A DNA stretch of 64,000 nucleotides from Colwellia sp. 75C3 (lineage in GTDB: Bacteria > Pseudomonadota > Gammaproteobacteria > Enterobacterales > Alteromonadaceae), in the NCBI RefSeq assembly GCF_002836255.1, contig NZ_PJAU01000031.1, forward strand, positions 186,001-250,000. The letters are read 5' to 3'. Numbering within the stretch: the first letter of the stretch is position 1; each line of letters starts with the position of its first letter. The notes under the pieces are model-generated. The model was not told the origin of the DNA, did no database searches, and saw nothing but the letters and a program-made list of their open reading frames with translations. A program made the translations under genes and the position numbers. Positions 1 to 64,000 of this stretch are shown one piece after another.

Positions 1-2349
1 TATCATCAATGGTCTGCGGTATCGACATTATTAAATACTGTAGAAAAAGAAGGTACTGGCGAAAAATATTTAATTCAACATAGTGCAGGTTCAGGTAAAT
101 CAAATTCGATTGCTTGGTTATCTCATCAATTAGCATCATTGCATTACTACTCAAACCATAAAGAATTAAAGAAAAATGTTGGTGATAAAGTATTTGATTC
201 AGTGATTGTTATTACTGATAGAACAGTACTTGATAGTCAGTTACAAGACACAATTTATCAGTTCGACCATAACGAAGGCATGATAGCTCGTGTTAACCGT
301 GAAGAAGCACAAGGTAGTAAATCAAGGCAGTTAGCGGGTGAATTAAAAGCTAGTACCTCAATTATCATAGTTACTATTCAAACATTTCCACATGTATTAG
401 AAGCTATTCGTAAAGATTCAACCTTAGCTGGTAGAAGCTTTGCTGTTATTGCAGATGAAGCGCATTCAAGCCAAACAGGTACAACAGCACGTAAATTACG
501 TGAAGTATTGATGTCTGAACAACTAGGCGATGATGAAGAGTTAGATAGTGAAGATATATTAAGACTGAGTTTAGAAGCCAGAAAAGGCTCTAAAAACATT
601 AGTTACTTTGCTTTTACTGCAACACCAAAGGGTAAAACACTAGAGTTATTCGGTCGTTGCCCAGATCCAGAATCACCAGCAAGTGATGAAAATAAGCCAG
701 AAGCCTTTCATGTGTATTCAATGCGCCAAGCCATTGAAGAAGGTTTCATATTAGATGTATTACAAAACTACACTAGTTATCGCGTAGCTTACCAATTAGC
801 GCATCAAAACCCTGATAGTGACCACGAAGTTGATAGTAAAAAAGCGGCTTCTAAAATGGCTAAATGGGTACGATTACACCCACATAATATTGCTCAGAAA
901 GTTGAAACCATTATTGAGCACTTCAATAGTAAGGTGAAACACTTACTTGGTGGTGAAGCTAAAGCTATGGTGGTGACATCAAGCCGATTAGAAGCAGTAA
1001 GGTACAAGCTGGCGTTTGAAAAATACGTTGCTAATAAAGGCTATGACAATGTAAATGCAATGGTGGCTTTTTCTGGTGAAGTGAATGACCCTGATTTTCC
1101 TGATTCCGCATTTACTGAAAAAAGTATGAACCCTAACTTACGTGGTAGAGACATGCGTAAAGCCTTTGATACTACTGATTATCAAATAATGTTGGCGGCA
1201 AATAAATTTCAAACAGGTTTTGACCAACCAAAGTTGATTGCAATGTATGTTGATAAGCCATTAAAAGGTGTTGAATGTATTCAAACACTTTCAAGATTAA
1301 ACCGTACTTACAAAGGAAAAGATAAAACCTTTGTTCTCGATTTTGTTAACGAACCTGAAGAAGTATTAGAAGAATTCAAAGTATATTTTCAAACGGCTGA
1401 GTTAGCTGGCGTGTCAGACCCTAATCTTGTGTTTGAAATAATGGATAAGCTTAATGCCGTTGGCATCTATCAATGGTCTGAAGTTGAAAACTTTGTAGAA
1501 GCTTATAACAACAAACGTACTAAACAAGAAAAGTTAGCCAATATTTGTAAACCAGCGGTTGAGCGTTTTTCTGTTCGTTATAAAGAAGCTACGCATGTAA
1601 TGGATATTTCTAGAGCTGAACTTGAAAAAGCCAAAGCGGAAAACAATGATAAGAAAATTAAATTTGCTGAAAATAGTGTTAAAAATGCTAAAGAAGCACG
1701 AGACATTATTGAAGTATTTAAAAAAGATTTAATATCATTTTGCCGTTATTACGAATTCAGTTCTCAAATTGTTGATTTTGATGATTTCGATTTAGAAAAA
1801 CTCAGTATTTTCGCTAAACACTTACATCCATTATTACGTTTTGATGTACTAGAGGATGATATTGATTTATCTGATGTGGCAATGACACATTATCGTTTAC
1901 ACGAACAACGTGAAGCCAACTTACAGCTAGGTCATAAAGTAGGTGAAGAACCTGCATCATATTTAGCACCAACTAAAGAAAGCAGTGGAGCAACCCCCAA
2001 GGATGCTCAAACTGAATTATTAAATGAAATAATCAGCCGAATGAATGATCTGTTTGTTGAAGATGGATTAACTGAAGGCGATATGATCAATTATGCCAAT
2101 ACCATTGCTGGCAAGGTTGCGGAAAATGAAACCGTAATGGATCAACTTCGCAACAACACCAAAGAACAAGCCATGTTAGGTGCATTCCCTGAATCAATTA
2201 ATGATGCAGTAATACAAAGCATGGGCGTACATGAAAACATGGCTATGAAAGTGTTATCGAACGAAGCAGTAGCTAAAGGCTTTGCTGAACTGATGTTTGA
2301 TGTATTGATGAAGGGTTTGGGAAATACTGATACTACGGTTAATAAGTAG
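1..2349 (+). CDS. Type I restriction enzyme R subunit (HsdR-like), 5' end outside window
   Basis: The frame is open from base 1, so the gene starts upstream of the window and the N-terminal nuclease domain is not seen. It encodes the ATP-dependent translocase of a type I restriction-modification complex. Visible motifs: Walker A (SAGSGKS, bases 82-102), DEAH box (bases 454-465), FTATPKGK (motif III-like, near 610), and the motif VI-like QTLSRLNRTY near 1280. A Lys/Glu-rich, probably coiled segment (about bases 1600-1720) and a helical C-terminus follow, as in the EcoR124-type R subunits. No HsdM or HsdS is in the window; they may lie upstream. It is followed 120 bp later by two other accessory genes on the same strand. 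Family assignment is firm; whether it works as restriction or as another helicase-based defence is unknown. Confidence 0.88.
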   Translation, partial: YHQWSAVSTLLNTVEKEGTGEKYLIQHSAGSGKSNSIAWLSHQLASLHYYSNHKELKKNVGDKVFDSVIVITDRTVLDSQLQDTIYQFDHNEGMIARVNREEAQGSKSRQLAGELKASTSIIIVTIQTFPHVLEAIRKDSTLAGRSFAVIADEAHSSQTGTTARKLREVLMSEQLGDDEELDSEDILRLSLEARKGSKNISYFAFTATPKGKTLELFGRCPDPESPASDENKPEAFHVYSMRQAIEEGFILDVLQNYTSYRVAYQLAHQNPDSDHEVDSKKAASKMAKWVRLHPHNIAQKVETIIEHFNSKVKHLLGGEAKAMVVTSSRLEAVRYKLAFEKYVANKGYDNVNAMVAFSGEVNDPDFPDSAFTEKSMNPNLRGRDMRKAFDTTDYQIMLAANKFQTGFDQPKLIAMYVDKPLKGVECIQTLSRLNRTYKGKDKTFVLDFVNEPEEVLEEFKVYFQTAELAGVSDPNLVFEIMDKLNAVGIYQWSEVENFVEAYNNKRTKQEKLANICKPAVERFSVRYKEATHVMDISRAELEKAKAENNDKKIKFAENSVKNAKEARDIIEVFKKDLISFCRYYEFSSQIVDFDDFDLEKLSIFAKHLHPLLRFDVLEDDIDLSDVAMTHYRLHEQREANLQLGHKVGEEPASYLAPTKESSGATPKDAQTELLNEIISRMNDLFVEDGLTEGDMINYANTIAGKVAENETVMDQLRNNTKEQAMLGAFPESINDAVIQSMGVHENMAMKVLSNEAVAKGFAELMFDVLMKGLGNTDTTVNK

Positions 2350-2469
2350 TATTGCTTAATTATATGATGGTCAAAACATAACAAGGTATTCATCTATAGA
2401 CATTGAATGCGATAACTAAGTATTTATTTTGATTGGATGTAAGTAAAACTTAAGATAAGGATATTTTCT

Positions 2470-3774
2470 GTGGGTAAAGGTACAGCGCAACAAAGGTTTT
2501 TTGATTTTTTAATACTTAAACAAAAACAAGTAAAAACTTTTAATAAGGCAGAGGTGATTAAAGCTACCGATTGGAAACCTGATACCTTTAAAACCTACTT
2601 TGGTAAAGGCCAGATTACTCAGTTCGTAATAAAAGTTGCAGATGATAAATATGAAGCGATCAATACGCTAGATATTACCTTTGTTGAATTTAAGAAAAGA
2701 CTATCTCAAAGTAAGCATTATCAAGAACTAGGACACAAATGTAAGTCTAACCTTGCTAAGGCTCTGTTGAAAAAATCTCGTGATAATATGATGTTGGCAC
2801 TTGAACTTTATAATAGACCGTCATTAGAAAATAAACTTGATGGCTTTGTTATGTTGTTTTCAACCTCTTGGGAGCAATTATTAAAAGCTATGCTTATAGA
2901 AAGAGATGGCGAAGAAAGTATATACAGGACAGCGACAAAAAAAGGGATTAGAGAGACAATTTCTTTGAGAGTTTCTTTAGATAAACTACTTAAAGCTAAT
3001 GATAAAGTAAGAAAAAACATTGAAACTATTGCTGATTGGCGAGATAAGGCTGTTCACTTACTAATGCCTGAATTACAGGGTTTGGCTTCTCGTATTTTTC
3101 AATCTGGTGTATTGAATTATTCAGCAAAATTTGAAGAGTTCACTGATACACCATTGTTTCATTCTCAACATAGTGGAATGTTATCACTCGTTGGTGACTT
3201 TAAGCTGCCACCCGCATCGGTTCTTAAAACTTTTTATGGAAGTGCAGCTAATGAAATTTTGGAGTTGGCTGCAAACGTTGAAAAAGAGATTGCAGACTCA
3301 AATGATATAGAATTTGCGATACCAATAAATGTATCGCTTGTTTATGCAAAGGATGGAAAAACCATCATTGCTAATGCCAGTGGTAAAACAGATGATTTGC
3401 AAAATTTGAAAAATGCTCTAATTATCAATAAAACCGTCAACCCAGAAGACTCGCACCCATTAACTCAAGCTAATGCGATTAAAGAAATTAAAAAAGAGTT
3501 ATTTGATAAATTTGACACCAATAAGTTAAGCAGGTGTTTAGTAAGTAGAGATAAAAATACAGGTAAACCGACCTTTAACTCTAACTGTTTTCAAGCTTGT
3601 TTACATAAGCTGAAATGGAAAGACGGTAACAATGAATACCACTTTTACCAGTCTATAGCCAATAAGCACATATTTTCACCAGAACTAGTTAGTGAGATAG
3701 TCAAAAGAACATCTCAAAACGAAAATTTTATTAAAGAAGCCAAAACAAGTTTAAATAAAAATAATAGAATCTAG
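2470..3774 (+). CDS. DUF3644-like protein with HEPN-type R-X4-H motif, putative defence gene
   Basis: The product is 434 aa with a GTG start and AAGGA 8 nt upstream. Residues 1-90 look like a small winged-helix or adaptor domain. Residues about 95-200 resemble DUF3644: an ALELYNRP segment (residues 110-117) followed by the helix FVMLFSTSWEQLLKAMLIE (126-144). At residues 191-196 the sequence RDKAVH has the R-X4-H arrangement typical of HEPN ribonucleases. The C-terminal half is Lys-rich and has no recognised motif. There are no membrane segments. It sits between an HsdR-like gene and a gene with a HicA-like tail, all on one strand, so a role in phage defence or abortive infection is plausible. 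That role, and any RNase activity, is inference; the motif is seen directly. Confidence 0.7.
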   Translation: MGKGTAQQRFFDFLILKQKQVKTFNKAEVIKATDWKPDTFKTYFGKGQITQFVIKVADDKYEAINTLDITFVEFKKRLSQSKHYQELGHKCKSNLAKALLKKSRDNMMLALELYNRPSLENKLDGFVMLFSTSWEQLLKAMLIERDGEESIYRTATKKGIRETISLRVSLDKLLKANDKVRKNIETIADWRDKAVHLLMPELQGLASRIFQSGVLNYSAKFEEFTDTPLFHSQHSGMLSLVGDFKLPPASVLKTFYGSAANEILELAANVEKEIADSNDIEFAIPINVSLVYAKDGKTIIANASGKTDDLQNLKNALIINKTVNPEDSHPLTQANAIKEIKKELFDKFDTNKLSRCLVSRDKNTGKPTFNSNCFQACLHKLKWKDGNNEYHFYQSIANKHIFSPELVSEIVKRTSQNENFIKEAKTSLNKNNRI

Positions 3775-3800
3775 CCACTAATTAAAAGGAATTAATATAC

Positions 3801-5252
3801 GTGAATAATAGTCGTCCAATCTTTTCAAAAACACTAAAAAAAGATTTAGTAAAAGATTACCGAGAGTCCGTTAATGAATCACTTGAGTCAAAGGTAGGTG
3901 TACCAAATTCGTTAAAGAAATTTTTAACGGATACCAATGATACATCTTATGTCGTATCTAAATTTGAACAAAGAGTGTTTTTTCCTGCTAATTTTAGAAT
4001 GGCTTTAAAAGATAACTATTCACTTGTTGTAGGCTTTTTTGAAGAAGCAATTGAACTTCATAATAAATACATAGCAGGGTGCCGATTCCCTGATGATGGT
4101 TTTGAGTGGTTCAACCAACCCGAACTTAGTGACTTTCAAGGTAGGTTGTTCAGAGCCTTTTCTATCTTAGGGAAAGCTTTGGCGCATAAAAAAAGAAGGA
4201 AGTCTGCTTATGAGGCTCAGGGTTTCTTGTTTAAGAATGTAACATCGCCATTAGACAAATTTACATGGAAAGAAGGTTGTCGCTTGGACTTTCTATTTCA
4301 ACAAAGCTTTGATTTATTAGTTCAATCCTATTTAAGTCAGTTTGTCAGCGATAGCATACAGGCTTCAAATGATATTAATCTTGATTATGGTATCTCTATA
4401 GATCATAAGAAAATGTGTCAAACCCCGTTAGAAGCTCACTTCTTAGATGAACAAATTAAGCTTTATAACGTTCAGGACTACGTAATCGCGGAGGATATCA
4501 TCGAGGGGTTAGCCTCTGACTTGGTATGTATGGAGACTAAATCTGTTATAAGTAACGAAGATTTATTATTTGATATTTATGAGTTAATTCCACTATATAT
4601 AAAAAGTTGGTCGCCTGATAAAAATAAAATTGTATTGAATGACCAATTAGCAATATTCCTGGTGATGGATTATGGATTCCCAAGCTTTGTTCTTGGCAAG
4701 ATTGATGATGAAGCTGCAAACCTTATTACATCAACCTTTCGTTTTTCATGGTCTGTAACAAATGAGTTTAGATGTTGGGCAAAATTAGATGTTGAATCTG
4801 AAGCGTTGCAAAAAATAGGTAATTTTGTTCTAAAAGAATTTCATGACAAATTAGTATCCTTATTTGCTATTCGTAAGCCTGAAGTAAAGAAAATAGAACC
4901 AACGGAGTACGTTAACGACTATGCATATGAAGTAGCTGACTTTACTACTAAGTATTATCAAGCACTAAGTATCAGTGATTCTGTTAAAGAAAATCAATGC
5001 TCAGATGCACAGCGCATTAATGTTCCATCTATGATGATGTCATCGTTTTTCACTTTCATGCAAAAAACATTCGATTGCAAAGTTGATAATGGTAAAGGCA
5101 GTGAAATGAAAATATGGCGAAATGGTTCCAAAATATATACATTAGGAAGACATAAACAAGATCAAAAAATACCTTCATTGTTGATTAAAAAAGTATTGAA
5201 GCGCTTAGATATAACTACTGAAGAATGGTTGAGTTCACTGAAAAAGAGTTAA
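3801..5252 (+). CDS. Unrecognised protein with HicA-like C-terminal domain
   Basis: The product is 483 aa with a GTG start 26 bp after the previous stop; AAGGA lies about 11 nt before it. The first 400 or so residues are not recognised: mixed helical, acidic and aromatic, no signal peptide or membrane segment. The last 65 residues (about 415-480) follow the pattern of the HicA/YcfA double-stranded-RNA-binding-like toxin fold: FTFMQKTFDCK, then KGSEMKIWR, a GRH step, and the closing helices LLIKKVLKRLDITTEEW. Classical HicA has a catalytic His in a GSHH-type strand; here that position reads GSEMK, so it may bind RNA without cutting, or use the GRH histidine. It is probably in one transcription unit with the DUF3644-like gene. 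Function unknown. Confidence 0.65.
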   Translation: MNNSRPIFSKTLKKDLVKDYRESVNESLESKVGVPNSLKKFLTDTNDTSYVVSKFEQRVFFPANFRMALKDNYSLVVGFFEEAIELHNKYIAGCRFPDDGFEWFNQPELSDFQGRLFRAFSILGKALAHKKRRKSAYEAQGFLFKNVTSPLDKFTWKEGCRLDFLFQQSFDLLVQSYLSQFVSDSIQASNDINLDYGISIDHKKMCQTPLEAHFLDEQIKLYNVQDYVIAEDIIEGLASDLVCMETKSVISNEDLLFDIYELIPLYIKSWSPDKNKIVLNDQLAIFLVMDYGFPSFVLGKIDDEAANLITSTFRFSWSVTNEFRCWAKLDVESEALQKIGNFVLKEFHDKLVSLFAIRKPEVKKIEPTEYVNDYAYEVADFTTKYYQALSISDSVKENQCSDAQRINVPSMMMSSFFTFMQKTFDCKVDNGKGSEMKIWRNGSKIYTLGRHKQDQKIPSLLIKKVLKRLDITTEEWLSSLKKS

Positions 5253-5350
5253 TTCATAATAACTTTCTAACTCTTTTGAAATATAACCAATGCGGATTAC
5301 CCAATGCTAAATAACCAATAAATTGGGCTGTATGCTATATCTTCCTCTAG

Positions 5351-5394
5351 TTGAAAATAAACTTTAATGTAGTATACTGTTATTATATACAGTA
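5351..5394 (+). promoter_or_regulatory. SOS promoter with LexA box for the first dinB
   Basis: A -35 TTGAAA (5351-5356) and -10 TATACT (5373-5378) are 16 bp apart. Overlapping the -10 and start region is TACTGTTATTATATACAGTA (5375-5394), which has the full CTGT-N8-ACAG form of gammaproteobacterial LexA operators. It lies 49 bp upstream of the dinB start at 5443, so LexA would block RNA polymerase until DNA damage. Confidence 0.88.
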
Positions 5395-5442
5395 GCGTTC
5401 GTGTGGTTTTAGCAATAATGCGTATACTTGAAGTAGGTTAAT

Positions 5443-6507
5443 TTGAAAGATCGCAAAATCATACATATTGATATGGATGCCTTCTTTGTGTCTGTTGAAA
5501 TTAGAGATAGACCTGAATTGGTAAATCTCCCTGTGGCTGTGGGGGGAAGCTCTAAAAGGCGAGGTGTACTTTCTACTTGTAATTATATTGCTAGAGAATT
5601 CGGTGTTCGATCAGCTATGCCAACTAGTGTGGCAATGAGAAAATGTCCAAACTTGGTTCTAGTACCATCTAGAATGGATGCATATAAAGAAGTCAGTATT
5701 CATATCCGTGAAATATTTTCGCGTTATACTAGTATTATTGAACCCCTTTCATTAGATGAAGCTTACCTTGATGTTACAGATTGCAAATTATTTAAAGGTT
5801 CAGCCACTTTAATAGCACAAGATATTCGAGAAACAATTCATAGAGAGACTGGTTTAACTGCTTCTGCTGGAATCTCTGCTCTGAAATTTCTTGCTAAAGT
5901 TGCTTCAGACTATAATAAACCTAATGGTCAATTTGTTATCACACCTTCTGAAGTTTATAGCTTCATTGCCGAATTACCTTTAAATAAGATCTCAGGTGTA
6001 GGTAAGGTTACTTTTGAAAAACTAAAGCTATTAGGATTGGAGTATGGTCGAGATATTCAAGCCGTTGACCAGTCAGTTATTAATAATAACTTTGGTAAAT
6101 TTGGACAGGTGCTTTATCAACGTTGCCAAGGTATAGATGATAGAGATGTTGAAACAACACGAGTTAGAAAATCAGTTGGTGTTGAGAGAACATTTCCTGA
6201 AGATATTGATGACTTAGATATTCTTCGTAGTATTTTAACCGATAAACTAATACCTGAATTAAAAAGACGATCTGAAAAGTATCTGCATGAGCGAAAAATA
6301 AGTAAGTTAGGGGTAAAAGTTAAATTCAATGATTTCCATCAAACGACTAAAGATTTTGCTTATACTAACTTTGATGAGGGGATGTTTTTAGATCTGTTAA
6401 CAGAAGTAGTGAAACGTGGTGACGGTAAAAAGGTTAGACTTTTAGGCGTTCATATTGGCCTTAGTGACATCGAAGCTAAAAGTCAGCAATTTGAGTTATC
6501 ATTGTAG
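5443..6507 (+). CDS. dinB: DNA polymerase IV, complete copy carried by the accessory region
   Basis: Y-family translesion polymerase, 354 aa. The start is TTG (5443): it gives the standard N-terminus KIIHIDMDAFF, and the ATG at 5418 is in another frame and soon stops. Metal ligands are present: D10 in HIDMDAF and D105/E106 in SLDEAYLD. The helix-hairpin-helix region (KISGVGKVTFEKL) and little-finger domain follow, and the C-terminus QQFELSL fits the beta-clamp-binding motif. A LexA box precedes it. It is clearly divergent from the second dinB 217 bp downstream (many substitutions along the whole length), so it is not a recent duplication. Its position inside the accessory segment suggests that it arrived with the element and replaces the broken resident gene. 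Confidence 0.93.
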   Translation: MKDRKIIHIDMDAFFVSVEIRDRPELVNLPVAVGGSSKRRGVLSTCNYIAREFGVRSAMPTSVAMRKCPNLVLVPSRMDAYKEVSIHIREIFSRYTSIIEPLSLDEAYLDVTDCKLFKGSATLIAQDIRETIHRETGLTASAGISALKFLAKVASDYNKPNGQFVITPSEVYSFIAELPLNKISGVGKVTFEKLKLLGLEYGRDIQAVDQSVINNNFGKFGQVLYQRCQGIDDRDVETTRVRKSVGVERTFPEDIDDLDILRSILTDKLIPELKRRSEKYLHERKISKLGVKVKFNDFHQTTKDFAYTNFDEGMFLDLLTEVVKRGDGKKVRLLGVHIGLSDIEAKSQQFELSL

Positions 6508-6540
6508 AAAAGCTAGAAAGCAGCAAGTTATATCAATATC

Positions 6541-6734
6541 AAAATTGAACACTAAATATCCGCAATTATTTTATACTGATACAAATTTAGCACATTTTTA
6601 CCTTTTGAAAATTGAACACCAAAAATTGAACACTAAAAATAAGGTGTTTAGAGTTAAATAAAATTTATGTTTTGTTATAAATAAAGGCTCTTGGCTGTAA
6701 TTCACTCATTAATATATTAGTTAGTGTTCAATTT
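6541..6734 (+). repeat. Cluster of AAATTGAACAC repeats at element/dinB junction
   Basis: Three direct copies of AAAATTGAACAC(T/C)A occur at 6541-6554, 6608-6621 and 6622-6635. A fourth copy is inverted, TAGTGTTCAATTT, at 6722-6734. The inverted copy abuts the point where homology to the second dinB begins (about 6754). Spaced short repeats with TGT/ACA-type edges are what transposase binding sites at Tn7-like transposon ends look like, but no transposase gene is visible in the window, so that reading is an inference. Confidence 0.6.
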
Positions 6735-7767
6735 CCGTTTCTTAAAAAGTAAATATGCTGCTGTTGAAATGCGAGATTTTCCTGAGTATCAAAATATTCC
6801 CTTGGCTGTTGGGGGCGATGGCCCACGCAGTGTCTTATGTACGAGTAACTATCAAGCTCGTCAATTTGGTGTCCGTGCAGCGATGCCAGCCATTAAAGCA
6901 AAACAACTTTGCCCACATCTTAAAATTGTTCATGGCCGCATGGATGTATATAAAGAAACCTCGAAACATATCAGAGAAATATTTTCTCGTTATACCGATC
7001 TCATTGAACCGTTATCGTTAGACGAGGCTTATCTTGATGTCACCGATGCAACTATGTGTCAGGGCAGTGCTACCCTTATTGCTGAAAAAATTAGAGCTGA
7101 TATTTTTAATGAGTTAAAACTGACCGCATCGGCCGGCATTGCACCAAATAAATTTTTGGCTAAAATTGCTAGTGACGAAAATAAGCCTAATGGCCAGTGT
7201 GTTATTACCCCTGATAAAGTAGCCGGTTTTGTCGAGCAACTTTCATTGAAAAAAATCCCTGGTATTGGTCCAAAAACATTTGAAAAACTCAACAGACATG
7301 GTTATGTAACCTGTGCAGATGTGCGTCAAAGTGATATTAGAACACTACAAAATATCGTCGGTAAATTTGCCAATAGCTTGTACTTAAAATCCCACGGTGT
7401 CGATAATAGAGCGTTAGAGGTTAGTCGGCAACGCAAGTCACTCGCCATTGAAACAACGTTAGCACAAGATTTATCATCGCAAGATGAATGTGAACTCGTT
7501 ATAGAATCATTATATCAAAAACTGCTTACTCGACTTGCACCCCACAGTAATAGGGAGATTATTAAGCAAGGGGTAAAGCTAAAATTTGCTGACTTTAATC
7601 AAACTACGGTTGAGACACAAAGTAATGAATGTCAGCAGGCACTTTTTACAAGTTTACTGTCAAAGGCATATAGCAGGTCAAATCAGCGTGGCATACGTTT
7701 GGTCGGATTAACGTTAGGGTTTGCTGATAATCCAGGAGAAAGCCAACAGATGTCGTTTTCACTGTAG
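6724..7767 (+). pseudogene. dinB: Resident DNA polymerase IV, 5'-truncated by insertion
   Basis: From codon 11 (base 6754, YAAVEMRD) to the end this is a normal DinB: VLCTSNYQARQFGV, SLDEAYLDVT with the second metal ligands, the helix-hairpin-helix PGIGPKTFEKL, and the clamp-binding tail QQMSFSL. The first ten codons available (GTG at 6724) read MFNFRFLKSK, which is unrelated to DinB and is made from the repeat-bearing junction. About 12 native residues are missing, including the first catalytic Asp of the HxDMDCF motif, so a product would lack a metal ligand. It has no LexA box of its own. The rest of the frame has no stops, so the break may be recent. It lies next to core genes (alaS), which marks it as the resident copy. 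Confidence 0.85.
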
Positions 7768-7774
7768 TATTTCT

Positions 7775-7925
7775 AGTAATTCCATTAAAGTATCTCCTAC
7801 TTTAGTATAAATTAGACTTCGTTTATTTCATTCCCAATAGCCTGCTATTGCTCAATCGAGCGCCTTATCTTGATTAACTATTCTTTCAAACAAGAAGATC
7901 AGAAACTTAACTGAACTAATATTAC
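7775..7925 (-). mobile_element. MITE-like dispersed repeat, copy 1
   Basis: This segment matches the reverse complement of 31965-32124. A 23-nt core is identical (7844-7866 against 32021-32043) and contains the palindrome CAATAGCnnGCTATTG type hairpin. The ends also correspond: TAATTCCATTAA at 7777-7788, and AACTTAACTGAACTAATATT at 7903-7922 against the other copy's end. It is non-coding and about 150 bp long. It starts 8 bp after the truncated dinB stop and ends inside the remnant of a gene. The ends of copy 1 are more decayed than those of copy 2. Confidence 0.7.
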
Positions 7926-8080
7926 GTGGTCATGCATGGCTATACATTGGTAATGAAGTTGAGCAAATGGGTTTATGTCCAACATTTATCCAATAATAGC
8001 GTGAAAGTTGTGAAATTGATTGGTATCTTCAAGCTGAGCTTGCGTATAATAAGCAGCATAAAAAGAACAAGCTAAGATAA
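7926..8080 (+). pseudogene. Remnant of a small protein gene with two in-frame stops
   Basis: Just after the MITE-like repeat the sequence reads like protein: GHAWLYIGNEVEQMGLC, PTFIQ, then TAA TAG at 7994-7999, and in the same frame ESC, EIDWYLQAELAYNKQ, ending at TAA 8078-8080. The composition and the continuation in one frame across two stops suggest a formerly intact gene that lost its 5' part to the repeat. The family is not recognised. 8081-8195 holds only the leader of alaS. Confidence 0.5.
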
Positions 8081-8195
8081 TTCGTTTATTATAATACCGT
8101 GGTTATTCCCGTGATAAATTTTCGGTATAAAGCTAAAGCCATAATGAACGTAGACCCTAATTAAAATAGACCTAAATCGATTTGTAGAGTATCCC

Positions 8196-10826
8196 ATGAT
8201 TAAAAGCACCGCAGAAGTCCGTCAGGCATTTTTAGATTTTTATGCCACCAAACAACATCAAATAGTTAAAAGTAGCTCACTGGTTCCTGGTAATGATGCA
8301 ACGTTATTATTTACCAATGCCGGCATGGTTCCTTTTAAAGATGTTTTTTTAGGTGCTGAAAAACGTAGTTATACACGAGCCACCTCTGCACAACGTTGTG
8401 TACGAGCCGGCGGTAAACATAACGATTTAGAAAATGTTGGCTACACTGCACGTCATCACACATTTTTCGAAATGATGGGTAACTTTAGTTTTGGAGATTA
8501 TTTTAAAAATGAAGCGATTAGCTATGCTTGGGAGTTTTTAACTGGCGAATTAGGGCTAGCAAAAGAAAAGTTATTAGTCACAGTATATGCCACCGATGAA
8601 GAAGCTTTCTCTTACTGGAGAGATGAGATTGGTGTACCTGAAGATAAAATAATTCGTATTGGTGATAAGTCAGCGAATAAAAAATATGAATCAGATAACT
8701 TCTGGTCAATGGGTGATACTGGGCCTTGTGGACCTTGTTCTGAAATATTCTATGATCACGGGGAAGACATCTTCGGCGGACCTCCAGGCTCCCCTGATGA
8801 AGACGGTGACCGTTTTATAGAGATATGGAACATAGTATTTATGCAGTTCAACCGTCAAAGTGACGGCCGCATGGAGCCATTACCTAACCCATCAATTGAT
8901 ACTGGCATGGGCTTAGAGCGTATTTCTGCAATTATGCAAAATGTGCATAGCAACTATGAAATTGATATTTTCCAAGCACTAATTAAAGATACTGCAGCAT
9001 TACTTGATTGCAGTGATCTTGAGCATAAATCACTACGTGTTATTAGTGATCATATTCGCTCATGTAGCTTTTTAATTGTTGATGGGGTTGTACCGTCAAA
9101 TGAAGGCCGAGGTTATGTACTTCGCCGCATTATTCGTCGTGCTATTCGTCATGGTCATAAGCTAGAAGCGACAGGACATTTCTTCCATAAACTTGTTGCC
9201 TCATTAATTGCTCAAATGGGAGAAGCCTACCCAGAGTTAGCTCAGCAACAAGCAATTATTGAAAAACTACTACGTATTGAAGAAGAGCAGTTTGGTCGAA
9301 CTCTTGATCGTGGCATGATCTTATTAGAAGATATTTTAGCTAACTTATCTGGCGATATCATTAAAGGTGATGACGTCTTTAAGCTGTATGATACCTACGG
9401 TTTTCCTGCCGACTTAACGGCAGATATTGCCCGAGAGCGTAACTTGAAAATTGATAAAGATGGTTTTGATGTTGCGATGAAGCAACAGCGAGAGCGTGCC
9501 CAGCAAGCAAGTCAATTTGGCACTGATTATAATCAACAACTGAAATCTGACCAAAATACAGCCTTTAAAGGCTACGATAATGACTCATATTCTGCGACTG
9601 TCGTTGAGCTATTTAACAGCCAAGATCAAGACCCTGTTAGTCAACTAAATTCAGGTGAACAGGGCATTGTGATATTAGATCATACGCCATTTTACGCTGA
9701 ATCAGGCGGTCAAGTAGGTGATAGTGGCTTACTTCACCTTGATGGCGGAGTATTTGAAGTAACAGATACAATTAAGTTAGGTAATGCTTTTGCTCATAGA
9801 GGTACCGCGCGTACTGATGTTGGCTTAAATCGTCGAGTAAAAGCCGAAATTAATGTTGAACGCAGAGCCGCTATTGTTAAAAACCATACTGCTACCCATT
9901 TGTTACATGCCGCTTTACGTAAAGTATTGGGTGATCATGTTACTCAGAAAGGTTCATTATGTGATAGTGATAAATTGCGCTTTGATTTCTCTCATTTTGA
10001 AGGTGTTACCGCTCAAGAATTACATACGGTTGAGCAAATGGTTAATGATGAAATTCGTCGTAACCACTCAAAACAAACTGAATCTATGTATATTGAAGAA
10101 GCTAAAGAAAAAGGTGCTATGGCTCTCTTTGGTGAGAAATACGATGATGAAGTGCGTGTAGTAACCTTAGGTGACTTTTCAATAGAGCTGTGTGGCGGTG
10201 TGCATGTTAATAGAACGGGTGATATCGGTTTATTAAAAATTGTTTCTGAATCAGGCACTGCTGCTGGCGTTCGTCGTATTGAAGCGGTTACGGGTACAGG
10301 AGCACTTGATTTTATTAATCAACAGACAGCCTCTTTAACGAGTATTGCAGCGCTGGTTAAAAGTGATGTAACTAATGTGAGTAGTAAAGTTGAGCAACTT
10401 GTTAGTAGATTTAAGCAGCTAGAAAAAGAAGTTAGCCAACTAAAGCAGGAGCTAGCAGCGCAAGCCGGATCTGATTTAGTTAATAACACTATTGAAATTA
10501 ATGGCGTCAAGGTACTCATTGCTGATTTAGGTGGTGTAGAAAGTAAAGCACTTCGCGGCATGGTTGATGAACTTAAAAATAAAATGCAATCAGGCGTTAT
10601 TATGCTGGCGACGGCTAATGGTCCTAAAGTTGGCTTAATTGCCGGTGTCACCAAAGACTTGGTTGGCCGTGTTAAAGCAGGCGAATTAGTTAATATGGTG
10701 GCTCAGCAAGTGGGTGGTAAAGGTGGCGGTCGTCCTGATATGGCACAAGCGGGTGGTACACAGCCTGAGAATATAACCTTAGCACTTGAAAGTGTCTCTG
10801 CATGGTTAACAGAAAAATTAGCTTAG
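8196..10826 (+). CDS. alaS: Alanyl-tRNA synthetase
   Basis: Charges tRNA-Ala in the cytoplasm. It is 876 aa, the same length as the E. coli enzyme. The class II catalytic core is at the N-terminus ([44 protein letters not shown]). The editing domain has the zinc-site pair [11 protein letters not shown] and [13 protein letters not shown]. The C-Ala domain ends with the Gly-rich [15 protein letters not shown]. The ATG start gives the expected [17 protein letters not shown] terminator follows, then csrA, which is the usual alaS-csrA order. Confidence 0.98.
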
Positions 10827-10874
10827 ATGCTATAAAGTAGTGATTAGTCTATAACGAATAACATTACCCATAAT

Positions 10875-10902
10875 AAAAAAGGAAGCATTTGCTTCCTTTT
10901 TT
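10875..10902 (+). terminator. Rho-independent terminator after alaS
   Basis: AAAAAAGGAAGC, loop ATTT, GCTTCCTTTTTT: a 12-bp stem whose 3' arm ends in a T run. It begins 49 bp after the alaS stop. The A and T runs make it potentially bidirectional. Confidence 0.88.
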
Positions 10903-11273
10903 GATTTTTACGCATGTTATAAAATTATAATTTTAACTATCGAATGTTACTATTTTGTTACTAATGACGAAAAGTTACGAAACACTGCACTTGAACACAG
11001 ATTTCGCAGTAAAAATAAGCTATAAAACTATTAAAGGATATGGAAATCTTGCTAAAATAGGACAGATTAATAGTGTAACAATACTTTTTGTTGCTTATTA
11101 TCGAAGCTTCATTAAAAACGATCATCGGATATGGTGTTTTTAATGAATAATGACTTTTTATAGAAAATTGACTATTAGTTATAGTGAATGGATTAAAAAG
11201 TAGCTATTCGAATATATTACTAGCTTATATATATTTATTTAGTGATCTCACTTTAAAGGATAAGGAAGCAAAT
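10903..11273. other. Intergenic region between alaS terminator and csrA
   Basis: I see no convincing gene here. A 62-codon open frame (10955-11143) has no ribosome binding site or recognisable product. The segment must hold the csrA promoter(s). The last 20 bases before csrA contain two GGA motifs (in AAGGATAAGGAAGC), the kind of site CsrA binds on its own messenger. Confidence 0.5.
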
Positions 11274-11474
11274 ATGCTTATATTAACACGACGCGTCGGT
11301 GAAACTTTAATGATTGGTGACGAAGTTACCGTGACTGTTTTAGGCGTTAAAGGAAATCAGGTAAGAATAGGTGTTAATGCGCCAAAAGAAATCTCAGTGC
11401 ACCGTGAAGAAATTTACATGCGCATTCAAGCCGAAAAGGGCGATACTGAAGTTTCAGGCAATAACGTCCTATAA
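11274..11474 (+). CDS. csrA: Carbon storage regulator, RNA-binding protein
   Basis: 66 aa; binds GGA-containing loops in mRNA leaders and changes translation or stability, controlling carbon storage, motility and biofilm genes. The ATG at 11274 gives the canonical [24 protein letters not shown] and then [16 protein letters not shown], including the key Arg (VHREEIY). An open frame extends 30 codons upstream, but those residues are not part of the family. The Shine-Dalgarno (AAGGATAAGGA) overlaps two GGA motifs, which suggests autoregulation as in E. coli (inference). Confidence 0.97.
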
Positions 11475-11560
11475 ATTACTTATCATTAAGTTGATTAGTA
11501 GAGTCTTTGGACAATAGCGTTATACAAAGTGTTATTTAACGCTTTATATAACGGCTAAGA

Positions 11561-11585
11561 AACACCGCCCAGGCGGTGTTTTTTT
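11561..11585 (+). terminator. Rho-independent terminator after csrA
   Basis: AACACCGCC, short loop CA, GGCGGTGTT and a T run: a GC-rich 9-bp stem, 86 bp after the csrA stop. Confidence 0.88.
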
Positions 11586-11677
11586 ATGCTCCACGTTGAG
11601 TTAATGATTAAAAAACAACATATTTGACTGAATTGTCAGCAAATAGAAAGTTATAGTAAATAAATACTAAATATTGT

Positions 11678-11705
11678 TTGACTTATTTTTAGAATCCCTT
11701 ATTAT
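11678..11705 (+). promoter_or_regulatory. Likely promoter of the tRNA array
   Basis: TTGACT (11678-11683) and TATTAT (11700-11705) are separated by 16 bp, a few bases upstream of the first (decayed) tRNA-Ser and 140 bp before the first intact tRNA. No other good promoter was seen before 11849. Confidence 0.5.
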
Positions 11706-11716
11706 TCGCACCCATT

Positions 11717-11790
11717 GAAGAGGCGGCCAATTGGTCGAAGATACTCGCCTGTTAAGGGAATGTCTGGTTTGCAACCGGATTAAGTGTTCT
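11717..11790 (+). pseudogene. Decayed tRNA-Ser
   Basis: The segment aligns by eye with the two intact tRNA-Ser genes (GGCCAATTGGTCGAAG against GGCCGAGTGGCCGAAG, then CTGTTAAGGGA against CTGCTAAGGGA). The stretch before it also matches the stretch before the second tRNA-Ser (12642-12675). The acceptor and T arms are lost and the anticodon position reads GTT. It is probably not functional. Confidence 0.6.
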
Positions 11791-11848
11791 TATATAACGT
11801 GTTTTTTTATGCGCATTATTTCTCAACAATAAAGAAGTAAAAGAAAAT

Positions 11849-11940
11849 GGAGAGCTGGCCGAGTGGCCGAAGGCGCTCCCCTGCTAAGGGAGTAACGGCT
11901 TTAAATCCGTTCGAGAGTTCGAATCTCTCGCTCTCCGCCA
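11849..11940 (+). tRNA. tRNA-Ser(GCU)
   Basis: 92 nt including an encoded CCA. Acceptor GGAGAGC pairs with GCTCTCC. Anticodon stem CTCCC/GGGAG encloses CTGCTAA (anticodon GCT at 11883-11885). There is a long variable arm and a TTCGAATC T loop. Confidence 0.96.
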
Positions 11941-12019
11941 TTTTTTCTTATAAAGAATAATGGTTGTGTAGAACGCAAGTTCGCTATCTTTAGACTAAGA
12001 TATAAAAAATAGTTCATGA

Positions 12020-12096
12020 GGGCGTGTAGCTCAGCTGGATAGAGTACCTGGCTACGAACCAGGCGGTCGCAGGTTCGACTCCTGCCACGCCCACCA
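12020..12096 (+). tRNA. tRNA-Arg(ACG), copy 1
   Basis: 77 nt with encoded CCA. Acceptor GGGCGTG pairs with CACGCCC. Anticodon stem CCTGG/CCAGG holds CTACGAA, anticodon ACG. It is identical to the four other intact copies in this array. Confidence 0.96.
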
Positions 12097-12160
12097 CTTT
12101 CTTCAAGTGATTAAATAATGAAGGCAGCTATTGTTAAAGCTGGATAAAATTTTATACTTT

Positions 12161-12237
12161 GGGCGTGTAGCTCAGCTGGATAGAGTACCTGGCTACGAAC
12201 CAGGCGGTCGCAGGTTCGACTCCTGCCACGCCCACCA
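12161..12237 (+). tRNA. tRNA-Arg(ACG), copy 2
   Basis: Same 77-nt sequence as copy 1, 64 bp downstream of it. A strong terminator follows at once, so copy 2 closes the first transcription block. Confidence 0.96.
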
Positions 12238-12242
12238 CATTT

Positions 12243-12273
12243 AAAGCCCCACCTTTGTAGGTGGGGCTTTTTT
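12243..12273 (+). terminator. Terminator after first tRNA block
   Basis: AAAGCCCCACC, loop TTTGTA, GGTGGGGCTTT plus more T: an 11-bp GC-rich stem with T tail. Confidence 0.9.
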
Positions 12274-12510
12274 CGTTCAAAGGGTAGAGACTGACATTTC
12301 TTGATTTAAATCACGGTGTCAATCTTTAGAATAGAGATAGTGATAGTTACTGAGTCATTAATAGTAGCAAACACAAATCTTTCTTTGTTCGCACTTACTT
12401 CAAGTGATAAAATAATGAAGGGCAGTTTGTTAAGGCTGGATAAAGACATTTTAAGACTACGGGCTTAGTTCGTTATCGATTAGTAACGATATAAAAAATA
12501 ACTTAGAAGA

Positions 12511-12587
12511 GGGCGTGTAGCTCAGCTGGATAGAGTACCTGGCTACGAACCAGGCGGTCGCAGGTTCGACTCCTGCCACGCCCACCA
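12511..12587 (+). tRNA. tRNA-Arg(ACG), copy 3
   Basis: Same 77-nt sequence, 237 bp after the terminator of the first block. The flanks (TTCTTCAAGTG after it) repeat those of the other copies. Confidence 0.96.
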
Positions 12588-12675
12588 CTTTCTTCAAGTG
12601 GTAAAATAATGAAGGACAGCTTTTTTAAGGTTTAATAAAGATATTTTTTAGAAAACCTTATTATTTGCAACTAAT

Positions 12676-12767
12676 GGAGAGCTGGCCGAGTGGCCGAAGG
12701 CGCTCCCCTGCTAAGGGAGTAACGGCTTTAAATCCGTTCGAGAGTTCGAATCTCTCGCTCTCCGCCA
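12676..12767 (+). tRNA. tRNA-Ser(GCU), copy 2
   Basis: Identical 92-nt tRNA-Ser with the same GCT anticodon. The downstream spacer (12770-12847) is a near copy of the spacer after the first tRNA-Ser, showing that a block was duplicated. Confidence 0.96.
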
Positions 12768-12847
12768 TTTTCTTCTTATGAGGGATAATGGTTGTGTAGA
12801 ACGCAAGTTCGCTATCTTTAGACTAAGATATAAAAAATAGTTCATGA

Positions 12848-12901
12848 GGGCGTGTAGAACATCAGGATAGATTGTATATTTTGATGGCTACGAGCGACGT
12901 T
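12848..12901 (+). pseudogene. Decayed tRNA-Arg, 5' part
   Basis: Begins GGGCGTGTAG like the real tRNA-Arg genes and is preceded by the same spacer as copy 1. It then diverges (AACATCAGGATAGATTG), keeps GGCTACGA at the anticodon, and has no T arm or acceptor 3' strand. Confidence 0.7.
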
Positions 12902-12944
12902 CGTATTATCGATTAAGTAACGATATAAAAAATAACTTTATTGA

Positions 12945-13021
12945 GGGCGTGTAGCTCAGCTGGATAGAGTACCTGGCTACGAACCAGGCGGTCGCAGGTT
13001 CGACTCCTGCCACGCCCACCA
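12945..13021 (+). tRNA. tRNA-Arg(ACG), copy 4
   Basis: Same 77-nt sequence as the other copies. The spacer after it (13022-13085) matches the spacer between copies 1 and 2 almost exactly. Confidence 0.96.
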
Positions 13022-13085
13022 CTTTCTTCAAGTGATTAAATAATGAAGGCAGCTATTGTTAAAGCTGGATAAAATTTTATACCTT

Positions 13086-13162
13086 GGGCGTGTAGCTCAG
13101 CTGGATAGAGTACCTGGCTACGAACCAGGCGGTCGCAGGTTCGACTCCTGCCACGCCCACCA
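13086..13162 (+). tRNA. tRNA-Arg(ACG), copy 5
   Basis: Same 77-nt sequence. It is the last intact tRNA of the array and is followed by a terminator at 13186. Confidence 0.96.
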
Positions 13163-13185
13163 CATTTCTACTTAGTAGATATATT

Positions 13186-13212
13186 AAAACCTAGCTTATG
13201 CTAGGTTTTTTT
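13186..13212 (+). terminator. Terminator after second tRNA block
   Basis: AAAACCTAGC, loop TTAT, GCTAGGTTTT and further T. The same hairpin recurs at about 13387-13412 within a tandem duplication. Confidence 0.85.
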
Positions 13213-13249
13213 ATGCCTGAAATAACCTAAAAGCCAACCTCATTTTGTT

Positions 13250-13363
13250 GGGGTTTAGCGTAGAACATCTGGATAGATTTACCGCGATAGAAAGCTGGCT
13301 ACGAAACTGAATCCTTTTCGGTCGAAGGTTTCTCTTGTAGCTAGATGTCTGCCACGCCCACCA
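13250..13363 (+). pseudogene. Decayed tRNA-Arg in first repeat unit
   Basis: Retains TAGCGTAGAACATCTGGATAG, GGCTACGAA (anticodon region), CGGTCGAAGGTT and the 3' end GCCACGCCCACCA, but has insertions in the D and T arms that prevent a cloverleaf. Confidence 0.7.
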
Positions 13364-13450
13364 CATTTCTACATAGTAGATATATTAAAACCTAGCTTAT
13401 GCTAGGTTTTTATATGCCTGAAATAACCTAAAAGCCAACCTCATTTTGTT

Positions 13451-13531
13451 GGGGCTTAGCGTAGATCATCTGGATAGATTTACCGCGATAGAAAGCTGGC
13501 TACGAAACTGAATCCCTTTCGGTCGCAGGTT
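13451..13531 (+). pseudogene. Decayed tRNA-Arg in second repeat unit
   Basis: Near copy of the previous pseudo-tRNA (GGATAGATTTACCGCGATAG, GGCTACGAA, CGGTCGCAGGTT). It lacks the acceptor 3' strand. Confidence 0.65.
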
Positions 13532-13575
13532 GGAATATTCCAGCGTTAACATTATCCTAAATAAAAAAGCGTAAG

Positions 13576-13601
13576 CCTCATCTTTTTAGATGGGGATTTT
13601 T
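13576..13601 (+). terminator. Probable terminator at end of tRNA region
   Basis: CCTCATCT, loop TTTT, AGATGGGG followed by ATTTTTT. The stem has one mismatched pair. Confidence 0.6.
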
Positions 13602-14218
13602 TCGTTTAAAAACCTGAGTAGACAAATACACTTGATGCAAAGATCGTTTATTCATCTTTATGATAACGATATTAGTTACTTCTGAGGACTTCTATTAGCC
13701 TAACTATTCGAATCTAGTAGTGACATCAACAAATGAGCCATCCTTCACAGAAAGGCATTGCTAATCGAATTTTATGGCTTCTGAGCAGGAATCCACATAG
13801 ATACTTCTACCATCAATTCATAAGCAAGATATATGCTATTGATATTTAAATATCGACCTTCAAAATGAACTTTTTCAACTGATTTTATCGATTATTTAAT
13901 ACTACTTTTGTCTTGGTTATATGTGTAACTACCCATGTCTTCGTATAAATATACGGTGATGCTGAATTTAAAAGAATGACTTGTATATTGTATAATATCG
14001 CTATTTATCTAATTGTAATACCCGTTATTCATGCTTTTGATATTGTATACAATATTTAAAGTATGCAAAATTACCTGTATATATCGTCTATTGCGGTGAA
14101 TATTCGTTTGTTTTGGGGTTGACGCTCAATTATTTTTCTGAAACAGCTTAAAATTATTTGCAATGTAGGTATTGGAGTGATTATTCTAATTGTAATGTTT
14201 TGTGAACGAGAATGAAAG
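13602..14218. other. Long intergenic region upstream of oadGAB
   Basis: No gene is seen on either strand. It contains ATATTGTATACAATAT (see separate entry), the related TTGTATATTGTATAAT at about 13981, and a TTGACG hexamer at 14119-14124 without a clear -10. The region presumably carries the oad promoter. Confidence 0.5.
14040..14055. promoter_or_regulatory. Perfect palindrome ATATTGTATACAATAT, possible GntR-type operator
   Basis: A 16-bp perfect palindrome 164 bp before oadG. Its centre TTGTATACAA has the form of operators used by FCD-type GntR repressors. A half-related TTGTATATTGTATAAT lies about 60 bp upstream. No regulator gene is adjacent. Confidence 0.4.
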
Positions 14219-14491
14219 ATGGACAATATGCAGCAGCAATTTATAGAAGCTGGAACACTGATGTTGGCGGGAATGGTATTTGTGTTTGCATTTTTAGGCG
14301 TATTAATTATTTTTATTAATACTGTACTGGCAAGACTGGCGATAAAATTTCCAGATCCTATTGTCGTGCCACATTCTCGACCAAATAAAAAGAGTAAGAG
14401 TACAACCAGCGGTGATATCTCACCAGCAGTTGTTGCTGCAATTAGCGGAGCGGTAAAACGTTATCGATCGCAACATGGGCAAGATAAATAA
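14219..14491 (+). CDS. oadG: Oxaloacetate decarboxylase gamma subunit
   Basis: 90 aa; small membrane subunit of the Na+-pumping oxaloacetate decarboxylase, which anchors OadA to OadB and helps assembly. One hydrophobic helix (about residues 13-36, TLMLAGMVFVFAFLGVLIIF) is followed by a short cytoplasmic tail with Pro/Lys-rich PDPIVVPHSRPNKKSKS, as in the family, though the zinc-binding His-rich C-terminus of some members is modest here. First gene of oadGAB, 65 bp before oadA. Confidence 0.9.
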   Translation: MDNMQQQFIEAGTLMLAGMVFVFAFLGVLIIFINTVLARLAIKFPDPIVVPHSRPNKKSKSTTSGDISPAVVAAISGAVKRYRSQHGQDK

Positions 14492-14556
14492 GCTTGACCA
14501 AAATTGAAACTCTTCTACATCATTGTAATTAAAAATTTAGATAAAAGGGCGTTAAC

Positions 14557-16335
14557 ATGAGTAAGCCATTAGGTATCACCGAAGTTGTCTTAAGAGACGG
14601 CCATCAATCAATTTTAGCCACTAGGTTACGTTTAGCTGATATGTTGCCAATCGCAGCGACGCTGGATGATGTTGGTTATTGGTCAATTGAATCTTGGGGT
14701 GGTGCAACGTTTGATTCATGTATTCGTTACTTAGGTGAAGATCCATGGGAACGAATTCGAGCGCTTAAAAAAGCGATGCCTAAAACCAAGCAGCAAATGT
14801 TATTCCGTGGTCAAAACATTCTAGGATATCGTCATTACGCTGATGATGTTGTAGAAAAATTTGTTGAACGTGCTCATATCAATGGTATTGATGTTTTTAG
14901 AATTTTCGATGCCATGAATGATGTTAGAAACCTGCAAACATCTATTAAAGCCGCTGTTAGAGTTGGAGCGCATGCTCAAGGTACGTTAAGTTATACCGAA
15001 AGCCCAGTGCATACCCTTGACGGTTGGTTAACCATGGCCAAGCAACTTGAAGATATGGGCGCTCATTCTCTTTGTATTAAAGATATGTCCGGGTTATTAA
15101 AGCCTTACGATGGTGCTGAATTAATTAGTCGCTTAAAAGAAACTGTCTCATTACCTATCGCTTTACATTGTCATGCAACAACGGGTTTGAGCCTTGCTAC
15201 TCAAATGAAAGCAATTGATAGCGGTATTGATGTAATCGATACGTCCATTTCTTCGATGAGTATGACTTATGGTCACTCACCAACTGAAACGATTGCTGCT
15301 ATTGTTGAAGGGACTCCACGTGCTTCAGGTCTTAATGTTGAAAAAATGGCTGAGGTTGCCGCTTATTTCCGTGATGTTAGACAAAAATATTCTGAATTCG
15401 AAGGTAGTTTAAAAGGCGTTGATGCCCGTATCTTAACTGCACAAGTACCTGGTGGCATGTTAACGAATATGGAAAATCAGCTGAAAGAGCAAGGTGCATC
15501 TGATCGATTTGATGATGTTTTAACTGAGATCCCTAAAGTTCGCAAAGATTTAGGATATATTCCTCTAGTAACACCGACGTCGCAAATTGTAGGAACTCAA
15601 GCGGTTCTTAATATATTAACCGGTGAACGTTATAAATCTATAACAAAAGAAACTGCGGGTGTATTAAAAGGTGAATATGGCGCTACTGCCGCTCCTGTTG
15701 ATGCGGAACTGCAATTACGAGTGTTAGACGGGAAAGAAGTTATTACCTGTCGTCCGGCTGACTTATTAGATCCTGAAGTAGATAAGCTATCAGATGAACT
15801 ACAAGTTTTAGCGAAAGAGAAAAATATCAACTTAGCGGATGAAAGTATTGATGACGTATTAACTTATGCATTGTTCCCGCAAATAGGGTTGAAGTTTCTT
15901 GAAAACCGCAATAACCCAGCGGCTTTCGAACCTATTCCGACTAAAGCGAGTGCAAAGGCTAAAGCTTCCACAGAGTCAAATGCGGTAACTACAACAGAAA
16001 ACTACGCCGTGAGTGTTGATGGCAAGGTTTATGATGTCATTGTTGCTCCTGGAGGCTCTATCGATGCGATAACCCATCCTGCTGGGGATGATGCAATGAA
16101 ACAATCAGCATCTATCACTGCAGAAGAAACATTAAATGCACCACTTGCAGGTAACATCTTCAAAGTATTGGTTCATGAAGGTGATTATGTCGAAGCGGGT
16201 GATGTAGTTATCATTATGGAAGCAATGAAAATGGAAACTGAAATTCGTGCAGTTTCAGCAGGCGAAATAGTCTCTTTATTCACCAGAGAGGGTGACTCAG
16301 TTGCCGTTGGTGATGCATTACTTAGTTTTTCATAG
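14557..16335 (+). CDS. oadA: Oxaloacetate decarboxylase alpha subunit (biotin-carrying)
   Basis: 592 aa; transfers CO2 from oxaloacetate to biotin. The N-terminal carboxyltransferase TIM barrel begins [19 protein letters not shown] and has the metal-binding HCHATTGLS. After an Ala/Thr/Lys-rich linker (about residues 470-490) comes the C-terminal biotinyl domain with EAMKMETE, the Lys being the biotin site (about residue 558). The GGGCG leader gives a reasonable ribosome site. It ends 8 bp before oadB, so both are translated from one message. Confidence 0.97.
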
Positions 16336-16343
16336 GAGGTCAC

Positions 16344-17477
16344 ATGGATTCATTAACAAAATTATGGCTTTCAACCGGTTTAGCTAATTTTGAGTTAGGC
16401 CAAGTAGTGATGATGTTAGTTGGTTGTGGTTTGCTTTATCTCGCCATTGCTCGAAACTTTGAACCCTTGTTATTATTACCTATGGGCTTTGGTGCTATTT
16501 TAACTAATATCCCTGTTGCAGGCTTTTCAGAAGCAGGTGGTTTGTTACATTACATCTACTATGCGGGTATTGATACGGGAATTTTCCCACTCATTATCTT
16601 TATGGGTGTTGGTGCCATGACAGACTTTGGTGCCCTTATCGCTAACCCGAAAACATTGCTTTTAGGTGCAGCGGCTCAGTTTGGCATTTTTGCGACCTTA
16701 TTTGGTGCTATTGCTTTAAATTATGTGCCAGGTATTGAATTTACCCTTAAAGATGCTTCAGCGATTGCTATTATTGGCGGCGCTGATGGTCCTACGGCTA
16801 TTTTCCTTGCCTCAAAGTTAGCCCCTGAATTGTTGGGTGCTATTGCTGTTGCAGCCTATTCGTATATGGCATTGGTACCGATTATTCAACCGCCTATCAT
16901 GCGAGCATTAACCACTGAAGAAGAGCGTAAAATCGAAATGAAGCAGTTACGTCCAGTAACTAAAATTGAGAAAATAATTTTCCCACTGGGTGTTTTAATG
17001 ATGACAATTTTCTTTTTACCTTCAGCAACGCCGTTAGTAGGTATGTTTTGTCTAGGTAACTTAATGCGAGAGTCGGGTGTTGTCGATCGCTTAAGTACTA
17101 CCGCACAAAATGAGTTAATTAATATCACCACTATTTTCTTAGGATTGGGTGTCGGCTCAAAACTGAGTGCAGAAGCTTTTTTAAATGTAGAAACACTCGG
17201 TATTTTGGCCTTAGGCGCGGTAGCGTTTTCAATTGGTACTGCTTCAGGTGTATTGATGGCGAAAACCATGAACAAGCTCTCTAAGGATCCTATTAACCCA
17301 CTAATTGGCGCTGCAGGTGTTTCAGCAGTACCTATGGCTGCACGTGTTGCCAATAAGGTCGGTTTAGAAGCAAATCCACATAACTTCTTGTTGATGCATG
17401 CAATGGGACCTAACGTGGCTGGTGTGCTTGGTTCAGCCGTAGCCGCGGGTATCTTATTGGCCTTAGTTGGTGGTTAG
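16344..17477 (+). CDS. oadB: Oxaloacetate decarboxylase beta subunit, Na+ pump
   Basis: 377 aa integral membrane protein; decarboxylates carboxybiotin and exports Na+. Many hydrophobic helices; the conserved [23 protein letters not shown] segment (given in parts: [19 protein letters not shown]) holds the key Asp of the Na+ site. [14 protein letters not shown] and the C-terminal [15 protein letters not shown] and [15 protein letters not shown] are family signatures. AGGAGG sits just before the ATG. A terminator follows. Confidence 0.97.
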
Positions 17478-17509
17478 CATTTAACTTATGTACTGTTAGT
17501 CTTTAAAAG

Positions 17510-17532
17510 CCGAGCACTGCTCGGTTTTTTTT
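17510..17532 (+). terminator. Terminator after oadB
   Basis: CCGAGCA, C, TGCTCGG followed by eight T: 7-bp stem, 33 bp after the oadB stop. Confidence 0.9.
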
Positions 17533-17674
17533 ATGCTCAAGGTTATTGAATGAAGAGGCATAAACATAAGTTAAAGAAAGTGAAAAACGACTAAAGAATA
17601 ATTCTGACTAGTATATTAAGTCCGGCCGTCATAAAATACGGTTACTTACTATTTAAGGATTATATAAGTTAGCC

Positions 17675-18499
17675 ATGAAACTCCCCCTCATTATGCTTAG
17701 CGCGTTAATAGCGCTTACCGCCTGTACAAGTTCAAGCACTGGTCGCAAACAAGTGATGTTATTTTCTGAGTCTGAGCTCGATAAAATGGGCGCAGCTTCA
17801 TTTGAAGACATGAAAAAGAATACACCAATTAGTACAGATAAAGCGACTAATGACTTTGTACAGTGTGTTGCGAAATCCATTACCAAAAATGTCGATAAAT
17901 CAGTTCATCAAGGTGACTGGGAAGTGATCGTGTTTGATTCATCGCAAGTGAATGCCTTTGCTTTACCCGGTGGAAAAATAGGTGTTTATACGGGCATTTT
18001 AAACGTGACTGAAAACCAAGATCAATTAGGCGCAATTATTGGTCACGAGGTTGGTCATGTGATTGAGCATCATTCAAATGAACGTTTATCTGCAAATAAG
18101 CTACAGAATATGGGCATGGCTGCTGCAACTGCAGCCGTGGGATTAACTGATGTAGAAAACAAAGGTTTGTGGATGGCTGGATTAGGTTTAGGCTTACAAT
18201 ACGGTGTAATAATGCCTTATGGCCGCTCTCATGAGAGTGAAGCTGATATTGTTGGTCAAGATCTTATGGCACGTTCTGGCTTTGAACCGAGTGCAAGTAT
18301 TAAACTATGGCAAAATATGGCGAAGCTAAGTGAAGGCTCTAGTCAAGCAGCACCGGCAGAGTTTATGTCAACTCATCCATCGAACCAAACGCGTATTAAG
18401 CAACTGACCAAACACTTACCGAGTTCAATGACACTTTATAAAAGCAGTAATCGACCTAGTTGTGTTAAGCCAAAAGTCATTCTAGCGCCGAAAAAATAG
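17675..18499 (+). CDS. M48-family metalloprotease lipoprotein
   Basis: 274 aa. The signal peptide ends in the lipobox LTAC (Cys17), so the protein is anchored to a periplasm-facing membrane. HEVGH at residues 124-128 is the zinc HExxH site, and ESEAD in SHESEADIVG supplies the third ligand. It resembles the periplasmic M48 quality-control proteases (LoiP/YcaL/BepA group) but lacks the TPR repeats of BepA. Single gene with its own leader; the next gene is convergent and starts 19 bp after it. Confidence 0.9.
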   Translation: MKLPLIMLSALIALTACTSSSTGRKQVMLFSESELDKMGAASFEDMKKNTPISTDKATNDFVQCVAKSITKNVDKSVHQGDWEVIVFDSSQVNAFALPGGKIGVYTGILNVTENQDQLGAIIGHEVGHVIEHHSNERLSANKLQNMGMAAATAAVGLTDVENKGLWMAGLGLGLQYGVIMPYGRSHESEADIVGQDLMARSGFEPSASIKLWQNMAKLSEGSSQAAPAEFMSTHPSNQTRIKQLTKHLPSSMTLYKSSNRPSCVKPKVILAPKK

Positions 18500-18517
18500 C
18501 GTTGTAGCCTTTATTTT

Positions 18518-19252
18518 TTAAGGAACTATTAATCCAGTATCAGTTAGTTTTTGATAATGAAAGTAAGAACCAAAGTAGTTTTTACTTTTTATTTTAGTTA
18601 AAAGTGTATCTATTCTACTTTTTAATTTTTTACCATTATCATTTTTATAGACGGCAAAGCTAGCAGGTATTTCAGCGACTTTCTGGTAATAAACACCGGT
18701 AATCCCCAGCTTTTCAATGGTTGACATTGTTGATGCTCGTTCAAATGTTATAACGTTTAAGCGCTTACGTTGTAACATTTGAGTTAACTGGGTTAGGCTA
18801 CTTACTTCAATAAATTTATCTCTGGGTATATTAAGTACTTCAGAAAAAAAATCTGCGTTACCTCGTAAAGTGCCAATACTTTGTTTTGGTAGTAATTGTG
18901 TATTGAAATACTTTTTATCTAGTGCAAATAAGTCTACTTTGGCAACGACAGACCAATCAATGTCCTCAGCATATTGATAAAAACTCTTTGTCTCAAAGCC
19001 TTGGGGCGTTAAGCCGATCATATCTAAACTTTGTTTTTTTAACTCTTTTTTCGCCCTAGCGTAGTTCATTATGTGAAAGTGAAATTTTAGATCTGATATC
19101 TTCTCAATTGCTTTGAACATATCAACAGCATAACCTTGACCATTTTCGTTAACAATAGGTGGAAATGGCTCTAAGCCAATATGTATATCTTGTGCATAAG
19201 CGTTAAGTGATAGACATAAAAGTAGAGCGACTATGTTTACGGTGAACTTCAT
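18518..19252 (-). CDS. Periplasmic solute-binding protein (SBP_bac_3-like)
   Basis: 244 aa. The signal peptide (residues 1-20, cut after NAYA) is followed by a family 3 solute-binding fold: IHIGLEPFPPIVNENGQGYAVDMFKAIE near the start, in the amino acid-binding style (seen as GLEPFPPI and GYAVDMFKAI). No ABC permease or ATPase is next to it, so it may be an orphan sensor-like binding protein, as is common in Alteromonadales. Its start lies directly at the end of pdxH (no gap), suggesting co-transcription. The ligand cannot be told. Confidence 0.8.
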   Translation of the reverse strand: MKFTVNIVALLLCLSLNAYAQDIHIGLEPFPPIVNENGQGYAVDMFKAIEKISDLKFHFHIMNYARAKKELKKQSLDMIGLTPQGFETKSFYQYAEDIDWSVVAKVDLFALDKKYFNTQLLPKQSIGTLRGNADFFSEVLNIPRDKFIEVSSLTQLTQMLQRKRLNVITFERASTMSTIEKLGITGVYYQKVAEIPASFAVYKNDNGKKLKSRIDTLLTKIKSKNYFGSYFHYQKLTDTGLIVP

Positions 19253-19906
19253 TTATGGATGTAACTTATGCTGTGTCCACTGTTCGTTTTGTTTTTCAAA
19301 ACATATTCTATCGTGTAAACGATTTGATCGTCCTTGCCAAAATTCAATGGCATGCGGCTTAATACGCCATCCACCCCAAAATTCGGGATGTGGCACTTCA
19401 CCTTCTGAGAATTTTTCTTGATAATGGCTCATACGCTCTTTGAGTTCATCATTATGTGTAAGTTTTTGGCTTTGTTTTGATGCCCAAGCGCCAACTTGAC
19501 TACCCCTATCTCGGCTATGAAAATAATCGGCAGATTCTTGTATCGATACTTTCTCTACAGTACCTTCAATACGGACTTGTCGTTGTAATACATTCCAGTG
19601 AAACAATAAGGCTACTTTATTGTTTTCATCAAGCTCATGGCTTTTACGACTAGCGTAATTGGTAAAGAAAACAAAACCTTTTTCATCATAGTCTTTAAGC
19701 AATACCATACGAGAACTAGGTTGCCCATCAGCATTACAACTACTCACAGACATTGCTTCAGGCAGTAATATTCCAGATTTTTTAGCATCATTAAACCATT
19801 GCTCAAATAATTGATCTGGGGTTGTGTCAGCAGATAATTCAGGAAGAGGTAAAGCTACCCCTTGACCAAAGGTAAATAGGCAGCGAAGCTTTTCAAATAA
19901 CGTCAT
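19253..19906 (-). CDS. pdxH: Pyridoxamine 5'-phosphate oxidase
   Basis: 217 aa, the usual length. FMN enzyme oxidising pyridoxine/pyridoxamine phosphate to pyridoxal phosphate. Signatures: SSRMVLLKDYDEKGFVFFTNY (in parts SRMVLLKDYD and GFVFFTNYASRKS), QVRIEGTVEK, SRGSQVGAWAS-like RDRGSQVGAWASKQS, and the C-terminal FWQGRSNRLHDR. It is followed without a gap by the solute-binding protein gene. Confidence 0.97.
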   Translation of the reverse strand: MTLFEKLRCLFTFGQGVALPLPELSADTTPDQLFEQWFNDAKKSGILLPEAMSVSSCNADGQPSSRMVLLKDYDEKGFVFFTNYASRKSHELDENNKVALLFHWNVLQRQVRIEGTVEKVSIQESADYFHSRDRGSQVGAWASKQSQKLTHNDELKERMSHYQEKFSEGEVPHPEFWGGWRIKPHAIEFWQGRSNRLHDRICFEKQNEQWTQHKLHP

Positions 19907-20017
19907 AATATTTAAAAGTTTATGAGAATTAATAATGGATAGATATTCTATGCTTAAATGTCGTTATTGCAAAGTTATATCAAGGTAATAGTAAGATGAA
20001 TCATAATTCGTTTCGAC

Positions 20018-20230
20018 TTACCAATCTTCACTATCATCGAGTAAATCTTTAAGATATTTTTTTTCTTTTAGCTCATCAATACGCTTCCGCGCTAACAGGT
20101 TTTTTTGGGCTTGCTCTTGGATCTGTTTTTCTGCCAAAGATTCACCTTTTGGAGGATTGCTTTCATTCGTTTCATCTGTGCTATTTCCACTTGCTCCATC
20201 GAGGAAGTTATCGTCTATATCGCTGACCAT
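20018..20230 (-). CDS. Small PA3496-like protein
   Basis: 70 aa if it starts at the ATG at 20230, which has AAGG about 8 nt upstream. An open frame extends 27 codons further, but that part looks like non-coding leader. The N-terminus is acidic and low-complexity; the end has the basic/acidic helix ARKRIDELKEKKYLKDLLDD, similar in form to the PA3496 family of small gammaproteobacterial proteins (putative envelope integrity). No signal peptide. Function unknown; family call is moderate. Confidence 0.6.
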   Translation of the reverse strand: MVSDIDDNFLDGASGNSTDETNESNPPKGESLAEKQIQEQAQKNLLARKRIDELKEKKYLKDLLDDSEDW

Positions 20231-20455
20231 AGGTTTTACCTTTTTACTACTAATTAATAAAATATTACAAAGTATATTGATTAACATAGGTAAGAATTTT
20301 GCTATTTTCAATGCCTCTTTACAAAAAAAATCAAAAATATTACGTATTGCTACAAGTTGCTTAATAACTGGTTGAATATAGATTTACATTTAATCGATAA
20401 AAGTATAAAAGCTGTATCATCTGATTTTTAAAGTTTATCCATGAAGTTAATGCTT

Positions 20456-20660
20456 AACCTGAACTCTGGATAATGAGTGCTAAGGCGTTAAACAAAAACG
20501 ACACCAAGTTTGAAGTAACTATAGACTCTATCAATGTTTCATTTTATGCCATTATCAAGGCAAAACGTTTATGAATAGCAGGCTATATATCGACGTTTTA
20601 ACGCTGAGAATGGGATAAAAGGGGATGTTGAGCAAGTGCTGCTTATCCAGAGTGCAGGTT
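20456..20660. mobile_element. 205-bp MITE-like element with 18-bp terminal inverted repeats
   Basis: Left end AACCTGAACTCTGGATAA (20456-20473) and right end TTATCCAGAGTGCAGGTT (20643-20660) are inverted copies with one mismatch. The interior is non-coding and has AATAGCAGGCTAT at its centre, like the hairpin in the repeats at 7775 and 31965, but its ends differ from those. No target-site duplication is obvious. Confidence 0.65.
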
Positions 20661-20677
20661 ACTTAATAACAGGCAAT

Positions 20678-20702
20678 AAAAAACCAGTGACAAGCACTGG
20701 TT
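20678..20702 (-). terminator. Terminator of the nap operon
   Basis: Read on the minus strand: AACCAGTG, loop CTTGT, CACTGGTTTTTT. It lies 38 bp after the napC stop. Confidence 0.85.
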
Positions 20703-20739
20703 CTGGTTAATATTATTTAGATAATGTTGTAAAAGGGGG

Positions 20740-21327
20740 TTACCAACCTTCAACACCTTTCATATCAGGCAGTTGATGTGCAATACCTTTATGGCAATCG
20801 ATACAGGTTTTTTCACCGTCAGCAAGTGCCGTTGAATGCTGATAAGAAGCACGTTCACTTTGCTCGGTAAAGTCCATGTAATCGAAGTTATGACAGTTAC
20901 GACACTCTAAAGAGTCATTGGCTTTAAGCCTGCGCCATTCGTTTTCTGCTAAACCTCTACGGTGAGCTAAAAACTTCTCACGTGTATCTATAGTGCCAAA
21001 AATCATGCCCCAAACTTCTTTGGAAGCTTGCATTTTACGCGCTATTTTATCAGTCCATGCGTGTGGAACATGACAATCAGGACACGTTGCACGCACACCA
21101 GAGCGGTTAGAAAAGTGAATAGTCGTTTTCATCTCTTCATAGACATTGTTTTCCATTTCATGACATGAAATACAAAACGCTTCAGTGTTTGTCACTTCAA
21201 GAGCGGTGTTAAAACCACCCCAGAAGATGATACCGGCAATAAAACCACCGATAACTAATGCACCAAGACTATAATAACCACTAGGTTTACTTAGGGTTTT
21301 CCAGCCTATTATAAGGATATTCTTCAT
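20740..21327 (-). CDS. napC: NapC, tetraheme c-type cytochrome, quinol dehydrogenase
   Basis: 195 aa. An N-terminal membrane anchor (about residues 17-37, [19 protein letters not shown]) is followed by four CXXCH haem sites: CISCH, CPDCH, CRNCH, CIDCH. It takes electrons from the quinol pool and passes them to NapB/NapA. Last gene of napEFDABC; 8 bp after napB. A terminator follows. Confidence 0.97.
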
Positions 21328-21335
21328 ACTAACTC

Positions 21336-21836
21336 CTAATGCTCTTTTGATTTAGCTTTTGCTTTCATTAAGCTGTGCATATCAGTGAAAGTGTTTTCGA
21401 CCAAAGGCTCTGCATCTAGTTGTGTAACATGACACTGGTTACAAAAGTAACGACGAGGCGATACTTCAGCTAAGAAGTTACCATCTCTGTCCATGAAATG
21501 GGTAACACTCACCATAGGTGCCTGTGATTTCTCTGTACGATGACGTGAATGACAAGACATACACTTGTTATTGTTTTTATTCACCTCATAACTACGAGTC
21601 GTATGAGGGATAACAGGCGGCTGCATCGGGTAATTACGGCCTTGCTTGATATCCTTGTTAATCACTTTAGGAATTGCGTTTGGCTCCTTTTGAACATTAA
21701 TAGGCGTATGATCCCTTAATGTAGCAACAGTATTAACCGTTTCTTTATCAGCAGCATTAGCGTTTAGAGAGTACATAATTGGTGATACTGTTAGTACCAA
21801 TAAACTGGCAATTACTGCTAGGTTAAATTTTTTCAT
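21336..21836 (-). CDS. napB: NapB, diheme cytochrome subunit of periplasmic nitrate reductase
   Basis: 166 aa. Signal peptide residues 1-28 (ends NANA). Two haem motifs, CMSCH and CNQCH, and the conserved [11 protein letters not shown] segment before the first. It passes electrons from NapC to NapA. It starts 9 bp after napA. Confidence 0.96.
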
Positions 21837-21845
21837 TTCAGACTC

Positions 21846-24344
21846 CTAAACTTTAACAATTTTGATTGCACACTTTTTAAAATCCGTCTGTTTTGATAGC
21901 GGATCAGTAGCATCTAAAGTGACTTTGTTTACTAAACGACTAGCATCAAACCAAGGCATAAATACTAAGCCAATTGGTGGCTTATTTCGGCCTCTTGTTT
22001 CTACGCGCGTTTGTACTTCACCGCGACGTGAAATAAGTTTCACTAAATCACCTCGACGCATACCACGTTTTTTAGCATCATCTGGATGCATATAAACTAA
22101 AGCATCTGGCATGGCTTTATATAACTCAGGAACACGTTGAGTCATAGAGCCTGAATGCCAATGTTCTAAAACACGACCTGTTGATAACCATAAGTCATAC
22201 TCTTCATCAGGTGATTCTGCTGCTGGTTCATATGGCAGGGCAAAAATTATGGCACGGCCATCTTTTTTACCATAAAAATCCCAGCCACTACCTGGCTTAA
22301 CATAAGGATCGGAGCCTTCTTTAAAGCGCCACTTAGTTTCTTTACCATTAACTACAGGCCAGCGTAATCCGCGTTCTTTATGGTATCTGTCGTAAGGAGC
22401 TAAATCATGAGCATGTCCACGACCAAAGGTTGCATATTCTTCAAATAATCCTTTTTGAATATAAAAACCAAAATCACGAGCATCATCATTTAAGCGATCT
22501 TCAGGAACTTCATCAAGGGAGAATTTTCCAACTGATGAGTCTTTGTAGAGTACGTCAAATAACGTTTTACCGCGTACCTCTGGTTTTTTGGCTATTAGCT
22601 CTTCTGGCCATACATCTTCAACCTTAAAGCGTTTTGAGAATTCAACTAACTGCCATAAATCTGATTTAGCGCCTTCTGGAGCTTCAACCATTTGATACCA
22701 AGATTGAGTACGACGTTCGGCATTACCATAAACCCCTTCTTTCTCTACCCACATAGCAGTAGGTAAGATTAAGTCAGCGGCTTGTGCGGTAACCGTTGGG
22801 TATGGGTCAGACACGACAATAAAGTTTTTAGGATTACGGTAACCAGGGTAACCTTCTTCATTAATATTGGCTGCAGCTTGCATGTTATTATTACATTGCA
22901 CCCAATAAAAGTTTAATTTCCCATCCTTTAACATGCGGTTTTGTAATGCTGCATGGTAACCCGGTTTTGGCGGAACAGTACCTTCAGGTAGGTCCCAAAT
23001 CTTCTCAGCAATAGCTCTATGCTTAGGGTTCTTAACTACCATGTCTGCGGGTAAACGATGTGAGAAAGTACCTACTTCACGTGCCGTACCACAAGCAGAA
23101 GGTTGACCGGTTAACGAGAACGGGCTGTTACCTGGTGTTGATATTTTACCTGTTAATAAATGGATGTTATAAACAAGGTTGTTTGCCCAAACACCACGCG
23201 TATGCTGGTTAAAGCCCATAGTCCAAAAAGAGGTAACTTTAATTTTTGGATCAGCGTATAGCTCAGCTAACGCTTCTAATTTATGCTCTGGTACACCTGA
23301 TAGTTTAGAGACAGATTCGACAGTATAGGTGCTAACAAATTTTGCATATTCATCAAAATCAATCGGTGTTGAACTACCGGCTGTTTTACCATTGTTTTTA
23401 GCGGCTTGTTCTAACGGATGTTCAGGGCGTAGACCATAACCAATATCCGTTTCACCTAATCTAAAGTTAGTGTGCTTACTGACAAAATCTTTATTAACTC
23501 TGCCTGTTTGAATAATGTAGTTAGCGATGTAATTTAAAATCGCTAAATCTGTTTGTGGCGTGAAAATCATGCCGTTATCGGCTAAATCAAAGCTTCGATG
23601 TTCAAACGTTGATAATACCGCCACTTTTACATGGGGGGCGCTTAAACGTCGGTCTGTTAAACGCGTCCATAAAATCGGATGCATTTCGGCCATGTTTGAG
23701 CCCCATAATACAAACGCATCAGCAGCTTCTAAATCATCGTAACAACCCATAGGTTCGTCGATGCCAAAGGTACGCATAAAACCACCAACAGCAGAGGCCA
23801 TACAGTGACGAGCATTAGGGTCAATGTTGTTAGTACGAAAGCCTGCTTTCATCAATTTTACTGCAGCATAACCTTCTTGTACTGTCCATTGACCTGAGCC
23901 GAACATACCAAGTGCTTCAGGGCCATCTTTTTTCAATGCGTCTTTAGCTTTTTCAGCCATCACATTGAAGGCTTGATCCCAAGAGACAGGAGCAAACTCA
24001 CCTTCTTTATCGTATTTACCATTGGTCATACGAAGAAGCGGTGTGGTTAAGCGATCTTTGCCGTACATGATTTTAGAAAGGAAGTAACCTTTTACACAAT
24101 TCAGGCCTTTGTTTACTGGAGATTTGATATCTCCATGGGTAGCAACAACTTTGCCATCCATGACGCCAACATTAACACTACAACCCGTACCACAAAAACG
24201 ACAGGGAGCTTTATCCCACTTTAGTTTAGTAATATCAGAACTGGTAATTAAATTTGATGCTACTGCAGGTACAGATACCCCAGCAACTGCGGCCGCTGCT
24301 GCAATAGCATTGGCTTTAATAAATTCTCGGCGATTAATTGTCAT
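21846..24344 (-). CDS. napA: NapA, catalytic subunit of periplasmic nitrate reductase
   Basis: 832 aa. Twin-arginine signal [10 protein letters not shown] then the Ala-rich h-region (to about residue 29). [13 protein letters not shown] with a later NCVKGYF gives the [4Fe-4S] site. The molybdopterin (bis-MGD) fold follows, including [16 protein letters not shown] with the Cys that ligates Mo, and the C-terminal [10 protein letters not shown]. It reduces nitrate to nitrite in the periplasm. It needs NapD for export and folding. Confidence 0.98.
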
Positions 24345-24437
24345 CGTGTCACCTTCCTCTTGCTTATTTTGATTCGATATTTAAAATATGGTTATGTTTT
24401 ATTTATTCTTTATTTAAGCGTATTTATTTTAATTGCT

Positions 24438-24743
24438 TTATAATTCTTTATATTGATCTTCGTTTTTTTCATTATCAGTCTCATCCAGGATTTGATGATA
24501 AACCGGAGATAAATTTATAATGCCTTTGTGAACTCTTATGATGTCCATTTTTGTGCCAATATCTCTATAACTATTACCTTCCATAGTGAAAACAATTTTA
24601 CCTTCTTCACTGGTAACATGAATTTCTGCACCCTCAATGTTTGTAATAGCTTTTTTTACTTCATCCAACTGCGCCAATATCGGGTAAGCTACAAAGCTAG
24701 CTACGTGATATTCACATGTTGTACTGTCAGTGTTTTTGGTCAT
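24438..24743 (-). CDS. napD: NapD, chaperone for the NapA twin-arginine signal
   Basis: 101 aa. CEYHVASFVAYPILAQLDEVKKAITNIEGAEIHV (seen as HVASFVAYP and IEGAEIH) is the NapD ferredoxin-like fold that binds the NapA leader before export. The C-terminus is longer and acidic (DETDNEKNEDQ). It lies between napF and napA with a 93-bp gap to napA, larger than elsewhere in the operon. Confidence 0.93.
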   Translation of the reverse strand: MTKNTDSTTCEYHVASFVAYPILAQLDEVKKAITNIEGAEIHVTSEEGKIVFTMEGNSYRDIGTKMDIIRVHKGIINLSPVYHQILDETDNEKNEDQYKEL

Positions 24744-24760
24744 ATTGATTCTTTATTAAG

Positions 24761-25342
24761 TTAGCTTACGTTTGGTTCGAATGTAAATGCTATGGCATCT
24801 TGTGGACAACTTTTGATGCATGCTCCGCATTGATTACAATCAAGGTCATTTAAGCTGGGCTGGGGAATGCTTGAATTAAGGTAATTAAATTTAATTACAC
24901 TGGTTTCACATTCATCACGACAGCTTTGACAATAAATATTATTTTTGGCTAAACACTTATCACTAATCTCTAAAGTTACCGGCCAAGCTTTTTCCTTATT
25001 GTTTAACGTATTTTCTTCAGTACTATTACTTTCAATACTATTATTTTCAGTAAAAACACCTGAGAAAAGTGGTTGCTCGCAAACCTCTATACACTTATTA
25101 CAGAAGGTGCATTCACCTAAGTTGAAATCTATTTTTGGAAAACCATCTTCATCTTTAACAATAATATTACTTTCACAGCTACTTATGCAGTCTTGGCATT
25201 GGGTGCAGCCAGAGGTAAATACCGCCTCATTAATTACCCAAGGTAAACGTAACTCTTGCTTGGTTTTAACTCGACCGCGAAAAAAACGTCTTCTTGAAGG
25301 ATCAGCTAAACGTTCCGTTGTTTTAGTGTTTTTAGTTTGCAA
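24761..25342 (-). CDS. napF: NapF, ferredoxin-type protein
   Basis: 193 aa, cytoplasmic iron-sulfur protein involved in NapA maturation. Three clear clusters of Cys: CTQCQDCISSCE, CTFCNKCIEVCE, CNQCGACIKSCP, plus a modified fourth group CLAKNNIYCQSCRDEC. The N-terminus DPSRRRFFRGR is typical. The only workable start is TTG (25342), 4 bp after the napE stop; no ATG precedes the conserved part and no strong Shine-Dalgarno is seen, so translation may be coupled to napE. Confidence 0.93.
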   Translation of the reverse strand: MQTKNTKTTERLADPSRRRFFRGRVKTKQELRLPWVINEAVFTSGCTQCQDCISSCESNIIVKDEDGFPKIDFNLGECTFCNKCIEVCEQPLFSGVFTENNSIESNSTEENTLNNKEKAWPVTLEISDKCLAKNNIYCQSCRDECETSVIKFNYLNSSIPQPSLNDLDCNQCGACIKSCPQDAIAFTFEPNVS

Positions 25343-25346
25343 AATA

Positions 25347-25511
25347 TTAAGTGCCAGGTGGGCCTAAGAAAGCTAGTTGACTGAACCATACGGCAAAACC
25401 AAAACCAGCAACGATAATTACTGATAAAATGGGAGCTAAAAAAACAGCTAGAAAAATAAAAGTATTTCGCTCATGCTTTTTTTGTTGTTCAGGAGATATT
25501 GCTTGATTCAT
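25347..25511 (-). CDS. napE: NapE, small membrane protein of the nap operon
   Basis: 54 aa, read from the ATG at 25511: begins MNQAISPEQQKKHERN, followed by one hydrophobic helix FIFLAVFLAPILSVIIVAGF and the ending LAFLGPPGT. The size, the position as first gene of the operon, and the helix-then-GPPG pattern fit NapE. Its role in nitrate reduction is not well known. Four bp separate it from napF. Confidence 0.88.
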   Translation of the reverse strand: MNQAISPEQQKKHERNTFIFLAVFLAPILSVIIVAGFGFAVWFSQLAFLGPPGT

Positions 25512-25595
25512 AATGCTCTCGAAATTTTATGATTAAAGTAAGCTGATTTATGGCTAATTTATGATTGATTTTAATCGCTTGCTAGGTCAGATAGG

Positions 25596-25609
25596 TTGAT
25601 CTAGATCAA
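25596..25609. promoter_or_regulatory. FNR-type site upstream of napE
   Basis: TTGATCTAGATCAA is a perfect match to the FNR/EtrA consensus TTGAT-N4-ATCAA. It lies 85 bp upstream of the napE ATG and 153 bp upstream of tmcA. Oxygen-limited activation of the nap operon is the likely role (inference). Confidence 0.85.
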
Positions 25610-25761
25610 GTTGTTCAGATTAACCCTAGTTCATTTATGCTCTAAAGCAATATATAAGTGAATAGTTTAAAATATATACATGTAATTTATATTTTTTGCT
25701 TTAAAATACTTGATAACTTTAATTTTATTCACCTCTATTGATTTTGGGATCTTAAAAAAAG

Positions 25762-28029
25762 ATGATGCAAGTACAAGATTTCTTACCTTGGTTTAATGAT
25801 TATGCAAGGCAGGCACTGTTAAAAAATGAACGACGCCTGGTTGTTTTATCTGGCCGTGAATCATGGGCGCTATCATTATTGGAATCTATTGAATCAGTCT
25901 TTTCTTCTTTGAAAACTAATGGTAATCAGGAGCTTGAGTTATCTTCAAGTAATTCGACATGTCTAATCTATGGTGACAGTGAATTACTTACCGCTAATGT
26001 TCAAAAAAAGCGCTATAGAGATAAATTAGGTAGCGAAAGTGATGTCATTATTTTTGTCGATAGTCAGTTTACCATTGATGCTTTTGCTGCATTATCGGGA
26101 ACCCTAAAAGCTGGTGGTATATTATTTTTAGTCATACCCGCGTTAGTTAACAAATCAGTTGAGAGCCTGTTTTTTAAACGGTTTTATTCATTGATAACAG
26201 AAGTATCCACTCATAAAATCATAGCTGAATCGACAGCTATGCTGTTACCACAGAGTGCTGATTCAGCAGTGGAAGAAAGTACAAAGGCATGTTTAACTTA
26301 CCCTTTAGGTTGTATTACCCAAGAGCAGTACTTAGCGGTTAACGCTATTGCTAAAGTACTTTCAGGCCACAGAAAAAGACCTTTAGTGTTAACGGCTGAT
26401 CGCGGTCGAGGTAAGTCATCAGCATTGGCTATTGCTTGCGCTGAACTAATGAAAACACATGAACATGATGAATTTAGCATCATTATTACCGCTCCAGATA
26501 CGCAAGCTTTGTCAGTCTTTTATCAGCAATTAGGTCAACGTTTAGTTGGGGCTGTTCAACAAGGTCACAATATTTCCTTTGGCAAGGCTAAATTAGCCTT
26601 TATTCCTGTTGATCAATTAATAAGATCACAAATAAAAGTTAATCTTGTTTTGGTTGATGAGGCTGCGGCTATTCCTGTTTATCTGCTTGAACAATTACTG
26701 AGTAGTTATCACAGGATGGTTTTTTCCAGTACTGTACATGGTTATGAAGGAGCAGGGCGAGGATTTACCTTAAAATTTCAAAAAACGCTTGATAGGTTGT
26801 GCCCACAATGGGTGAATTTACATTTAAATCAGCCAATCCGTTGGCGAGAAAATGATCCTCTTGAACAATTGGTTTTTAATAGCTGTTTATTAAATGCAGA
26901 ATTGCCTACCTTAACCACGACAATAACATCCCAGTCGAAGATAAAGTTTGATGTTAGTTCTATCAATAATCAAGAGACTCCAGATCAACAAGTATTTAAA
27001 GTTATCACCGCTGAAGAATTGGTTGTTAATGAGGTTTTATTACAGCAAGTTTTCGCTATTTTGGTTACCGCACATTATCAAACAAAACCGAGCGATTTAC
27101 AGCTACTGTTAGATAACCCACAGGTACAATTGGCCTGTCTTTTTTCCTCAGAAAAGAATAATGCAGAGCTACTTGCTGTTGCTTTATTAATGAGTGAAGG
27201 TAAGGGGAATGGGGTAAATGATGAGGATATTCGAGCGGTAAAAAACTCCAAACGTCGTTTACGTAATCACTTCTTACCACAGTCATTATTCAGTCATTGT
27301 GGTTTTGAACAAGCATTTAGCTTTCATTATGTACGCATTATGCGTATTGCGGTACACCCACAGATTCAGCAACAAGGTATTGGTTCAAAATTCCTTAATT
27401 ATATTGAGTTATTAGCAATAGAGCAGGGTGCTGATTTTATCGGCGCTAGTTTTGGCGTTAACCCTGAACTACTTTCTTTCTGGCTTAATGCCGATTTCTC
27501 TATCGCTCGCATTGGTTTTACTAAAGATAAGGCAAGTGGCGAGCACTCTGCTTTACTAATAAAAGGGCTAATTAAAGGGGGAAATGTCAAAAATAAGCAC
27601 AAGCAGCAAGAGTTCCAACGAAATTTTTATCAAAGCTTTGATTATTTACTGTTAGATGAATATAAAACACTCTCAACTGAGCTGGTGTTTTTGTTATTAA
27701 GGCAAAATACTAAAGAAAATTTAAGCGCTTTGTCTGCGTTGGACATATCTAATGTTCAAGCATTTTCACAGGGAGAACGTTTATATAGTAGTTGCTGTTA
27801 TAGCCTGTATTTATGGCTCAAACATGACTTGTTGAATGAAAATAAACATACCTCTAGTAATGTTATGCAAGCCAGCTTAGTGCTTATTTCAAGATTGATT
27901 CAAAAGCATGACAGTGACACTGTTTGTCAGCAATTTGGGTTAACCGGTAAAAAAATGCTAAACCAACAGATGAAAGATTATATAAATTTTCGGCTTAATA
28001 TCGCTAATGTTAACTCTGCGAATCATTAG
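25762..28029 (+). CDS. tmcA: tRNA(Met) cytidine acetyltransferase
   Basis: 755 aa. Makes N4-acetylcytidine at the wobble base of elongator tRNA-Met, using acetyl-CoA and ATP. Domains in order: N-terminal region, RecA-like helicase with Walker A (ADRGRGKSSA, about residue 213) and DEAAAIPVYLL as Walker B, a GNAT acetyltransferase (MRIAVHPQIQQQGIGSKFL, with the Q-x-x-G-x-G-type acetyl-CoA loop), and a C-terminal tRNA-binding tail. Single gene divergent from nap. Confidence 0.95.
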   Translation: MMQVQDFLPWFNDYARQALLKNERRLVVLSGRESWALSLLESIESVFSSLKTNGNQELELSSSNSTCLIYGDSELLTANVQKKRYRDKLGSESDVIIFVDSQFTIDAFAALSGTLKAGGILFLVIPALVNKSVESLFFKRFYSLITEVSTHKIIAESTAMLLPQSADSAVEESTKACLTYPLGCITQEQYLAVNAIAKVLSGHRKRPLVLTADRGRGKSSALAIACAELMKTHEHDEFSIIITAPDTQALSVFYQQLGQRLVGAVQQGHNISFGKAKLAFIPVDQLIRSQIKVNLVLVDEAAAIPVYLLEQLLSSYHRMVFSSTVHGYEGAGRGFTLKFQKTLDRLCPQWVNLHLNQPIRWRENDPLEQLVFNSCLLNAELPTLTTTITSQSKIKFDVSSINNQETPDQQVFKVITAEELVVNEVLLQQVFAILVTAHYQTKPSDLQLLLDNPQVQLACLFSSEKNNAELLAVALLMSEGKGNGVNDEDIRAVKNSKRRLRNHFLPQSLFSHCGFEQAFSFHYVRIMRIAVHPQIQQQGIGSKFLNYIELLAIEQGADFIGASFGVNPELLSFWLNADFSIARIGFTKDKASGEHSALLIKGLIKGGNVKNKHKQQEFQRNFYQSFDYLLLDEYKTLSTELVFLLLRQNTKENLSALSALDISNVQAFSQGERLYSSCCYSLYLWLKHDLLNENKHTSSNVMQASLVLISRLIQKHDSDTVCQQFGLTGKKMLNQQMKDYINFRLNIANVNSANH

Positions 28030-28045
28030 TAGAAGTAAGACTAAA

Positions 28046-28273
28046 TCAATTATCTCGCTTATTTGCTCCCTGCCATCGCCAATATCGTTGCATAGCAAGA
28101 TATTCGCAGCGCTTATTACCATAAAAGTTTATGTCATCATGACGCAGTAACTTGTCTACATAAAAATTGATAGTATGGGCTAAACCTGTACTGGGATTAT
28201 TGTTGTAAGTGCTAAGTAGCATAACAAGCCAATTTTCCATATAAACAAATTCATTTGATACGGCTAGGCACAT
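28046..28273 (-). CDS. Small hypothetical protein, second gene of a Fur-linked pair
   Basis: 75 aa. Not recognised. Starts ATGTGCCTAGCC, overlapping the end of the preceding gene by 10 bp, with GGAGAAG 8 nt before the start. Composition is aromatic and basic, ending YLAMQRYWRWQGANKRDN. No signal peptide or clear membrane helix. The overlap and ribosome binding site support a real, co-translated gene. Confidence 0.55.
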   Translation of the reverse strand: MCLAVSNEFVYMENWLVMLLSTYNNNPSTGLAHTINFYVDKLLRHDDINFYGNKRCEYLAMQRYWRWQGANKRDN

Positions 28274-28470
28274 AATATTTCTTCTCCGTTAAGGTCATCG
28301 CTGCTTGTACTACTCGCTAATAAGGTATGCCAAATAACTGTTTTAGCATTTGCATTTAAACACTTACAGTCACCACAATGTAGTAAGCCTGAATTGAGCA
28401 AATGCGTTAGTAAATTCCCTGATATTTCTACCTGTACTTTGTCGACATTGCTGACAGTTATAGTTGTCAT
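28264..28470 (-). CDS. Small Cys-motif protein, first gene of a Fur-linked pair
   Basis: 68 aa. A strong Shine-Dalgarno (GGAGGAG) lies just before the ATG. It carries HCGDCKCLN (about residues 31-39), a possible metal or iron-sulfur site, in an otherwise unremarkable sequence. A Fur-like box lies 50-68 bp upstream, so it may be made when iron is short. The family is not recognised. It overlaps the next gene by 10 bp. Confidence 0.6.
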   Translation of the reverse strand: MTTITVSNVDKVQVEISGNLLTHLLNSGLLHCGDCKCLNANAKTVIWHTLLASSTSSDDLNGEEILCA

Positions 28471-28519
28471 ATCTCCTCCCCCATGTTTTTATTAAGCATA
28501 AACAAAGAACCCTATAAAT

Positions 28520-28538
28520 GCAAATGATAATTATTACC
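28520..28538. promoter_or_regulatory. Fur-like box
   Basis: GCAAATGATAATTATTACC matches 15 of 19 positions of the Fur consensus GATAATGATAATCATTATC. It lies between the minus-strand small-gene pair (start 28470) and the plus-strand ABC genes (start 28644), so either or both could be under iron control. Confidence 0.65.
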
Positions 28539-28643
28539 GTTTGTGGCTTGTGATAAAGAAATGAGAGTGAATGTTATTTTGTATTACTCATGCTCATTAA
28601 TCAGTACACTAAATATCGGTATCGAATAATAAAGGACGAGTAT

Positions 28644-29525
28644 ATGAACGCAGCTGTAAGCGTACAGTCACTTTGCAAAAATTATAAAGATCTCTGCGCA
28701 GTTGATAATGTGAGCTTTGCAGTACAGCAAGGCCATTGTTTTGGATTACTCGGGCCTAATGGCGCAGGGAAAACGACTACCATTGAAATTATGGAAGGTA
28801 TTATAAGCCCGACATCAGGTCATGTGCTTTATCAAGGGCAGCAGGTAGATAGTCAGATATCCCAGCAAATAGGTATTCAGTTTCAGCATACCGCCTTACA
28901 AGATTATTTAACGGTTAAAGAAACGCTCAACTTATTTGCTTCTTTTTATCAAAATACGTTACCTCAAGCACAATTAATCGAGCTATGTGATTTAAATGAG
29001 TTTTTAGACCGTGATAACCGCTTGCTTTCGGGCGGGCAAAGACAACGGTTGCTGCTTGCTTTAGCCTTGATAAATGATCCTAAAATCATCTTCCTTGATG
29101 AGCCAACAACAGGTTTAGACCCTCATGCCCGCCGAAATTTCTGGCAACTTATTAAAAATATTAAAGCACAAAATAAAACGGTTATTTTAACGACTCATTA
29201 TATGGATGAAGCGGAGCAGCTTTGTGATGATATTGTCATTATGGATCAAGGGAAGATAATTGAAGCCGGTACACCTCACCAACTATTAACAAAACATTTT
29301 GAAGATGTTTTTATCTACTTACCACTGGCGCAGGTGTCGAAGGAGCTGATAAAAGAGCATGGTTGGAATAAATTAGCTGATCGCATTGAAATAGCCAGTA
29401 AAAACGTAGAGAAAACCTTGACCCTATTGATGAGGCATAATGTTTCTCTTGAAGGCTTACATGTTAAGTCAGCTAACCTTGATGATTTATTTATGAAGCT
29501 AACAGGCCATTCATTACAGGCATAG
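28644..29525 (+). CDS. ABC-2 type exporter, ATP-binding subunit
   Basis: 293 aa from the ATG at 28644, which has AAGGACGAG before it; an open frame extends 18 codons upstream without such a site. Walker A GPNGAGKTTT, ABC signature LSGGQRQRL, Walker B IIFLDEPTTGLDP, and the H-loop TTHYMDEAEQL are all present. It belongs to the CcmA/NatA/DrrA group that pairs with ABC-2 permeases; the permease follows 32 bp downstream. The substrate is unknown. The Fur-like site upstream makes iron-linked control possible. Confidence 0.93.
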   Translation: MNAAVSVQSLCKNYKDLCAVDNVSFAVQQGHCFGLLGPNGAGKTTTIEIMEGIISPTSGHVLYQGQQVDSQISQQIGIQFQHTALQDYLTVKETLNLFASFYQNTLPQAQLIELCDLNEFLDRDNRLLSGGQRQRLLLALALINDPKIIFLDEPTTGLDPHARRNFWQLIKNIKAQNKTVILTTHYMDEAEQLCDDIVIMDQGKIIEAGTPHQLLTKHFEDVFIYLPLAQVSKELIKEHGWNKLADRIEIASKNVEKTLTLLMRHNVSLEGLHVKSANLDDLFMKLTGHSLQA

Positions 29526-29557
29526 CTGTAGTTGTACTTTACATTTTAGGAAGAAAT

Positions 29558-30589
29558 ATGAATTTCAAACGTTTTTTTGCCGTGTTTAAAGCTAGAAATA
29601 TTGAATTTTTTCGTGATAGATCCGCACTTGGCTGGAATTTGATTTTTCCCGTTTTATTATTAGTCGGTTTTTCGTTTATCTTTTCGGGAGACGGGCGTCC
29701 AGCCTATAAAATTGGTTTACTTGTTGAGCAAGGACAAAAGGAAAGTGCGGCACAAATAACACTTAGGCAATTACGTTTTATTGATTTTATTGATTATAGT
29801 GATCTTGCTATCGCTAAAGAAAAAATTAGCCGGCACAGCCTTGATTTATTGGTTGATTATAGTGCTCAACGCTATTGGGTGAATGAAGAGTCACCAAAAA
29901 GTTATCTCGTTGAAAAAATATTTCTCGGTCAACAGCTTGGCCAACAACCAGTTTTTACGCGTTTACAAAGCAGCGGCAAAAGCATCCGTTATGTTGATTG
30001 GGTATTACCGGGCATATTGGGTATGAATATGATGTTCAGTTGCCTATTTGGCGTTGGTTATGTCATCGTGAGATATCGAAAAAATTCAGTGTTAAAACGT
30101 TTGAAAGCAACACCATTATCTTCATTCGAATTTATTTCTGCGCAATTATTATCACGGCTGTTTATTGTGATGTTTATGTCAACGGTCGTTTATGGTGGCT
30201 GTAATCTGTTTTTCGATTTTTTTATGCTGGGAAGTTACCTCGATCTATTCATTATTGGCGCATTAGGGGCTTTTTGTTTAATTAGCCTAGGACTACTCGT
30301 GGCAAGTCGTAGTAAAAGCGAAGAGCTTATTGGCGGTCTATTGAATTTAACTTCTTGGCCTATGATGATGCTTTCAGGTGTTTGGTTTAGTTTGGAAGGT
30401 GCCCCTGAAGGTTTAAAATTATTGGCAAACTTTATGCCTTTAACCCATTTAGTTGCTGGCGCAAGAGCGGTTATTACCGAGGGGGCAACACTGGGTGATA
30501 TTAGCTTTCATGTTAATGTTTTATTGTTGATGAGTACTATCTTTTTAGTATTAGGCGCCTATTTGTTCAGTTGGAATACCGAGAGATAG
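29558..30589 (+). CDS. ABC-2 type exporter, permease subunit
   Basis: 343 aa. One N-terminal helix (residues about 26-43, WNLIFPVLLLVGFSFIFSG), a large extracytoplasmic loop, then about five helices in the C-terminal half (GILGMNMMFSCLFGVGYVI; LFIIGALGAFCLISLGLLVA; LLLMSTIFLVLGAYLFSW). This is the ABC2_membrane layout. It works with the preceding ATPase. Nothing in the sequence fixes its cargo. Confidence 0.92.
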   Translation: MNFKRFFAVFKARNIEFFRDRSALGWNLIFPVLLLVGFSFIFSGDGRPAYKIGLLVEQGQKESAAQITLRQLRFIDFIDYSDLAIAKEKISRHSLDLLVDYSAQRYWVNEESPKSYLVEKIFLGQQLGQQPVFTRLQSSGKSIRYVDWVLPGILGMNMMFSCLFGVGYVIVRYRKNSVLKRLKATPLSSFEFISAQLLSRLFIVMFMSTVVYGGCNLFFDFFMLGSYLDLFIIGALGAFCLISLGLLVASRSKSEELIGGLLNLTSWPMMMLSGVWFSLEGAPEGLKLLANFMPLTHLVAGARAVITEGATLGDISFHVNVLLLMSTIFLVLGAYLFSWNTER

Positions 30590-30830
30590 ACATTTATTAC
30601 GATAAATAGTGCCTTGGAGCAATGGATACTTCCAAGTAAATAAAATTGAAATCATTATATTGTGGTGTAGTATTACTATTATAAACAGGCAAGTAGAGTA
30701 ATACTTTTGAGAGGTTTACGCTATTATCTGCGGTTGTGGTAATAGCATGGTCATACCAGTATACTTGTTTTGAATACGTCGTTGTCACCTAGATACAATG
30801 ACATTTACCCCTTATTTTAAGAGACCTATT

Positions 30831-31949
30831 ATGTCCGTAGTGATTAGTGGAACTGGCTTGTACACTCCAACGCAGAGCATCTCCAATGATGAGTTAGTAC
30901 ATTGTTTTAACCAATACGTAGAGAAATTCAACCTGACCAATAGTCAGGCTATTCAAGATGGCGAGGTAACTGCGTTATCTCCTTCAGATAGTAGTTTTAT
31001 TGAAAAAGCCTCTGGTATTAAAAGTCGCTATGTCATGGATAAAGATAGCATCCTAAATGTTGATATTATGTCACCACGCTATGTAGAACGTGGTAACGAC
31101 GAACTCTCTATGCAGGCAGAAATAGGCGTCGCTGCTGCTAAAGAAGCGATGTTAGCGGCTAATAAAACCCCTGCGGATATTGATCTTGTTATTGTTGCTT
31201 GTGCTTATACACAGCGTTCTTATCCTGCGATGGCGATTGAAATACAACATGCCCTTGGTTGTGGCGGTTGGGGTTTTGACATGTTAGTTGCTTGCTCTGC
31301 GGCGACTTTTGGCATCATTAATGCCGCTAATGCTATTAGAAGTGGCACAGCAAAAACAGTATTGGTGATTAACCCTGAAATATTATCACCACAAATTAAT
31401 TACCGAGATAGAGACAGTCATTTTATTTTTGGCGATGTAGCAACGGCTTCTATCATTGAAGATGAAAGTACAGCCAATGCTGAGCATGTTTTTAAAATAA
31501 TCAGTGAACAACCAATGACCAGTTTCTCAAATAATATTCGCAGTAATATTGGTTATATGAATAACTGTAGCCCCGATAATGCTGATGATATTGATAAGTT
31601 CTTTATCCAGCAGGGGCGAAAAGTCTTTAAAGAAGTATTGCCTATGGTCTCTCAATTGATTACCAGTGAAATGGCAAAAATGGAACTGGGTGCTGATGAT
31701 ATTAAGCGATTATATTTACATCAAGCTAATATCAACATGAATAATTTTATTGCTAAAAAAGTACTTGGAAGAGAGCCAGATAGCGATGAAGCACCTATTA
31801 TATTAGATGAATATGCAAATACGAGTTCAGCAGGTTGTATTATCGCTTTACACAAAAATAAACAGGGCTTAGTGTCGGGAGATAAAAGTGTCTTGTGCTC
31901 TTTTGGTGCCGGATATTCAGCCTGTTGTTTGTTATTGGAATACGTTTAA
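30831..31949 (+). CDS. 3-oxoacyl-ACP synthase III (FabH-like)
   Basis: 372 aa from the ATG at 30831 (MSVVISGTGLYTP); an 11-codon upstream extension has no support. Thiolase-fold condensing enzyme with the catalytic Cys in VACSAATFG, His in LHQANINMN and Asn in YANTSSAG. It is about 50 residues longer than housekeeping FabH and has an insert after the N-terminal strand, like the second FabH-type enzymes of Vibrio and Pseudomonas. The gene is alone, not in a fab cluster, so it may use an unusual primer (inference). The 241 bp upstream hold no other gene. Confidence 0.9.
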   Translation: MSVVISGTGLYTPTQSISNDELVHCFNQYVEKFNLTNSQAIQDGEVTALSPSDSSFIEKASGIKSRYVMDKDSILNVDIMSPRYVERGNDELSMQAEIGVAAAKEAMLAANKTPADIDLVIVACAYTQRSYPAMAIEIQHALGCGGWGFDMLVACSAATFGIINAANAIRSGTAKTVLVINPEILSPQINYRDRDSHFIFGDVATASIIEDESTANAEHVFKIISEQPMTSFSNNIRSNIGYMNNCSPDNADDIDKFFIQQGRKVFKEVLPMVSQLITSEMAKMELGADDIKRLYLHQANINMNNFIAKKVLGREPDSDEAPIILDEYANTSSAGCIIALHKNKQGLVSGDKSVLCSFGAGYSACCLLLEYV

Positions 31950-31964
31950 AGTAGGGCTTATGTA

Positions 31965-32124
31965 ATACCAATTACAATAAGTTTTTGATCTTGTTGTGCA
32001 TAGGGATAATAAATCAGGGCAAGGCGCTCGATTGAGCAATAGCTTGCTATTGGGATTGAGAGCAACGCAGATATGGATTATTTTAACCAGCACAAGTGAG
32101 CAATAATTTAATGGAGTTGGTATA
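31965..32124 (+). mobile_element. MITE-like dispersed repeat, copy 2
   Basis: 160 bp. Ends ATACCAATTACAATAA (31965-31980) and TTAATGGAGTTGGTATA (32108-32124) are imperfect inverted repeats. The centre has the hairpin CAATAGC-TTGCTATTGG. Its reverse complement matches 7775-7925, with 23 identical nt in the core. The right end overlaps the ribosome binding site of the next gene. Confidence 0.75.
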
Positions 32125-32126
32125 AA

Positions 32127-32801
32127 ATGTCGCAATCTAACCTTTGGCAAATACACACTGAAACAGGCGATTTTGCAGAACTTTGCAATGGCCTTTATCA
32201 GCGCGAAGTGAGTATTATTGCCAAAGGGAATTTTGCAAATACGCAGGCTGTACAGGCTAGATTAGAAAGTTTATCTTACTACATAACCCTTACCGCACAC
32301 GCTATGATACGCGTCATCGAACTTGGGCAATCACCATTGCTGTTGGATACGCATAATGCTAGTTGGTCAGCCAAGCAAAGTAAAAATATGCCTTGGTCTC
32401 ATAAAGAAACGGGTCAAGAAACTTGTCTAGAAACAAACCAAGAATGGGCCAATACAATCAACTGGTATTTACAAGAAGACATCTATGTTGGTCTTGTTGT
32501 TCCCGTGTTGTTAGTTGATCACATTATTATTGATTGCATTGACCGTATCGATCTTGATAAGCAAAAGATAAGAACTAATGTTGGCGGTTGGTTTTCGTTA
32601 ACAGCAGACGACTTAATGAATAATGGTCAGCGAGTAAATAAACGTCTGCTTCAACCCAATAAAAAAATAATGACTTCAGCTTGTACTGGTCATCGCTGGC
32701 AAGGTAACAGTAAGCAAATCCCTATTATTCCAACGCTGAGAGAGTTGTTACTATCTTGCTCTATTAATTGGAAAAACTTCAAAAAACCGTTAGCTATATA
32801 A
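32127..32801 (+). CDS. Hypothetical protein, orphan
   Basis: 224 aa. I do not recognise it. It begins MSQSNLWQIHTETGDFAEL; the middle contains WANTINWYLQEDIYVGLVVPVLLVDH (seen as NWYLQEDIYVGL), which is hydrophobic but looks like buried strands rather than a membrane helix. The C-terminus is basic. No signal peptide. The start is two bases after the end of a MITE-like repeat and its GGAG (32113-32116) belongs to that repeat. It precedes ftsB by 83 bp. Confidence 0.7.
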   Translation: MSQSNLWQIHTETGDFAELCNGLYQREVSIIAKGNFANTQAVQARLESLSYYITLTAHAMIRVIELGQSPLLLDTHNASWSAKQSKNMPWSHKETGQETCLETNQEWANTINWYLQEDIYVGLVVPVLLVDHIIIDCIDRIDLDKQKIRTNVGGWFSLTADDLMNNGQRVNKRLLQPNKKIMTSACTGHRWQGNSKQIPIIPTLRELLLSCSINWKNFKKPLAI

Positions 32802-32884
32802 CTCTGCCGATAGATAGGTATAATAACGCTCATAATCTCGTTTTATTCTGCACTTTGCATTCTTTATTTATTACTTAGGTTGTC

Positions 32885-33184
32885 ATGCGCGTATTCACTG
32901 CAATTTTGCTGATTCTATTAATATTACTTCAATACCGACTTTGGTTTGGTAAAAATAGTGTGCCTGATTATCTCGTTCTGAAAGAGAATGTTGTTCGCCA
33001 GCAAAGTGCCAATGAAAAATTACAGCAAAGAAACAAGTTACTTTTTGCTGACACTGATGATTTGAAATTAGGACTTGAGGCGATTGAAGAACGTGCTCGA
33101 AATGAGTTAGGTATGATAAAAGACAATGAAACATTTTTCCGTCTTATCCCTAAAGAAAGCAATACACGTAATATAAATAATTAG
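32885..33184 (+). CDS. ftsB: Cell division protein FtsB
   Basis: 99 aa. Short cytoplasmic start, one membrane helix (residues 3-20, VFTAILLILLILLQYRLWF), then a periplasmic coiled coil (NVVRQQSANEKLQQRNKLL) and the conserved IEERARNELGMIKDNETF. Forms the FtsQLB complex of the divisome. Next is ispD, 23 bp downstream, the usual ftsB-ispD-ispF order. Confidence 0.96.
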   Translation: MRVFTAILLILLILLQYRLWFGKNSVPDYLVLKENVVRQQSANEKLQQRNKLLFADTDDLKLGLEAIEERARNELGMIKDNETFFRLIPKESNTRNINN

Positions 33185-33207
33185 ATGAAAAGCAAGGTAA
33201 CTTCTTA

Positions 33208-33957
33208 ATGGAGTCAGCACAAAAATTTATTGCTATTGTCCCCGCCGCAGGTGTGGGGAAACGTATGCAAGCAAATTGTCCCAAACAATACCTCTGTATC
33301 AATAATGAAACCATTTTATCGCATACAGTGACAAGGCTGTTAAGTCATCCTTTAATCAACCAAGTTATTATTGCTTTAGGAAGTGATGATCAATACTTTG
33401 CTGAATCTAAATTAGCGCATCATAAAGACATCATTCGTGTAAATGGAGGCATTGAGCGTGTTAACTCAGTACTCAATGGTTTAAAAGCGGTCGATGACAA
33501 AAAGTACCCATGGGTACTAGTACATGATGCGGCGCGACCTTGTGTCAGTCATGACGATATCGATAAGTTGATTTATCAATGTTTAGCGAATGATCATGGC
33601 GGAATATTAGCGACACCTGTTCGAGATACCATGAAACGTGGTGTGTTTTCTAATGATAATGCTAAAGGTAACGCTCCAGGGAATGTCAAAGGCGAGAATA
33701 GTACTATCGAGTGCACGGTTGAACGAGAGCAGTTATGGCATGCGCTAACACCACAGTTATATAAAACGGATGAGCTTACCCTTGCCATAGAACAGGCGCT
33801 GGTAAATGGTTTAAAGATAACCGATGAAGCTTCAGCCATTGAATATGCTAACTTGCCTAGTTTATTAGTATCAGCAAGTAGTGAAAATATAAAAATAACT
33901 CATCCGAATGATTTAGCATTGGCTGAATTTTATTTAAATAAGCAAGCAAACAGCTAG
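33208..33957 (+). CDS. ispD: 2-C-methyl-D-erythritol 4-phosphate cytidylyltransferase
   Basis: 249 aa. Third step of the MEP isoprenoid pathway (MEP + CTP to CDP-ME). Nucleotide-binding PAAGVGKRMQANCPKQYL at the start, VLVHDAARPCV in the middle, and ITDEASAIE near the end. An extra Gly/Asn/Lys-rich loop (about residues 149-167, NDNAKGNAPGNVKGEN) is inserted before VEREQLWHALTPQ. It ends 9 bp before ispF. Confidence 0.97.
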   Translation: MESAQKFIAIVPAAGVGKRMQANCPKQYLCINNETILSHTVTRLLSHPLINQVIIALGSDDQYFAESKLAHHKDIIRVNGGIERVNSVLNGLKAVDDKKYPWVLVHDAARPCVSHDDIDKLIYQCLANDHGGILATPVRDTMKRGVFSNDNAKGNAPGNVKGENSTIECTVEREQLWHALTPQLYKTDELTLAIEQALVNGLKITDEASAIEYANLPSLLVSASSENIKITHPNDLALAEFYLNKQANS

Positions 33958-33966
33958 GACAACAAA

Positions 33967-34479
33967 ATGCGTATAGGTCATGGTTTTGATGTACATAAAT
34001 TTGGTGGCGAAGGCCCTTTAGTGCTCGGTGGAGTAGATATACCGTTTGAACAGGGGTTTATTGCTCACTCAGATGGAGATGTCGCTATTCATGCGCTTTG
34101 TGACGCTATTTTAGGTGCGTTATGTTTAGCTGATATTGGCAATCATTTCCCTGATACCGATGGCCAATATGAAAATATTTCTAGTCGAATTTTATTGCGT
34201 CATGTGGTGTCGTTAATGACAGATAAAGGTTTTCAACTAGGCAATGCAGATATTACCGTGGTAGCACAAGCACCCAAAATGGCTCCTCACTTATTAGCTA
34301 TGCGTACTTGTTTAAGTGAAGACTTAAAAACAACGATTGATCAAGTCAATGTTAAAGCCACCACCACAGAAAAACTAGGATATACCGGACGAAAAGAAGG
34401 GGTAGCAGTACATGCTGTCGTTTTATTAACAGCGATAGAGCAACCTTTGTCTTCTATTGAAGAGATTCAAAATATTTAG
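33967..34479 (+). CDS. ispF: 2-C-methyl-D-erythritol 2,4-cyclodiphosphate synthase
   Basis: 170 aa. Fifth MEP-pathway step (CDP-MEP to MEcPP). [12 protein letters not shown] supplies the metal-binding DxH, then [17 protein letters not shown] and the C-terminal [22 protein letters not shown]. Slightly longer than the usual 157-160 aa because of an extra tail ([13 protein letters not shown]). Same operon as ispD. Confidence 0.97.
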
Positions 34480-34545
34480 TGGGCTTTATTACCCCTATTT
34501 GCCTTTATAGCTAGCCCATTACCGAAATAAAAGAAGATTAATAAC

Positions 34546-35649
34546 ATGCCAACAAAACAAGCTTACTTGCACGGAAAACCTGAATCCTCTGGTTTATTAC
34601 GTAGCCAAATCAGTGATTTTAACGTTATTGAAGTACTCCCCTTTTTACCCTGCGGTGAAGGTGAACATTTATTTGTTCATATTCGAAAAACAGGCGCTAA
34701 TACTTTATTTGTTGCTCGAGAGCTGGCTAAATATTTCAACGTGAAAGAACAACTTGTCTCTTATGCTGGCTTAAAAGATCGCTTCGCGGTTACGGAACAG
34801 TGGTTTGGTGTGCATGTTCCAGGTAAGCAAGAATATGACTTAGGTGACTTGAATATTGAAGGCGTAGAAATACTGTCATACAAACGACACAATAAAAAAT
34901 TACGTACAGGTGCATTATCAGGTAACCGCTTCGAACTTATCTTACGTGAAGTAACTGCAATTAAGGCGTTTACAGAACGCTGGCAAAAAATTGTTGAACA
35001 AGGTGTGCCTAATTATTTTGGCGAGCAACGTTTTGGTATTGGCGGTGGCAACATTGAACGTGCTTTATCTTTATTTTCAGGTCAAAAAGTAAAAGATAAG
35101 AAAAAACGTGGCATCTACTTATCGGCAGCCCGCTCTCATATTTTTAACAGTGTGCTTAATGAACGTATTGAGCAGCAACGTTTTGATGAAGTTGCTGTTG
35201 GCGATGTGTTAATGCTGGCGGGTACACAATCGGTGTTTCATCTTGATGAAGTAGATAGCACCATTGAACAGCGTCTTATTGATAAAGATGTTGATATAAC
35301 AGCACCTATGTGGGGAGCTGGTGAATTAATGACTAGCAATGAACCCTTGGCATTAGAGCAAGCAATAGCTGAAAAAAATCAAGCGTTTTGCGAAGGTCTA
35401 CCACGCTTTGGTTTAAAACAAGAGCGACGTCGCATTCGTTTAACGGTTAGCGATACCGACCTTGAATTATTGACAGCAACAGAAGGCTCAGTACAAGAAG
35501 GAAAGAACGCAGTAAAGATTAGTTTCTTTTTACCGCCAGGTAGCTACGCCACGACAGTTTTACGTGAGTTATTGAATTATCAGGACATGACAACGCGTGT
35601 TGATAAAAGAGAAATAACTGCAACCCCGGATGAGCAGGAATCGGCATAA
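34546..35649 (+). CDS. truD: tRNA pseudouridine(13) synthase
   Basis: 367 aa. Isomerises U13 in tRNA-Glu. The catalytic Asp is in SYAGLKDRFAVTEQWFGV. The family motif NYFGEQRFGIGGGNIERAL and the TRUD insertion domain follow, with FFLPPGSYATTVLRELL near the end. It ends 3 bp before the first surE start. Confidence 0.96.
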   Translation: MPTKQAYLHGKPESSGLLRSQISDFNVIEVLPFLPCGEGEHLFVHIRKTGANTLFVARELAKYFNVKEQLVSYAGLKDRFAVTEQWFGVHVPGKQEYDLGDLNIEGVEILSYKRHNKKLRTGALSGNRFELILREVTAIKAFTERWQKIVEQGVPNYFGEQRFGIGGGNIERALSLFSGQKVKDKKKRGIYLSAARSHIFNSVLNERIEQQRFDEVAVGDVLMLAGTQSVFHLDEVDSTIEQRLIDKDVDITAPMWGAGELMTSNEPLALEQAIAEKNQAFCEGLPRFGLKQERRRIRLTVSDTDLELLTATEGSVQEGKNAVKISFFLPPGSYATTVLRELLNYQDMTTRVDKREITATPDEQESA

Positions 35650-35652
35650 ATC

Positions 35653-36435
35653 ATGGATGAGCAAAGCTTGACGAGTCAAATGAAAATATTATTGAGCAAT
35701 GATGATGGTGTACACGCATTAGGGATTAAAGTACTTTTTGATGAACTCGCTAAGCATTTTTCGGTAAACGTAGTTGCTCCTGATCGAAATTGTAGCGGTG
35801 CTAGTAACTCTTTAACATTACTTAACCCATTACGCGCAGAACAATTGGATAATGGTTTTGTCTCTGTTAATGGTACACCGACAGATTCAGTACACCTAGG
35901 GATTAGTCAGCTCTTTACGGATTGTGACTTAGTTGTTGCAGGCATCAATAAAGGCGCTAATTTAGGTGATGATACCTTGTATTCCGGCACCGTAGCAGCG
36001 GCAACTGAAGGTCGCCATATGGGCATGCCTGCTATTGCGGTATCTTTAGCGGGTAAAAATGAGCAACATTATCAAACGGCAGCTATTGTAACCGCAAAAA
36101 TAATCCAACGCCTACGTACTCATCCATTACCCGCGGATCAGATTTTAAATATTAATGTACCCGATATTCCCCTAGCTGAACTTAAAGGGATAAAGGTAAC
36201 GCGGTTGGGTCACCGTCACAAAGCTGAAAGTATGCAAAAAATGCAAGACCCATGGCAGCGTGATATTTATTGGTATGGCTTGTTAGGACAAGAACTTGAT
36301 GGGGGAGAGGGGACTGACTTCCATGCGGTTGCTAATGGCTATGCGTCGGTAACACCATTAACCGTTGATATGACGGCGCACCGTAGTATAGAAAATATTA
36401 AAAGTTGGCTGTCAGAGCTCAACTTATCAGATTAA
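35653..36435 (+). CDS. surE: 5'/3'-nucleotidase SurE
   Basis: 260 aa from the ATG at 35653; the family usually begins at [10 protein letters not shown], which is the ATG at 35683, so a 10-residue shorter form is possible. Neither start has a strong Shine-Dalgarno (AGGAA is 12 nt before the first). Metal-binding NDDG, then [22 protein letters not shown] and [21 protein letters not shown]. Stationary-phase nucleotidase; partner of pcm and rpoS in the same block. Confidence 0.96.
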
Positions 36436-36450
36436 ATTGGATGGATTCTT

Positions 36451-37104
36451 ATGATGTCTAGTCGCATAGGCGGAAAATCAAAGCGCAGTGGCGAATTGCT
36501 AGCGCAAAAGTTACAAAATGAAGGAATAGCTAACACTGCCGTATTACAGGCAATCGCTCATTCACCTCGACATATATTTGTGCCTGAAATATTGGCACAT
36601 AAAGCCTATGACAACACCGCCTTGCCTATTGGACAAGGTCAAACAATTTCTCAGCCATATATTGTTGCCAAGATGTCTGAGTTATTATTAGCTAATGGTC
36701 GCCCCAAAAATATATTGGAAATAGGCACAGGCTCGGGTTATCAAACCTCTATTTTAGCGCAGTTAACTGATAAAGTTTTTTCAGTTGAGCGAATCAAAGC
36801 ATTACAATGGCAAGCGAAACGTTGTTTACGTGCTATGGAATTACACAATGTGTCTATGAAACATGGCGATGGTTGGCTAGGGTGGCAAAGTAAAGGGCCA
36901 TTTGAAGCCATTATAGTGACCGCCGCTCCATCAAGTGTTCCTCCTGCCTTATTAGAGCAACTAGCCGACGGCGGGCGTTTAATTATCCCCGTTGGAGAAC
37001 AAACACAAATTTTAAAGATTATTACTCGTCAGGGTGATGTTTTTAACGAACAACAAGTAGAAGCCGTGCGCTTTGTACCTTTAATATCCGGAGATTTATT
37101 GTAG
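36451..37104 (+). CDS. pcm: Protein-L-isoaspartate O-methyltransferase
   Basis: 217 aa. Repairs isoaspartyl residues using S-adenosylmethionine. SAM motif I is [15 protein letters not shown]; the family signature [20 protein letters not shown] and the post-I FSVERI are present. It starts 15 bp after surE and its stop overlaps the GTG of the next gene by one base. Confidence 0.97.
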
Positions 37105-37682
37105 TGAAAATTTTTTCTAGTCTTTACCTGTGGACTTTACGTTGGGCGGAACATCAATTTGCGCCACGTTTTTTAGCTGCACTTACCTTTGCCGAGTCTA
37201 TCTTTTTTCCTATCCCACCTGACGTCCTACTTGCTCCTATGGTATTAGCAAAACCAGAAAAGGCATGGTATTTTGCTAGTTTAACCACTATTGCTTCTAT
37301 TTTAGGGGGAGCCGTTGGTTATTGGCTTGGCTATTTAATGTTTGAACCTTGGATTCAACCACTTATTACCGATTTTGGTTATCAAGAGCGATTTAATACT
37401 GCCATTGGTTGGTTTAATGAGTGGGGTGTATGGGTGGTTTTTATTGCCGGGTTTTCGCCAATACCTTATAAGTTATTTACGGTAAGTGCAGGCTTTTTAC
37501 ATATGGCTTTTTTACCCTTTTTTATCGCTTCAGCGATAGGTCGAGGGCTACGTTTTTTCTTGGTTGCAGGGCTTATTAAATGGGGTGGCAGTCCAATGGA
37601 GAAAAAAATTCGTCAGTGGGTTGATGTTTTAGGATGGGGTATTGTTGTCGCCATCATTATAGCTTATTTCGCCTTACGCTAG
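37104..37682 (+). CDS. yqaA: YqaA-type membrane protein (DedA/SNARE-associated family)
   Basis: 192 aa with a GTG start overlapping the pcm stop. Several hydrophobic segments and the DedA signature parts AESIFFPIPPDVLLAPMVLA, GGAVGYWLGYLM, and FIAGFSPIPYKLFTVSAG. Probably a small membrane transporter or lipid-flipping protein; the role is not known. It is often found between pcm and nlpD in this group, so the position is expected. Confidence 0.9.
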   Translation: MKIFSSLYLWTLRWAEHQFAPRFLAALTFAESIFFPIPPDVLLAPMVLAKPEKAWYFASLTTIASILGGAVGYWLGYLMFEPWIQPLITDFGYQERFNTAIGWFNEWGVWVVFIAGFSPIPYKLFTVSAGFLHMAFLPFFIASAIGRGLRFFLVAGLIKWGGSPMEKKIRQWVDVLGWGIVVAIIIAYFALR

Positions 37683-37767
37683 GTTGGTTTTTTATTCGGT
37701 TTATGTGCATAACTAGTTGTTTCGTCAGTATGGAAAAAGCCATGATTCCTCCTCCTGGGGAATTGTC

Positions 37768-38643
37768 ATGAGTTTTTTTTGTACCGCTAAATATACACTT
37801 GTCTTCTTTATATTCGCTATGACTCTTTTTTCTTGTAGTAGTCGGAATACCCCTGCTCCTGTGTCAAATATCAACAGTGTCACCGTATTGGGGGAGCGAA
37901 ATAGAGATACTATTAAATCTTCTCAATATACTGTTAAGAAAGGGGAAACTCTCTATTCAATTGCTTGGCGTTCGAATTCCGATGTTAGGAAAATAGCTAA
38001 GCTGAATAGTATCGCCTCACCTTATCGAATTTACCCCGGACAAAAATTAATTTTAGTTGTAGCGAAGGTTCAAAAATCGACGAAAGCAAGTAAGGACAAG
38101 GTATCGCATAAAAATTCGACTAAAAGCTCTACCGTGAGCAACAAAAATAGTCAAAAGAATACACTTGCATCTACTAAAAAGCAGGCGTATGGTGAAAATG
38201 TAAGCGCACAAAAATCATACCAAAACAGCACATTAGAATTGGAAAAGTCATCTGACAAATTTTCACAAAAAATTAGTCAATGGCAATGGCCAGTTAAAGG
38301 CAAAGTTGTTGAGTATTTTTCGAACCGCGCACAAGGTAATAAAGGAATTGATATAACTGGCCGTCGTGGCACTAAAATTAGGTCTACGGCAAAAGGTAAA
38401 GTGGTATATGCAGGTAGTGCTCTTCGGGGCTACGGTAAGCTCATTATTATAAAACATAACGATGATTACCTCAGTGCTTATGCTCACAATGATCGCATTC
38501 TTGTTAAAGAGCAGCAGCAAATTAGCAGAGGCGATATTATTTCCACTATGGGAGACACTGAAGCCAACAAAGTTATGCTTCACTTTGAAATACGCTTTCG
38601 AGGGAAATCAGTTAATCCTTTAAAATATTTACCAAAAAAGTAA
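37768..38643 (+). CDS. nlpD: Murein hydrolase activator NlpD
   Basis: 291 aa from the ATG at 37768 (GGGGA before it); a TTG 51 bp upstream is in frame but unsupported. Lipobox LFSC near residue 23. A LysM domain (YTVKKGETLYSIAWRS ... YPGQKLIL), a Ser/Lys/Asn-rich linker, then a LytM/M23 domain. The first zinc ligand is Asn (GNKGIDITG) instead of His, so it is a non-catalytic activator of an amidase like E. coli NlpD. rpoS follows; its promoter in E. coli lies inside nlpD. Confidence 0.93.
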   Translation: MSFFCTAKYTLVFFIFAMTLFSCSSRNTPAPVSNINSVTVLGERNRDTIKSSQYTVKKGETLYSIAWRSNSDVRKIAKLNSIASPYRIYPGQKLILVVAKVQKSTKASKDKVSHKNSTKSSTVSNKNSQKNTLASTKKQAYGENVSAQKSYQNSTLELEKSSDKFSQKISQWQWPVKGKVVEYFSNRAQGNKGIDITGRRGTKIRSTAKGKVVYAGSALRGYGKLIIIKHNDDYLSAYAHNDRILVKEQQQISRGDIISTMGDTEANKVMLHFEIRFRGKSVNPLKYLPKK

Positions 38644-38756
38644 TGCTATAAAATAATAGCAATAAATAATAAACCTTAAGATAAAGACTAAAACAATCGG
38701 AGTTATCGTGAATATTTAAATACTAAAAATAAGCTTTGCAAATTTGGGAGAATAGC

Positions 38757-39647
38757 ATGGTAAAATTAAAAGAAGAAAAAGATACTGTTGAATCAAAGGA
38801 AGATGTACCGTCAAATTTAGACGCTACACAGATTTATTTAAGCGAAATCGGTTTTTCACCGTTATTAACCGCTGAAGAAGAAGTATATTTCTCACGCTTA
38901 GCCCTTAAAGGGGATGAGCCATCACGAAAGCGTATGATCGAAAGTAATCTACGTTTAGTTGTCAAAATCGCCAGACGTTATAATAATCGAGGCCTACCTC
39001 TACTAGATTTAATTGAAGAAGGTAACTTAGGTTTAATTAGAGCGGTTGAAAAATTCGATCCTGAACGAGGATTTCGCTTCTCAACATATGCTACTTGGTG
39101 GATAAGACAGACTATTGAACGGGCAATAATGAATCAAACCCGTACTATTCGATTACCCATACATGTTGTTAAAGAACTTAATATTTATTTACGCGCTTCG
39201 CGTGAACTTATTCAAAAACTCGATCACGAGCCTACCTCAGAAGATATAGCACAGCACTTAGATAGACCTGTCGCTGACGTTAATAAGATGTTGAGATTAA
39301 ATGAACGTATTGCTTCCGTAGATACCCCTTTTGCAGGCGACTCAGATAAAGCTTTATTGGATGTCATTGCCGATGAAAAAAATACCGGTCCTGAAAGTGA
39401 TTTACAATCAGAAGATATGAGTAATAATATTATACATTGGTTGAATGAGCTGAATAGCAAGCAAAGAGAAGTGTTGGCAAGACGTTTTGGTTTACTTGGT
39501 TATGAAGCAGCAACGTTAGAGAATGTAGGTAGTGAAATTGGATTGACACGCGAACGTGTTCGTCAAATTCAAGTTGAAGCATTAAAACGTTTACGAGATA
39601 TTTTATCTCAACAAAACTTATCAATAGAGGCTATTTTTCAAGCCTAA
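38757..39647 (+). CDS. rpoS: RNA polymerase sigma factor RpoS
   Basis: 296 aa from ATG 38757, with GGGAG 6 nt upstream; a TTG 21 bp earlier is less likely. Region 2 is strongly conserved ([53 protein letters not shown]) and region 4.2 has [20 protein letters not shown]. The N-terminus before [11 protein letters not shown] is about 27 residues, clearly shorter than in E. coli RpoS (330 aa). General stress and stationary-phase sigma factor. The last gene of the block; a terminator follows. Confidence 0.97.
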
Positions 39648-39720
39648 CTGAGAATATAAGGCAGTGAGCTAAGTTTCATTTTATTTACAGTAAACTAGCT
39701 AATTTTACCTTAAACAAAAA

Positions 39721-39748
39721 AACAGCAATGTAATATTGCTGTTTTTTT
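39721..39748 (+). terminator. Terminator after rpoS
   Basis: AACAGCAAT, loop GTAAT, ATTGCTGTT then a T run. 74 bp after the rpoS stop. Confidence 0.88.
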
Positions 39749-40324
39749 ATGCCTAAAATTTAAGCCGGCGAGGTAGTTCTTACTAATTAAAGCCATTCAT
39801 ACAGGGGGTGTATGCCAACAGAGGAACTCGGTGCCCAATGTTAAGTCCATAATATATATGGTTAAATATCATATTATTAATGACCTAAAACAGGGGGGTA
39901 ATTATTATTTACCTTAAATAATACCAGTTCAAAGCACAATACAATCAAGTGAAATTCTCAATTTACGAACTGATGATGGAAGTAGGATTCTGTTAGCATG
40001 ACTAAATTATCAGCAAAAGCTACGCAAAAGATACATTTATAGACTAAATTGTAATGAAAAATATCGAATGCCCGTAGAATAAAAAGGTCATTTTATGGTA
40101 CTATCGCGCCAGAAAATTTTAACTTAGAGCCAGTGGGTCTTTTTAGTTAGTGGCAACACTAAAATTAATTCTTCACTGAAATACACTGAAATAGGTGACT
40201 TAACTTTTATCTAATTGATATTTATGCTTTTACTTCATGTTTACATGAGTTAACGCAGTTGATATTCATTAGATAAAGTAACGAACTGATTTTTATACTC
40301 CCATCAAAAGTAGTGCAAGTGTTT
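39749..40324. other. Leader region of the nqr operon
   Basis: No gene seen. TACTAT at 40099-40104 followed by CGCGCC is a possible -10, with only a poor -35 (TAGAAT, 40075-40080). This would give an nqrA leader of about 215 nt. A short inverted repeat CATACAGGGGGTGTATG is near 39800. Confidence 0.4.
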
Positions 40325-41662
40325 ATGATTACAATAAAGAAAGGCTTGGATGTTCCTGTACAAGGTGCTCCCCAGCAGGTAATCCATGATGGTCCGTCCA
40401 TCAAAACCGTTGCAACACTCGGTGAAGAGTTTGTGGGTATGCGTCCAACCATGTTTGTTAAAGTGGGTGAACGTGTAAAAAAAGGTCAAGCGATTTTTGA
40501 AGATAAAAAAAATCCTGGCGTTAAATTCACAGCTCAAGCTGCCGGTGTTGTTAAAGAAATTAACCGTGGTGAAAAACGTGTTTTACAATCTGTTGTTATC
40601 GATGTTGATGGCTACGATCAAGAAACGTTTACTGCTTATCCAGCAACTGAATTAGCTTCTATAACACGTGAAAACGTTGTTAAGAACTTAGTCGATTCAG
40701 GTTTATGGACGGCATTTAGAACCCGCCCATTCAGCAAAGTTCCTGCCATTGATAGTGCACCTGCTGCGATTTTTGTTAGCGCAATGGATACTAATCCATT
40801 AGCTGCCAATCCAGAAATTATTATTAATGAGCAAAGTGAAGCGTTTAAAAATGGTTTAACCATTTTATCTCGTTTAACTACTGGTGAAGTATTTGTTAGC
40901 AAAGCGCCAGGGGCTAATATCCCTGTAGATAGCAATGCTACAGTTACAGAATTTGCTGGTAAGCATCCTGCAGGACTTGTAGGAACGCATATCCACTTCT
41001 TAAAATCAGCAAGTGCCGAAAGATTTGTTTGGCATGTTGGTTATCAAGATGTTATCGCCTTTGCTAAGTTATTCGTAACTGGTGAGCTTGATAATAACCG
41101 TGTTATTTCACTTGCTGGCCCTGCGGCTACTAACCCACGTTTAATACGTACGGTATTAGGTGCAAGTACTGCTGAGTTATCAGCAGGCGAAACGATTGAT
41201 GGTGAATTACGTGTTGTTTCTGGCTCATTATTAATGGGTTCAACTGCTACCGCTGTTCATGGTTACTTAGGTCGTTATAACGTACAAATATCATTAGTTC
41301 TTGAAGGTCGTGAAAAAGAATTTATTGGTTACATGTACCCAGGTCCTAATAAATTCTCTGTAACTCGTGCTTATATGTCGCACTTTTTCCCGAGTAAGTT
41401 ATTTAATATGACTACGACAACTAACGGTAGTTCACGTGCCATGGTGCCAATTGGTAACTTTGAACGTGTTATGCCTTTAGATATTTTACCTACCTTATTT
41501 TTACGCGATATTTGTTCTGGTGATACCGACGGCGCGCAACAACTAGGTGCCTTAGAGCTAGACGAAGAAGATTTAGCACTGTGTACATTTGTTTGCCCAG
41601 GCAAAACAGATTACGGTGTAATTCTTCGTGATTGCCTAACCACAATCGAAAAGGAAGGTTAG
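40325..41662 (+). CDS. nqrA: Na+-translocating NADH:quinone reductase subunit A
   Basis: 445 aa. The ATG at 40325 gives the family start [18 protein letters not shown]; a GTG 12 bp upstream is in frame. Peripheral cytoplasmic subunit, quinone-site associated. Conserved [18 protein letters not shown] and [21 protein letters not shown]. First of six nqr genes, 2 bp before nqrB. Confidence 0.97.
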
Positions 41663-41664
41663 TC

Positions 41665-42867
41665 ATGGGCTTGAAAAAGTTTATTGAAGATATTGAACCG
41701 CATTTTGAAAAAGGCGGCAAACATGAGAAGTGGTTTGCACTTTATGAAGCTGTTGCTACCGGTTTATTCACGCCAGGTTATGTGAATAAAGGTAAAACGC
41801 ATCTTCGTGATAGCATCGATTTAAAACGTATCATGATCACTGTATGGCTTGCTGTTTTCCCAGCCATGTTTTTTGGTATGTATAACATTGGTTATCAAGC
41901 TGTAGATGCTTTAGCCGCTGGTTATGCTTTACCACAGTCTTGGCAAGTTGATTTGTTCAGCTTATTAGGAGGCTCATTAACGGCTAGCTCAGGCTTGTTT
42001 GATATGGTTTTCTATGGTGCTATGTTCTTCCTACCTATATATGCCGTTACCTTTATTGTTGGTGGTTTTTGGGAAGTATTGTTTGCTGCTGTTCGTAAGC
42101 ATGAAGTGAATGAAGGTTTCTTCGTTTCCTCTATCTTATTCGCACTTATCCTACCGGCTAGTATTCCTTTATGGCAAGTTGCCATTGGTATTACTTTTGG
42201 TATCGTGATTGCTAAAGAAATCTTTGGTGGTACAGGTAAAAACTTCTTAAACCCAGCATTAGCGGGTCGTGCGTTTTTATTCTTTGCTTATCCAGCTCAA
42301 ATTTCTGGTGATGCTGTTTGGGTTGCTGCTGACGGCTTCTCTGGCGCAACTATGCTTAGCTCTGCAGGCCAAGGACTTGTTGATTATTCAATGAATGCTG
42401 ACTGGTGGAACGCTTTCTGGGGTTTCATTCCTGGTTCTGTTGGTGAAGTTTCTACGTTTGCTATTCTACTTGGTGGCGCATATATCCTTTATAAAGGTAT
42501 TGCTTCATGGCGCATCGTTTTAGGTGTATTTGGCGGCATGGTTGCAACATCATTATTATTTAACGTAATCGGCAGTGATACTAACCATTTATTTGCTATG
42601 CCTTGGCATTGGCACTTAGTTATTGGTGGTTTTGCCTTTGGTATGATGTTTATGGCAACAGACCCTGTTTCTGCATCATTTACTAACACAGGTAAATACT
42701 GGTTTGGTGCCTTAGTTGGTATCATGGTTGTATTAGTACGTGTAGTAAACCCTGCTTTTCCTGAAGGCATGATGTTAGCTATCTTATTTGCTAACTTGTT
42801 TGCGCCATTGTTTGACTACTTCGTAGTTAAAGGCAACATAAAACGGAGGCTTGCACGTAATGTCTAG
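41665..42867 (+). CDS. nqrB: Na+-translocating NADH:quinone reductase subunit B
   Basis: 400 aa from the ATG at 41665 (AAGGAAGG before it). Multi-helix membrane subunit with covalently bound FMN on Thr in the SGAT motif ([11 protein letters not shown], about residue 230), the site filled by Apb[20 protein letters not shown] and [17 protein letters not shown] are family signatures. The 3' end overlaps nqrC by 8 bp. Confidence 0.97.
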
Positions 42868-43630
42868 TAAGAAAGAAACATTCGGTGGAACGGTTGGCTT
42901 TGTACTAGCTGTTTGTGTTGTTTGTGCGTTGTTAGTATCTTTTTCTGCAGTGCAGTTAAAGCCATTACAAAAAGCAAACAAATTACTTGATCAACAAACT
43001 AAAATTCTTGAGGCTTCTGGTCTTTTAGAAAAAGCCGGCAAAGACGTTGTTAAAACTTATAACGAATTTGTTGTTGCACGTATGATTGATCTTGATTCAG
43101 GCGAATTTATTGAAGGTGATGTAATCAACTTTGATGAACGTCGTAATTCACGTGATAAAGCATTATCAATTAAACCTGAAAGCGATTTAGCCGGTATCAA
43201 CCGTCGTTCTAATACGGCCGTTGTATACTTGGTTAAAGACGAAACAGGTGTAATTGACACTGTTGTTTTACCAATCGTTGGTTCTGGTTTATGGGACTTG
43301 ATGTATGGTTATGTTGGCTTAGAGTCTGACTTAAACACAGTGAAAAGTGTTATTTATTCTGATCATAAAGAAACTCCTGGGTTAGGTGCTGAAGTACTTA
43401 ACCCTAAATGGAAAGCTTTATGGCCAGGTAAGAAAATATATAACGATGCTGGTGAAGTAAAAGCTAAGCTTGTTAAAGGTGGCGCTAAAGCTAATGATAT
43501 TCACGGTGTGGATGCGTTATCTGGTGCAACGTTGACAAGTAACGGCGTTACTCACACATTACAGTTTTGGTTTGGTAAAGAAGGTTATAAGACCTTTATT
43601 ACTAAATATCGTGCAGAAGGGGTTAAATAA
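42860..43630 (+). CDS. nqrC: Na+-translocating NADH:quinone reductase subunit C
   Basis: 256 aa from the ATG at 42860 (GGAGG 10 nt upstream, inside nqrB). One N-terminal membrane helix ([20 protein letters not shown]) and a large periplasmic domain with the FMN attachment motif [12 protein letters not shown], also an ApbE target. Its stop shares one base with the nqrD ATG. Confidence 0.97.
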
Positions 43631-44253
43631 TGTCTTCAGATGCTAAAAAAGTATTAACGGGTCCTATTGTAGATAATAACCCGATTGCATTACAAGTACT
43701 GGGTATTTGTTCAGCACTTGCTGTAACAAGTTCTATGGCTAATGCGTTAGTAATGAGCTTAGCGGTTATATTCGTAACAGCATTTTCTAACTTGTTTATT
43801 TCAATTATTCGTAACCATATCCCATCAAGTGTACGTATTATCGTGCAGATGGCGATTATTGCGTCTTTAGTAATTGTTGTTGACCAAGTATTAAAAGCGT
43901 TCTCTTATCAGTTATCTAAAGAATTAGCCGTGTTTGTAGGTCTAATCATTACTAACTGTATTGTTATGGGGCGTGCTGAAGCTTTTGCTATGAAAGAAAA
44001 GCCTGTAGTAAGCTTTTTAGATGGTATCGGTAACGGATTAGGTTACGGCGCTATCTTAATGTTAGTTGCCTTTTTCCGCGAGTTACTTGGTTTTGGTACT
44101 TTATTCGGTATTGAAATTTTACCATTAGTTCAAAACGATGGTTGGTATCAAGCGAATGGTTTATTAGTATTACCATTTAGTTCATTCTTCGTTATTGGTT
44201 TAATCATTTGGGCTATTCGCCAATGGAAACCAGAACAAGTAGAGAAGGATTAA
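43630..44253 (+). CDS. nqrD: Na+-translocating NADH:quinone reductase subunit D
   Basis: 207 aa, about six membrane helices. The signature [19 protein letters not shown] is near the start, and [15 protein letters not shown] holds the Cys that with NqrE forms the intramembrane iron centre. It overlaps nqrC by one base; nqrE follows 4 bp later. Confidence 0.97.
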
Positions 44254-44257
44254 TAGC

Positions 44258-44881
44258 ATGGAACATTATATTTCATTATTAGTTAAAGCTATTTTTATTG
44301 AAAACATCGCTTTAATGTTTTTCCTAGGTATGTGTACTTTCCTAGCTGTATCGAAAAAAGTTGATACGGCTATTGGTTTAGGTGTTGCCGTTGTTGTTGT
44401 ACTTGGTTTAGCTGTTCCAATGAACCAAGTTATATACCAAGCAATATTAGCACCAGGTGCGCTTGATGCTGTATTAGGTATTACCGATCCAAATGAATCG
44501 ATTGACTTAAGCTTCCTGTCTTTTATTACCTTTATCGGTGTAATCGCAGCCTTAGTTCAAATCTTGGAAATGGTTCTAGACAAATACTTCCCTGCGCTTT
44601 ATCAAGCATTAGGGATTTTCTTACCGTTGATTACTGTAAACTGTGCAATTTTTGGTGCCGTGTCTTTCATGGTAGCGAAAAACCTAACATTTGGTGAAAG
44701 TGTTGTTTACGGAATTGGCTCTGGTATCGGTTGGGCACTTGCTATTGTTTTATTAGCAGGTTTGCGCGAAAAGATGAAATACTCTGACGTACCAGATGGT
44801 TTGAAAGGTTTAGGAATTACATTTATTACTGCAGGTTTGATGGCTTTTGGCTTCTTATCTTTCGGTGGTATTTCCCTATAA
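44258..44881 (+). CDS. nqrE: Na+-translocating NADH:quinone reductase subunit E
   Basis: 207 aa, about six helices, inverted-topology partner of NqrD. Cys residues at [13 protein letters not shown] and [12 protein letters not shown] are in the places that bind the [2Fe-2S] centre between NqrD and NqrE. A 64-bp gap to nqrF follows. Confidence 0.97.
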
Positions 44882-44945
44882 GTTTGGTCGGTGTAGTACG
44901 GATTAAGTCGTATTACACCCTTAGAGAAGTTTAAGGAAAAAGTCG

Positions 44946-46169
44946 ATGGAAATAATTCTCGGCGTATCGATGTTTACTACAATCGTTATTCTTTTAGTAT
45001 TAGTGATTTTATTTGCTAAATCTAAATTAGTATCAAGTGGTGAAGTAACGATTAGCATAAATGGCGATCCGGCAAAGGCAGTGAAAACTGCTGCGGGTGG
45101 CAAATTATTAGGTGCATTAGCTGATCAAGGGATTTTTATTCCTTCAGCATGTGGCGGCGGTGGTACTTGTGGCCAATGTCGTGTTGATGTGCATTCAGGT
45201 GGTGGCGATATTCTTCCTACGGAAGAAGGTCACATCAATAAACGTGAAGCTAAAACTGGCTGTCGTTTAGCGTGTCAAGTTGCTGTTAAGCAGGACATGG
45301 ACATTGTAGTTGAAGATGAAATCTTTGGTGTTCAACAATGGGAATGTGAAGTTATCTCTAACGATAACAAAGCAACTTTCATTAAAGAACTGAAACTACA
45401 AATTCCAAATGGTGAATCAGTACCGTTTAAAGCGGGTGGTTATATTCAAATTGAAGCACCAGCTCATCATGTTAAATACAGTGATTTTGATATTGATGAA
45501 CAGTACCGTGGCGATTGGAAACATTTTGGTTTCTTCGACGTAGAGTCAAAAGTAGACACAGATACATTACGTGCTTACTCAATGGCTAACTACCCAGAAG
45601 AAGCTGGCATTATTATGCTTAACGTACGTATTGCTACGCCTCCTCCTGGACGTTTGCATTTACCAGCGGGTAAAATGTCATCATTTATTTTCAGTCTTAA
45701 AGCTGGCGATAAAGTAACTATTTCTGGTCCATTTGGTGAATTCTTCGCTAAAGAAACTGATAATGAAATGGTATTTATTGGTGGTGGTGCTGGTATGGCG
45801 CCAATGCGTTCACATATCTTTGATCAACTTAAGCGTTTGAACTCTAAACGTAAGATGAGCTTCTGGTATGGTGCACGTTCTAAGCGTGAAATGTTCTATG
45901 AAGATGATTATAACGGCTTAGCGGCTGATAATGATAACTTCCAATGGCATGTTGCTTTATCTGATCCACAACCTGAAGACAATTGGGATGGTTTAACTGG
46001 TTTCATTCATAATGTTCTTTTCCAAGAATACTTGAAAGACCATGAAGCACCTGAAGATTGTGAATACTACATGTGTGGTCCTCCAATGATGAACCAAGCA
46101 GTTATCGGTATGCTTAAAGATCTTGGTGTAGAAGACGAAAATATAATGCTAGATGACTTCGGTGGCTAA
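44946..46169 (+). CDS. nqrF: Na+-translocating NADH:quinone reductase subunit F
   Basis: 407 aa. N-terminal membrane helix, then a plant-type [2Fe-2S] ferredoxin domain ([12 protein letters not shown] and later CRLACQ), then FAD- and NADH-binding domains ([36 protein letters not shown]). It is the entry point for electrons from NADH. Last of the nqr structural genes. Confidence 0.98.
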
Positions 46170-46311
46170 TTGTTTATTTTAATTTGCCTTTTACCTTAAT
46201 TTCGTCGTCGGCTGTGCTCATTGACTAGCGTCAACACTGCGCAGCCTTCTTGAACTAAAGGTAATATTCAGCGTTAAAATTTAAACAATAATGTATCGAA
46301 TGTGCATTTGA

Positions 46312-46339
46312 AATAAAGACGACTTCGGTCGTCTTTATT
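46312..46339 (+). terminator. UUCG tetraloop terminator after nqr operon
   Basis: AATAAAGACGAC, loop TTCG, GTCGTCTTTATT: a 12-bp perfect stem with the very stable TTCG loop, 143 bp after nqrF. The tail is TTTATTC, so it is only moderately T-rich. Confidence 0.75.
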
Positions 46340-46469
46340 CTTTATGTATTATCCAACAGTTACTTAGGTGTGACATTGATACATTTGATTTAACTCGCTC
46401 CCCCCAAACCGTCATCTTCGAAGTATCTTGTCGAAGATCCAGTTTTACTTTAATTGTCATGTATAGTTT

Positions 46470-46518
46470 TTATTATTTATGTGAGCCTATTTTTTAAATA
46501 GGCTCACATAAATAATAA
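46470..46518. repeat. Perfect 23-bp inverted repeat directly upstream of apbE
   Basis: Arms 46470-46492 and 46496-46518 are perfect reverse complements (core ATGTGAGCCTATTT / AAATAGGCTCACAT) with a 3-nt loop. It ends 13 bp before the apbE ATG, just before the ribosome binding site, and has no T tail. Confidence 0.8.
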
Positions 46519-46531
46519 TTTGGAACCACTT

Positions 46532-47551
46532 ATGAACAAAATGAAACTAGCGTTGTTAGTGACTTTGGTGTTGGCACTGTCTGCTTGCTTCCCAAGTAAT
46601 AATACTGACAAAGAAGAAATATTATTACAAGGTCGCACGATGGGCACGACCTATAATATTAAAGTTGTTGGCAGTAAAGAGCAGGTTGAAGCGCTTAACT
46701 TGCAAGATAAAATTGATGCGGTGTTAAAGCAAGTTAACCAAGAGATGTCGACTTATATTAAAACTTCAGAAATATCGACGTTCAATCAATCTACCTCAAC
46801 CGAATCTATTGAAGTTTCACCTGGTTTTGCTCGCGTACTTAAAGAGTCAATTCGCCTTGGTCAGTTAAGTGAAGGTAAGCTTGATGTTACCGTTGGGCCA
46901 TTAGTAAACTTATGGGGATTTGGTCCTGAACAGCGTCCTGATAAAGTCCCTAGTGATGAGTTATTAGCGGCGACTAAAAAACGTGTAGGTTTGCAACACT
47001 TAGTACTAGAAGGCAATCTGCTTTCTAAAAAAATACCAGACTTATATATCGACTTATCCACTACAGCTAAAGGCTATGGTGTCGACGTTGTTGCAGAGTT
47101 AATTGAAAAGAATGGCATAACTAACTATTTAGTCGAAATAGGAGGAGAGTTACGTTTAAAGGGCTTTAAAAGTACGGGTGAATTATGGGCTATTGCTGTT
47201 GAAAAGCCTTTGACTAATGAACGCAGCGTGCAAGAAGTGATTATCCCTAGAGATAATGCAGTTGCGACCTCAGGTGATTATCGAATTTATTTTGAAGCTG
47301 ATGGTCAGCGTTTTTCTCATATTATTGACCCCGCTACAGGTAAGCCAATCAATCATAAGTTAGTATCCGTTACAGTGATTCACCCATCATCTATGACGGC
47401 TGATGGCTTGTCGACCACTTTGATGGTTATGGGTATGGAAAAAGGAATGGCTTTTGCGGTTAAAAATAATCTCGCAGCTTTGTTTATTTCTAAGACCGAA
47501 AATGGCTTTGATGAGCAATTTACGGTAAAATTCAGACAATACTTAAAGTAA
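46532..47551 (+). CDS. apbE: FAD:protein FMN transferase
   Basis: 339 aa from ATG 46532; a TTG 12 bp upstream is in frame. Signal peptide with lipobox LSAC. Conserved RTMGTTYNIKVVG near the start, LVEIGGELRLKG, and HIIDPATGKP with VTVIHPSSMTADGLSTTLMVMG. It transfers FMN from FAD to Thr residues of NqrB and NqrC in the periplasm, so its place after nqr is functional. Confidence 0.96.
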   Translation: MNKMKLALLVTLVLALSACFPSNNTDKEEILLQGRTMGTTYNIKVVGSKEQVEALNLQDKIDAVLKQVNQEMSTYIKTSEISTFNQSTSTESIEVSPGFARVLKESIRLGQLSEGKLDVTVGPLVNLWGFGPEQRPDKVPSDELLAATKKRVGLQHLVLEGNLLSKKIPDLYIDLSTTAKGYGVDVVAELIEKNGITNYLVEIGGELRLKGFKSTGELWAIAVEKPLTNERSVQEVIIPRDNAVATSGDYRIYFEADGQRFSHIIDPATGKPINHKLVSVTVIHPSSMTADGLSTTLMVMGMEKGMAFAVKNNLAALFISKTENGFDEQFTVKFRQYLK

Positions 47552-47636
47552 TAGTGTCGTGTAGATATTTAGTGCAATGTTCTTGTCCCGAGCATTGGCT
47601 GTTTCTAGTTAAATAAGTAAGTTGAGAGCAAACATT

Positions 47637-47867
47637 ATGATGATTTTCTTTATTACCTTTGGTTTTTTCCTTCTCGTAGGTACTGCTATGGCTGTAGGAT
47701 ATATTTTCCAGAACAGAACCCTCGCGGGTAGTTGCGGTGGTTTAGCAAGCGTTGGCATTGATAAAGAATGTAACTGCGATAATCCGTGTGAAAAGCGTCA
47801 AGAGCGTGAGAAAAAATCTGCTCTTGAAGATAACTTAAAAAATAGAATAGATGTAACAAACTTATAA
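47637..47867 (+). CDS. nqrM: NqrM, Na+-NQR maturation protein
   Basis: 76 aa. One membrane helix (FFITFGFFLLVGTAMAVGYIF), then GSCGGLASVGIDKECNCDNPC with four Cys, which is the NqrM/DUF539 pattern; it is needed to place iron in the NqrD/NqrE site. The ATG at 47637 (directly followed by a second ATG) was chosen over the upstream TTG. A terminator follows. Confidence 0.93.
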   Translation: MMIFFITFGFFLLVGTAMAVGYIFQNRTLAGSCGGLASVGIDKECNCDNPCEKRQEREKKSALEDNLKNRIDVTNL

Positions 47868-47923
47868 TTCGATGTTTATTAACTATCTTACTTGCAGTAA
47901 GTAGAGTAGTTGTAACAGATAAT

Positions 47924-47960
47924 AAAAAAGGATAATGAATTAACTTCATTATCCTTTTTT
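47924..47960. terminator. Bidirectional terminator between nqrM and dxs
   Basis: AAAAAAGGATAATGAA, loop TTAAC, TTCATTATCCTTTTTT: a 16-bp perfect stem with A and T runs at the two sides. It can end nqrM transcripts from the left and dxs transcripts from the right. Confidence 0.9.
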
Positions 47961-47990
47961 ATTGCTTAGTCTTTATGATTTTTTATAGGG

Positions 47991-49868
47991 CTAGCTAATA
48001 AAGTTTTGTATTTTAGTGACAATACCTTCAGCGTCTAGACCTAATTCATGATGCACTTCTTCTTGAGTACCATGTTTAACAAAATGATCTTTAACACCAA
48101 TATTTAGTATGGTAACTGGTTTACCTTGAGCAAGTAGATACTCGTTTACACCTGAGCCAGCACCACCAGCGATGGCGTTATCTTCAATCGTTACCAGGCA
48201 GTCATGAGTAGCATTTAGCTCATCAATAAGTGATTCATCAAGAGGCTTCACAAAGCGCATATCTACCAACGTAGCACCTAATTCTAAAGCGGCTTTTTTA
48301 GCTTCACCTAACATAGTGCCAAAGCTTAAAATTGCTATTTTTTTGCCTTGCTGCTCATTTCCTTCTAGTACTTTTAGCCCTTTGCCTATTTCTATAGTCT
48401 CATCGACGCTAGGTAGTGTTTCACCTATGCCATTACCTCGAGGGTAACGGACAACACTTGGGCCATTTAATTTAAAGCCTGTGTTCAACATTAACTGACA
48501 TTCACGTTCATTTGACGGTGCCATAATAACGGTATTAGGAATACAACGTAAAAAGCTTAAATCAAATACACCTTGATGCGTAGCACCATCAGCACCCACT
48601 ATACCAGCACGATCAACTGCGAACATAACAGGTAAGTTTTGAATAGCTACGTCGTGAATAAATTGGTCATAACCACGTTGTAAAAAACTAGAGTAAATGG
48701 CTATTACCGGCTTTTGACCGCCAATAGCAAGGCCTGCAGCGTAAGTTACCGCATGTTGTTCTGCAATTGCTACGTCAAAGTATTGGTCTGGAAAACGTTG
48801 GCTGAACTCAACCATACCAGAGCCCTCAGCCATAGCAGGAGTAACTGCAACTAACTTTTTATCAACTTCAGCTGTTTTACATAACCAATCGCCAAAGATT
48901 TTTGAATAAGTCGGCAAACTTGGCTTTGACTGAGGTAAGTTGGTTTCTTCAGGATTAAACTTAGGCACTGCGTGGTATTTTATAGGGTCTTGCTCTGCAG
49001 CATGATATCCCTTACCTTTAGTGGTAACCACGTGTAAAAATTGCGGTCCTTTGAGGTTACGCATGTTTTTAATTGTGGTGACTAAGCTATCAACATCGTG
49101 GCCATCAATAGGGCCAATATAATTAAAGCCTAACTCTTCAAAAAAGGTACTTGGTACAACCATGCCTTTTAAGTGCTCTTCAGCGCGGCTAGCGAGTTCT
49201 TTTATTGGCGGGATATTGCCTAATAATTTTTTACTACCTTCTCTAAAACCAGTAAATATACTGCCAGAAAGCAATTTTGCTAAATGATTATTTAATGCGC
49301 CAACATTTTTGGAAATAGACATGTCATTATCATTTAAGATGACTAACATATCCTTTTTGATATCACCTGCGTGATTCAATGCTTCAAAAGCCATACCTGC
49401 AGTCATCGCACCATCACCAATAACGGCTACCGTTTTACGGTTTTTATCTTCTTTTTCAGCAGCTACAGCTAAACCTAATGCGGCGGAAATTGAAGTGCTT
49501 GAATGACCAACACTTAACGTATCGTACTCACTCTCTTCACGCCAAGGGAAAGGGTGTAAACCACCTTTTTGTCTTATAGTGTGTAGCTGATCACGTCTGC
49601 CGGTTAAAATTTTATGGGGGTAAGCCTGATGACCAACATCCCAAATCAAGTGGTCAAAGGGGGTGTTGTACACGTAATGTAAAGCAACGGTAAGCTCAAT
49701 AGTGCCAAGGCCTGATGCAAAGTGTCCACTGCTTTTACTCACTGAGTTAAGTAAGTAACTACGTAATTCATTACTAATACGTGGCAGCTGTTCCTGCGGC
49801 ATATTACGCAAATCTTCAGGAAGATTAATTTGAGAAAGTAGTGGGTAGTCTGCAAGGTTTGTAGTCAT
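47991..49868 (-). CDS. dxs: 1-deoxy-D-xylulose-5-phosphate synthase
   Basis: 625 aa. First MEP-pathway enzyme, thiamine-diphosphate dependent (pyruvate + GAP to DXP). N-terminal [17 protein letters not shown], ThDP motif [18 protein letters not shown] ending in ND, and the transketolase central domain [16 protein letters not shown]. Third gene of xseB-ispA-dxs. Confidence 0.98.
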
Positions 49869-49941
49869 AGTTTGTCTATTGGTAATAATAATTTTATTTA
49901 ATGTTTTTTAGCATGTACTTAGATATCAATCAGTTTAATAT

Positions 49942-50844
49942 TTAGTGGCTGCGCTTAACAATAAAGGTAGCAAAATCTGCTAATGATTGGGTATTGTAAG
50001 GTAATCTAGTCAAAGCTTGAAGCGCTTGTTGTAATAAGTTTTCAGCTTTGTCTTGTGCACCTTGTAAACCGAGCAGTGCAGGATAGGTACTTTTGTTAGC
50101 AGCTAGATCAGATCCGACAGGTTTACCAAGCTCTTCTTCGGTTGACGTTAAGTCAATGATATCGTCTTGTACTTGGTACGCTAGGCCAATAAATTGTGCG
50201 TATTCGCTTAATGTTTTCTTATGTTCTTCGGTGACATTTTCACTACACATGGCAGGCATTAATACTGAAGCTTTTAACAAAGCGCCTGTTTTAAGTGAAT
50301 GTAGAACTTCCAGTTCACATAGTGAAATACCTTTACCTGTAGCAGCTAAATCAAGCGCTTGCCCGCCACACATGCCCTGATAACCAGAAGCATTAACTAA
50401 TTGTTGAATTAAACTTACTTGAATAGGTGTTTTAGATGCGCTTTGATTCGCAGAAAAAGAATGATTAGCTAAAATATCAAAAGCTAAAGTTTGCAAGGCA
50501 TCGCCGGCTAATATCGCTGTCGCTTCATCATAAGCTTTATGACAAGTAGGTTGGCCACGCCTTAAATCATCGTCATCCATTGCAGGTAAATCATCATGTA
50601 AAAGCGAGTACGCATGAATACATTCAAGTGCCCCAGCCACTGCATCAATATCATTTAGATCAGCTGATACTGCTTCACCGGTAATATAGGCTAAGTAAGG
50701 GCGCATTCGTTTACCACCGATAAGCAGTCCATAACGCATGGCTTCGAGCAACTTAGGGTCATTGATAGTCAATTCTTCAAGCTTAGTAGCTAAAAAGGTA
50801 TTAATACGTTGCTGATAATGCTCATAGGAAGTCAGAATGGTCAT
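49942..50844 (-). CDS. ispA: Farnesyl diphosphate synthase (polyprenyl synthetase)
   Basis: 300 aa. First Asp-rich motif DDLPAMDDDDLRRGQPT, second DDIIDLTSTEEELGKP. It condenses IPP with DMAPP/GPP to give FPP for quinone and undecaprenyl chains. Its ATG overlaps the xseB stop by one base; dxs follows after 73 bp. Confidence 0.96.
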   Translation of the reverse strand: MTILTSYEHYQQRINTFLATKLEELTINDPKLLEAMRYGLLIGGKRMRPYLAYITGEAVSADLNDIDAVAGALECIHAYSLLHDDLPAMDDDDLRRGQPTCHKAYDEATAILAGDALQTLAFDILANHSFSANQSASKTPIQVSLIQQLVNASGYQGMCGGQALDLAATGKGISLCELEVLHSLKTGALLKASVLMPAMCSENVTEEHKKTLSEYAQFIGLAYQVQDDIIDLTSTEEELGKPVGSDLAANKSTYPALLGLQGAQDKAENLLQQALQALTRLPYNTQSLADFATFIVKRSH

Positions 50845-51092
50845 TAACTATTGCCTGCACTACTATCAAAATCAGTTAGTTGAGCAGTGCCATTTTTATC
50901 TAGCAATATTTGTACTTTTTGCTCAGCAGCTTGTAATTTCACCTGACTTAATTGACTAAGGTTCAAACCGCGTTCAAAAAGAGCCATCGATTCTTCTAAG
51001 CTCAAGTCACCTTGCTCTAAACTTTGTACTATTGTATCAAGTTCATTTAATGATTCTTCAAAAGAGAGGTTTTCTAATTTCTTTTTAGCCAT
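50844..51092 (-). CDS. xseB: Exodeoxyribonuclease VII small subunit
   Basis: 82 aa. ENLSFEESLNELDTIVQSLEQGDLSLEESMALFERGLNL (seen as FEESLNELDTIVQSLE and LEESMALFERG) is the XseB helical pattern. It wraps around XseA. First gene of xseB-ispA-dxs and overlaps ispA by one base. Confidence 0.96.
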   Translation of the reverse strand: MAKKKLENLSFEESLNELDTIVQSLEQGDLSLEESMALFERGLNLSQLSQVKLQAAEQKVQILLDKNGTAQLTDFDSSAGNS

Positions 51093-51412
51093 GATTTTTG
51101 CTCTAACTACTCAGCAGTGAATTTAATTTGGCAAATTTACCTTAGCTTACTGCGCGGGTCAATTAACCAAGTTCTAATATTGTTCTGAAAATATTTTATC
51201 ATTAGTGTTAAGTTATTGACACTACGGGCGATAATAAACTTATATAGGGATTTTATTATTAGTGAATAATTCGCGAGTTATTAGCGAATAGTTTTCACAT
51301 AATGTACTATTCTTTTATTGAAGTACGGTCTTATAGCATCCCGAATAAAAAAGTGCGTGATTTTCATTCGATTGTATTAAAGCGCTATTAGTAAGTTGTT
51401 TAGGAGAGTTTT
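51093..51412. other. Divergent promoter region xseB/pomA
   Basis: No gene. For pomA a TTGACA (51216-51221) and TTATAT (51240-51245), 18 bp apart, form a credible sigma-70 promoter with a leader of about 165 nt. Two near repeats TTATTAGTGAATA and TTATTAGCGAATA lie at about 51258 and 51278. Confidence 0.5.
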
Positions 51413-52177
51413 GTGGATTTAGCTACGATAATTGGTATTTTAGGTGCCATCGGTTTATTGGTTATGGCGATGGTATTGTCAGGCGACATTATGATGTTTG
51501 CTGATACCCAGTCAGTTATTATTGTTTTTGGTGGTTCTATATTTATCGTATTATCTAATTATGGTTTAAGTCAGTTTTTTGGTATCGGAAAAATTATTGG
51601 CAAAGCTTTTATGTTTAAGCTTGAAAAGCCAGAAGAGTTAATTGAAAAAGCTGTTGATATGGCAGATGCTGCGCGTAAAGGCGGATTTTTAGCCTTAGAA
51701 GAAGCAGAAATAACTAACCCTTTCATGCAAAAAGGCGTTGATATGTTGGTTGATGGACATGATGCTGATGTAGTAAGAGCTACTTTGCAAAAAGATATTA
51801 ACTTAACTACAGAGCGTCATGAGACAGGTTCGAATATGATGATGGCCCTTGCCGATGTTGCCCCTGCAATGGGGATGATCGGTACGCTAATAGGGCTAGT
51901 CGCTATGTTATCTAATATGGATGACCCAAAATCCATCGGTCCAGCAATGGCAGTAGCGTTACTTACCACACTTTACGGTGCCTTTCTTGCCAATGTGATT
52001 GCTATTCCAATCGCTTCAAAGTTGAAACTCCGTATGGCTGAAGAAAAAATGAACCAAGAGTTAGTGCTTGATGCAGTGCTAGGTATTCAAGACGGTCAAA
52101 ACCCCCGTGTTATCGAAGGCTTATTAAGAAATTACTTAGCTGAAGGTAAGCGAAAAATCGACACCACAGAAGAATAG
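51413..52177 (+). CDS. pomA: Sodium-type flagellar motor stator PomA
   Basis: 254 aa with a GTG start and AGGAGAG before it. Four helices (two near the N-terminus, two at about residues 145-200), cytoplasmic loop with charged residues between, and ADVAPAMGMIGTLIGLVAML. MotA/TolQ/ExbB family; with PomB forms the Na+ channel of the motor. The next gene is pomB, 59 bp on. Confidence 0.95.
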   Translation: MDLATIIGILGAIGLLVMAMVLSGDIMMFADTQSVIIVFGGSIFIVLSNYGLSQFFGIGKIIGKAFMFKLEKPEELIEKAVDMADAARKGGFLALEEAEITNPFMQKGVDMLVDGHDADVVRATLQKDINLTTERHETGSNMMMALADVAPAMGMIGTLIGLVAMLSNMDDPKSIGPAMAVALLTTLYGAFLANVIAIPIASKLKLRMAEEKMNQELVLDAVLGIQDGQNPRVIEGLLRNYLAEGKRKIDTTEE

Positions 52178-52236
52178 CGGGAGTAGGCTTATGTCAAAAG
52201 AGTTTATGATCGAAGTGCTTGTGTTGAGAGGTAAGT

Positions 52237-53181
52237 ATGTCTGAACAAAAATGTAAGTGTCCACCACCAGGACTACCTGCTTGGATGGGAACTTTCGCCG
52301 ATCTTATGTCGCTGCTAATGTGTTTTTTCGTTTTGCTATTATCTTTTTCTGAAATGGATGTTTTGAAATTTAAGCAAATTGCCGGCTCAATGAAGTTTGC
52401 ATTTGGTGTGCAAAATAAAATTGAAGTAAAAGATATCCCTAAAGGTACCAGTATTATTGCTCAAGAATTCCGCCCAGGAAAGCCAGAGCCAACACCTATT
52501 GAAGTAATTCAGCAACAAACCATGGAAATGACTCAGCAAATGCTTGAGTTTCAAGCGGGTGATGAAACATCTGCAGGTGGTCGTCAAGAACAGCGTGGCA
52601 CTGAGCGTGGCGGTCAATCTCAAAATACTGAAGATGCACTTTCACAACAGGCAATAGAGAAAGTGAAAGAAGATATAGAGCAAGCTGCACAAGAGCAAGT
52701 AAATGATTTAGTGAAAAAAATTGCTGAACAACTTGAACAACAAATTCAAGATGGTGCGATAGAGCTAGAGTCTTTAGGTCAACAAGTCATCATTCGCATA
52801 AGAGAAAATGGCTCTTTCCCATCAGGCTCAGCATTTTTACAGCCTAAGTTTTGGCCGGTAATGCGTGAGATTGGTGAGTTATTAAATACCGTGCCGGGTG
52901 AAATAATGGTCTCAGGTAATACTGATAATCGTGGTGTTGATTCTGAATTGTTTACTTCTAACTGGGATTTATCGAGTAAACGTGCTGTCGCAATAGCGCA
53001 TCAGCTAATTAAAGTACCTAACTTTGACCCTACTCGTTTAGTGGTTGCCGGTCATGCGGATACTCGACCTTTAGTACCAAATACGAATGCGCTAAACCGT
53101 CGTCGTAATCGTCGTGTTGAAATTGCGATTAACCAAGGTAAGGCAAAAGAAACTGAGCGAATTGGTATTACAAAAGATTAG
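52237..53181 (+). CDS. pomB: Sodium-type flagellar motor stator PomB
   Basis: 314 aa. Single helix with the ion-binding Asp in GTFADLMSLLMCFFVLLLSFS (seen as FADLMSLLMCFFVLLL). After a Gln/Glu-rich coiled linker comes an OmpA-like peptidoglycan-binding domain (VSGNTDNRG, LVVAGHADTRP, NRRRNRRVEIAI). The 3' end is repeated twice downstream. Confidence 0.95.
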   Translation: MSEQKCKCPPPGLPAWMGTFADLMSLLMCFFVLLLSFSEMDVLKFKQIAGSMKFAFGVQNKIEVKDIPKGTSIIAQEFRPGKPEPTPIEVIQQQTMEMTQQMLEFQAGDETSAGGRQEQRGTERGGQSQNTEDALSQQAIEKVKEDIEQAAQEQVNDLVKKIAEQLEQQIQDGAIELESLGQQVIIRIRENGSFPSGSAFLQPKFWPVMREIGELLNTVPGEIMVSGNTDNRGVDSELFTSNWDLSSKRAVAIAHQLIKVPNFDPTRLVVAGHADTRPLVPNTNALNRRRNRRVEIAINQGKAKETERIGITKD

Positions 53182-53457
53182 TAGGCAATACTTTGGTTAT
53201 CTAATACTAATGCACTATATGATGTCATAACCGTCGTCGCAATCGTCGTGTTGAAATTGCAGTTGTTCAAGGAAAAGCCAAGGTAAGGCAAAATAAACTG
53301 AGCGAATTGGTATTACAAAAGATTAGTAGGCAATACTTTGGTTATCTAATACTAATGCACTATATGATGTCATAACCGTCGTGTTGAAATTGCAGTTATT
53401 CAAGGAAAAGCCAAGGTAAGGCAAAAGAAACTGAGCGAATTGGTATTACAAAAGAAT
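53095..53457 (+). repeat. Tandem copies of the pomB 3' end
   Basis: Unit 1 (53095-53228) is the coding end of pomB plus 47 bp. Unit 2 (53229-53373) and partial unit 3 (53374-53457) repeat it, each starting AACCGTCG and ending near CAAAAGA. Units 2 and 3 share a variant segment, GAAATTGCAGTTNTTCAAGG, that differs from unit 1 and adds AAAAGCCAAGG. They have no start of their own, so they are not translated unless by read-through. Confidence 0.88.
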
Positions 53458-53571
53458 AGAAAACAATACTTTTGCGATAATTTTACAACCGCGTAGTAAA
53501 AGCTTAAAAACGGCAGACAAATAGTGTACAATCCGCGCCATTATTTTTTTGTCTTTTTTAGGTTATAACCG

Positions 53572-55026
53572 ATGAAATTTATCGTAAAGCTTCAATCTGA
53601 GATTACTATCAAATCTCGCCCTGTCCGTAAACGTTTCACTAAGATATTAGAGACGAACATTAAGAATGTTTTACGTCGTGTTGACGAGCAAGTCACTACA
53701 CGTATGAACTGGGATAATGTTGAAGTTAACACCAAAGACAATTCACCTGAAAACCGTGAACGTTTAGTAGAGGCCCTTAAATGCATTCCTGGTATCCCTC
53801 TCTTTTTAGAAGTACAACAAACTGATTTTGTCGATGTTCATGATATTTATGAAAAAACATTGGCTGTTCACGCTGATACAATTGAAAATAAAACTTTTTG
53901 CGTACGCGCTAAACGTACTGGTACTCATGACTTTAATTCATTAAAAGTTGAGCAGTATGTTGGTGGCGGCTTAAATCAAGCGGTAGAAAGCGCCAAAGTA
54001 AAATTAAAAAATCCTGATGTTACGATACGTCTTGAAATAAAAAATAAAGACTTATTTATTGTTACCCAACGTCATATCGGTTTAGGCGGCTTCCCCATTG
54101 CGACCCAAGAAGATGTCTTATCGCTTATGTCCGGTGGTTTTGATTCTGGTGTTTCAAGTTACCAAATGATCAAAAAAGGTTCTCGTACTCACTATTGTTT
54201 CTTTAACTTAGGTGGCTCAGCTCATGAAGTGGGTGTTAAGCAAATAAGTTATTTCTTGTGGAACAAATTTGGCGCCTCACATAAAGTTAAATTCTTTGCC
54301 GTTGATTTCGAGCCTGTTGTTGCTGAGATATTAGATAATGTTGAAAATAGCCATATGGGTGTTGTGTTAAAACGAATGATGATTCGTGCAGCAACCAAAA
54401 TAGCAGACCGAGGAAACATTCAAGCACTGGTTACCGGTGAAAGTTTAGGTCAGGTTTCAAGTCAAACCTTAACTAACTTAAACGTTATCAATCGTGTTAC
54501 TGATACGCTAATTCTACGCCCATTAGGGGCTTACGATAAGCAAGATATTATTGATATCGCTCGTAAAATAGGAACAGAAGAGTTTTCTAAAACTATTCCT
54601 GAGTATTGTGGTGTTATTTCGAAAAAACCAACAGTCAAAGCCGTACTTTCTAAAGTTGTAGAAGAGGAAGGTAACTTCAATTTTGATGTTTTAGACAAAG
54701 TTGTTAGCGAGACTCGTGTCTATGATATTCGCGATATTGGTAAAGAGACTGAAGAAGAAATTCGTGCGGTAGATCTTGTTGAAAACATTCCTGAGAATGC
54801 GGTAATTGTTGATATCCGTAGCCCCGAGGAAGAAGAAAACAATCCATTAGAGCTAGAAAATGTCGAAGTTAAGCATATTCCATTCTATAAGCTTTCTACG
54901 CAATTCGGCGACTTAGATATGTCGAAAGATTACTTACTTTATTGTGATCATGGTGTGATGAGTAAACTACAAGCATTGTATTTACTTGATAATGGTTTCA
55001 AAAATGTAAAAGTATATCGTCCTTAA
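53572..55026 (+). CDS. thiI: tRNA 4-thiouridine synthase ThiI with rhodanese domain
   Basis: 484 aa. NFLD and THUMP domains (about 1-165), PP-loop pyrophosphatase [13 protein letters not shown] (about 182-194), CGVISKKP with the conserved Cys, then the C-terminal rhodanese domain with the persulfide Cys in [10 protein letters not shown]. Puts s4U in tRNA at position 8 and serves thiamin thiazole synthesis. Confidence 0.97.
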
Positions 55027-55053
55027 GATTAGCTTAAGGCTAAGCGTTATTCT

Positions 55054-56043
55054 TTAGCGCTTAAGGTTCAATACCTGTTGCCACAGTCGAGTATTTTCGG
55101 GTGTGGCAATATTATTTTTCTTACCTAAACGGTGAATATAACCGTTAATATAATCAACCTCTGTAGATCTACCCGCCAAAATATCACTTCGCATTGAAGA
55201 GCAGTTCTTCTCCGTTGCTAATGCTACTTTATACACCATCGCTTGTAAGTCAGTATATGTTAAACCTATATTTTCAGCTTGGCTAAGTTCGATGATTTCA
55301 GTTAATACTAAATTTACCTGCTTGCTAAACTTCTTGTCATTTACCTCACCATTATCAATATTGTTAATAGCAGTTATTGGGTTTATCACACAGTTTATTG
55401 CTAATTTTAACCACTGTTTTTTCTTTATATCTTGATGAAAGCATACATGCGGGAGGGCTAAATTCAATTGACTGGTGAGTTGTTCTTTTTGGGGATTACT
55501 CAGTTCACCCGAAAGTAGTCCAATATCTGTTTGGCCTAACCCTGTGTGCGTTATCGTTAATGGTGCATTTCGTAAACTACCGTGGGTAGTTAACATGGCA
55601 AGTATAACTTGTGTATTTGGTAGTAGCTTGGCAACCGCTTCAAAGGTACCTATGCCGTTATGAGCTAGAATCACTATGCAATGAGGGGGAATATCCTTAG
55701 CTATCTTTTTTATTGCACTGGCGATATGAAACGACTTTAGGCACAACAGAATAATATCAGCTGATGTTATATCTACTTGGGCACTATAAATTAGAGCATG
55801 ATTTTTAGCGTGATCTTGTTGATAGGGGGTAAATTGATAACGGGTAGTTTTTAGCTCGTTTGGACTAAGTAAGTCTTGTTTTGAGGCAAGTAAAGTAACG
55901 TTGTTATTTATATTAACGTTAGCTGAAGTACTAGATGAAATATTATCTTGAGATAAATGATGGTACCAAAGTAAGCCCATTGCTCCTTGCCCAACGACAA
56001 CAATATTATCTAACCTTTTTGTCATAAGTCTATTATTTACCAT
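55054..56043 (-). CDS. 2-dehydropantoate 2-reductase (ApbA/PanE family)
   Basis: 329 aa from the ATG at 56043; the ATG at 56025 (MTKRLDNIVVVGQGAMG) is an alternative and neither has a clear Shine-Dalgarno. The Rossmann motif is GQGAMGLLW. In the middle ILAHNGIGTFEA, then LAINCVINPITAI and the C-terminal SSMRSDILAGRSTEVDYINGY, all of the ketopantoate reductase type. Probably makes pantoate for CoA; related family members reduce other 2-oxo acids. Confidence 0.88.
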   Translation of the reverse strand: MVNNRLMTKRLDNIVVVGQGAMGLLWYHHLSQDNISSSTSANVNINNNVTLLASKQDLLSPNELKTTRYQFTPYQQDHAKNHALIYSAQVDITSADIILLCLKSFHIASAIKKIAKDIPPHCIVILAHNGIGTFEAVAKLLPNTQVILAMLTTHGSLRNAPLTITHTGLGQTDIGLLSGELSNPQKEQLTSQLNLALPHVCFHQDIKKKQWLKLAINCVINPITAINNIDNGEVNDKKFSKQVNLVLTEIIELSQAENIGLTYTDLQAMVYKVALATEKNCSSMRSDILAGRSTEVDYINGYIHRLGKKNNIATPENTRLWQQVLNLKR

Positions 56044-56080
56044 GCTATGTATTTAATTAGTGATTGATAGTTAGAGGTTC

Positions 56081-56446
56081 TTAATCATTTTTACGAAAAA
56101 GAGTGATATATAGCCATTTTGCCAATACGAATAAGCTAATGCCAACAACATCAGCGATAAAATCACCTAGTTCACCACTTCTATAACCTAAAAATGATTG
56201 GCCAATTTCAGTTAATGCCCCATAAAAAATAAGTAAAGGTATACAAAAGGGAAGTGACAATTTTATAACCGAGTGACTAACCCAGGTTAAAATGAAAAAG
56301 CTAGTTAAGTGTCCTATGGTATCAATTTCTGGAAATTGAAATATACGTTTTCGTAATGCATCGGGTAAAAATTCATGAGCAAAAAGCAGTAATATAGATA
56401 CGACAATCACGGTAGTAAAAAAGTAATAATGTTGACGAGCTTTCAC
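56081..56446 (-). CDS. VanZ-like membrane protein
   Basis: 121 aa, about four membrane helices: residues 7-24, 44-62, 66-82 and 95-115. IGHLTSFFILTW and IGQSFLGYRSGELGDFIADVVG match the VanZ family. Function in gammaproteobacteria is not known. It lies 38 bp upstream of the panE-like gene on the same strand. Confidence 0.8.
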   Translation of the reverse strand: MKARQHYYFFTTVIVVSILLLFAHEFLPDALRKRIFQFPEIDTIGHLTSFFILTWVSHSVIKLSLPFCIPLLIFYGALTEIGQSFLGYRSGELGDFIADVVGISLFVLAKWLYITLFRKND

Positions 56447-56650
56447 AAATATTCTGCAATTAAAATGAAGTGACTTGATATTAGCATGATTTACTGAGCA
56501 TTTCTTATTGATAAGGCCTGGTAGATATACTGGTCAGCAGAGTTATCTGCTTTAGTTAGTACTTTAGTTGCTTGGATTAAACGTGGGGGTATAATAGCGA
56601 GTAATGAATTAATTCAACCTACAGCTAAACCTATAGAAGAGAAATAAATT

Positions 56651-57133
56651 ATGCCATCAATGGATATTGTATCTGAAACTGATTTTGAAGAAGTTAAAAA
56701 TGCCGTCGACAATGCAAATCGTGAAATTATTACACGTTTCGACTTCCGTGGTGTTGAAGCTAGTTTTGAATGGAAAAAACCTAATGTAGTTTTAAAAGCT
56801 GAAAGTGACTTTCAATTAAAGCAAATGTCCGACATGTTAAGAAGCCAATTAGCTAAGCGTAACGTTGATGCTAAAGCCATGAACGTTGGCGATGCGAGTG
56901 CTACCGGTAGAAACTGGAGCCAGCAAGTAACGTTTAAAGAAGGTATTGAACAAGATGTTGCTAAGAAAGTCGTTAAACTTATTAAAGCTGAAAAACTAAA
57001 AGTACAAGCGGCTATTCAAGGTGAGCAAGTAAGGGTAACCGGTAAGAAACGAGATGATTTACAAGCGGTAATGCGTTTATTAAAAACTGCCGAGTTAGAA
57101 CAATCTTTCCAATATAATAACTTTAAAGACTAA
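56651..57133 (+). CDS. yajQ: YajQ-family nucleotide-binding protein
   Basis: 160 aa. The start [21 protein letters not shown] and the segment [13 protein letters not shown] are characteristic of the YajQ (DUF520) family; some members bind cyclic di-GMP. Two tandem ferredoxin-like folds. AGAAGAGAAAT precedes the ATG. A terminator follows. Confidence 0.95.
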
Positions 57134-57199
57134 GCTTTATTATATTCAGGTCTATCGTTGATAGGGCGTTACCTAAAATAAACTAAAGAGTAAATTACT

Positions 57200-57237
57200 A
57201 AAGCACCAAAATTTTATAAATTTTTGGTGCTTTTTTT
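57200..57237 (+). terminator. Terminator after yajQ
   Basis: AAGCACCAAAATTT, loop TATA, AATTTTTGGTGCTT followed by T: about 13 bp of stem with one bulged base. Confidence 0.85.
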
Positions 57238-57318
57238 ATACCGATCATTTATCCATTGACCCATCTAGCTATTACTCTTCTTTTTTATTTACTTCCTTGA
57301 ATTTATTACGACTTTCTA

Positions 57319-58241
57319 CTTAACTAACCAAATTAATGTTGTCAGTCAAGATGAACTGGGTAGTGTTGCAAAAAACTTTAATGCCTTTACGCAATTTTTA
57401 AGGAGTATTGTAAAAGAAGTTATAGATACGGTACCACCATTAACTCGAAGTGCAGAGCAATTAACTGAAAAGGTACGCGATGTTAATGAAAATGTACAAG
57501 AGCAAGCCGATGTTGCCGAGGTAACTAAGCAGTCTATGATTGAAATGCAGTACAGTGTTACTGATATTGCTAAATCTGCTGCGGAAGCTGCAACAGCCGC
57601 AGATGAGGGGGAGTCTGAGGTTAATTTAGGCATGAAAAATGTGCAGAGATCTTTATCGGTATCAAAGGAGTTAGCCGGAGAAATTAATAATGCTTCTAAT
57701 GTTGTTGATCAGTTAGCTAAAGACTCGCAAAATATGAATCAAATTCCTGATGTGATTAATGGTATTGCAGAGCAAACAAACTTGCTTGCCTTAAATACCG
57801 CAATAGAAACCGCTAGGGAGGAGAGCAAGGCAGAGGTTTCACAGTTGTTGCTGATGAAGTTAGAAACTTAGCTTCTAGAACGGCCTTGTCCACGACTGAA
57901 ATTAGAGGCTTATTAGATAAGCTAATATCTGCAGCAGATAAATCGGTAACGACTATGGCGTTAGCGAGTGATAAAGCACAAAGTAACGAACAAATATCGT
58001 TAGAGGTCGATAAATCATTAACTAAAATTAAAGATCAAATTGGTCATGTTAGTTCAATGAATAGCCAAATTGCAACAGCAACAGAAGAGCAATCAAGTGT
58101 TGCTGAAGTGGTAGTGAATAATATTGAACAAATGCATGGTAGTTTTGGCGCAACCCAATCTTCAATTGAATAGATAGGGCAAGTTGCTTTGATACTAACT
58201 CAGCACAATTACAAGAAACCACTTCAAAATTTAAAGTTTAA
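57319..58241 (+). pseudogene. Broken methyl-accepting chemotaxis protein
   Basis: Only the end of a HAMP domain (TNQINVVSQDELGSVAKNF) and the signalling domain remain; the sensor and membrane helices are absent. The hairpin tip reads IPDVINGIAEQTNLLALNTAIE and then a one-base loss near 57818 shifts the frame; the correct continuation GRGFTVVADEVRNLASRT follows in another frame. After a TAG at 58171-58173 the typical tail AQLQETTSKFKV appears in a third frame and stops at 58239-58241. Confidence 0.88.
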
Positions 58242-58560
58242 TGACCGTAATCATACTTGAATGTTGTGGGTTAAATACCTAATACAATAATGTGAAATTA
58301 ACATTGTTGGAATAATTATATTTTCGCGGCTATTGAAGGCGCTTATGAAATTTAAAGTGTTTCAAGGGATAATACCTTATGTTTTATTGTTTTCTAAAGT
58401 TAGCTGATTAAGCGCTGTTGTATATGGCTATTAGTTCGATAAACACCTAAGTTGAAATAAAACAGTTTAGACGTCTATACGTTTAGAAGTTGACATGCCT
58501 AGCAATCTAAGTAATATTGTAACTCTCAATTATTAAGTGCTTTTTTTGTTAGGTAGCGTT
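58242..58560. other. metA leader with MetJ operator
   Basis: No gene in this gap. The MetJ boxes at 58461-58492 (separate entry) and a -35-like TTGAAA at 58452-58457 with TATACG (58476-58481) are the only features I can support; the rest is plain AT-rich sequence. Confidence 0.6.
58461..58492 (+). promoter_or_regulatory. MetJ operator, four tandem met boxes
   Basis: Four consecutive 8-mers resemble the met box AGACGTCT: AACAGTTT, AGACGTCT, ATACGTTT, AGAAGTTG. The second is a perfect match. They overlap a probable promoter (-35 TTGAAA at 58452) 70-100 bp before metA, so methionine via MetJ and SAM would repress metA and probably metH. Confidence 0.88.
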
Positions 58561-59499
58561 ATGCCCATTAAAATTCCCGGTCAATTACCCGCTCTTTCCG
58601 TTTTAGATAATGAAAATATTTTTGTTATGTCTGAGCACCGTGCGGCAAATCAAGAAATTCGCCCGATGCAAGTGGCTATTTTGAATTTAATGCCTAATAA
58701 AATTGAAACAGAAGTTCAAATTTTACGAATGTTATCGAATACGCCATTACAAATTAATGTCGAATTTGTCCGTATCCATAAAAACGTTTCTAAGAACACA
58801 CCGAAAGAGCACTTAGATAGTTTTTATTGTTTATTTGATGATATCAAACACAAGCAATATGACGGCCTTATTATTACAGGTGCGCCACTAGCCTTACTTG
58901 ATTACCAAGATGTTAGTTATTGGGACAAGATATGCGAAGTGTTTGACTGGGCAGATAAAAATGTCACCTCAACGATGTTTTCTTGTTGGGCTGCGCATGC
59001 GGCTTTATATCACCACTATGGTTTAAACCGTCATTTACGCCAGAAAAAACTCTCCGGTGTTTATCAACACTACCCACTAGATAGTAAAGAAGCGTTAACA
59101 CGTGGTTTTGATGAAAATTTTAATGTACCACATTCCCGTTATGGCTATATAAATCAAGCCGATTATCAAGGTGTTGATGAGCTAAATATCTTAGCGCAAT
59201 CTCCAGATGCGGGAGTTTATTTAGTGGCAAGTAAAAACAAGCGACAAGTATACCTTACTGGCCATCCAGAGTATGACACTGCCACCTTACATGAAGAGTA
59301 TCTTCGAGATTGTAAAAAAGATGCAGATACCAGGGTGCCAATCAACTATTATCAAGATAACAGCGTTAATAATAAACCGGTAAGCTCATGGCGCAGTCAT
59401 GGTAGCTTGCTCTTTACTAACTGGTTAAATTATTATGTTTATCAAATAACGCCGTACCAATTAGATGCAGATCATATTAACTCTACACTAATGAAATAG
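58561..59499 (+). CDS. metA: Homoserine O-succinyltransferase
   Basis: 312 aa from the ATG at 58561 (MPIKIPGQLPALSVLDNENI); an open frame begins 8 codons earlier without a ribosome site. Catalytic Cys in FSCWAAHAALYHH (about 143), the His in LTGHPEYD and the Glu after it. First committed step of methionine synthesis; acyl donor (succinyl or acetyl) cannot be told from sequence alone. metH follows 55 bp later. Confidence 0.95.
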   Translation: MPIKIPGQLPALSVLDNENIFVMSEHRAANQEIRPMQVAILNLMPNKIETEVQILRMLSNTPLQINVEFVRIHKNVSKNTPKEHLDSFYCLFDDIKHKQYDGLIITGAPLALLDYQDVSYWDKICEVFDWADKNVTSTMFSCWAAHAALYHHYGLNRHLRQKKLSGVYQHYPLDSKEALTRGFDENFNVPHSRYGYINQADYQGVDELNILAQSPDAGVYLVASKNKRQVYLTGHPEYDTATLHEEYLRDCKKDADTRVPINYYQDNSVNNKPVSSWRSHGSLLFTNWLNYYVYQITPYQLDADHINSTLMK

Positions 59500-59554
59500 T
59501 ACGTTAAGTACTGAAAATCACCTTATTCTTTAAAACGTTATTCTTGGATTTAAA

Positions 59555-62500
59555 ATGAAAAAACACCCATCTTTTGCCTTATTCGAACAGCAACTAGCTA
59601 AAAACATTCTCATTCTTGATGGTGCTATGGGCACTATGATCCAAGCATATAAGTTTGAAGAGCAAGATTTTAGAGCTGAGCGCTTTGCTGATTGGCATAC
59701 TGATGTTAAAGGCAATAACGATATGTTAGTGCTTACTCAGCCTGAAATCATTAAAGCGATTCACCTTGAGTACCTTGAAGCTGGCGCAGATATCCTTGAA
59801 ACCAACACCTTTAATGCGACTACGATTGCCATGGCTGATTACGACATGCAAGAGTATAGCGCTGAAATTAACCGTGTTGCCGCGCAAATAGCGCGTGAAG
59901 CTGCCGATGAATATACCAAGAAAAATCCAGACCGCCCGCGTTTTGTTGCCGGCGTTTTAGGGCCAACTAACCGTACTTGTTCCATTTCTCCTGATGTAAA
60001 CGACCCAGCATATCGTAACGTTACTTTTGATGAGCTAAAAGATGCTTACATTGAATCAACGTTAGCCTTGATTGAAGGCGGTAGTGATATTATTTTAATC
60101 GAAACTATTTTCGATACCTTAAATGCTAAAGCCGCTATCTTTGCAGTAGAAACTGTATTTGACCAATTAGGTGAACGTTTACCTGTGATGATTTCAGGTA
60201 CTATTACCGATGCCTCAGGTCGTACTTTATCAGGACAAACTACCGAAGCATTCTATAACTCACTTCGTCATGCTAAGCCGGTTTCATTTGGCCTTAATTG
60301 TGCGTTAGGCCCAGTTGAATTACGTCAATATGTTGCAGAGTTAAGCCGTATTTGTGATGTTGCCGTTTCTGCTCATCCTAATGCCGGTTTACCCAATGCT
60401 TTCGGCGAATATGATTTTACTGTAGAAGATATGAACACCCACGTAGAAGAGTGGGCTTCGTCAGGATTTTTAAACATTATTGGTGGTTGTTGTGGTACCA
60501 CGCCTGATCATATCAGAGGCATGGCTGATTCGGTTGCAAATATCAAACCACGTAAAGTTGAAAAACGTGAAGTTGCCTGTCGCTTATCGGGTTTAGAAGC
60601 ATTAACTATTAATAAAGATAGTTTGTTTGTTAACGTTGGAGAACGTACTAACGTTACTGGCTCTGCTATGTTTAAGCGCTTGATTGTCGAAGAAGATTAC
60701 GACAAAGCTATTTCTGTAGCCTTACAACAAGTAGAGAATGGCGCGCAGATTATTGATATCAACATGGATGAAGGCATGTTGGACTCAAAAACCGCTATGG
60801 TGCGTTTTTTAAATCTAATTGCTGGCGAACCTGATATTGCTAAAGTGCCAATCATGATTGACTCCTCTAAGTGGGACATCATTGAAGCTGGCCTTAAGTG
60901 TATTCAGGGCAAAGGTATTGTTAACTCTATCAGCCTTAAAGAAGGCGAAGAAAACTTCCGTCACCAAGCTGAATTACTTCGTCGTTACGGCGCTGCTGTT
61001 ATTGTTATGGCGTTTGATGAAGAAGGGCAAGCTGATACGCGTAAGCGTAAATATGAAATTTGTCATCGTGCTTATCACATGCTTGTTGATGAAATTGGTT
61101 ACCCGCCTGAAGATATTATTTTCGACCCGAATATTTTTGCCGTTGCTACGGGTATTGAAGAGCACAATAACTACGCGGTCGATTTTATCGAAGCGGTAGA
61201 TGATATTAAGAAAAACTTACCGTATGCGATGATCTCCGGTGGCGTATCAAATGTATCCTTCTCATTTAGGGGAAACAATCCCGTACGTGAAGCGATTCAT
61301 GCGGTATTTTTATACTACGCCATTAAAAATGGTATGGACATGGGCATTGTTAATGCCGGTCAGCTAGCCATTTATTCAGACTTACCTGAGAAGCTGAAAC
61401 AAGCGGTAGAAGATGTTATTCAAAATAAGGATGATGATGCTACAGAACGTTTGCTTGATATTGCTCAAGAGTACCATGGTAAAGCTGGCGGACAAGTTTC
61501 AAAAACTGATTTAACTTGGCGAGAGTTGCCGATTAATGCGCGTTTATCTCATGCGTTAGTTAAAGGTATTAATGAATTCATTATCGAGGATACCGAAGAA
61601 GCACGTTTGGCTGCCGACCGTCCTTTAGATGTTATTGAAGGGCCATTGATGGATGGTATGAACACCGTCGGTGATTTATTTGGTGCAGGCGAAATGTTTT
61701 TACCGCAAGTAGTAAAATCAGCGCGGGTAATGAAGCAAGCGGTAGCTTACTTAAACCCTTATATCGAAGAGGGGAAAACTGAAATTAGCACCAACGGTAA
61801 GGTATTGCTCGCCACGGTTAAAGGTGATGTACACGATATCGGTAAAAATATTGTAGGCGTAGTACTGCAATGTAATAACTATGAAATTATTGATCTTGGC
61901 GTGATGGTTTCTTGTGATGATATTTTGCGCGTAGCCAAAGAAGAAAATGTTGATATTATTGGTTTATCAGGTCTGATCACGCCATCACTTGATGAAATGG
62001 TTTATGTCGCTAAAGAAATGAAACGAACAGGCTTGAAACTGCCTTTATTAATTGGTGGTGCAACTACATCAAAGGCACATACGGCCGTTAAAATTGAACC
62101 GCAATATGATGAACCGGTAGTTTATGTATCGAATGCTTCTCGCGCTGTATCTGTAGTGAGTAACTTGTTATCAAGTGAACATAAAGCAGGATTTTTTGCT
62201 AGTACCCAGGAAGAGTATGAACGTGTACGTGTTCGCCATTACAAAAAAGGCCCACGTTCAAGTTTAATTAGTCTTGAAGCTGCGCGTGCTAATGCCACCA
62301 AAATTAATTTTGAAGATTATACGCCTAAAAAACCCAACAAACTGGGTGTTACGGTACTTGATAATATCGATTTGAACGAAGTTAGAAAATATATTGATTG
62401 GACACCATTTTTCATGACTTGGCAGATGTCGGGCAAGTATCCGCTAATTTTAAAACATGAAGTGATTGGTGTTGAAGCAACGAGTCTGTTTAATGATGCT

Positions 62501-63247
62501 AACGCCATGCTTGATGACGTTATCAACAATAAAAAAATATCTGCTAGAGCGGTATTTGGTTTGTTTCCAGCAAACAGTAACCAAGATGATATACAGCTAT
62601 ACACTGATGAAAGTCGCAGCGAAAAATTAATGAGACTTCATCAACTACGTCAACAAAGTAAAAAGCCAGCAGGGCAGTTTAACCGCTGTTTATCTGATTA
62701 TATAGCACCAGAAGACTCAGGCATTGAAGATTATGTTGGTGCCTTTGCGGTGTCAGCAGGTTTTGGTGTTGAAGATTTAGTGAAGGTTTTTGATGCTGAT
62801 CACGATGCCTATAATTCAATATTACTCAAAGCGGTCGCTGATCGATTAGCGGAAGCGAGTGCTGAATATTTGCATGAGAAAGTACGTAAAGAATATTGGG
62901 GTTTTGCGCCTGATGAAGATCTTAATAATGACGCATTAATTCGCGAAAGTTATCAAGGTATTCGACCTGCGCCAGGTTACCCTGCTTGTCCTGAGCATAC
63001 TGAAAAAGGATTGTTGTGGGAGTTACTTAATGTTAAAGAAAACATTGATATGGACCTCACCTCAAGTTATGCGATGTGGCCAGGTGCTGCAGTAAGTGGT
63101 TGGTATTTCTCTCATCCAGAATCAAAGTACTTTGCGGTAGCAAAACTGGCTAAAGATCAGGTACTCGATTATGCCGCCCGTAAAGGTATGACGGTTGAAC
63201 AAGCAGAGCGCTGGTTATCTGCAAACTTAGATTACGAACCAGAGTAA
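59555..63247 (+). CDS. metH: Cobalamin-dependent methionine synthase
   Basis: 1230 aa. All four modules: homocysteine-binding barrel with zinc Cys (LNCALGP, GGCCGT), pterin/folate barrel ([13 protein letters not shown]), cobalamin domain with the cobalt-binding His in [11 protein letters not shown], and the C-terminal SAM reactivation domain with [15 protein letters not shown]. Methylates homocysteine using methyl-THF. Next to metA under the MetJ boxes; a terminator follows. Confidence 0.98.
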
Positions 63248-63368
63248 GATGAATCAGATCAAATGAGTTGATTAGAATAAGCTCAGTCGAATTATAACTA
63301 CTGAACTTATTCAGTCGTTATAATTGGTGACTTCAGTACCTATTTTAGCTCTATAATTTGATACCAAT

Positions 63369-63413
63369 AAAAAAGGCTGCACTATGATTTAATCAGAGTG
63401 CAGCCTTTTTTTT
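63369..63413. terminator. Terminator after metH
   Basis: AAAAAAGGCTGCACT, 13-nt loop, AGTGCAGCCTTTTTTTT: 15-bp stem, could act for both strands; the minus-strand gene downstream ends at 63555. Confidence 0.9.
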
Positions 63414-63554
63414 ACCTACCAATAGCTTGCTAGCTAATAGTTTTCTGGTTGATATTTATTTGAGCTTTATCTAGTTAAGTTTTGCTTATAATGTCTTGCG
63501 ACACTATAAGCACTTCACTAACCTTGTTGGCTTATGTCTTAGTTTATCTCTAAG
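63414..63554. other. Region between metH terminator and the hibernation factor
   Basis: Nothing supported here beyond AATAGCTTGCTAGCTAATAG near 63422, which looks weakly like the hairpin of the MITE-like repeats. No gene. Confidence 0.3.
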
Positions 63555-63890
63555 TTAAGCAGAGTGAAATAAGTCTGTTTGTGGAACAACAAACTTATTG
63601 TTAAATTTGGCTGATAACACACCTTTGCGACGAGCAAGGGCAACTTGTAGTTTCTTAGCAACTTTGGCGATGGCCACATACAGCTGCTTGTCAGAAGCGT
63701 TTACGGTAACTTTCTCTCCTTCGTACAATGTTGTTACTTCAAGTTTTTGTAGATGCGGCTCGACGGTAATGGTCGAGTTTAACGTCATGATTGACGGATA
63801 ATGCTTAGAGATTTTCGCAAACTTATTCTCGATAGATTGCTTGATACCTTCAGTTATTTCAACGTGGTGTCCAGAAATTTTAATCTTCAT
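63555..63890 (-). CDS. Ribosome hibernation promoting factor / RaiA family
   Basis: 111 aa. Begins MKIKISGHHVEITEGIKQSIENKF and continues with KISKHYPSIMTLNSTITVE, the short HPF/YfiA fold that binds the 30S A/P sites and stalls translation in stationary phase. The C-terminus (ARRKGVLSAKFNNKFVVPQ) is longer than HPF and closer to YfiA/RaiA; the two cannot be separated with certainty. The minus-strand promoter lies in the last 110 bp of the window. Confidence 0.9.
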   Translation of the reverse strand: MKIKISGHHVEITEGIKQSIENKFAKISKHYPSIMTLNSTITVEPHLQKLEVTTLYEGEKVTVNASDKQLYVAIAKVAKKLQVALARRKGVLSAKFNNKFVVPQTDLFHSA

Positions 63891-64000
63891 AGTCTTACCT
63901 CTTTCGTTATCTTCATCTTTGTCTTCACCTTCATATTCCTCCTTCAGTCATAAAAATGCAATAGGAAAATGCTAGAAAAATGCAATTAAATGTAACCAGA

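Follow-up and report, generated by a model that had tools for sequence, protein, structure and literature searches.

Two isolated cases are known in which a mobile element breaks a conserved gene and replaces it. The island RME of Vibrio cholerae S24 splits recA, protects from DNA damage and carries, on the side away from the integrase, a complete and divergent LexA-boxed recA (PMC4405046). SE-6283, which targets bcp, brings along a bcp homolog. SEs are further characterized by a split attB that persists in attL and attR, imperfect inverted repeats around a 6-bp spacer at the joint, 6 bp from the left flank of the donor at attR, a strand-biased circle and the absence of an empty site (PMC10214605, PMC9345347, PMC5991714). 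The GInts (ginABCD) have been reported in ssb, an ABC transporter and a ribonucleotide reductase gene, and no rescue copy has been reported for them (PMC5385486). The locus described here falls into the target-rescuing class of RME and SE-6283, as a conserved gene is broken and a complete divergent copy is carried, so that the precedents which the original prediction had assumed for other targets do exist. Here the gene is dinB, for which we found no report as island target or rescue gene in the literature searched, most subscription journals being outside this search. We consider it very likely that a site-specific SE-like element splits dinB, that a carried dinB with a recoded target motif rescues the function and that the recombinase operon is placed behind the SOS promoter of the host gene.

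The analysis started from a 64-kb stretch of a Colwellia sp. 75C3 contig (C33:186001-250000, in the following the window), in which two diverged dinB genes had been noticed side by side. Both open reading frames are present and adjoin each other (the right-hand one at 6724-7767) with 49% identity, and the left one is complete and preceded by a perfect LexA box (Table 1), as described before. In the right one homology to DinB begins only at YAAVEMRD, and the Asp is lost as had been stated; the loss amounts to about 15-16 residues and not to 12. The clustered repeats seen at the junction are also real: the window contains four copies of ATTGAACAC (three on the plus and one on the minus strand), all of them located within 6544-6732, with 0.81 copies expected and at least four in 0/100 shuffles. 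A related motif, ATTGAACA, is present in the left end of the element, and the repeats of the right end are probably recombinase-binding sites. The cargo gene hsdR starts left of the window with hsdM and hsdS ahead of it, and the 483 aa protein gave no match in Pfam, NCBIfam or PADLOC. Between the broken dinB and alaS a recX remnant with internal stops was observed (7925-8056; 44 aligned residues with 64% identity to the recX open reading frame of genome G036), and the ancestral gene order was probably hemH-dinB-recX-alaS.

Table 1. Features at the right end of the element and in its flank (positions in the window).
Feature	Position	Strand	Evidence
hsdR, 3' part, element cargo	1-2349	+	ORF L004:9104-12349; PADLOC REase_I, MTase_I, Specificity_I
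DUF3644/PDC-S19 candidate defence protein, cargo	2470-3774	+	Pfam PF12358 (9.6e-45); PADLOC PDC-S19 (4.6e-65)
Protein of 483 aa, cargo	3801-5252	+	ORF; no family match
LexA box of carried dinB, CTGTTATTATATACAG	5377-5392	+	direct reading
Complete carried (rescue) dinB, 354 aa, recoded target motif DMDAFFVSVEIRD	5443-6507	+	Pfam IMS (7e-49); relatives in other elements; tree; motif test
Right-end repeats ATTGAACAC, 3 direct and 1 inverted (putative recombinase-binding sites)	6544-6732		repeat count versus shuffles
Right end of element and attR; 6-bp spacer TAAATA at 6750-6755, set by reading frame	6733-6755	+	junction comparison of 11 elements
Resident dinB, 3' part, without residues 1 to about 13 including Asp8 and Phe13	6756-7767	+	missing part at L005:14501-14548
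alaS, conserved right flank of insertion site	8196-10826	+	same neighbour in intact loci

An insertion into the 5' end of dinB had been proposed, with the missing part of the gene expected left of the window, and it is indeed located there: directly after hemH (C33:170501 on) the contig contains the 5' remnant of the resident dinB, which reads MGNQKKIIHIDMDCF- (MGNQKKIIHIDMDCFF, then a stop) and has a LexA box (CTGTTTTTACGTACAG) just upstream. The remnant is followed by a four-gene tyrosine-recombinase operon, and the left end of the element lies ~15 kb upstream of the window on the same contig. If both parts are joined, they give in frame DCF(F/Y)AAVEMRD, the normal start of DinB, as in the genome G010, where the suggested comparison with an unbroken locus revealed hemH-dinB-alaS intact and without an element. 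The insertion separates the codon of Cys11 from that of Ala14. As the missing 5' end is found to the left and rejoins in frame, we conclude that the resident dinB is split by about 22 kb of DNA (C33:~170545-192755), of which the window holds the right end. The right-hand fragment lacks Asp8 and Phe13, which we take to be the metal ligand and the steric gate in E. coli DinB numbering, and should for this reason be inactive. Some of the annotated dinB genes at the hemH-alaS locus are therefore predicted to be inactive remnants.

Starting from the left junction, the operon encodes proteins of 423, 721, 893 and 163 aa in the order catalytic tyrosine recombinase, non-catalytic protein with recombinase fold, large catalytic recombinase and small auxiliary protein. 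The residues R..HxxR..H..Y are present in proteins 1 and 3 and missing in protein 2. An AlphaFold model of protein 2, made from the Pseudoalteromonas sister (pLDDT 78), had no match below an E-value of 0.001 in a plain Foldseek search; in a second-look alignment the top 21 rows were all topoisomerase IB or tyrosine recombinases (best Z 9.2), including topoisomerase IB, Cre, XerH, XerA, lambda Int, an integron integrase and Tn1549 Int. The cargo comprises the type I restriction-modification system, the DUF3644/PDC-S19 protein and a PDC-S31 protein, and the complete dinB is the last cargo gene beside the right junction. The four-gene recombinase operon at one end, the variable cargo with restriction-modification, the AT-rich other end, the high site specificity and the possible insertion at a gene 5' end are reminiscent of GInts. 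In GInts, however, the third protein is the non-catalytic one (GinC, next to catalytic GinA and GinB), whereas here it is the second, and a GInt was rejected for this reason. With RME the element shares the split SOS gene and the complete, divergent, LexA-boxed copy opposite to the recombinase end, but RME targets recA in the middle of the gene, has been described for one strain and has one phage integrase and a XerS-like recombinase with 9-bp inverted repeats instead of the present operon.

Related elements were searched for with the recombinase genes alone as bait, dinB not being used. Twelve related operons are preceded by a dinB 5' end with its break at identical codons, IH[IV]DMDC[FY]: those of the window, Pseudoalteromonas caenipelagi, Paraglaciecola arctica, Ca. 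Colwellia aromaticivorans, Thalassotalea loyana, Psychrosphaera sp., Photobacterium sp. SKA34, Vibrio sp. ES.051, V. rotiferianus, V. inusitatus, V. tasmaniensis and G266, a genome of the same genus as Vibrio sp. ES.051. Ca. Colwellia aromaticivorans (L097), with the left junction present and no dinB match in the genome, was left out of the readable set, as was the composite Colwellia sp. 1_MG-2023. In all 11 readable genomes (the window and ten others from Pseudoalteromonas, Paraglaciecola, Thalassotalea, Psychrosphaera, Photobacterium and Vibrio) a truncated dinB, which resumes at AAVEMR, is accompanied by one complete dinB inside the element, as expected if the element supplies its own gene. 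Neither of the two results that had been named as contradicting the proposal was obtained. In nine of the 11 the complete copy adjoins the junction at the end distal to the recombinases, and T. loyana and Psychrosphaera have it at an internal position in inverted orientation. Six of the carried genes have a strict LexA box close to their start and five do not, so that a LexA box is not a universal feature of the carried copies. As the SLDEA catalytic motif is intact in all of them and LexA boxes are present in 6/11, it is plausible that SOS mutagenesis is kept by the carried dinB, as had been assumed.

The junctions of these 11 elements were compared with the position of the att spacer set by the reading frame. 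In eight elements imperfect inverted repeats surround exactly 6 bp (62% identity at offset 0, 0/2000 shuffles), and in the subgroup of the window, with P. caenipelagi and Paraglaciecola, the best inverted-repeat register is shifted by 4 nt. The arrangement in the eight elements, the occurrence in marine Gammaproteobacteria and the order and catalytic pattern of the genes (IntA, non-catalytic Tfp, IntB, small Srap) resemble SEs (PMC10214605, PMC9345347, PMC5991714); catalytic residues in genes 1 and 3 and their absence from gene 2 agree with the SE core genes. On the other hand, the target is dinB, the rescue gene is recoded at the target and the attR spacers, as far as seen, do not follow the left-flank rule of SEs: all elements are inserted in dinB and none of the 11 6-bp attR spacers is dinB-like, so that a fingerprint inherited from a dinB donor was not seen. 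Furthermore, hhalign against the SE proteins of plasmid pAQU1 revealed no profile similarity, with the comparison covering one SE and single-sequence targets. The architecture fits, but because homology to the pAQU1 SE was not detected, a proven SE is not adopted, and the element, judged by its sequence, is SE-like. The spacer TTGCGA is common to G266 and V. tasmaniensis.

In ten of the 12 dinB-site operons the LexA box of the resident dinB is kept upstream of intA, which starts 81-476 nt beyond the junction, in most cases about 95 nt. As the resident box is retained, the recombinase operon comes to lie behind an SOS promoter upon insertion, and movement of the element may be SOS-induced.

A DinB tree groups the broken copies mostly with residents of the host type, and the carried copies form a Vibrionaceae clade (six rows, 100/100) and an Alteromonadales clade (99/95) in which genera are mixed. 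The latter also contains the intact dinBs of G036, G020, G013, G028, G060 and a Pseudoalteromonas. Three of these intact genes, in G036 (L046), G020 (L042) and G013 (L044), are located within the hemH-alaS locus, and in G036 the carried-clade dinB after hemH is followed by about 5 kb, a dinB 3' fragment, recX and alaS. The intact carried-clade genes at the locus and the old 3' fragment in G036 suggest that the carried dinB sometimes replaced the native one permanently.

Resident dinBs read DMDCF[YF]AAVEMRD with few exceptions, and all 13 carried copies tested depart from this motif, with DMDAF[FY]VSVEIRD in one clade and a DLD[CS]Y[FY]-type in the other. In pairs of equal overall divergence, residents compared with one another have a target-motif identity of 0.87 and carried copies compared with residents one of 0.65, whereas the corresponding values for SLDEA are 0.86 and 0.88. 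Identity falls at the target but not at SLDEA, which confines the change to the insertion site. The favoured interpretation, suggested by this difference, is that recoding protects the rescue gene from insertion by the integrase. A serious competitor, which we place somewhat short of probable, is that the altered motif reflects only the ancestry of the carried genes and no selection for resistance to insertion. Only two carried clades exist, which means few independent events, and residents such as G061 and G086 (DMDAYFANVEIRD) or G167 (DMDSFFASVEMRD) are also off the common motif. Against ancestry, the two clades are altered differently at the target, and both keep SLDEA at resident level while the target motif falls.

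For protection by recoding we assume the following course. The recombinases would recognize the DNA of the dinB active-site motif, a target which the polymerase requires and which is presumably preserved in every host for this reason. The resident polymerase would be lost upon insertion and the carried dinB would restore DinB activity, in which case the insertion would not be selected against. With the target codons altered in the carried gene, neither the element nor a sister could easily enter it, and the resident SOS promoter left upstream of the recombinase operon could make movement SOS-inducible. The extended form of this model, in which target rescue is self-protecting by a recoded rescue polymerase, the host SOS promoter drives the recombinases, the native gene is sometimes replaced and the locus becomes refractory, is tentative and in our opinion possible without being the expected outcome.

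SOS polymerases are often carried by mobile elements, and the second dinB could be ordinary cargo, a useful translesion polymerase in an element that hit dinB by coincidence and without any rescue. RME, which sits in recA, carries umuDC (PMC4405046), and the two internal and inverted carried dinBs would also be in line with cargo. We regard this explanation as quite improbable, since a second dinB is present in 11/11 genomes with the element at dinB and in 0/9 genomes with related operons at other sites, each of which has a single complete dinB (Fisher's exact 6e-6, a value that ignores shared ancestry and overstates independence). Moreover, a different type of recombinase at dinB carries one too. 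G038, from the same genus as the window, contains beside the resident dinB 3' part a divergent operon of 382, 748, 673 and 194 aa in the opposite module orientation; profile comparisons revealed a distant relationship to the first type for genes 1, 3 and 4 and none for gene 2. Here the split is about 10 bp further upstream (MGNQKKIIHI/DMDCFYAA), and about 0.3 kb behind the promoter and start of the resident dinB there is a dinB with 94% identity to the carried copy of the window. Between this start and the carried gene no separate strict LexA box was seen, and the carried dinB may use the resident SOS promoter. The ends of this element are on different contigs and it was not read through. G005 has the same left junction with a dinB of 91% identity, and its contig ends just past dinB, before any recombinases. 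A tandem duplication of the host dinB with truncation of one copy and no mobile element, or an assembly artefact, as the two adjoining genes in the window taken alone might suggest, can practically be dismissed: the copies are 49% identical and in different parts of the tree, the 5' half lies ~22 kb away beside recombinases and the same structure recurs in 11 genomes.

Target rescue by a carried dinB turns the two isolated cases at recA and bcp into a comparable set, in which two genomes with the second recombinase type stand beside 11 readable elements of the first, from about seven genera in total. This set permits testing by what means a mobile element that destroys a conserved gene avoids the resulting cost, with divergence of the rescue gene at the insertion motif and not at the catalytic motif as a testable contrast. 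It also points to a way in which SOS polymerases may spread among marine bacteria.

Three further loci were observed during the search. In Colwellia sp. 1_MG-2023 (L106, L146, L147, L148) the locus is composite and contains three dinBs. One carried-type copy is complete and has a LexA box, and a second is cut at DMDAFYV next to a further tyrosine recombinase; an SE-like operon follows, and the third dinB, the truncated resident, is located far downstream. It is possible that elements are stacked here and that a carried-type dinB was itself cut. In G366 (L064) a related recombinase gene adjoins the apparent 5' end of a gene (MLNIVLYQPEIPPNTGNIM) which we presume to be trmL-like, so that the 5' ends of other conserved genes may be disrupted by sister elements as well. 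Finally, plasmid pXY8M38-1 of Shewanella xiamenensis (L142) contains a four-gene operon related to these, with a type I restriction-modification system behind it, and a plasmid of this kind is a possible vehicle for such elements.
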